This document shows positions 1-34,068 of a stretch of 34,068 nt of DNA, in pieces. Numbering within the stretch: the first letter of the stretch is position 1; each line of letters opens with the position of its first letter. The DNA is from Amoeboaphelidium occidentale. Its lineage: Eukaryota > Aphelidiomycota > Aphelidea. The position numbers were made by a program, and so were the translations under genes. The DNA lies in the NCBI GenBank assembly GCA_023515795.1, contig JALGPX010000076.1, forward strand, positions 465-34,532, given 5' to 3'. The notes under the pieces were generated by a model. That model did not search any database. It was not told the DNA's origin and saw only the letters and a program-made list of their open reading frames with translations.

Positions 1-1579
1 CGTAATCATCTGTTAGAGTAAACGTTTTTGGTCGGATCATGTTTGGACACAAAGTGACACCATCTGAGTAAAACGAGAATCCAAACTTCCTATAAGATCC
101 AAGACTTTCAAAATACTGAACGTTGATGCAGCGTTTGAACCAATACTCCTTAACACCTTCTGCTTTAAATTTGACTAATGAAACAGGAAAGTTTTCTTCT
201 TGAAACGGATTGTGTTCATTCTTGGCGTATTTTAAAAGTTCATAATAACCACCAGTAGAGTAAAGAACGTTTTCACAGCGGCCCTTTGTCATCGGAAGGA
301 GGTTGAACAAGCGAAGGCCCTTTCCAGTTCTTCGTTCTTCTTTTCTAGACTCGGCATCACTCTGGAAATTATTATAGAAGTCTTTCTGTATTTGGTGCAT
401 GACACCGAGATAATCACAAAAATGTATCTTCATTTTCTTAGAGTCTAAAGACAAAGGCCCAAGCAGAAACAAAACATCATTAGTGACTCTTGAAACTGCC
501 GCCAAAGACTTGAAAAATAGAGCATGATCAAACTTAGTAACTTTTTTAATTAATTTGTGCAATTTATCAGGAAAAGTTGGCTCTGTCTTAAGAATCTTCT
601 GAGCAAATTTAATACAACTTATAATATAGTCTGCTACGTGCCCGCTGCGAGTGTTTGCCTTGAAAGCTTTCGGTATAATGCATTCCAGTTTCCACATTAT
701 CCATCGTTTCAACTTCTTCGGAACATTTATCTTGACATGCGTATTTGCATTAGCCTCATATTGTCTTGACACACCAGCCAGCAATTGAGAAAAGCCCTTT
801 AAACTTGGAATATTTTAAGAATTTAATTCACTTTGTTCCGCGAAATCTCTATACAAAGCAGCCAAAAGTCTACCGTCAATTGCTTTTTTAGAGTCTTTTG
901 AGTTTTGGATGATACCACCAGATGCAACTATATTAAAGCATTTGTGCAACATTCCGTCTGAGCTTTTGCTTAAGTTTGGAATTCCAAGATTATTTTCTAA
1001 ATAGTATAGAGCAACATAATTAACAAATCGAGATGCCCAAAAGCGAACAATTGAAACTCTTTGAGAAATCTCTTCAAGAGCCGCCTTAACCCCAACAAGC
1101 TCTCGGTTCTCAAGACAAAGTCCAGTGTTGACGCCAACTTTGATGGAATACGTTTCAGTGCCGTTCGTGACATCCTCGTTAATTGCCAAATCCTCAATAT
1201 CATAAGGCAGAAGTGGTACAGTACCACCTTCATGCAAAGGAACAACAAGAATGTCAGAAAAAATGTCAACATCATTATAATTATTATTCAAATCCTTCGT
1301 AAATAAATCCCAAAGAGAANACGTTTCAGTGCCGTTCGTGACATCCTCATTAATTGCCAAATCCTCAATGTCATAGGGCAGAAGTGGTGCAATTCCACCT
1401 TCATGCAAAGGAACAACAAGAATGTCAGAAAAAATGTCAACATCATTATAATTATTATTCAAATCCTTCGTAAATAAATCCCAAAGAGAACTCTTTTCAG
1501 TAGATTCTAAAACACCAACATCATTATCAATATCCATAATATCCTCATCAATGACCATTAAATCCACGTCTGCTTCCAT
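1..1579 (-). pseudogene. Fanzor-like (eukaryotic TnpB-type) protein, N-terminal half, copy A; interrupted and incomplete
   Basis: A minus-strand frame begins at ATG 1577-1579, meets TAA at 815-817, and then remains open in the same frame for 271 codons to the window edge. Before the stop come an acidic N-terminus and a helical block containing FWASRFVNYVALYYLENN. After it come IPSLKGFSQLLAGVSRQYEA, a basic helix, LRLFNLLPMTKGRCENVLYS, and a strand pair ending GFSFYSDGVTLCPN. This order (helical N-domain, SQLL helix, LLP motif, then F-x-F-x-x-DG just ahead of the nuclease core) matches what I know of Fanzor1/OrfB-like proteins. The RuvC catalytic residues and zinc ribbon would lie left of the window, so nuclease identity cannot be confirmed. 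A single N at 1320 creates an apparent internal 57-codon duplication. No intron explains the stop: the only nearby GT...AG is 28 nt and would break the frame. It could instead be an unrelated multicopy transposon ORF. Confidence 0.55.
1150..1490. repeat. Head-to-tail 170-bp duplication around a single N, probably an assembly overlap
   Basis: Positions 1150-1319 and 1321-1490 align base for base over 170 bp with only a few substitutions and no indels, separated by one N at 1320. The duplication lies inside the Fanzor-like copy A frame and repeats the block around SLWDLFTKDLNNNYNDVD. Copy B encodes this block once. The simplest reading is that two contig ends covering the same stretch, from two alleles or two copies, were abutted with one N. 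Confidence 0.85.
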
Positions 1580-1862
1580 TATGAGAGCAGATTATTACAC
1601 TCAAATAGAACTACATGTCAGTTATTCGCCTGGAAAACTTACGCCACTCACAAAAGGATCTCGCTGCGTAAAACAACCGTGTTTGGAACTTTTGCGGTCA
1701 CAAGATTCGAATTAAAGTCGAAATTAATTCGGAATTACAAATGAGAATGGAAGAATAAGGATGGTTATCACAAATGAAAAGCTGTTCAACTCTCTATTGG
1801 AGTTTCAGCTTGATAGCGCTACGTTAAGCATTCTCATGGTGGAAGTGGTTTCAAATAGATAT
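1580..1862 (-). repeat. Conserved leader upstream of Fanzor-like copy A
   Basis: About 283 bp directly upstream of the copy A start codon match 3046-3328 upstream of copy B closely, with scattered substitutions. The similarity stops abruptly beside a shared stretch, ggtttcaaatagata. Past that point copy A enters a diverged version of the neighbouring repeat family. This is what the outer end of a mobile element would look like, with the leader holding the promoter and terminal sequence. I see no convincing terminal inverted repeat or target-site duplication. Confidence 0.6.
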
Positions 1863-2142
1863 CGAAAACAGTTTCAATGCGATACTCCTCAAACTTACGA
1901 ATATTAATAAACAAGATGCTCAAATAGTGACTTGAAACAATTTTATTCTAATTGTTTCGAGAATCTTTTCTTCCTTGATTGAATCAGCGCGATCGCGATC
2001 AGAACATGAGGCCATATGGTGTTTCCCGACAACTTGCGCCAATTCTGATGAATGATTCTGAAAGAGCCTTAAATGAAGTTTTATAAGCGTGAACGTCAGC
2101 TTTCCGGTGTCAGTCTTGGTCATGCTACTGCATGATATTACT
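1863..2142. repeat. Diverged copy of the ~0.76-kb repeat family (middle part)
   Basis: The stretch 1863-1974 resembles 5320-5460 and 6700-6860 in order (cttacgaat..., then cttgaaacaa against tctgaaacgcaa, then cttgattgaatcagcg against cttgactgaaacagag). Block 1975-2142 recurs almost identically at 3798-3965 and more distantly at about 5450-5600 and 6845-7000, where it shares cccgacaactt and gatgattctgaaag. The short minus-strand ORFs here (for example 1920-2153) look like no known protein and I do not call them genes. Confidence 0.6.
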
Positions 2143-2563
2143 TTCCGAAACACAGTTCTACAACACTGAGAGCGTTTCCGCCGGTTAATAAAGATGCTGA
2201 TATAGCAAAGAGCGCAATCGTATCACGTATATATTGAATAGACTGATTTCACTATACTTTACAGCTTGTTCAACTGATTTTTGGGAGAAGTTTGAACTTT
2301 GGCGCTGGAAGTTGAAACAAACCTGCATAACTCACCCAGTGAAGCGCCAGATCGTTAAAATTAAGCGATAAGAACATAGTTGAGACTATTGGAACATTGC
2401 TACTATGACACGGAAAGATTTATTACAGTTGGATACGATTTCTAAAATCCAATAGAGGAGCACGTAATTCGATCATTTTAATTTCAATTAAGCAAAAATG
2501 TGTATCATTATCGAAGACTGATTATTTTCTTTGTTTTAGAATAGATTTTAATGAATTGGAGCG
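2143..2563. repeat. 421-bp repeat, copy 1
   Basis: This block runs from ttccgaaacacagttctac to ttttaatgaattggagcg, immediately before the N at 2564. It is the same length (421 bp) as the blocks at 3376-3796 and 3966-4386 and nearly identical to them. It is non-coding in all frames as far as I can read. The family is absent from the related ~0.76-kb repeats at 5179-5940 and 6619-7338, so at least its later part could be a nested insertion into that older unit. Confidence 0.85.
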
Positions 2564-2564
2564 N

Positions 2565-3045
2565 CTATAGTAAAGCATTTGTGCAACATTCCGTCTGCGC
2601 TTTTGCTTAAGTTTGGAATTCCAAGATTATTTTCCAAATAGTATAGAGCAACATAATTAACAAATCGAGATGCCCAAAAGCGAATAATAGAAACTCTTTG
2701 AGCGATCTCTTCAAGAGCTGCCTTTATCCCAGCAAGCTCCCGGTTCTTATGACAAAGTCCAGTGTTTACACCAACTTTGATGGAATACGTTTCAGTGCCG
2801 TTCGTTTCATCCTCATTAATTGCCAAATCGTCAATGTCATAGGGCAGAAGTGGTACAGTACCACTTTCATGCAAAGGAACAACAAGAATGTCAGTAAAAA
2901 TGTCAACATCATTATAATTATTATTCAAATCCTTCGTAAATGCATTCCATAACGAATCCTCAACAGTAGATTCTAAAACACCAACATCATTATCAATATC
3001 CATAACATCCTCATCATCGGCCATTAAATGCACGTCTGCTTCCAT
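2565..3045 (-). pseudogene. Fanzor-like protein copy B, N-terminal fragment cut by a gap
   Basis: The frame begins at ATG 3043-3045 and encodes about 160 residues homologous to the start of copy A: the same acidic N-terminus, LNNNYNDVDIF, SIKVGVNTGLC and FWASRFVNYVALYYLENN. It ends where the single N at 2564 joins it to the unrelated 421-bp repeat. Numerous amino-acid substitutions against copy A, many conservative, show a true paralogue rather than a re-sequenced copy. It has the DVDIF block only once. The rest of the gene is missing from this position, either because the copy is truncated or because the assembly joined the wrong contigs. Confidence 0.6.
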
Positions 3046-3374
3046 TATTAGAGCAGATAATTACACTCAAATAGAACAACATGTCAGTTATTCGCCTGGA
3101 AAACTTACGCCACTCACAAAAGGATCTCGCTGCGTAAAACAACCGGGTTTGGAACTTTTGCGGTCACAAGATTCGAACCAAAATTGACATTAATACGGAA
3201 TTACAAATGAGAATGGAAGAATAAGGATGGATATCACAAATGAAAAGCTGTTCAACTCCCTATTGGAGTTTAAGCTTGATAGCGCTACGTTAAGCATTCT
3301 CATGGTGGAAGTGGTTTCAAATAGATAGTCAAAGACGTTGAATTTGTTGAGTTACGTCTTTAAATAAACATAAG
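3046..3374 (-). repeat. Leader upstream of Fanzor-like copy B plus short unique tail
   Basis: The segment 3046-3328 matches the copy A leader at 1580-1862. The tail 3329-3374 has no match that I see in the window and ends at the N at 3375. Conservation of the leader along with the ORF supports both belonging to one mobile unit. Confidence 0.6.
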
Positions 3375-3375
3375 N

Positions 3376-3796
3376 TTCCGAAACACAGTTCTACAACACT
3401 GAGAGCGTTTCCGCCGGTTAATAAAGATGCTGATATAGCAAAGAGCGCAATCGTATCACGTATATATTAAATAGACTGATTTCACTTTACTTTACAGCTT
3501 GTTAAACTGATTTTTGGGAGAAGTTTGAACTTTGGCGCTGGAAGTTGAAACAAACCTGCATAACTCACCCAGTGAAGCGCCAGATCGTTAAACTTAAGCG
3601 ATAAGAACATAGTTGAGACTATTGGAACATTGCTACTATGACACGGAAAGATTTATTACAGTTGGATACGATTTCTAAAATCCAATAGAGGAGCACGTAA
3701 TTCGATCATTTTAATTTCAATTAAGCAAAAATGTGTATCATTATCGAAGACTGATTATTTTCTTTGTTTTAGAATAGATTTTAATGAATTGGAGCG
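3376..3796. repeat. 421-bp repeat, copy 2
   Basis: A full-length copy bounded on both sides by single Ns (3375 and 3797), so this contig consists of nothing but the repeat. It is nearly identical to 2143-2563 and 3966-4386. Its placement in the order shown here is not reliable. Confidence 0.85.
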
Positions 3797-3797
3797 N

Positions 3798-3965
3798 TTG
3801 ATTGAATCAGCGCGATCGCGATCAGAACATGAGGCCATATGGTGTTTCCCGACAACTTGCGCCAATTCTGATGAATGATTCTGAAAGAGCCTTAAATGAA
3901 GTTTTATAAGCGTGAAAGTCAGCTTTCCGGTGTCAGTCTTGGTCATGCTACTGCATGATATTACT
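3798..3965. repeat. 168-bp block flanking the 421-bp repeat, second copy
   Basis: Nearly identical to 1975-2142 and, like it, directly adjoins a full 421-bp repeat. The two together form a 589-bp unit present at 1975-2563 and 3798-4386. Confidence 0.8.
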
Positions 3966-4386
3966 TTCCGAAACACAGTTCTACAACACTGAGAGCGTTT
4001 CCGCCGGTTAATAAAGATGCTGATATAGCAAAGAGCGCAATCGTATCACGTATATATTGAATAGACTGATTTCACTTTACTTTACAGCTTGTTAAACTGA
4101 TTTTTGGGAGAAGTTTGAACTTTGGCGCTGGAAGTTGAAACAAACCTGCATAACTCACCCAGTGAAGCGCCAGATCGTTAAACTTAAGCGATAAGAACAT
4201 AGTTGAGACTATTGGAACATTGCTACTATGACACGGAAAGATTTATTACAGTTGGATACGATTTCTAAAATCCAATAGAGGAGCACGTAATTCGATCATT
4301 TTAATTTCAATTAAGCAAAAAGTTGTATCATTATCGAAGACTGATTATTTTCTTTGTTTTAGAATAGATTTTAATGAATTGGAGCG
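3966..4386. repeat. 421-bp repeat, copy 3
   Basis: Full-length copy with intact flanks on both sides within one gap-free contig (3798-4603). It is therefore the best guide to the natural context: the 168-bp block, then the 421-bp repeat, then the 217-bp block. Confidence 0.85.
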
Positions 4387-4603
4387 AAGTATCATGAATA
4401 TGAGGTCCACTTTGAAAATGGGCTACCGTGAAACAACACCTAAACGTTACAGACACCAATGATTTTGTTATCAATCGATAGATCATAAAGTCAATTCGGC
4501 GGTTATGGAAGGTCAGACTAAAATAGTTAGAACTGTTAAAGATATCTCGCTAAAACCACCTAGTCCACTTATATGTGCTGCTTATGCCACGAAGCTGAAA
4601 CTC
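4387..4603. repeat. 217-bp repeat block, copy 1
   Basis: Follows the 421-bp repeat directly and recurs, more diverged, at 4962-5178. Both end in cacgaagctgaaactc. The part around gatatctcgctaaaaccacc is related to gatatctcgctgaaaccact at about 7277 and to 5880, the ends of the older repeat units. Confidence 0.75.
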
Positions 4604-4604
4604 N

Positions 4605-4961
4605 AAAGAGCGCAATCGTATCACGTATATATTGAATAGACTGATTTCACTATACTTTACAGCTTGTTCAACTGATTTTTGGGAGAAGTTTGAACTTTGG
4701 CGCTGGAAGTTGAAACAAACCTGCATAACTCACCCAGTGAAGCGCCAGATCGTTAAACTTAAGCGATAAGAACATGGTTGAGACTATTGGAACATTGCTT
4801 CTATGACACGGAAAGATTTATTGCATTTGGATACGATTTCTAAAAACCAATAGATGAGCACGTAATTCGATCATTTTAATTTCAATTAAGCAAAAATGTG
4901 TATCATTATCGAAGACTGATTATTTTCTTTGTTTTAGAATAGATTTTAATGAATTGGAGCG
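4605..4961. repeat. 421-bp repeat, copy 4, missing its first 64 bp
   Basis: Matches the last 357 bp of the 421-bp repeat (equivalent to 2207-2563) with a few substitutions. It begins at the N at 4604, so the truncation is probably a contig edge rather than biology. Confidence 0.8.
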
Positions 4962-5178
4962 CAATATCATGAATTTTTAGTCCACTATGAAAATGAGCTA
5001 TCGTGAAACAGCACCTAAACGTCACAGACGCCTATAATTTTGCTATCAATCGATAGACAATAGATTAAAAACGACCATTATGGAAGGTCAGACTAAAATA
5101 GTTAGAACTGTTGAAGATATCTCGCTAAAACCACCTAGCCCACTTATATGTGCTGCTCATGCCACGAAGCTGAAACTC
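4962..5178. repeat. 217-bp repeat block, copy 2
   Basis: Same length as 4387-4603 but visibly diverged, with clustered substitutions around the middle. It continues without a gap into the ~0.76-kb repeat at 5179, which shows the native order of these blocks. Confidence 0.75.
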
Positions 5179-5940
5179 GAGCTTCGAGCCCTTTGAGTAT
5201 TCCTATTACGATATCCATGCTTCTTATACCTCTATTCGTCTTGGTTGTTACGTTTTCAGCACATTTCGATGTTTGATTCGATCTTCGCTCGCTCTTGCTC
5301 GAGATTTGCTGCAATATCAAACAGCCCCCAAAAAAGCTACCATTCTTACGAATAAAATCAAGTGGCTTAGGGAATAAATGATACTTTGAATTCTGATGGT
5401 CTGAAACGCAATTTCTTATTAACAGTCTTCATTTTCTCTTATTATTTTATTGAAACAGCGCGACTTCAAGTTTCAGGTGGCGCTGATTTTTGCGTCCCAA
5501 TAACTTAAGCCAATTCTGATGGATGATTCTGAAAGGTCATCATGAGAAGTTTCCTATGCGCGAAATTCAACTCTCAAGCGTGAGTCTTGAGAATGCTATT
5601 GCCAATTGTTTCTCTGATTGTGACCTTTCGTATAGTTAGTGTGGGTTTAGCTCCAAAATAGCATATAGAATGTTTTACCTGTCAAAGATAATCAAATCGA
5701 ATGATACGGAAAAGATAGCCATGAAGTCAGACTCTGATTTTTCGCATGATATCCAACACCAGTCTGAAACAACACCGCCAACGCGCTACCGTTTCCCGAA
5801 CTTTAAGCGTCATTTGACAGAATATTAAACAAAGACTCACGACTATGTCTCCTAGAGGAAGCGCTATAGAGCTGGCTCGGATATTTCGCTGAAACCACTT
5901 TTGGCGCATAAATGATGCGCTTACGCTGTGAAGTTGAAAC
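5179..5940. repeat. ~0.76-kb diverged repeat unit, copy 1
   Basis: A unit running from just after gctgaaactc to gaagttgaaac that aligns with 6619-7338 along its length, with substitutions and small indels. For example ttatacctctattcgtc occurs at 5224 and 6619, and ttacgaataaaatcaag at 5346, 6456 and (one change) 6742. It has no sustained reading frame and no RNA gene that I recognise. The small ORF at 5727-5948 on the minus strand is not convincing. Confidence 0.7.
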
Positions 5941-6454
5941 TTTGGCATAGAATTCTAGACCATCTACACTACGGTAAACAAGCTTGTCTTCAAGAAACGA
6001 AAAGATATCACAGAGGACTTAATAGTTTGATATAAAAAGATAAGCGTGGAGCTACTATTTTTTCCTTCTGCTTAAGATAAAAATGTGTAGGCACGCTTAT
6101 GATGACAGTTAGACAGAGATTAGAATGTAGGACGAGTATTAACGACAAGTACGTGGAAGTACGAGTAAATGCCGCTCTTCACTGTCCGTTCTTCTATGCG
6201 AAGTAAGTTATGGAATAAAGTACAGAAACACTTTGTCCAAGGCAAATCGCAAAGCGCAAAAAGAAAAGATCTGTGTGAGTTTCGGTTGATATGATTGCTT
6301 CTTTAAAGTTTTTATTACAGCTATGCAATAAGACATGTAAATAAAGACTCTACACACGTCCAACAACAAACTGTGTCGAGATATCAGCACGTTCTATCGA
6401 CCAAACAACTCAAAGTGCTGATTGCAGTTCTGATTGGGGCAAGATTTCGTCTCA
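5941..6454. other. Non-repetitive spacer, nothing recognised
   Basis: About 510 bp that match no other part of the window by eye, ending at the N at 6455. Only short unconvincing ORFs occur (6208-6390 minus is the longest). No tRNA, rRNA or structured-RNA signature is apparent. Confidence 0.5.
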
Positions 6455-6455
6455 N

Positions 6456-6617
6456 TTACGAATAAAATCAAGTGGCTTAGTGTATAAACGATAATTTGAA
6501 TTCTGATGGTCTGAAACGCAATTTATTACGAACAGTCTTGATTTTCTCTTATTATTTTATTGAAACAGAGCGACTTCAAGTTTCAGGTGGCGCTAATTTT
6601 TGCGTCCCAACAACTTT
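6456..6617. repeat. 162-bp fragment of the ~0.76-kb repeat between two Ns
   Basis: Aligns without indels to 6742-6903 and to 5346-5507. It is an isolated fragment bounded by Ns at 6455 and 6618, and the next contig contains the same stretch again, so it is most likely a redundant allelic or paralogous contig. Confidence 0.8.
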
Positions 6618-6618
6618 N

Positions 6619-7338
6619 TTATACCTCTATTCGTCTTGGTTGTTACGTTTTCAGCACATTTCGATGTTTGATTCGATCTTCGCTCGCTCTTGCTCGAGAT
6701 TTGCTGCAATACCAAACAGCCCTCAGAAAAAGCTACCATTCTTACGAATAAAATCAAGCGGCTTAGTGTATAAACGATAATTTGAATTCTGATGGTCTGA
6801 AACGCAATTTATTACGAACAGTCTTGATTTTCTCTAATTTCTTGACTGAAACAGAGCGACTTCAAGTTTCAGGTGGCGCTAATTTTTGCGTCCCGACAAC
6901 TTTTGCCAAATCTGTTGGATGATTCTGAAAGGTCATCATGTGAAGTTCCCTATGCGCGAAATTCAACTCTCAAGCGTGAGTCTTGAGAATGCTATTGCCA
7001 ATTGTTTCTCTGATTGTGAACTTTCTTATAGTTAGAGTGTGTTTAGCTCCAAAATAGCATATAGGGTTCTTTACTTGTCAAAGATAAAGGAATAGAGTCA
7101 TACGATAAGGATGTTCCAGTAGTCACCCATCGAGTTTGTGCATGAGATCAAATATCAGTCTGAAACAACACTACTCGGACGCCATCAATTGCCACAGTTT
7201 GAGCGTCATTCAACAGAAAAATAAAGCTAGACTTAAGTATGTGACTTCTACGGGCAGTACTTTACAACTGGCTCGGATATCTCGCTGAAACCACTTTTGG
7301 CGCATAAATGATGCGCTTTAACAATCAAGTTCAAACTC
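6619..7338. repeat. ~0.76-kb diverged repeat unit, copy 2
   Basis: Homologous to 5224-5940 from its first base; the first 45 bp of the unit are missing at the N at 6618. It ends near atcaagttcaaactc, after which a further diverged unit start appears to follow (tattaccatacccgttcttagc against tattacgatatccatgcttctt at about 5200). That gives a tandem-like period of roughly 0.76-0.78 kb. Confidence 0.65.
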
Positions 7339-7354
7339 TGTAATTACGCTTTTA

Positions 7355-7465
7355 AAGAAATTCTATTACCATACCCGTTCTTAGCATCTCATTTATCGGC
7401 TTAGTTGTCGCTCATTCAAAACCTTCGTATCAATGAAGCTCAAAAGAAACACCTGATCGACTTGT
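7355..7465. repeat. 111-bp repeat, copy 1
   Basis: Nearly identical (one clear substitution) to 7993-8103, from aagaaattctattacc to ctgatcgacttgt. It resembles, more distantly, the start of the ~0.76-kb unit at 5190-5290. Confidence 0.85.
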
Positions 7466-7991
7466 TTCAAAGTCTCTCAGCGCATACACTGCATCATCAT
7501 TGGAGCAAGAAAATACTGAACAATGTTTCTATGTTCGTCATCAGTAAGAGCTAACTATGCTTCAAGCCATTTCAATCTAAACTCGTTCAATTCTAGCGAA
7601 CCATGTGTCTGCAGTCTCAGCACCCAAATGTACACTGCTCGAACTTCTGCGCATGTATACGGCGTACAATATCCTCCAAAGGAACGCAAGAGTGTAAAAT
7701 TTCAGCAGTAGAAGCAACATAACCGATGGTAAAGCGACTTTGTGATATACTCTTACTAAATCTCCATCAAGCCTTTGAGTAAACTTTCTCTGAATGCTAG
7801 TTATTTTTCTTCTTAACAGCAACGCTTCCTTCAGTATAATTAACTTCTGCAAGCATATATTAAGATGAGCGATTTACAGAAGTAAAGAAGCGTACGTATA
7901 GTAGAGCTACCCTAAGTATAAAAGTATAAAAGTAAGAGAATCAAAGCAAAAGTTGAAGAACAGTCACTATAACGAATAAGTGGAAGCGCAG
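7466..7991. other. Spacer with no supported gene
   Basis: About 525 bp ending at the N at 7992. Two overlapping ORFs on opposite strands (7523-7711 plus, 7577-7852 minus) are short, lack recognisable domains and mirror each other. I see nothing else supportable here. Confidence 0.5.
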
Positions 7992-7992
7992 N

Positions 7993-8103
7993 AAGAAATT
8001 CTATTACCATAACCGTTCTTAGCATCTCATTTATCGGCTTAGTTGTCGCTCATTCAAAACCTTCGTATCAATGAAGCTCAAAAGAAACACCTGATCGACT
8101 TGT
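7993..8103. repeat. 111-bp repeat, copy 2, at the start of the long gap-free contig
   Basis: Duplicate of 7355-7465 directly after the last N (7992). From here to 34068 the sequence has no N and no further copies of these repeats that I can see, so this is the boundary between the repeat zone and the gene-rich region. Confidence 0.85.
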
Positions 8104-8242
8104 GTTGAAGAAACTTAATGAGAGTATCAAATTTTGGATAAACTGCTTATCAACAAACCCTTATAACACCTGAAAATATTCGCATTGAAATGCGTTTATT
8201 TGAGTCACATTCCGTAACTTTACCACTTGACGAATCAGTTGA

Positions 8243-8677
8243 TCAATCAATGTATCCCATTGCCCATCGTTCCTTGTCGTAGTTGCTGATCATTGTAGTT
8301 GCATTAGAACGATGATATAATTCCCAAGCTAAGAATCCTCCCTCGAGAACAGCTACTTTCTGCTTAACTGCGCTCGAATCTCCCAATTCTTCCTTTCGCT
8401 TAATGTACTTTCGAGCACAGCTTGGCCCTCTGATTTGGCTCTGCATACAATGAAACACAATCAATGGGGTGTCTTTATGAGTTTTAAGTAGTTCATCAAC
8501 TCTATCCAGAAAGATCACAGAAGGAACATTTATTGAGTTCACAATATTCCCTCCGTTGTGATCCAAATCCCTAACATCCACAACGATGTAATCTTTATGA
8601 GGAATTTTGGATTTATCTTTAATCGTTTCAGTTAATTCCTGCACGGATATAAACTCAAAAGGCTGGTTAGATTGCAT
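8243..8677 (-). CDS. Rhodanese-fold CDC25-like phosphatase / arsenate reductase family (Ych1/Ibp1-like)
   Basis: A 144-residue single-domain rhodanese protein. It has the family's VVDVRDLDHNGGNI strand-loop (about residues 32-45) and a Cys-x5-Arg active site reading HCMQSQIRGPSCA, with Cys77 nucleophile and Arg83. The RGPSCA tail after the loop is typical of the small fungal CDC25-like phosphatases Ych1 (S. cerevisiae) and Ibp1 (S. pombe). These dephosphorylate phosphotyrosine or act in arsenate and stress handling; the substrate here is unknown. An in-frame TGA 27 bp upstream of the ATG supports this start unless a 5' intron exists. It lies 61 bp downstream of the DENR gene on the same strand and is the first gene after the repeat zone. 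Confidence 0.85.
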   Translation of the reverse strand: MQSNQPFEFISVQELTETIKDKSKIPHKDYIVVDVRDLDHNGGNIVNSINVPSVIFLDRVDELLKTHKDTPLIVFHCMQSQIRGPSCARKYIKRKEELGDSSAVKQKVAVLEGGFLAWELYHRSNATTMISNYDKERWAMGYID

Positions 8678-8738
8678 TGGACACTGCGAAGGACAAAAGC
8701 TTCAATTCTGAACGAAAAATAAAAAAAATGTCGACTTT

Positions 8739-9305
8739 CTATTTCTTTGGAGGCGCAATTTCGATCAGAGCCGCTGATATACTGAACGATGTAACGATCA
8801 GCTCTTTGACTTGATCCTGAACATCTCCTTGAATGGTAATCTCTTCTGTTCCCTGTGCATTTCTACTGACACTGGAGCCGCAAGCGTACTTATTGGCAAA
8901 CAATTTGGCTGCCTTCTTTAAATCCACGTCGAAATGCTCCAGCCCCTGAATGGTTGTGATGCTCTTCTTCTTATTTCTGGAGGTCATCTTGATTGTGACC
9001 TTCTTTTCCTTCTGCAGCTTCTTCTTTTGGGGCTGTTGCGGTTGTGATACTTCTTCTTTTGCTTCTTTGACTTCTTCTAATGTGGTGTTTTCCAGTGCTT
9101 CAGTTACTGCTTCCTCAGGGAACAATCGATTGAATAGTTCTACTTGATCCTCTTTGAGCCACGCTTTACATTTTGTCTTTTGCGTATTAGAATTGTATTC
9201 ACTATACAAACGGAATTTGTATTTATTAATTGGGAAGGTGCTAAAAATAGATTACCAATACTCTGGTGGCAATCCACACTCTGCGCAGTACACGACCTCA
9301 ATCAT
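8739..9305 (-). CDS. TMA22: DENR / Tma22, density-regulated translation factor; two exons
   Basis: Exons are 9256-9305 and 8739-9201, with a 54-nt intron (9202-9255, gtaatc...tatag). Splicing joins TG|T into a cysteine and restores the N-terminal zinc-type motif VVYCAECGLPPEYCEY. The product is 170 residues. The N-terminal Cys cluster is followed by KCKAWL, a lysine/glutamine-rich linker, and a C-terminal SUI1 domain (KVTIK...ITTIQGLEHF...DLKKAAKLFANKYACGSSV...EITIQGDV). DENR pairs with MCT-1/Tma20 on the 40S subunit in ribosome recycling and reinitiation. Without the intron the ORF would lack its first conserved block, so the spliced model is well supported. Gaps to the neighbours are only 61 and 42 bp. 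Confidence 0.93.
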
Positions 9306-9347
9306 GATAAGCAAAAATTGCGAAGCGTAATTTTCTATTGACCCAAT

Positions 9348-10286
9348 TTACAGAACAAACTTCTTGCGACCGTCCTGTTTTGCTTTTCTTATCCATTCGT
9401 AATCGCCCTTCTCTAGATCATAAACACCCTTCTGCAGAGACTGAATCTTTAAAGTAAAGCGCGGTCCTATTTCTTGTAACTCTGCCTTTGCTTCTTCGCT
9501 TCCTTCCTTGCCTGGTCTAAAAATGTACCTGTGTCGTCTGAAGAACACAAAGTCTCGCTGATTATGAAAAGTGACAGCTTGTCTGCCCTGGAACTCAGGA
9601 ACATGAGGAAATAAACACATGAACATCCTGCCAATTTGCCTGCCCATTCTGGTGGTGAAATTGTTCAGAATCAGTTCTGGTTTGTAGTCGGAGGCTCTTG
9701 CGTGATTTCTAATATTGGATTTGCTCTTGACAGAAGTCAGCTTATAAACTGCAGTTGGACCATTTGGTAAGTGAATATGCGTCAATAAGTTCAGCTTCTT
9801 GTGGTCTTCATTCACAATCAGCACGTCAGTGTAGCCACGATTAGAAGAGAACTCGACAATGTGCTTAATGTCGTACTGTGGCTTCCTTTTGATGTATTCT
9901 CCTGTTGGGAATATGGAAGCGAGTTCTTCAGCGAAAGCGTATCCGACCTTCTTCGCGTGTTTGTTTGTCGTTACCAGGACTTTCGGTTCTTTACCCTTAA
10001 CGAAATACTCTGCCAATTCATCAGATTCCTCATCAGCCGCCAATTCAGGATCTTCAGCCTCCGGAACAGTATCATCTTCCTCGCGCATGTTCTCCAGAGT
10101 CTTTGGGATGTTTGTCTTTTGGCGTTCTTCCTTCAGCTCTGGATTCTCTTGCTCCAATTGACGGCGTTTAAAGCGTATCTTCTGTTTGATCTTTGACTTC
10201 AGTTCCATCTGCTTTGCCAGTATTTGGCCTCTCTTGATCTTGTTCTTAATATCGCTAGCATTTACTGGTTTGATCAGCGTGTCCAT
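9348..10286 (-). CDS. RPF1: Rpf1, ribosome production factor 1 (Brix domain)
   Basis: 312 residues from ATG 10284-10286; an upstream TTG would add eight residues and I do not use it. A charged coiled N-terminus (about 15-100) is followed by a Brix domain from VLVTTNKHAKK to the C-terminus. The Rpf1-specific signatures are TDVLIVNEDHKK, HLPNGPTAVYKLTS, PELILNNFTTRMGRQIGRMF and VTFHNQRDFVFFRRHRY. These separate it from Imp4, Brx1, Rpf2 and Ssf1. Rpf1 is a nucleolar factor needed for large-subunit (27S pre-rRNA) maturation. It is transcribed divergently from the riboflavin kinase gene, with 140 bp between the start codons. Confidence 0.95.
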   Translation of the reverse strand: MDTLIKPVNASDIKNKIKRGQILAKQMELKSKIKQKIRFKRRQLEQENPELKEERQKTNIPKTLENMREEDDTVPEAEDPELAADEESDELAEYFVKGKEPKVLVTTNKHAKKVGYAFAEELASIFPTGEYIKRKPQYDIKHIVEFSSNRGYTDVLIVNEDHKKLNLLTHIHLPNGPTAVYKLTSVKSKSNIRNHARASDYKPELILNNFTTRMGRQIGRMFMCLFPHVPEFQGRQAVTFHNQRDFVFFRRHRYIFRPGKEGSEEAKAELQEIGPRFTLKIQSLQKGVYDLEKGDYEWIRKAKQDGRKKFVL

Positions 10287-10426
10287 TTTGTCGATTTGCT
10301 TCTGTCGCAATATAAAAATGAGTTACAAGTTTCAAATTGGGTTCCTTAAGAATCGAAGAATGATATTTCTCTTGCAAAGTCACAACGTTTCGTGTTATTT
10401 TTGTTTTAATTCTGTTTTGGCACGAA

Positions 10427-10936
10427 ATGGTTGAAAAACTTGACGATACTTCGCAAAGCACGAGACCTCTGATCGTTGGGCCGGATGAGCCGTTGTCGCC
10501 CTTTCCAGTTTATTTAAGAGGGGAAGTTGTCAAGGGATTTGGTAGAGGAAGTAAAGAATTGGGAATACCGACAGCGAACTTTCATGAGTCCATTGCAGAT
10601 AATCTATCAGAGGAAATAGGGACAGGGATCTACTTTGGCTGGGCCTCTATTTCAGGTTTTTCTCCTAATGGCGTCTATCCGATGGTGATGTCTGTTGGGT
10701 GGAATCCGTTTTATAAGAATGAAAGGAAATCAGCTGAAGTTCACGTCATTCACGATTTTGGGAGGGATTTTTATGGTGCCACTCTCAAAGTTATCGTAAT
10801 GGGCTTCGTCCGGAATGAACAGAATTACTCGTCGCTCGATGCTTTAATCGCTGATATAAAAATGGACATTAAAGTCGCTGTTGCATCTCTAGAGCGTCCT
10901 GAATATCACAAGTACAAACAGGACGCTTTCCTGTGA
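10427..10936 (+). CDS. FMN1: Riboflavin kinase
   Basis: 169 residues, the usual length for monofunctional eukaryotic riboflavin kinases, which phosphorylate riboflavin to FMN using ATP. The phosphate-binding signature GRGSKELGIPTAN (residues 39-51) contains the PTAN motif that binds ATP and Mg2+. Further conserved parts are TGIYFGWASI, YPMVMSVGWNPFY with the flavin-binding strand, and EVHVIHDFGRDFYG. No FAD synthetase domain is fused, as in other eukaryotes. The gene is intronless. An AATAAA signal at 10939-10944 lies just past the stop, and the convergent CPSF73 gene ends only 50 bp away. Confidence 0.95.
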   Translation: MVEKLDDTSQSTRPLIVGPDEPLSPFPVYLRGEVVKGFGRGSKELGIPTANFHESIADNLSEEIGTGIYFGWASISGFSPNGVYPMVMSVGWNPFYKNERKSAEVHVIHDFGRDFYGATLKVIVMGFVRNEQNYSSLDALIADIKMDIKVAVASLERPEYHKYKQDAFL

Positions 10937-10986
10937 AAATAAATACATTCTCTTTTATCATACTTCATATGTTGTGCTTAACAGTA

Positions 10987-13154
10987 TCAGTCTTGGTCCA
11001 TCGTATCTTTGGAGCTGTTCGTAAAGAATGCATTAAAGTTTTCTGTTACAAGCATAAGCTCATTAAGTAACGGCTGTAACTTCTTCTTCAAATCTTGGGA
11101 TTCTGTTACTAGTTCCTAAAACGTTTAAAGATATCAATACGAGGAAGAATTACCATGGTAGAAGGATTAATGTTAGCGACAGTGTTCTCAAAGTGAATAT
11201 CAAGAGTGCCATCACCGCGATTCTTCACAAAATTAGAATTTGAATCTTCTTCTGTGAAGTATTGATACAGGAACTCTGTAACGAACTTTTCTTGCTCTTC
11301 TTGTGTTATATCAGCTCTTGAGTGATCATGATTGTGATTGTGTACTGTCATTTTGACTGAAGCAGGATGGGACTCGATCTGCAAGATTGTAGAGACTATA
11401 CTGTCAGCTAATGCATCGTCTGTCGTGTTTCCATTCCATTCGATTGATATTTCATCTTTTCCTGATTTCTTTAAATCAACGGAGTCAAATATGCGAACAC
11501 CTTCTTCTTTACCGCTAATTGTCTCCTTGGAAATGTCCTTCAGTTTGCCAAACATCTGGCTCAAATGATACTTGACCAATTCAAATGGACCATGATAAGC
11601 AAGGCAAAGTCGCTGCTTTATGTTTGTTTCCTTTAATTCAGTAAACTCAGGCAAATCCTCAGCGGAAAGAATATTGTACTGGAAATCTTTTCCAACCAGA
11701 ATGCCTTGAACACAGTCCATAGCTTTAGGTTTTGATACTGCAAGTTTACCAATAGTTTTTGCCATCTTTTCTCCAGTGAAATGCAATTCTACAGTTTCAC
11801 AATTCTTTGGTGTGTGTATTTTTAGAGTTTCCTGCTTCTCGTGGTACTTATCAATCAGTGCAAGTCTTAGACGATTCATTTCATTACCTTCTCCATGCAC
11901 CAAAACCAAATGCACAGGTTTCATTTCGTCAATGAATGCAGCATTCTGGGTATAGTCTACATGAGCAGAGAAAGAAATGTATTCGACTTTCATTCTAAGA
12001 GGAAGGGATTTTCCATCCATTGACTTGATTTCATCGGGTTCTCCAAGTATTTCTTTTGCCAGAGTACCTTCCACGACATAACCAGGTATGATCACAGAAT
12101 TCTTCTTGTCTGAACACCATCTTTCAAATAGATCTCTTGACAAACCAGATTGTAACATAGCAGGAGAAGCCATCATCACACAAGGTCCAGAGTCATCAAA
12201 CTGATCAACACCACGCAAGTTGCTAATATGCTTAAAAACAAACGGGTTTGAATGAGAAAATTGTTTTCTTATTCTTTCATTCATCATATTAACATACGTT
12301 TGATATACAGCCATACACTTCTTCGCCAAAGCACTAGCGTAGTAAATAGGAACAGAATGCAGTTCAGGATGCGCTTGCCAGAACTCATCCAAAATCAGCA
12401 ACAACTCCTGTGCACGACCCAAAGCGAACGCTGGTATGAGACATCTTCCTCCTCTTTTAACAGTGTCGCTAACTAATGAAGTAAACCTTGCTTCTCGACT
12501 GATACGAGGCTCAATACTCTGCACACCATAAGTCGATTCACAAATCATAACATCAGGAATCAAACCAGCGGGCCTTTCAGCTGCCATTAAATGACGGTCT
12601 TCTTCTCTGGAATAATCGCCAGTGTAGAATACTTTCACACCTGCAATTTCAATGTTGAACATGGCAGCACCAAGAACGTGACCAGCATTATAAGATGTAA
12701 ACTTTATCCCATCAACTTCAACTTCCTGGTGATAGTCAATAGCTTCAATGCGCTCATAAGACCGTAGTAAATCCTTCTCATCGTACAGCATATCATCAAC
12801 GCCAATGTTGCTAATCTTAACAAAGTCACTGAGCAGCCATTTATAAATCGCCTTAGTGGGATGCGTCATAAAGACACGACCTCTGAACTTTGTCTTTTCC
12901 ATAAAATACGGCAGAGATGCGGCGTGGTCCAAATGGAAGTGACTTATCAGAAGAATATCAACTGAGGCAGGATCGATCTCATCAAAGAATGGCAATGCAG
13001 CTAAACCAGAATAGGCAGGATGAATACCACAGTCCAGCATGACAGTTTTTCCTTTGAATTTCAACAGAATGCAGGAGCGACCGACTTCGTTACCGGCCCC
13101 CAGTGGCGTAACAGTTAAAACATCTTCTCCGTATTCCTCAGGTTTGCGTTTCAT
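10987..13154 (-). CDS. YSH1: CPSF73 / Ysh1, pre-mRNA 3'-end endonuclease; two exons with a 38-nt terminal intron
   Basis: Exons are 11154-13154 and 10987-11115; the intron is 11116-11153 (gtaatt...ttttag, 38 nt). The product is 709 residues. It has a metallo-beta-lactamase core with DCGIH near 41, the zinc motif HFHLDH (72-77), GHVLGAAMF, FYTGDYSREEDRH, and the beta-CASP region with ICEST, PAFALGRAQELLLIL and YISFSAHVDY. CPSF73 cleaves pre-mRNA at the poly(A) site and histone pre-mRNA in animals. Reading through the intron gives a short tail ending KRFRN. Splicing instead yields NPSTMELVTESQDLKKKLQP and a helical C-terminal domain ending MDQD, which fits the family's C-terminal dimerisation domain far better. 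The start MKRKPEE sits just ahead of the first conserved strand. Confidence 0.95.
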
Positions 13155-13191
13155 CGTTTGAAAAAAGATTTATTACATGACCATCTCCCAA

Positions 13192-13803
13192 TTAAGCTGT
13201 CTCACGTGAACTTTGAAATTCTTGTTCAACTGACTTCTCCAAAGTGCACGCATGTAGTCCAACTAGAAGAGCGCTAGCCCCAATTATCCAGAACAAAGAT
13301 TGACCTGCAGCGCTTATCCAAAGTAGCGGAATACTCAGAACGATAATGCCCCCATACATTTGCTTTTGACTAACTGCAACAGACCCAAACTTAATTGTGG
13401 AATCCGGTGGCATGTTACTCACAAAGAGGACACTTGATCCGATCAAGAGCAGAGTGAAGAGCAGAAACAGATTCGTTATGAGCGCATACAAAAGCAGGCC
13501 GAAAACGATGAACCCGCAATTAGTTTTGAAGTGCATAATGTTGAAGTTGAATCTCCCAACAGCTTCCGATACATTTGCTGGTCGTTTGAATCGTTGAGTA
13601 TCAAAGAAGTCAGACCAAGGCTTCAAGTGGATAGAATGCTCCTTCCAGAACAGATGCACACGTTGACCGATGGGATTAGAATCAAATTTTGAAAGGAATT
13701 TGTCTATAGTCCCACTGAATTGATTATTAATGGACTGCGGTGATAGCAAAGTAGCAGCCGATGAAGAGCTTGTCGCAATCGGAGAATTTGCGTTTGAGAC
13801 CAT
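13192..13803 (-). CDS. PRA1 family protein (prenylated Rab acceptor, Yip3-like)
   Basis: 203 residues if translation starts at ATG 13801-13803; an upstream in-frame ATG at 13849-13851 would add 16 residues. After a Ser/Ala-rich N-terminus comes a conserved block (KPWSDFFDTQRFKRP, then a run of residues leading to NIMHFKTN) and two hydrophobic hairpins (CGFIVFGLLLYALITNLFLL region and YGGIIVLSIPLLWISAAGQ region). This is the PRA1/Yip3 architecture. PRA1 proteins are ER-Golgi membrane proteins that bind prenylated Rab GTPases. The C-terminus is short and polar with no retrieval signal. It lies 37 bp upstream of CPSF73 on the same strand. Confidence 0.88.
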   Translation of the reverse strand: MVSNANSPIATSSSSAATLLSPQSINNQFSGTIDKFLSKFDSNPIGQRVHLFWKEHSIHLKPWSDFFDTQRFKRPANVSEAVGRFNFNIMHFKTNCGFIVFGLLLYALITNLFLLFTLLLIGSSVLFVSNMPPDSTIKFGSVAVSQKQMYGGIIVLSIPLLWISAAGQSLFWIIGASALLVGLHACTLEKSVEQEFQSSRETA

Positions 13804-13920
13804 GAGGAAATGAAAGACAGAACCAAATTGTTGAATATAAAGAAGGAACATGCTTTAAACGTTTAAGGGAACTCTTTAAAAATGATATCGCGTGATAGCT
13901 TAGAGTGGGTTAGGGTTGCC

Positions 13921-14226
13921 TCATAGAGTAATTGCATCAAGCTCTCGCTGATATCCTCTCGAAAGCTCACACCAAAGCAATACCACACTTCCAGCCCAAT
14001 AGATCAACCCTTCATCCAACATAAAACCATCTGTCCTAATAGAAAACTTCTGGATATCACATCTCGCTGTAAACCTTGTCGCTCGCTTACAGTGGAAAAG
14101 GCTCAAACAGCATCCCAGCGCAAACAGGCTGAATCTTTTCACAAAAGTCTCAATTCCAGAATGGCTGACCAGATTCCCATAAAATTTCAGGAACATCTTC
14201 AGGTAGACTTTCCCTTCACCCTTCAA
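13921..14226 (-). CDS. Small hypothetical protein with two hydrophobic segments
   Basis: A 101-residue frame filling the gap between PRA1 and clathrin, starting 79 bp from the divergent clathrin start codon. It has two hydrophobic stretches (FSLFALGCCLSLF at about 33-45 and LIYWAGSVVLLW at about 74-85) with basic residues between. The spacing and the GIETFVKRFSLFALG part vaguely recall one repeat of a PEX11-type peroxisomal membrane protein, but the protein is less than half the usual PEX11 length and I find no splice sites that would extend it. It may be a real small membrane protein or a chance ORF. Confidence 0.4.
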   Translation of the reverse strand: MKGEGKVYLKMFLKFYGNLVSHSGIETFVKRFSLFALGCCLSLFHCKRATRFTARCDIQKFSIRTDGFMLDEGLIYWAGSVVLLWCELSRGYQRELDAITL

Positions 14227-14305
14227 AGGGACTTTAACCGCTAATCCTCTTTAGCTTCAATCGCTTGGAATCAATGCAGCCAACATCGGCTTCAACACTT
14301 TAACG

Positions 14306-17300
14306 ATGGAGTCAGACAAGTTCATCTGCGTTAGAGAGAAAGTAGGAGAACAGAATCAGGTGGTTATCATTGACATGGCTGATCCCACAAACCTCATCCG
14401 TCGTCCAATTACCGCTGACTCTGCCATTATGAATCCCGTCAGTAAAGTGATTGCTTTGAAGGCTGGCAAGCAGTTGCAAATCTTCAATATTGAAATGAAG
14501 GCCAAAGTTAAGAGTTTTGTTATGACTGATGAAGTTGTCTTTTGGAAGTGGATCTCTGTGAATATGGTTGGCATTGTTACGGAGAATCATGTCTATCACT
14601 GGTCCGTCGAAGGAGACTCGCAGCCAGTAAAAGTGTTTGACAGACACCAGAACTTGAATGGCTGTCAGATCATCAACTACCGAGTTAACTCTGAGGAGAA
14701 ATGGATGTTGTTGGTTGGTATTTCTGCTCAACAAGGAAGAGTTGTTGGTGCTATGCAGTTGTACTCCAAAGAAAGGTCAGTGTCTCAGCCAATTGAAGGA
14801 CATGCTGGTGCTTTTGCTGAAATCAAGTTGGAAGGAAGTTCCAATCCAACCAAGTTGTTTGCTTTTGCTGTCAGGTCTGCTGTTGGTGCCAAGTTGCACA
14901 TTATCGAAGTTGATCAGAAGGAAGGAAACGTTCCATTTCAGAAGAAGGCTGTTGATATCTTCTTTCCTCAAGATGCAGTCAGTGACTTCCCTGTGGCTAT
15001 GCAGATTAGTCAAAAGTACAACATTATCTTCTTGGTTACGAAGTACGGCTATATTCACTTGTATGACTTGGAAACTGGTACATGTATTTACATGAACAGA
15101 ATCAGTGGTGATACCATCTTTGTTACTGCTGACTATGATGTAACAAGTGGTTTAATTGGTGTCAACAGAAAAGGTCAAGTTTTGAGTGTCAGTGTTGATG
15201 AAAATACAATTGTTCCATACATCTTGAGAACTTTGAATAATCCTGAATTGGCTTTGAGACTGGCTTCAAGAAACAATTTGCCTGGTGCTGATGACATTTA
15301 TGTTCAGAGATTCCAGCAGTTGTTCTCTCAACAGAACTTTTCTGAGGCTGCCAAAGTTGCTGCTACTTCTCCTCGTGGCATTTTGAGAACTCCGCAAACT
15401 ATCGAAAGATTCAAGAATATTCCTGTTGCTCCGGGGCAACTTTCTCCAATTTTACAGTACTTTGGTATTTTGCTTGAGAAGGGAGATTTGAATAAGCATG
15501 AATCTCTTGAATTGGCTCGTCCTGTTTTAGTTCAGGGTAGAAAGCAATTGTTGGAGAAATGGTTGAAAGAAGACAAGTTGAATTGCAGCGAAGAACTTGG
15601 TGACATTGTTAAGCAGCACGATTTGACTCTTGCTTTGTCAGTTTATCTTCGTGCTAATGTTCCAAACAAGGTTATTCAATGCTTTGCTGAAACTGGACAG
15701 TACTCAAAAATCATACTATATGCCAAGAAAGTCAACTACACACCAGATTATGCCTTTTTGATCCAAACAATCATGAGATTAGATCCTGAAAAGGGTACAG
15801 AGTTTGCGACACTTGTAGCTAATGATCCTGATATCAATGTTCAGCTTGAGCAAATTGTTGATATTTTCTTACACAACAACATGATTCAACAGGCCACAGC
15901 ATTCCTTTTGGACGCTTTGAAAGAAAATAAGCCTGAACAGGGTGCTCTACAGACAAAGTTGTTGGAAATGAATTTGATGCACGCTCCTCAAGTTGCTGAT
16001 GCTATTCTTGGTAATGACATGTTCACTCACTATGATCGTGCTCATATTGCACAGCTTTGCGAAAGAGCAGGGCTATTCCAAAGAGCTTTGGAGCACTACA
16101 CTGATATTTACGATATCAAGAGAACAATTGTTCACACTCATTTGTTGAATCCTGAATGGCTTGTGAACTACTTTGGCAGATTGAGCATTGAACAAAGTGT
16201 AGAATGCTTGAAGGAAATGCTCAATGCGAACATTCGTCAAAATTTACAGATTGTTGTTCAAATCGCAAGCAAGTACACTGAACAAATTGGTGCAGTTCCT
16301 TTGATCGAGATGTTTGAACAATTCAAGAGCTTCGAAGGTCTTTACTATTACCTGGGTGCTGTAGTGAACTTTTCGCAAGATCCTGTCGTTCATTTCAAAT
16401 ACATCCAGGCTGCTTGCAAGACTGGACAGTTGAAAGAAGTCGAAAGAATTTGCAGAGAGAGCAACTGTTATGATCCTGAAAAGGTCAAGAATTTCTTGAA
16501 AGAAGCAAAACTTACTGATCAGTTGCCATTGATCATTGTTTGTGACAGATTCAACTTTGTGCATGATCTTGTGTTGTACTTGTACCAAAATAACTTGGCA
16601 AAATACATTGAGATTTATGTTCAGAAAGTCAATCCTTCAAGAACGCCAGAAGTTTTAGGTGCTTTGTTGGATGTTGACTGTGAAGAGCAAGTTTGCAAGA
16701 ACTTGTTATTGTCTGTCAAGAATCCACTTCCTATCGAAAAGTTGGTTGAAGAAGTTGAAAAGAGAAACAGATTGAAACTCATCTTGCCTTATTTGGAAAT
16801 CAAAATCAAGGAAGGAAGCCAAGATGTCCAAATATTTAATGCTCTGGCTAAGATTTACATCGATTCCAACAACAACCCTGAAACATTTTTGAAAGAGAAC
16901 AATTTTTATGATCCTTTGATTATTGGTGCTTATTGTGAGAAGCGTGATCCTTATTTGGCCTTCATTGCATACCAGAAAGGAAACTGCGATAAGGAACTGA
17001 TAAGAGTTACCAACGAGAACCAAATGTTCAAGCAACAAGCTAGATACTTGGTCAGAAAGAAGGACCAGGACTTATGGTCATTCGTTCTTAACACCGAGAA
17101 CACTTACAGACGTGCACTTATTGACCAAGTCGTTGCTACTGCTCTTCCAGAAGCCCAGGATCCAGAAGATGTTTCTTTTACCGTCAAGATGTTTATGGCA
17201 GCAGATTTGCCTAACGAGTTGATTGAACTTCTTGAGAAATTGGTTTTGGAGAACTCTCAGTTCAGTGATAACAAGAACTTGCAAAACCTGTTGATCCTTA

Positions 17301-19301
17301 CTGCTGTTAAGGCTGATAAGTCCAAAGTCATGGATTTCGTTACCAGACTCAACAATTATGATTACATGGAAATTGCTGGTATTGCAGTTGGTGCAGATTT
17401 GTTCGAAGAAGCATTCACCATCTACAAGAGATTCGATGTACATGCTGCTGCTGTAGGTGTTTTGCTTGACAATTTGGACAATCTTGATCGTGGTTTCGAA
17501 TATGCTGAGCGTGTAGACAAGGCTGATGTTTGGTCAAAACTGGCAAAGGCTCAATTGGTTAAAGATTTGGTTAAGGAAGCTATTGACTCCTACATCCGTG
17601 CTGATGATTCTGCAAACTATTTGGAAGTTATTGCTGCTGCTAACAAGGAGAACAAGTTTGAAGATTTGGTCAAGTACTTATTGATGGCTCGCAAGAAGCA
17701 GAGGGAGCCAGCTGTCGAGTCAGAATTGGTGTTTGCTTATGCTAAAACTAATCGCCTCGCAGAGTTGGAGGACTTTATCAACACTCCAAACGTTGCTCAA
17801 ATCGCTCAAGTTGGTGAGAGATGTTTCGATCAAAAAATGTTTGAAGCTGCAAAGATTTTGTTCACCAACATTTCCAACTGGGCTCGTTTAGCTACTACGC
17901 TGGTGTACCTTCACGAGTATCAGAATGCTGTAGAATGCGCTAGAAAGGCTAACTCTACTAAAGTTTGGAAGGAAGTAAATATCGCTTGCGTTAATGCTAG
18001 AGAATTTCGTTTGGCACAGATTTGTGGTCTGAATTTGATTGTTCATGCAGAGGAGTTGAGCGAATTAACGAGCTTGTACGAAAGACTTGGTTATTTCGAG
18101 GAACTTATTCAGTTGTTCGAGGCTGGTCTTGGCTTGGAACGTGCACACATGGGTATGTTCACGGAACTTGCAATCTTGTATTCCAAATACAGATCTGAAA
18201 AAATGATGGAGCATTTGAAGTTGTACTACTCAAGAATTAATATTCCAAAGGTTATCCGTGCTGCAGAACAAGGCCATTTGTGGAAGGAACTTGTCTTTTT
18301 ATATGTTCACTATGATGAATACGATAACGCTGCATTGACAATTATGAAGCATTCTCCTGAAGCGTTTGAGCACAATCAATTCAAGGAAGTCGTTGTTAAG
18401 GTCAGCAACATTGAAATTTACTACAAGGCGCTTCGCTTCTATCTTGATGAAGATCCGTTGCATACTACAGATTTATTGGCAGCATTGAGCCCACGTATTG
18501 ATCATTCCAGAGTGGTTCAGTTTTACCAGAAGAATTCCGCTATTCCGCTGATTAAGCCATACCTTGTAGCTGTTCAGAAATCTAACATTCAAGCTGTGAA
18601 CGATGTTTACAATCAAATCTTGATCGAAGAAGAAGACTACAAGACTCTTCGCGATTCAATTGATCACTATGACAACTTTGATAATTTGGCTTTGGCTCAA
18701 AAGTTGGAAAAGCACGAACTCTTGGAATTCCGTCGTATAGCTGCTCATCTTTATAAGAAGAACCGCAGATGGAAGCAATCTATTGCTTTATCTAAACAAG
18801 ACAAGATCTACAGAGATTGCGCCGAGACTGCCGCTGAGAGTAAGGATGTTGAAATCGCTGAAGATTTGTTGAACTTCTTTGTTGAGAAGGGTTTGAAAGA
18901 TGCTTTTGCTGCTGCTCTATACACATGTTATGATCTTCTTAAGCCTGATTTTGTCATGGAATTAGCTTGGCGCAACCGCTTAACTGATTTTGCCATGCCA
19001 TACATCCTTCAAGTTACCAGAGAATATGTTAACAAAGTTGATGCATTGGAGAAGGCTAATCAGGAAAGAACCAAGAAAGAGGAAGTTCAAGAAAAGAAAG
19101 GTAACATGTTTTTAAGTCTTTTGGATCTAATGTTTTTTAGAATTGGCATCTGTAATGCCTTTGGGACCAGGTGGAATGGGCCAGCCACTTATGCTAACTC
19201 AAACTCCGTGGGCTGGTGGTAACTATGGTGCAGTTCCAAATGGAAATGTTCCTTTCGGTCAGTATCCAGTTAATCCTGTTCCTGGATATGGAAACTATTA
19301 A
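14306..19301 (+). CDS. CHC1: Clathrin heavy chain; two exons
   Basis: Exons are 14306-19100 and 19141-19301, with a 40-nt intron (gtaaca...tttttag). The product is 1651 residues, the usual length for the family. It has an N-terminal seven-bladed propeller (to about residue 330), a linker, then seven clathrin heavy-chain repeats through the distal and proximal legs (for example [20 protein letters not shown] and the [16 protein letters not shown]-like [10 protein letters not shown] region). The trimerisation region comes near [19 protein letters not shown], and the tail after the intron is Pro/Gly-rich ([13 protein letters not shown]...PGYGNY), matching clathrin C-termini. Unspliced, the frame would end in an unrelated 40-residue tail. 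It forms the triskelion coat of endocytic and trans-Golgi vesicles. AATAAA lies 12 bp past the stop. Confidence 0.98.
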
Positions 19302-19312
19302 AAAAATCTTGC

Positions 19313-19318
19313 AATAAA
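19313..19318 (+). promoter_or_regulatory. Candidate poly(A) signal AATAAA of clathrin heavy chain
   Basis: The hexamer begins 12 bp after the spliced clathrin stop codon at 19299-19301. The intergenic gap to Set1 is only 109 bp, so the 3' UTR must be short. Confidence 0.5.
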
Positions 19319-19410
19319 ACGATGCTTAAAAAACTTGCGTTGTTTCCTCAACAGTTTTCTTTCAAGTCGAAACAATCGGGAGTTTCTCTTTTAGCCGAGC
19401 ACATCATTGA

Positions 19411-22005
19411 ATGTCCTACAGGTCAAGATACCCTTATGATGATGACAGGCGGAGGGAATATAATGATGACAGAGGAGCTGGGCGGAGTCGTTATCCACCC
19501 ACAGACAGACCTCCGTTCGACGAAAGAATGTACAAAAGCAGGGATCGTTACAGAGAAGATGACCGTCTGAGGAGAGAATCTTTGGATTACCGGACTGATA
19601 GTCGCTATGCCCCAAGTCAGGAGAGATGGTCAGACAGACGAGCTCCACCACCCAGGACACAATCACCTGATGATTATCACAGACGCTATTCAGCTAGGGA
19701 CTTCTCTTACGAGCCTAGACATCCACAAGCACCAGAAGTTGAAGTCATTAGCAAAGTACCACAGAAAGCTGCAGAGCAACTGAAGCTGCCCAGAATAGTG
19801 GAGGATGCTCAAGACTGGAGACTTACTTATGATCCCGAACTGGACAACAATACACCCAAAGAAAAGCGAAAGCCTTTACAAAAATTACGTACTGAAGAAT
19901 CTGTTAAAGCCTCTGTGGAATATCCGAAGGATCCCAGGCTGCATAAGAATTCTAGCGCGGCGATTGAAGTGAAAAATGATCGCAGGAAACTGTTGACAAA
20001 TGACTTCAAAGCAACGAACTTTCAAATGGATTCTCATTGGATAGGCAGAGTCCCTGATAGTGCTGTTTTCGTTTCTGGTATCCCCGTTCATAAATCCTCA
20101 GATGATATTCACCAATTCTTTGATTTAAAGATTGAAGAGCTGAAGCAGGATCATAATTTTAAGGTGGATGTTGTATATTTAGTTACCGACGAGAGTCTCA
20201 ACTGTGGATATGCGCGTGTTCTATTTAAGTTTCTTCATGAGAGATCTCAACCCAAAGCTGAGCTCCAAGACCCAAAGTATCTTGAAAAGAAGTGGAGAAT
20301 TGGTAAAATGATTTCAAGTCAAAAATCTGTAACGCTTGATGGCGCGATTCTCAAGGTTGTATTTGATCCATTCGGTCATGGAATGCACAAGATCATCGGT
20401 GTTGTTAATAATGAAAAGGCAAAACGATTGAAACTTCAAAAACAAAGAGAACTTGAACAGAAGCGTAAGGAAAAGGAACAAAAAGAATTGTCTAGGCCAC
20501 CGTTAACAGATCAGTGGTCTAATGATACTTCGCGGGAAAGAGTCACGAAGCCGAGAGAATACCCTGTGAAGAAAGAGGTCGAGGAATCACAAGAATCCTT
20601 ATTAAAGAAGGCATTCTTGCCACTAAGAAACTATCCTACAATCAAAATTTCAGCAAAAAGCATTCCGGTATCGGTTATCGGCATACGCTCTGTAAAAGAT
20701 TTCTTTCGAAATTACGAGCCAAAGTTTGTAACTTATGATGAGAATTATCACTATATTCAGTTTCGCTCCGAGTATAAAGGCAAAAGATGCTTTGAAATAT
20801 GTAATGGTAAAGATATTGAGAGGTTCAGAAACGTTGGAATGACTTATGATGAGGCGTTCATGAAACCTTTGCCTGCAAAAAGAAAGGCTTTTAGCTCTAA
20901 AGATGACATTGTAGAACATGTAAGGAGATCAATGAAGAGTGAACTAGGAAACAAAGTTTTAAAGGATATTCGAGACAAGACTATTTCCGAGACCGTTCAT
21001 GATTTCGTTGAGGCGTACCTTGCAGAACAAGAGCTTAGACATCGAGAGGAAGAAAAAGAAAGGATAAGAATGGAACTGGAGCGGGACCTCCAACAATCTA
21101 AGAAACGAAAACACATTGTCGTTAGTTCAGATGATGAGTATGACGCAAATAAGAGCGAACAAGAAGAAGAAGCTTTGCCCGAAATTGAAACGACTAAGCT
21201 GCCCTTTATCGAACAAATTCAACATTTTCTTGGCAACCGCAAGCCTAATTCTATTCCTGAGTATGATGGCGAAGATTTGTCGTACTTGGTTCAATTATTT
21301 AAGGCAAAAAGATATTTAGACCAACCTGTGAAGAAGCACTCCAGCTGTTCGGCTAGAACGGAAGGATATTACACAATTTCTCCTCTTGAAAAGGCGGAAT
21401 ATCTTTCTCAAAGAAACAGGCTGAAACTTAATAGCCCCATTAATCCTGATGCTTTCTTATCTGGTGCAATATCATCACGAATGACAAGGAACGATCAAAG
21501 GAAACTTCGTGTTGGCTTTGAAGAAGTCAAACAGATTACAAACTCTGATCTCTTGAAATTTAATCAACTGAAAGGAAGGAAAAAGAAGATTAAATTTGCA
21601 AAGTCACACATTCATGACTGGGGTTTATTCTTAATGGAGAACGTGGATGCTGGTGAAATGGTAATCGAATACATTGGTGAGGTGGTAAGACAGAAGGTCG
21701 CAGACCATCGTGAGAAGAAGTATGAAAAGATGGGTATTGGAAGTAGTTATCTGTTTCGAATGGATGAAGATCATATTGTTGATGCCACAAAAATGGGTAA
21801 CTTGGCCAGATTTATCAATCATTCTTGCGATCCGAACTGCATTGCAAAAGTTATTACTGTGGGCAATGAGAGCAAAATTGTTCTTTACGCAAAGCAGGAT
21901 CTAAAAGTTGGTGAAGAAATTACTTATGATTACAAATTTCCCATTGAAGACGAGAAAATACCATGTCTATGCGGAGCAGAAAGTTGCCGGGGAACACTTA
22001 ATTAA
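19411..22005 (+). CDS. SET1: Set1, histone H3 lysine-4 methyltransferase
   Basis: 864 residues, intronless. In order: an Arg/Asp/Tyr-rich disordered N-terminus (1-110), an RRM (about 217-330, opening [12 protein letters not shown]), a Lys/Glu coiled linker, a second RNA-binding-like Set1 domain (about 408-480, around [17 protein letters not shown]), a charged stretch, an N-SET region before the catalytic domain ([12 protein letters not shown]), and SET plus post-SET (about 727-864). Catalytic and cofactor motifs are intact: HDWGLF, NHSCDPN (803-809), EEITYDYKF (around 836-843) and the post-[13 protein letters not shown] zinc site. Set1 works in COMPASS to methylate H3K4 at promoters. An ATG at 19322 lies in another frame and is not used. 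The stop is only 20 bp from that of the convergent peptidase gene. Confidence 0.95.
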
Positions 22006-22025
22006 CACCTCTCTATTCATAAATC

Positions 22026-25000
22026 TTACTCTTCCGGACTTACTAGCACTGTAATGCGTTTTTTGGAATCTAAGAAAGCCTCGAAATATGAATGGAAGAC
22101 ACGCTCCAAATCCTCCACAGTAACATCAAAGATTCTATCACAACCTTCGAATTCTTTCAGAGATTGGAACCCGCCTAAAGCAGCTTTAAAGCTCTGATTT
22201 AGAATACCTGTAACACTGCTTCTTGACGAAACGCTCCTGTACACGATCCCCATACATGCATTCATCATTTGCTGATCAAATGAAGAGAATTTTCCTAAAC
22301 CCTTTTCTTTGATCTCTTGCAATAACAAATGAAACTGCTTTAGAGCTTCATGTGGATCTTTTGAATCTCCAACTTCAAAAACTAAATGTTGATTGAACAA
22401 ATAAGCAGACAAATGAGCGTCGTAAGCTAATCCTCTTCCTCTGACTGCACTGTATATAGGACCTTCAGAAGCGCTCAGTATCTGAATCAATAGCAACACT
22501 GGCAGAAAGTCTTTGTTGTGAGTGCCTGGTTCTGGTGATAAGATGTCACAACGAACCATTTGGATCAAGTATGATGATGTTATACCTGAGATCTTTAACT
22601 CTTTTATCTCATCTGAGTAACCTTCTTTGAATTCAAACCCTCTTCTGATTATTGGCAAAACGGTTTCATTCTTAATTTCAACAACAGCTGAGTCGTCTCT
22701 GTTTCTTTTCATTCCAGTGCTAAAATCAGGTTTGAAATGATTCCAGAGTCTTTCTGTGCTTTCAACAAATTCTTTGGCTATTTCATTGTTGCAGCCGACA
22801 ACATTAGGAACACCGATCTGAATGATGGAGCCCTTGATGGACTTCATTAACGAAGCATGAATTCCATTCAAAGATGTCACAACACCATCCAAATTCTCCA
22901 ACTCTGACAAATCCTTAATGAAATCTCTCTGGTAAAATGGTCCTATCAAGAACTCATTGTCAATTGCTTCAGAGCTGAAGGCATTGGCGTCGTGAACCTC
23001 CTTATTAAACAAACACGATACCATCGACGATCCATCTCTTCTTAGTTCTGCCAAGCTGACATTCAAATTATTTAACGTTACTTTAATTCTGTCGGTTGAA
23101 AAATTACTCTCCATAATACCTCTAAGAAGCCAAGAAAGTGCAATCTCGTACAAATACGTATTATCGCTTATAACCTTATGTCCATGCGGCAATGGGTATC
23201 GTAAGTCTTTTGATTTCATGAAGGACTCAAAGTCACAGCGAACAATCAAAAAGTCTGACAACCAACTACAGCTAAAAGTATCATTTCCACTTCCTACACC
23301 GATCTCGTAATGAGACAAATCTGATATAAGAAGTTTGACCAAAGCCTTATAATCGAGTAAACACTTATCGTTCTCTTGTTTGAGCCCTTCGCTCTTTGGC
23401 CCAAGAACTGCATCCAAGTGTTTCTTCAAATAATCCATCTCATCTGGTGATACACTTAAATTAGATTGAAAAATAGATTCTTGGTATAAAACTAGATACT
23501 TTCTTAGATCGTTTGAAATCTTTGGATCAATTGGTATACATATTTGAATCTGAAAGAATGATGAAGGAACTGAAACAAGTTGGAATAGTGCAAAATCAAG
23601 ATTCGTAGAGTATATCGAGAAATTCGTCTTCGACTCTCGCTGCCATTGAAGATCTTTCACTCCTGGAAATACTGAATAATCATCTGCAGCAAGATCAATC
23701 TTATTCTTTGCGACAGAGGAATCAAACTTTGAGTCCTTTTCGACAGTCATTTCCGTGGCTTCCTTTTTCACTGGAACAGTAAGCACAACACCTTTTAGAT
23801 TCTTTAGAAGCCATTTGTCTAGAATGCTGTTCCAGAATTGAGCTGGTTTGTCCTCAAGAGTTTTCAATAAGTTTACAATCTGTAATCTCCTTCCGAGTTG
23901 TCCTTTGGCTTTTTTGCAATAGAATCGATTTAATATCTCAGGTAAGACTAGACCGTAAGTGGTTCCCAAAGGGTCTTCTTCTAGGGATTCTAAGATACTT
24001 CTTTTATAGTTCAGAATGGTCAATTTCATTTCTTTCATGTCAACACCATTCTTCTTCAACTTTTTTAATGTGTCCATCAAAATCTCATGGTACTCATCAA
24101 TGGTATCCTGATAGTTTTCTTCGCTTGTCGAGCTTTCTTTTGAGTCTGCCTCGCTATCATCATCTTGAGGCTTCAAGTCAATTCCTGATATAACCAAAAC
24201 AACTGCAGTTTTAACAAATGCTTTGAGCTCGTAATCAACTTCTGTTGCTAAATTGTCCTCGTTCTCGACAAATGTTTGAAGCAGAAGAGAAGCAGAATTA
24301 TCAGTAAGATACTTGAGCATAATATCAATTTGCAGTAATTCTTCAACATTGTCAAGTTCAGGCCCTGGAAATGAGAATGCTAGAGTCCCAAATGAATCTT
24401 CTTCATCAGACGGAAAGTTTACAATTTTCTTGTGAAACTTCACTTCCTTATCGTATTCTGGTTTACCCAAAATAAAATACTCTGGGCTCTGCTTCATTAA
24501 GGTATCATTAGCCGAGAAGGCGCGTGGTACTTTGTTGTAAAACTCCAACCCAGGTTCTAATGAGCTCAGAACCTTTTGAATATCGATACTGTCGCCACAC
24601 AAGACAATTGAAATATTTTCAGGCTTGTAATAATGAGCATGGAAAGCGCGAATCTCTTCTAACGTTAGCTTCTTTATGAAATCCGTTCTGCCACCGCATT
24701 CATAGCCAAGAGACTTCAAGACTTGGTCATTCGAGCCATCATACTCACCATACAATATCTGACGAACAGCCAAGTCCATTAAATCAACTTCAGACATTTC
24801 ACGAGCACCCATTTCATTCAGCACAACACCAGCGCTTCCAACATCATCGCAAACTTCAGTACGCTTAGCATCATCGGTCAAACTAGGATTTAAAACATGA
24901 TCCAAGAACACACCAAGAGCGTGGCACATTCCAGAACCAGAAGCAGTCGTCAAAGTGTAAGCTGTGTGGTCTTCACTCGTGTAAGCGTTTGTCCCAGTCG

Positions 25001-25259
25001 ACATGCAGCGCGTAGCCAGTAAATCCAAGAAGCCTCGTTTATAGTGACTGGAACCACAAAATATTAAATGCTCGAGTGTATGCGCTTGGCCAGCATGAGA
25101 ACAAGATAGCGTCGGTACAACTATATAAGCAGATACCAACGGATTAGACAGAGGAATATAGTGAACACGTAAATTAGATGAGTGCTCATAAGACTCTAAG
25201 TTAATTTTAAGGTTACCCACGTCGTGCTCTTCCTTTGAGATTAATTTAAAGCTCGCCAT
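22026..25259 (-). CDS. M16-family zinc metallopeptidase (YOL098C/Sdd3-like)
   Basis: 1077 residues from ATG 25257-25259; an in-frame ATG ten codons upstream is less likely. The M16 inverted zinc motif HTLEH (about residues 60-64) and a distal Glu in GVVLNEMGAREM (about 149) are present, followed by YKPENISIVLCG and the rest of the clam-shell fold. The overall length, HLIFCGSSHYKRG and the GVV-x-NEM block place it with the fungal YOL098C/animal C05D11.1-type cytosolic M16C proteins rather than insulin-degrading enzyme or the mitochondrial processing peptidase. No clear mitochondrial presequence is seen. It lies between the two Set1-type genes, convergent with Set1 and downstream of the short SET gene. 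Confidence 0.9.
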   Translation of the reverse strand: MASFKLISKEEHDVGNLKINLESYEHSSNLRVHYIPLSNPLVSAYIVVPTLSCSHAGQAHTLEHLIFCGSSHYKRGFLDLLATRCMSTGTNAYTSEDHTAYTLTTASGSGMCHALGVFLDHVLNPSLTDDAKRTEVCDDVGSAGVVLNEMGAREMSEVDLMDLAVRQILYGEYDGSNDQVLKSLGYECGGRTDFIKKLTLEEIRAFHAHYYKPENISIVLCGDSIDIQKVLSSLEPGLEFYNKVPRAFSANDTLMKQSPEYFILGKPEYDKEVKFHKKIVNFPSDEEDSFGTLAFSFPGPELDNVEELLQIDIMLKYLTDNSASLLLQTFVENEDNLATEVDYELKAFVKTAVVLVISGIDLKPQDDDSEADSKESSTSEENYQDTIDEYHEILMDTLKKLKKNGVDMKEMKLTILNYKRSILESLEEDPLGTTYGLVLPEILNRFYCKKAKGQLGRRLQIVNLLKTLEDKPAQFWNSILDKWLLKNLKGVVLTVPVKKEATEMTVEKDSKFDSSVAKNKIDLAADDYSVFPGVKDLQWQRESKTNFSIYSTNLDFALFQLVSVPSSFFQIQICIPIDPKISNDLRKYLVLYQESIFQSNLSVSPDEMDYLKKHLDAVLGPKSEGLKQENDKCLLDYKALVKLLISDLSHYEIGVGSGNDTFSCSWLSDFLIVRCDFESFMKSKDLRYPLPHGHKVISDNTYLYEIALSWLLRGIMESNFSTDRIKVTLNNLNVSLAELRRDGSSMVSCLFNKEVHDANAFSSEAIDNEFLIGPFYQRDFIKDLSELENLDGVVTSLNGIHASLMKSIKGSIIQIGVPNVVGCNNEIAKEFVESTERLWNHFKPDFSTGMKRNRDDSAVVEIKNETVLPIIRRGFEFKEGYSDEIKELKISGITSSYLIQMVRCDILSPEPGTHNKDFLPVLLLIQILSASEGPIYSAVRGRGLAYDAHLSAYLFNQHLVFEVGDSKDPHEALKQFHLLLQEIKEKGLGKFSSFDQQMMNACMGIVYRSVSSRSSVTGILNQSFKAALGGFQSLKEFEGCDRIFDVTVEDLERVFHSYFEAFLDSKKRITVLVSPEE

Positions 25260-25361
25260 GGTTTTAGGGATATATCTGATTGGGAGCAAGAAGTTTCAAA
25301 TGCCTGTTTGAGGCCGCAAACCTTTAAAACGCAATAACACCGACAAAATTTTACTAAAGCT

Positions 25362-26186
25362 TTAATTTAAGTACCGTCTACACTTTTCTGCGCCACAGTG
25401 ACATGGTATCTTTTCATCCTCAATAGGAAACTTGTAGTCATAAGTTAGCTCTTCACCGGGTAAAATATCACGTTTGGCATAGATGACAATCTTCTTCTCA
25501 TTCCCAACGGTGATGATCTTTGCTATGCAACTTGGATCACAGGAATGATTGATAAATCTCGCTTGGTTTCCACACTTTGTTGCATCAATTATGGAATTAT
25601 CGTCAATCTTGAAGAAGTAACTGCTTCCGATTCCCATTCTTTCGTATTTCTTTTCACGAAGATCAGCGACTTGTTGTCGGATCTTTTCTCCAATGTACTC
25701 AATCACCATGTCTCTGGCTTCAATACGTTCCAAAGCGTACAGGCCCCAGTCATGTATGGGTGACTTGCCGAACTTCAGCTGCTTCTTTCTGGCTGCCAGT
25801 AAATTCAGCTCAACATTTTCATCTTCTTTTTCCTGTTTCAAGTTCCTTTGACATATTCTAACTCTTCTGGAGTAGACTTGGTGCGACATGACATCTTCGT
25901 CGTCAGAGGAATCATTGTGATCTTGCAACAATTCTTTGGGATCAGGCTTCGGTTTGAACTTCTGCTCTTCCTTGTCGTAAATTTGTACTCTTGCGCAAGT
26001 GAAATGTTCTCTTTCTTCCTGATAGTCACCTTGTGCAGCCAACATTACATACTGCAAGTCTTCGTTCTGTAGGTCATACAGGGCAGCTTCACTTGAATTA
26101 TCACTCTCTGCAATATCAGAGCATCCCGTAACCGTCAAGTTTCCATGCTGTTTATCAGGCGAGGAGAATGTTATTGTTGTGATCAT
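25362..26186 (-). CDS. Short Set1-like SET-domain protein (second copy of the Set1 catalytic module)
   Basis: 274 residues from ATG 26184-26186; an in-frame ATG at 26244-26246 would give 294. The C-terminal 140 residues closely match the SET plus post-SET module of the neighbouring Set1 ([42 protein letters not shown]). There is no RRM and no long linker; the N-terminus is acidic and short, with a remnant [11 protein letters not shown] entry into SET. Two changes at usually conserved sites are visible: NHSCDPS instead of NHSCDPN, and CRRYLN instead of CRGTLN at the post-SET end. It may be an active H3K4-type enzyme with new targets, or a degenerate paralogue. Confidence 0.88.
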
Positions 26187-26307
26187 CCGAAAGTTGAAAC
26201 AAACAATTGCCGGAAGGTTAGAGTCGAACCGCTTGTTATTAAGCACGAAGCGAGCGATATGATTTGAATGCGCGCCTCTGGATAAAGTTGAACAAAAGAT
26301 TTATGAT

Positions 26308-27120
26308 TTATTCGGAAGATAGAGACGGAGTTGCAACAAGGGAATGCTCGACTGGGCCGTAATTCGTTGCAGATGGCGGTGTTCCCTTGTGATTAAATAA
26401 AATAGCGTGTTGTGATATTTGCTTCTTTGGTAGCATCATAAGATCAAATATCACTGGCGCAGAATCTCCTGCAGCAGAATTCAAATGCAGCTCGACTTTA
26501 CCGCTTTTCCGTATAACGACATGACCAATTTGACCTTGCTCCCCTGAAAACGGCGGTAGCACGGGAGGTAACTGAAGCAGCATTACTTTGCCTTCTTCTT
26601 GCAAAAGATCTGTTAGCCTTTGTGGCACAATTGAAGGATTTAGTGAAAGCTGTGTTGGCTTCAAATGCTCTTCAATTTCTTCCAAAGCCTCATCTGTGCA
26701 TCCTTCCCCTTGGTGCATCTTTGCCATGAACTCATCATATCTCGCAACGTCAGATTCCTTCATTATAATCTTCTGTGTGCGTACTCCGCCAGCTCCAGAG
26801 GCAGATGCGCGCGATACAGATTTGATCTTTGAAGCCCCAATACCACCTGAAAAGATACCGCCAGCTTCCTGTTGCACTGTAGCTTTCCGTGGCTTCCTAA
26901 CAAACTCCTTCTGCTTCTGCGCGTTCAATAAGCGTTCCTTCTCCTGATCAGCTCGTTTCTGTTCTTCTAATTTCGCTTTGCGTTCTTCTACACTAAGACG
27001 CGCAACCCCAGTGGGTTTGAACGCGGGTTTCCTTTGGTTCACGATACTGGGAAGCCTTTGCTGGTTCATATTTGCTGTCTGAAAGCAATCAAGCGAGAGA
27101 GCGAGCGAGCGATTGAGCAA
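26308..27120 (-). CDS. RPC53: RNA polymerase III subunit RPC4 (Rpc53)
   Basis: 270 residues from ATG 27118-27120, or 253 from ATG 27067-27069 (MNQQRLPSIVNQRKP), which I think more likely. The N-terminus is basic with a long charged helix (VEERKAKLEEQKRADQEKER), then a Gly/Ser/Ala linker. The conserved C-terminal RPC4 domain contains LQLPPVLPPF, GQIGHVVIRKSGKVELHL and a closing GPVEHSLVATPSL, which are hallmarks of Rpc53. With Rpc37 it forms a TFIIF-like subcomplex for Pol III termination and reinitiation. The stop overlaps an AATAAA. It is divergent from eL32 with 49 bp between the annotated starts (100 bp from the downstream ATG). Confidence 0.9.
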   Translation of the reverse strand: MLNRSLALSLDCFQTANMNQQRLPSIVNQRKPAFKPTGVARLSVEERKAKLEEQKRADQEKERLLNAQKQKEFVRKPRKATVQQEAGGIFSGGIGASKIKSVSRASASGAGGVRTQKIIMKESDVARYDEFMAKMHQGEGCTDEALEEIEEHLKPTQLSLNPSIVPQRLTDLLQEEGKVMLLQLPPVLPPFSGEQGQIGHVVIRKSGKVELHLNSAAGDSAPVIFDLMMLPKKQISQHAILFNHKGTPPSATNYGPVEHSLVATPSLSSE

Positions 27121-27169
27121 AAACCGAAATTGAAAAAAAATTTTCGATTTCCTTTAATCGACTTATAAA

Positions 27170-27618
27170 ATGGTAATACACGCCCTCTCCTTAAGAAATT
27201 CAATTATTAACATCTTCAGGTCACGTCCCTAAATAACAAAAAGATCATCAAGAAGCGCACAAAGAAGTTTGTTCGCCACCAGTCTGATCGTTACGTCTCT
27301 GTAAAGGAAGCATGGCGCAGACCAAAGGGTATTGACAATCGCGTGCGCCGTCGCTTCAAGGGACAGATTGCAATGCCAAAGATCGGTTACGGCTCAAATG
27401 CAAAGACTAGAGATTTGGACCCAGCTGGCTTTAAGAGATTTGTCGTTAGCAACGTTAAAGATTTGGAACTTTTGATGATGCACAACAGAACCTTTGCAGC
27501 TGAAGTTGCACACAACGTATCTTCAAGAAAGAGAATCGCAATCGTGGAGAGAGCTCAGCAATTGAATGTTAAAGTGACCAATGCTGGCGCCAGAGTCAAG
27601 ACGCAGGAAACTCAATAA
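27170..27618 (+). CDS. RPL32: Ribosomal protein eL32; intron immediately after the start codon
   Basis: Exon 1 is just ATG (27170-27172). A 47-nt intron (27173-27219, gtaata...cttcag, with attattaac as likely branch region) separates it from exon 2 (27220-27618). The product is 133 residues and includes [68 protein letters not shown] (read as two parts) and [10 protein letters not shown], all diagnostic of eL32 in the 60S subunit. Ribosomal protein genes in fungi often carry an intron at or next to the ATG. The stop codon overlaps AATAAA (27614-27619). Confidence 0.95.
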
Positions 27619-27658
27619 AAATCTAAATTGCGGACATTGCGTTTCTTGTTTCTTTTGT

Positions 27659-28135
27659 ATGATATTGATAAAGTTTACAGGTGAAGCGCTGGTAAAGTGT
27701 TTTGAGGGTATCAATGAAGGTTCACATGTCAGAGTAGCATGGCCAGCTTATATGCCTTTGAAAGTCGATCAATTGTGGGAGCACCGTAATAATCTAAACA
27801 ATAGCGGAACAGGATTAGAACAAATGAACAATGAGATCTTTACAAAAAGCTCCAAGGCAGATACAGACCTCTGCTTTCGGTTTCAGTTCGACGGTATACT
27901 GGCAAAGGGTTACAAAGTTCCTTCAGGTTTCATAAGTGTTACAATTGATAAAACAGGCTATCCTACTGATGTTTTATATCTTGTATTCTGGATTACTTTT
28001 ATTTCAATTCTGTTTCAGGGCTTCTTCAAAAGCAAGATAATTCACTCTGTGAGAAATTGTTGCTCAGCAGTAACTCGCGAGGTTGAAGTTGAATCGGAAG
28101 GTGATCACGGAACTTTAGACCAAAAAAATAAATAA
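27659..28135 (+). CDS. Hypothetical protein with one C-proximal hydrophobic helix
   Basis: 158 residues from ATG 27659, 40 bp after the eL32 stop; an earlier in-frame ATG at 27581 overlaps eL32 and is unlikely. It is mostly polar, with a conserved-looking middle (FRFQFDGILAKGYKVPSGFI, VTIDKTGYP), then a hydrophobic stretch (VLYLVFWITFISILFQGFF) and a basic, then acidic tail. I do not recognise a family. The hydrophobic part lies on a 36-nt GT...CAG stretch (gtattc...tttcag) that could be spliced in frame, but it lacks the G|GTAAY site of every supported intron here, so I read it as a membrane helix. Confidence 0.55.
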   Translation: MILIKFTGEALVKCFEGINEGSHVRVAWPAYMPLKVDQLWEHRNNLNNSGTGLEQMNNEIFTKSSKADTDLCFRFQFDGILAKGYKVPSGFISVTIDKTGYPTDVLYLVFWITFISILFQGFFKSKIIHSVRNCCSAVTREVEVESEGDHGTLDQKNK

Positions 28136-28220
28136 ATAGGAATATGTTGCTACCAGAACATAAAGTTGTTCATCTTTATGAAATCTTGAAAGACACCAAA
28201 GAATCAGAAGCGATTTTAGC

Positions 28221-28226
28221 AAAAAA
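28221..28226 (-). terminator. RNA polymerase III terminator of the tRNA-Trp gene
   Basis: A run of six T on the transcribed (minus) sense, starting two bases after the tRNA discriminator, is the standard Pol III stop signal. Confidence 0.8.
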
Positions 28227-28227
28227 G

Positions 28228-28314
28228 TGACCCCAGAGAGACTTGAACTCCCGACCTCTGGATGTTTCCAAACGTAATTGGAATCCAACGATCTGCCAAT
28301 TGATCTATGGGGCC
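28228..28314 (-). tRNA. tRNA-Trp (anticodon CCA) with a 14-nt intron
   Basis: The minus strand folds as acceptor GGCCCCA / TGGGGTC plus discriminator A, D-stem GATC / GATC, anticodon stem TTGGA / TCCAG, and T-stem GGGAG / CTCTC around TTCAAGT. The anticodon loop TTCCAAA carries CCA. A 14-nt insertion (28264-28277) lies exactly one base 3' of the anticodon, the canonical nuclear tRNA intron position, and contains TTTGGAA, which can pair with the anticodon loop as in typical pre-tRNAs. Mature length is 73 nt before CCA addition. CCA is not encoded. The plus-strand ORF across it (28243-28551) is a shadow. Confidence 0.95.
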
Positions 28315-28641
28315 ATCAGACGTTCATATGAATTTTCCTTCCGGACAAAATCATACGGAATTTTGCGTAAATCGTCTCAGCGCTTCAATGCTCAATTAGA
28401 ATGCCTTCTACCGCTTTGTAACAAAATTTTGATGCCATGCCTGCGCATTATTGAAAATCTGAACACGCTTTGGGTTCCTAACCACACTTTGCGCAATCAT
28501 GAGCTTGTAAAGCATATCACCCAACGCACATCAGCGTACACCATTAAATAGAAACACACTAAAAATAAAATCTTCTTGTTGCATGCGTTGGCACCGTTAA
28601 AGACAAATTTTTGGCTGAAACAACTTTTCTCAAGATTATTG
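28315..28641. other. Spacer between tRNA-Trp and kynurenine 3-monooxygenase
   Basis: About 330 bp with no gene that I can support. It must hold the 5' region of the tRNA gene (whose promoter is internal) and the KMO promoter. An alternative upstream KMO start at 28576 lies within it. Confidence 0.5.
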
Positions 28642-30060
28642 ATGACGTTCACTGTTGCGATCGTTGGCGCTGGTTTAGTTGGGCCGCTATTGGCAATTTT
28701 ACTCGTGAAAAGGGGTGCGAATGTTTTGCTATTCGAGAAGAGGTCTGACCTGAGAAAAGAACCGACCTTGAAGGGTCGTTCCATTAATCTTGCGCTTTCT
28801 GTGCGTGGCATGGCTGCTTTGGAAGAAGCTGGTGTTTTGGATATTGTAAAGTCTGAGTTGATTATTCCAATGGCTGGTCGCATGCTGCATCTTGCAAACG
28901 GTAAAGAAGAATTTGTTCCTTATGGCGATTTTGGTGAGGCAATTAATTCCGTTGATCGCAGGAAGTTGAACGAGATTCTGTTGGATGAGGCTGAGAAGTA
29001 CGGCGATCAAGTTAAAATGTTCTTTGAACACGAATTGCTTTCATTTGAAGATGGAGACGCTCCTGGTAAAGGTGTCAAGTTGTCCTTTAAGTCCAGTAGA
29101 AGCGATGGTAATGAGTCTTCTGTGGTAACCTTCGATTGCGACTTGGTTGTGGGAGCAGATGGCGCATACTCGAGTGTTCGCAGGGAACTAATGAAAAAGA
29201 CCCGTTTCAACTACCAGCAAGATTACATTGACTGCGGCTATATGGAGCTGACTATTCCTGCGACTGAGAATGGCGAATATGCGATGCATTCAAACAGTCT
29301 TCATATTTGGCCTCGTAAGTCACACATGATGATTGCCCTGCCAAATAAGGACAAATCTTTCACTACGACACTGTTTCTTCCGTTCCATGTCTTCGAGTCG
29401 ATTAAAACACCACAGGATTTGCATCAATTCTTTCTGGAGAACTTTCCTGACTCTCTGCAGTACTTGCCGAACCTTGATAAGGAATTCTTTTCAAATCCTG
29501 TTGGTCCATTGGTTACTGTGAAATGCAAACCGTACAACTACAAAGATAAAGCTGTTATTATTGGTGATGCTTCCCATGCGATGGTTCCATTTTACGGACA
29601 GGGAATGAATTGTGGGTTTGAAGATTGTTTGGTTCTGACGGAAGTATTGTATCCAAAAACTGTTGGTAGCCTTCCTTTGCGCTCTTCGCCTTCTCAGGGG
29701 AAACAGCAAGATCTTATTGTTTTGCCGTTAGAACAAAGACTTGATATTTACACTGAGTTCAGACATCCGGACGCGACAGCTGTTTGTGATTTAGCATTAT
29801 ACAATTACTATGAAATGAGACACGGAGTTATCACTTTGTCCTATCGTGCCAGGAAGACTGTTGAATCGATTTTACACAGAATACTCCCTCAAACGGTGAT
29901 ACCTTTATACACAATGGTATCATTTTCACAAATAAGATACTCTGATGTTATCAAGAGATGGAAGAGACAAGGAGATCTGTTAAATGCTGGTTTATTCCTT
30001 ACAGCTGCTACAGTGGCAACATTAGGAGTATTTAACGTTCTCAAGAAGCTTAAAAATTAA
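28642..30060 (+). CDS. BNA4: Kynurenine 3-monooxygenase
   Basis: 472 residues from ATG 28642; the frame also has an ATG at 28576 giving 22 more residues, but the chosen start sits directly before the FAD-binding strand. FAD motifs are FTVAIVGAGLVG (GxGxxG at residues 9-14), DLVVGADGAYSSVR, and GDASHAMVPFYGQGMNCGFED. GRSINLALSVRG and DRRKLNEILLDEAE are KMO signatures. A C-terminal hydrophobic segment (AGLFLTAATVATLGVFNVL) fits the outer mitochondrial membrane anchor of KMO. The enzyme hydroxylates L-kynurenine with NADPH and O2 in tryptophan-to-NAD synthesis. Its last 39 bp overlap the convergent UCH37 coding end. Confidence 0.97.
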   Translation: MTFTVAIVGAGLVGPLLAILLVKRGANVLLFEKRSDLRKEPTLKGRSINLALSVRGMAALEEAGVLDIVKSELIIPMAGRMLHLANGKEEFVPYGDFGEAINSVDRRKLNEILLDEAEKYGDQVKMFFEHELLSFEDGDAPGKGVKLSFKSSRSDGNESSVVTFDCDLVVGADGAYSSVRRELMKKTRFNYQQDYIDCGYMELTIPATENGEYAMHSNSLHIWPRKSHMMIALPNKDKSFTTTLFLPFHVFESIKTPQDLHQFFLENFPDSLQYLPNLDKEFFSNPVGPLVTVKCKPYNYKDKAVIIGDASHAMVPFYGQGMNCGFEDCLVLTEVLYPKTVGSLPLRSSPSQGKQQDLIVLPLEQRLDIYTEFRHPDATAVCDLALYNYYEMRHGVITLSYRARKTVESILHRILPQTVIPLYTMVSFSQIRYSDVIKRWKRQGDLLNAGLFLTAATVATLGVFNVLKKLKN

Positions 30061-30924
30061 AGGAATGAAGTTGAAACGTCGTCTAGCATTCTCTTTTCTG
30101 ATCTTTTTCATCACATCTTCTTCTTGACGCAATTGTTCCTGAATGTGCTGCTTTTCAAAGTCACTTAGATTTGGAGTTAGTAATCTCTTTTGTAATTCTA
30201 CACGCGGGTCGGTAACAACAGCCATCAAATTGAACCTGATTTCTTGCTTTCCCTGATTTGACGCATTAACATAAGACTGAATCCTGCGCTCAATGACAGG
30301 CTTAACACTATCCAACCAGTTACCCTGATACTTCCCATGACTCAATGCAGTCTCTTGCAAACCGTCTAGCTCCAGTAATTCTCCTTGAAAGGGAATATAC
30401 GAAACGAAATGAAAAACATCTTCATCGCCGCTGTTGTTGTTTGAGTGCTGCCCTTCTGGATCGAATATGAACGCATCCTGTCTTGCAAAGGAATTATGGG
30501 ACGCACGAAGTGTATCGGAATTAGAAATAGCCAAACCCTTCATTTGAGCATCAAATTCCTGAGTAAATTCTTTAAATTCCTTCAAAGTAGAACCCAACTG
30601 ATCCTTAGGAACATTATTCAACAGAATATGCAACAGGGCCATCGTAGCGCAGGCATTTGTAATGATCTGATTAGCAAAGAACAACTGAGCATTATCATAA
30701 GGTGAACCTTCTCTAGCGATGCCTTTTGTGTACTTGAACAGGAAGATTAAACCATAAACATCCTTCTGTCCCATCTGCTGTAAATCCTCCAATGTGTACA
30801 ACTCCTTAACCCTCAGCCCATTAACCCCAAACATTTCAATCAGCTCTGTCCCTACGGCAGGATCGCTCTCAATGAGACACCAATTTCCGTTTGAGTTTGA
30901 ACCAGCAGCAGCACCAGTAGACAT
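30022..30924 (-). CDS. UCH37/UCHL5-type ubiquitin C-terminal hydrolase (Uch2-like)
   Basis: 300 residues from ATG 30922-30924; the longer in-frame start at 31003 would overlap cyclophilin and is unlikely. The catalytic tetrad is in place: Gln86 and Cys92 (ANQIITNACATMALLHILL), His172 (DVFHFVSYIPFQG) and Asp187 (LELDG), close to human UCHL5 Q82, C88, H164, D179. A helical C-terminal extension ends KENARRRFNFIPLIFKLLE, the UCH37 ULD region that binds Rpn13/ADRM1 on the proteasome. This subfamily is missing from S. cerevisiae but present in S. pombe. It lies 43 bp downstream of cyclophilin on the same strand. Confidence 0.94.
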   Translation of the reverse strand: MSTGAAAGSNSNGNWCLIESDPAVGTELIEMFGVNGLRVKELYTLEDLQQMGQKDVYGLIFLFKYTKGIAREGSPYDNAQLFFANQIITNACATMALLHILLNNVPKDQLGSTLKEFKEFTQEFDAQMKGLAISNSDTLRASHNSFARQDAFIFDPEGQHSNNNSGDEDVFHFVSYIPFQGELLELDGLQETALSHGKYQGNWLDSVKPVIERRIQSYVNASNQGKQEIRFNLMAVVTDPRVELQKRLLTPNLSDFEKQHIQEQLRQEEDVMKKIRKENARRRFNFIPLIFKLLENVKYS

Positions 30925-30967
30925 CTTATTATTAAAAAACTTGAATTTTTTTATTTTTTCACAGATG

Positions 30968-31573
30968 TTACAACTCCAGACGCAACCCTTCGCCTGAACC
31001 AACATAACCAGAATCTACAATTTTAACTTCAGCCTTTGGCTTATCTCTGTAATCTGTTGCAGACTTTTCAATTTTCTTGACGATATCCATGCCCTCCAAT
31101 ACACTTCCAAAAACAACGTGTCTCCCATCCAACCACGAAGTCACAACGGTCGTAATGAAGAACTGCGATCCATTTGTGTCTGGACCAGCATTAGCCATTG
31201 ACAGAAGCCCAGGGCGATCATGCTTCAATTGGAAGTTCTCATCTGCAAACTTTTCACCGTAAATGCTCTTACCACCGGTACCATCAAAGTTTGTAAAGTC
31301 ACCACCCTGTAACATGAAATCCTTAATGACCCTGTGGAATATGGACCCCTTGTAACCGTAGCCATTCTCATGAGTGCACAACTGTTTAAAGTTCTCTGCT
31401 GTCTTTGGGACAACTTCACCAAACAAACCAAAGACAATTCTGCCAGCTGCTTTACCTCCAATTGCTATGTCAAAGTAAACCTTGTCAGTAATAACAGGAC
31501 CCTGAGCATTTTTACTTAAAACAAGAGACGAAAAGAGCGCGAATAAGGATAATGCGAGTAATGTTAATTTCAT
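30968..31573 (-). CDS. Secretory-pathway cyclophilin (cyclophilin B type peptidyl-prolyl isomerase)
   Basis: 201 residues. A signal peptide (1-20, hydrophobic [15 protein letters not shown]) is followed by a complete cyclophilin domain: [40 protein letters not shown] with the catalytic Arg, [16 protein letters not shown], and [11 protein letters not shown] with the cyclosporin-contacting Trp. It catalyses Xaa-Pro isomerisation during folding in the ER. The C-terminus ends GLRLEL rather than HDEL or KDEL, so retention is uncertain; human cyclophilin B also lacks a KDEL. Divergent from glycogenin with 254 bp between the starts. Confidence 0.96.
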
Positions 31574-31827
31574 TATTTAAAATGCGACAGAAGTTCTTAG
31601 GGAAAGGTAGAAAGCTTAAATTTGGCTTTTGGGCAAAACTTGTCGCCGCAAATCGCTGCGCAATCGATCAGAACCGCCACACACAAAAAAACGGAACAGA
31701 CGGCCGGTCAATCGTTTCGCTTCAGACAGACGGACGGAAGAGTAGTACGGAAGGACACTCTTGAAAAAACCTATTCGCTTACTTGCCTACCTACTTACCG
31801 ACTTTTCTGGAATTAAAAAATTATAAC
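31574..31827. promoter_or_regulatory. Shared divergent promoter region of cyclophilin and glycogenin
   Basis: 254 bp between two start codons on opposite strands. It contains related gacgg runs around 31697-31736 (acagacggccgg, agacagacggacgg) which could be binding sites, though that is only a suggestion. The small ORFs crossing it are not convincing. Confidence 0.45.
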
Positions 31828-33051
31828 ATGGTTCAGACGGAAGCATACGTAACGCTACTGACGAGGTAATCCTCTTTGTGCTTTTACAATTAACTTGTTT
31901 TAATACTTTAGCGATGATTATGGCGTTGGTGCATTGGTTCTTGCGCATTCATTACGGGACACTAAAACTGAACGCAAATTAGTCTGTTTAGTAACACAAA
32001 GAGTATCTCCATTGACACAAGGAAGGCTGAAAGGTAATCAGTTGCGGAAGGATGATATTCTTACTTGTGCGTCTGTGTGCGTTTTGTGTGTGTAGACGTT
32101 TTTGATGAAGTTATTACTGTTGAGCCGCTCAAGTCGTCTTCGAAGCAGAACTTGGATTTACTTGGTCGCCCTGATTTGTACTGGACATTTACGAAACTTC
32201 ACTTGTGGTCATTAACACAGTACTCCAAAGTTGTTTTTCTGGATGCTGATACGCTGGTACTGAAGAATGTTGATGATTTGTTTGAGCAGATTAGTTCCTC
32301 TGGTGCAGAAGGCCACGAGGAGTTTGCTGCATGTCCTGATATTGGCTGGCCTGATTGTTTCAATTCTGGCGTGTTTGTTACGAAGCCCTCTCAGGAAACA
32401 TTCTACAAGTTGTTGGCGTTTGGTGAAACAGAGGGCTCATTTGATGGTGGTGACCAGGGATTGTTGAATGACTACTTTAATGGTAGGTGGAAGAGGCTCT
32501 CCTTCTTGTACAATGTTACACCTTCTGCTTCCTACACTTATGCCCCTGCTTACAAGAGATTTGGCTCTGATATAAAAATTGTTCACTTTATCGGCGCTGA
32601 TAAGCCTTGGAGATGGGAGAGATACTCAAATGGTGGTGTTGCTCCAAAAGGCAGGAACTCTGATGTTGTTCCTCTTGTTCAGAGATGGTGGGATGTTTAC
32701 GATGAGAAGATTGGAAAGTTTGCAACGGATTTGAATGCATTGTCTTATGGTCAAAGTCATGGTCCAGCTGGGGGTTACTACGGAAATATCCACGGATCAT
32801 CTGGTCATGGTTCAAACCAAGGCGGTTCCTCTCAACATGGTGAAGGATTCAATCCATTCTTCAAGAGTCGATATGACTGGAATGAACATGAATTGAAACT
32901 GCCTGCTTCAAAGCCTGGAGTCCACGCTCCGTCAAGTGCTGATTCTGAGGATGAGCACAAGATTCCATTGAAGAAGAGTGCTGTTGCAGTTAAACCTGCT
33001 GCTCATGCTGCATCCAACATTGGCTCGAAAGCTGCGCCGAAGAAGAAGTGA
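31828..33051 (+). CDS. GLG1: Glycogenin (self-glucosylating initiator of glycogen); three exons
   Basis: Exons are 31828-31865, 31912-32033 and 32096-33051; introns are 46 and 62 nt, both starting gtaatc. The product is 371 residues. The spliced N-terminus reads EAYVTLLTSDDYGVGALVLA, the family's first strand, and cannot be obtained without both introns. The GT8 DxD motif is DAD at 103-105 (VVFLDADTLVL), FNSGVFV follows, and GGDQGLLN is near 171-178. SYTYAPAYKRFG carries the likely autoglucosylated Tyr200 or Tyr202; then comes VHFIGADKPW. The C-terminus is Gly/Ser/His-rich and then Lys/Ala-rich, variable in the family. AATAAA occurs at 33059-33064. Confidence 0.95.
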
Positions 33052-33111
33052 AATTGATAATAAACTTTGTGGGAGATTTATCTTTTGGTTTTTCTTGTTT
33101 GAACTTTGAAG

Positions 33112-34068
33112 ATGGATCCATTTTTATGGCTGTTAACTCTGTGCGTTGCCATGTTTATTGGTTCATTCCTGGCTGGTAATTTACCGCTAATGTTCGTCAT
33201 GCAGCCAGATACTATGAAAATGGTCTCAGCGTATGGGGCTGGTCTGTTGGTTGGAACTGCCTTGATCGTTGTGATTCCGGAAGGTATAGAAACAGTTTAT
33301 AGCGCACACAAGGATGTTCATAATTCCACTGATATTCATGGAGCACTGGATTCTGCGGCAGTATTGAATGCAACAGCGCATGCCCATTCAACTGGAGACG
33401 ACGATGAGCACGATGAAGGCGAGCATATTTCGTTCCTTGTTGGAATATCTTTAACTTTTGGCTTTGGTATAATGTTCCTTATAGAAGAGTTCACAAAGCA
33501 TTTGGCTGGCAATTCACACTCTTTAGTTCATCAGCACGATCATTATCATCATCAGCCTAATCGGTATCAGACATCCACTGGTTCTCCGGCACATTCTGCG
33601 ATATCGCTTCATACTATTGGTACAACCACATCATTGCCTTCACCTGCTCGGCATAGCTCTTCTACTTTAGCATCTTTTATTGGGTTGTTGATACATTGTG
33701 CTGCGGATGGTATTTCTTTGGGAGCTGCATCTTCTGGAAGTCATGCTCAACTTCAATTTGTAGTGTTCCTTGCAATTCTTCTGCACAAAGCACCATCTGC
33801 TTTTGGTTTAGTTACATTTTTAATGTCTACAGGGGCTCATTCGCGTCGAACAATTCGGCATTATTTATTGATATTCTCTGCTGCAGCGCCTCTTTCTGCT
33901 CTATTCACTGCTCTTGTGCTGAATGTGATATCGCTCGATTCTACTAGTACTCTGCAGTGGGCGGGGATTTTGCTTTTATTTAGTGGCGGTTCTTTCTTGT
34001 ACGTTGCTGCATGTCACATTCTACCGGAAGTGCGGCAGAGTTTCGAGGAGCATCCACATTCTCCGACA
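33112..34068 (+). CDS. ZIP zinc transporter, SLC39A9/ATX2-like; 3' end outside the window
   Basis: 319 codons are visible and still open at the window edge. ATG 33112 begins MDPFLWLLTLC, the first membrane helix. Next come a GAGLLVGTALIVVIPEG helix, a His/Asp-rich loop, FLVGISLTFGFGIMFLIEE, a second His-rich loop (SLVHQHDHYHHQP), and the metal-binding helices HCAADGISLGAASS and ILLHKAPSAFGLV. Then come the VAACHILPEV helix and the start of the tail. The HxxxD and HK-x-P motifs with this order match ZIP9/ATX2, a Golgi zinc or manganese transporter. The His-rich loops could sense or bind metal. Confidence 0.92.
   Translation, partial: MDPFLWLLTLCVAMFIGSFLAGNLPLMFVMQPDTMKMVSAYGAGLLVGTALIVVIPEGIETVYSAHKDVHNSTDIHGALDSAAVLNATAHAHSTGDDDEHDEGEHISFLVGISLTFGFGIMFLIEEFTKHLAGNSHSLVHQHDHYHHQPNRYQTSTGSPAHSAISLHTIGTTTSLPSPARHSSSTLASFIGLLIHCAADGISLGAASSGSHAQLQFVVFLAILLHKAPSAFGLVTFLMSTGAHSRRTIRHYLLIFSAAAPLSALFTALVLNVISLDSTSTLQWAGILLLFSGGSFLYVAACHILPEVRQSFEEHPHSPT

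Follow-up and report, generated by a model that had tools for sequence, protein, structure and literature searches.

Fanzor is a CRISPR-like, RNA-guided nuclease borne on transposons. Fanzor proteins are recognised by a DPG motif, an alternative glutamate six residues before the zinc finger and a TDG motif in the WED domain, as set out in excerpts of PMC10711439. TnpB systems and the Fanzors tested take their guide from the flank immediately 3′ of the RNA scaffold, and the biological role of the Fanzor nuclease activity was stated as unknown by Saito et al. (both in excerpts of PMC10432273). Parasitella parasitica PpFz1 carries an extra FRI domain (excerpts of PMC11423790). A search of the open-licence PubMed Central literature returned no paper mentioning both Fanzor and aphelids. 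The left edge of the stretch of DNA analysed here (34,068 nucleotides, hereafter the window), from Amoeboaphelidium occidentale, an aphelid that parasitises algae, very probably holds the 5′ part of a Fanzor1 transposon copy, one of a multi-copy family that we call family A and most likely dead, as judged by comparison with sister copies on contigs C196, C40 and C153. The features of this region are:

2–814, minus strand: Fanzor1 post-stop segment, with the helical part and a probable WED domain carrying an SDG motif, ending just before RuvC-I (frame; 89–90% identity to C196, 89% to C40)
815–817, minus strand: in-frame TAA, only in the window copy (sense codons in the sisters C196 and C40)
818–1579, minus strand: Fanzor1 N-terminal segment from the ATG at 1579–1577 (start common to the C40, C153 and C196 copies)
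1320, no strand: single-N contig join, an assembly artefact within the frame (1317–1501 repeats 1146–1330)
1580–2563, minus strand: non-coding 5′ region of the element, with repeats elsewhere in both window and genome (repeat comparison)
2565–3374, minus strand: second rendering or second copy of the element start, N-terminal coding part at 2565–3042 plus upstream sequence (single Ns at 2564 and 3375)
3376–7340, minus strand: further stitched repeats of the element 5′ region, with Ns at 3797, 4604, 6455 and 6618 (repeat comparison)

The minus frame is open from 1591 to 818, and positions 1579 to 2 form a single frame of 254 codons, the TAA and 271 codons up to the window edge. The preliminary description of more than 520 codons interrupted by one TAA was thus confirmed on the letters, with a duplicated block included in the 254 pre-stop codons, as was the absence of a further stop in the last 271 codons, where about 19 would be expected at local composition (probability of none about 1.8 × 10−9, an i.i.d. 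estimate). The catalytic half would lie outside the window, as had been proposed: the frame stops just short of the RuvC domain, and the 464 bases to its left (C159:1–464), where the contig begins, are all N. The duplicated block (1317–1501) is 94.6% identical to 1146–1330 around the single N at 1320; the C153 and C40 copies, which have no N at that place, also lack the duplication, so 1320 is an assembly join, which lengthens the frame by about 57 codons. C196 likewise consists of pieces that overlap, and these comparisons identify the duplicated block as an artefact of assembly. The second N-terminal piece (2565–3042) may be one too, with 93% identity between 2565–2949 and 928–1312 and between 2783–3327 and 1317–1861. 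Eight single-N joins occur in the window (1320, 2564, 3375, 3797, 4604, 6455, 6618 and 7992), all in the first 8 kb and five in the first 4.6 kb, several with 93–99% similar sequence repeated nearby (window 1–8103). They are apparently overlapping contigs placed side by side, and any repeat reading in 1–8103 is suspect. The 5′ terminus of the element was not found within the window. Elsewhere in the window, 21577–21982 and 25385–25790 form an inverted stretch of about 70% identity shared by two genes on opposite strands (864 and 312 codons), by eye candidate SET-domain-like genes.

Searching the genome DNA with the window piece returned eight matching segments, its own included, on four contigs (C159, C196, C40 and C153). 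The window pieces alone gave no Pfam or NCBIfam match above cut-off and the post-stop piece no PDB match; the structure predicted with AlphaFold for the window piece and six relatives (pLDDT 40, pTM 0.29) was set aside. The presence of a RuvC domain, or assignment to another transposon family, was examined on the sister C196 instead, and the RuvC/zinc-ribbon half is present there, in support of the Fanzor-like candidate first proposed. The C196 copy continues into VGVDPGRKDLF, which holds the DPG motif at RuvC-I, followed by VVAYGDGSF, VDEFRTSKLCYHC, CPNC and HRDVNAS. This half matches PF07282 (Cas12f1-like / OrfB zinc-ribbon, TNB; E 3.8 × 10−12), and its two best PDB matches are Fanzor1 structures, SpuFz1 (8gkh, E 1.1 × 10−5) and PpFz1 (9cf0, E 4 × 10−5), with three features aligned, namely DPGR (in PpFz1), VDEFRTS, whose glutamate lies six residues before CxxC, and WxRD. 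The relocated RuvC-II glutamate, six residues before the zinc finger, lies within VDEFRTSKLCYHC in C196 and WEHRTSKLC in another subfamily, and is aligned to DEYKTSSVC of SpuFz1; near the canonical TnpB RuvC-II place, about 50 residues before the zinc finger, C196 has, by eye, YGDG rather than the canonical glutamate. The "FxF..DG" strand pointed out earlier may correspond to the TDG motif of the WED domain, which reads SDG in the window copy and TDG in other aphelid subfamilies.

The carrier is a repeat family with common 5′ and 3′ ends (defined from six and eight loci, respectively), as expected of a eukaryotic transposon. No intact family-A copy was found among those read; C196 itself is a patchwork of overlapping contigs with a frame change between WED and RuvC-I. 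An intact family-A protein would be an RNA-guided DNA endonuclease, its guide RNA would consist of the element 3′ end and the adjoining flank, and the protein would help the element to copy itself. In a database search with a protein of another subfamily, all six returned proteins were named A. occidentale; with an alignment as query, eight of nine were, among the best 7995 word-sharing candidates, the ninth (P0007) being a JGI record called transposase. That the element is instead a TnpB or a Fanzor2 of the IS607 type is very unlikely: PF07282 is common to all of these and the genome has a single resolvase match (PF00239, C172:89432–89881), but the two best PDB matches are Fanzor1 proteins, none of the family-A copies found lies on C172, no Y1 transposase (PF01797) match was found in the genome, the control having matched in 5 of 14, and an ordinary TnpB is excluded by the DPG motif and the alternative glutamate under the definition in the excerpts of PMC10711439. 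A Helitron replicase (PF14214) was not matched in the genome, nor in any of 14 controls.

Three causes had been proposed for the stop, namely recent inactivation, sequencing error and read-through. Recent inactivation fits best, because dN/dS between the window copy and its sisters is low (0.21 over 339 codons and 0.28 over 149 codons of a second, overlapping contig piece for C196; 0.24 over 227 codons for C40) and because both of the other copies that were read across the stop position, C196 and C40, carry sense codons. On these comparisons family A is a family formerly under selection and now decaying. A base-calling or assembly error in an otherwise intact copy would account for a lone stop in about 525 codons, in a window whose eight single-N joins include several with overlapping, slightly different content. 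We consider this unlikely, however, since the other copies are damaged too (the frame change in C196; a frame break and a stop elsewhere in C40) and decay thus appears normal in this family. Nothing was found to support the third cause, read-through or a reassigned TAA, which is most improbable: the frame does stay open beyond the stop with coding-like divergence, but the long host-like gene frames of the window are open under the standard code and the stop is confined to the window copy.

The placement of the sister copies was examined at the right end of family A, found at eight loci in all (C196, C31, C103, C200, C142, C140, C94 and C24). Family A lies flush with one rare sequence before start codons. 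Seven of the eight right ends read (C/G)AG(C/T)TGA, then T7 or T8 and a version of ATAATAATAG: C94 and C196 carry it exactly, C31, C142 and C200 differ by one base, and C103 and C24 have additional ATA units. The eighth, C140, has diverged at this motif. An ATG follows the fixed word CAACAAAACGAYCGG by 49–65 nt at all eight loci, and the TGA by 17–33 nt at seven. The flanking ATG opens a host-gene-like frame at seven loci, as listed below, and only five codons in C142:

C31: mitochondrial uS14 (PF00253, PDB)
C140: DHDDS-like cis-prenyltransferase (PF01255, PDB)
C200: Xaa-Pro aminopeptidase, first exon of 37 codons (PF16189 in the second exon, PDB)
C94: 314-codon ORF, open to the end of the examined stretch, without Pfam match
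C24: 319-codon ORF, open to the end of the examined stretch, without Pfam match
C103: 112-codon ORF without Pfam match
C196: 129-codon ORF without Pfam match

The starts in C140 and C200 fall within about five residues of those of the PDB proteins, so these ATGs look like native start codons. At the left end, an A precedes GAA in four short copies, C196 and C153; C40 does not show this end. Both ends were compared in five family-A copies, which share inverted words of 4–6 nt only, with no terminal inverted repeat longer than 6 nt.

The last ~265 bp are better conserved than the 5′ part, with 2.3–5.3% versus 6.8–24.0% divergence in six pairs without C140, a range inflated in pairs with C142 by an N join (2.3–3.8% versus 6.8–14.2% in the three pairs without it), and 12.2–13.3% versus 18.7–24.9% in pairs with C140. 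Substitutions in the coding block are mostly synonymous (ten pairs pooled: pN 0.012, pS 0.117). Recombination with coding copies therefore accounts for the conserved 3′ end equally well, and we rejected the short copies as proof of an RNA gene. In RNA folding, three family-A 3′-end pieces were not above shuffles (z −0.8 to −1.3), and seven 3′-end pieces from four subfamilies supported no special fold (z −1.32 to +1.48).

Across the genome, the 19-mer TTTTTTATAATAATAGATG (T6 followed by ATAATAATAGATG) has 20 matches with up to three mismatches, compared with 10 for a reversed-pattern control; 12 of them, at 11 loci (C142 listed twice), have at most two mismatches and eight have three. The matches with 0, 1, 2 and 3 mismatches number 5, 6, 1 and 8, against i.i.d. 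expectations of 0.001, 0.06, 1.3 and 18 at G+C 0.40 (that of the window) or 0.004, 0.16, 3.3 and 43 at G+C 0.35. A 22-base form of the motif gave 11 matches and none in the control. Six of the 11 loci have family A directly abutting the motif on its left, C24 with its extra units falling outside the 11; the other five lack it:

C90: PF03162 phosphatase
C96: eIF3B (PDB match)
C169: U1A (PDB match); the 264 nt upstream belong to a repeat also present in C106
C145: prefoldin-like (PF01920 just below cut-off); an element of family S, described below, lies 19 nt away
C183: ATG opening 13 codons; a KOW-domain gene starts at the other end of the motif, on the opposite strand

Compared without gaps over the 54 nt that precede the motif, these five sites agree with the element 3′ end at only 11–19 positions, and so do not look like truncated family-A copies. 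An A precedes the T6 run in four of them and a T7 run in C90. The window, whose Fanzor copy has an unreadable 3′ end, does not contain the motif even with three mismatches allowed. The leader upstream of the probable ATG of the window gene at 30022–31014 (minus strand) has TTTTTTAATAATAAGATG, near the family-A motif and not identical to it; the motif may be part of a wider class of host leaders.

Fanzor-related sequence is abundant in this genome. In 11.3 Mb, a C-terminal probe matched at least 144 segments (scoring covered 138 of 180 candidates) and an N-half probe 68 (all 83 candidates scored), these counts being of segments, not copies, spread over several subfamilies; many are short elements reduced to the last part of the coding region plus the 3′ end. 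Family S (~465 bp; at least 74 segments, 40 of 66 candidates scored) has sharp ends, a hairpin-like left end with a TTTAT-type left flank, and only the last ~60 Fanzor codons (L070–L081; C145, C87, C37, C16, C11, C200, C151, C69, C156, C100 and C125), and several further loci share an internal deletion (query 1–254 plus 320–462). Of 12 family S copies read, ten have TTTATC or TTTATT flush left, right flanks differ, and the 150 nt beyond the right end hold no ATG that opens a frame of 50 codons. The S element in C145 (L096, 41050–42000) lies left of the start-codon motif in the opposite orientation to the gene. A fourth family, with the 3′ end TGATTACTTAAACTC (C183, C1 and C69; C35 did not show this end), has no 40-codon ORF starting within 250 nt. 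The idea that all Fanzor families here abut start codons was therefore rejected on account of family S and the fourth family. In family B (three copies), two lie ~55 and 76 nt before a possible host start. One NCBI protein of A. occidentale (P0005) joins a Fanzor frame to a PF08320 domain, which we take to be PIG-X, perhaps a gene model fused across an element upstream of a host gene. A further Fanzor-like match, C169:37563–38078, lies in a 4008-codon open frame.

The flush placement suggests that family A inserts site-specifically at the motif, possibly guided by the Fanzor's own RNA. Under the 3′-flank guide rule, the motif would form the beginning of each family-A guide, and the loci without the element would be targets. 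Family A might then act as a homing element, although we rate this as doubtful: one Fanzor ribonucleoprotein would recognise all remaining motif sites, the element would enter them through break repair, and short copies keeping only the 3′ end would spread as guide-bearing passengers. Several points speak against site-specific, RNA-guided insertion. The T7 tract could end a Pol III transcript; C140 abuts an ATG without the motif, no gene is evident at C142, other repeats lie beside two of the five unoccupied sites, and other Fanzor families in the genome lack start-codon placement. A transposase preferring the same site would also account for the pattern, and the motif might be the element's own end or have spread with the element by co-conversion. 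If homing were true, the native role of this Fanzor would be that of an RNA-guided homing endonuclease targeting a dispersed motif of the host; with a Fanzor flush with a rare host sequence, and occupied and unoccupied sites in one small genome, homing would be directly testable.

Among known systems, Spizellomyces punctatus SpuFz1 resembles C196 in the order of RuvC-II/III and zinc ribbon, the alternative glutamate, WxRD and a conserved C-terminal RP.xFSR block, although the sequence match is weak. PpFz1 shares the DPGR of RuvC-I and DEFRTS before the zinc ribbon but is longer (a 1259-residue construct, maltose-binding tag included). The window sequence is very probably a genuine but incomplete Fanzor1 copy, probably dead, which adds a member to a known family. 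One broken copy is in itself ordinary; what merits further attention is where its sister copies lie. SPu-1 has 33-bp terminal inverted repeats and putative TA duplications (excerpts of PMC3627910), in contrast to the short inverted words of family A. A likeness in copy structure exists with the Helitron2-like Fanzor1 elements CRe-1/2/3 of Chlamydomonas, which likewise have many 5′-truncated or internally deleted copies with intact 3′ ends (PMC3627910). Near the left end of the short family-A copies and family S, a hairpin-like sequence read by eye is a candidate counterpart of the Helitron2 5′ hairpin, which goes with asymmetric terminal repeats; CRe-1/2/3 insert after TTTT on the left, whereas family A has its near-constant sequence on the right.
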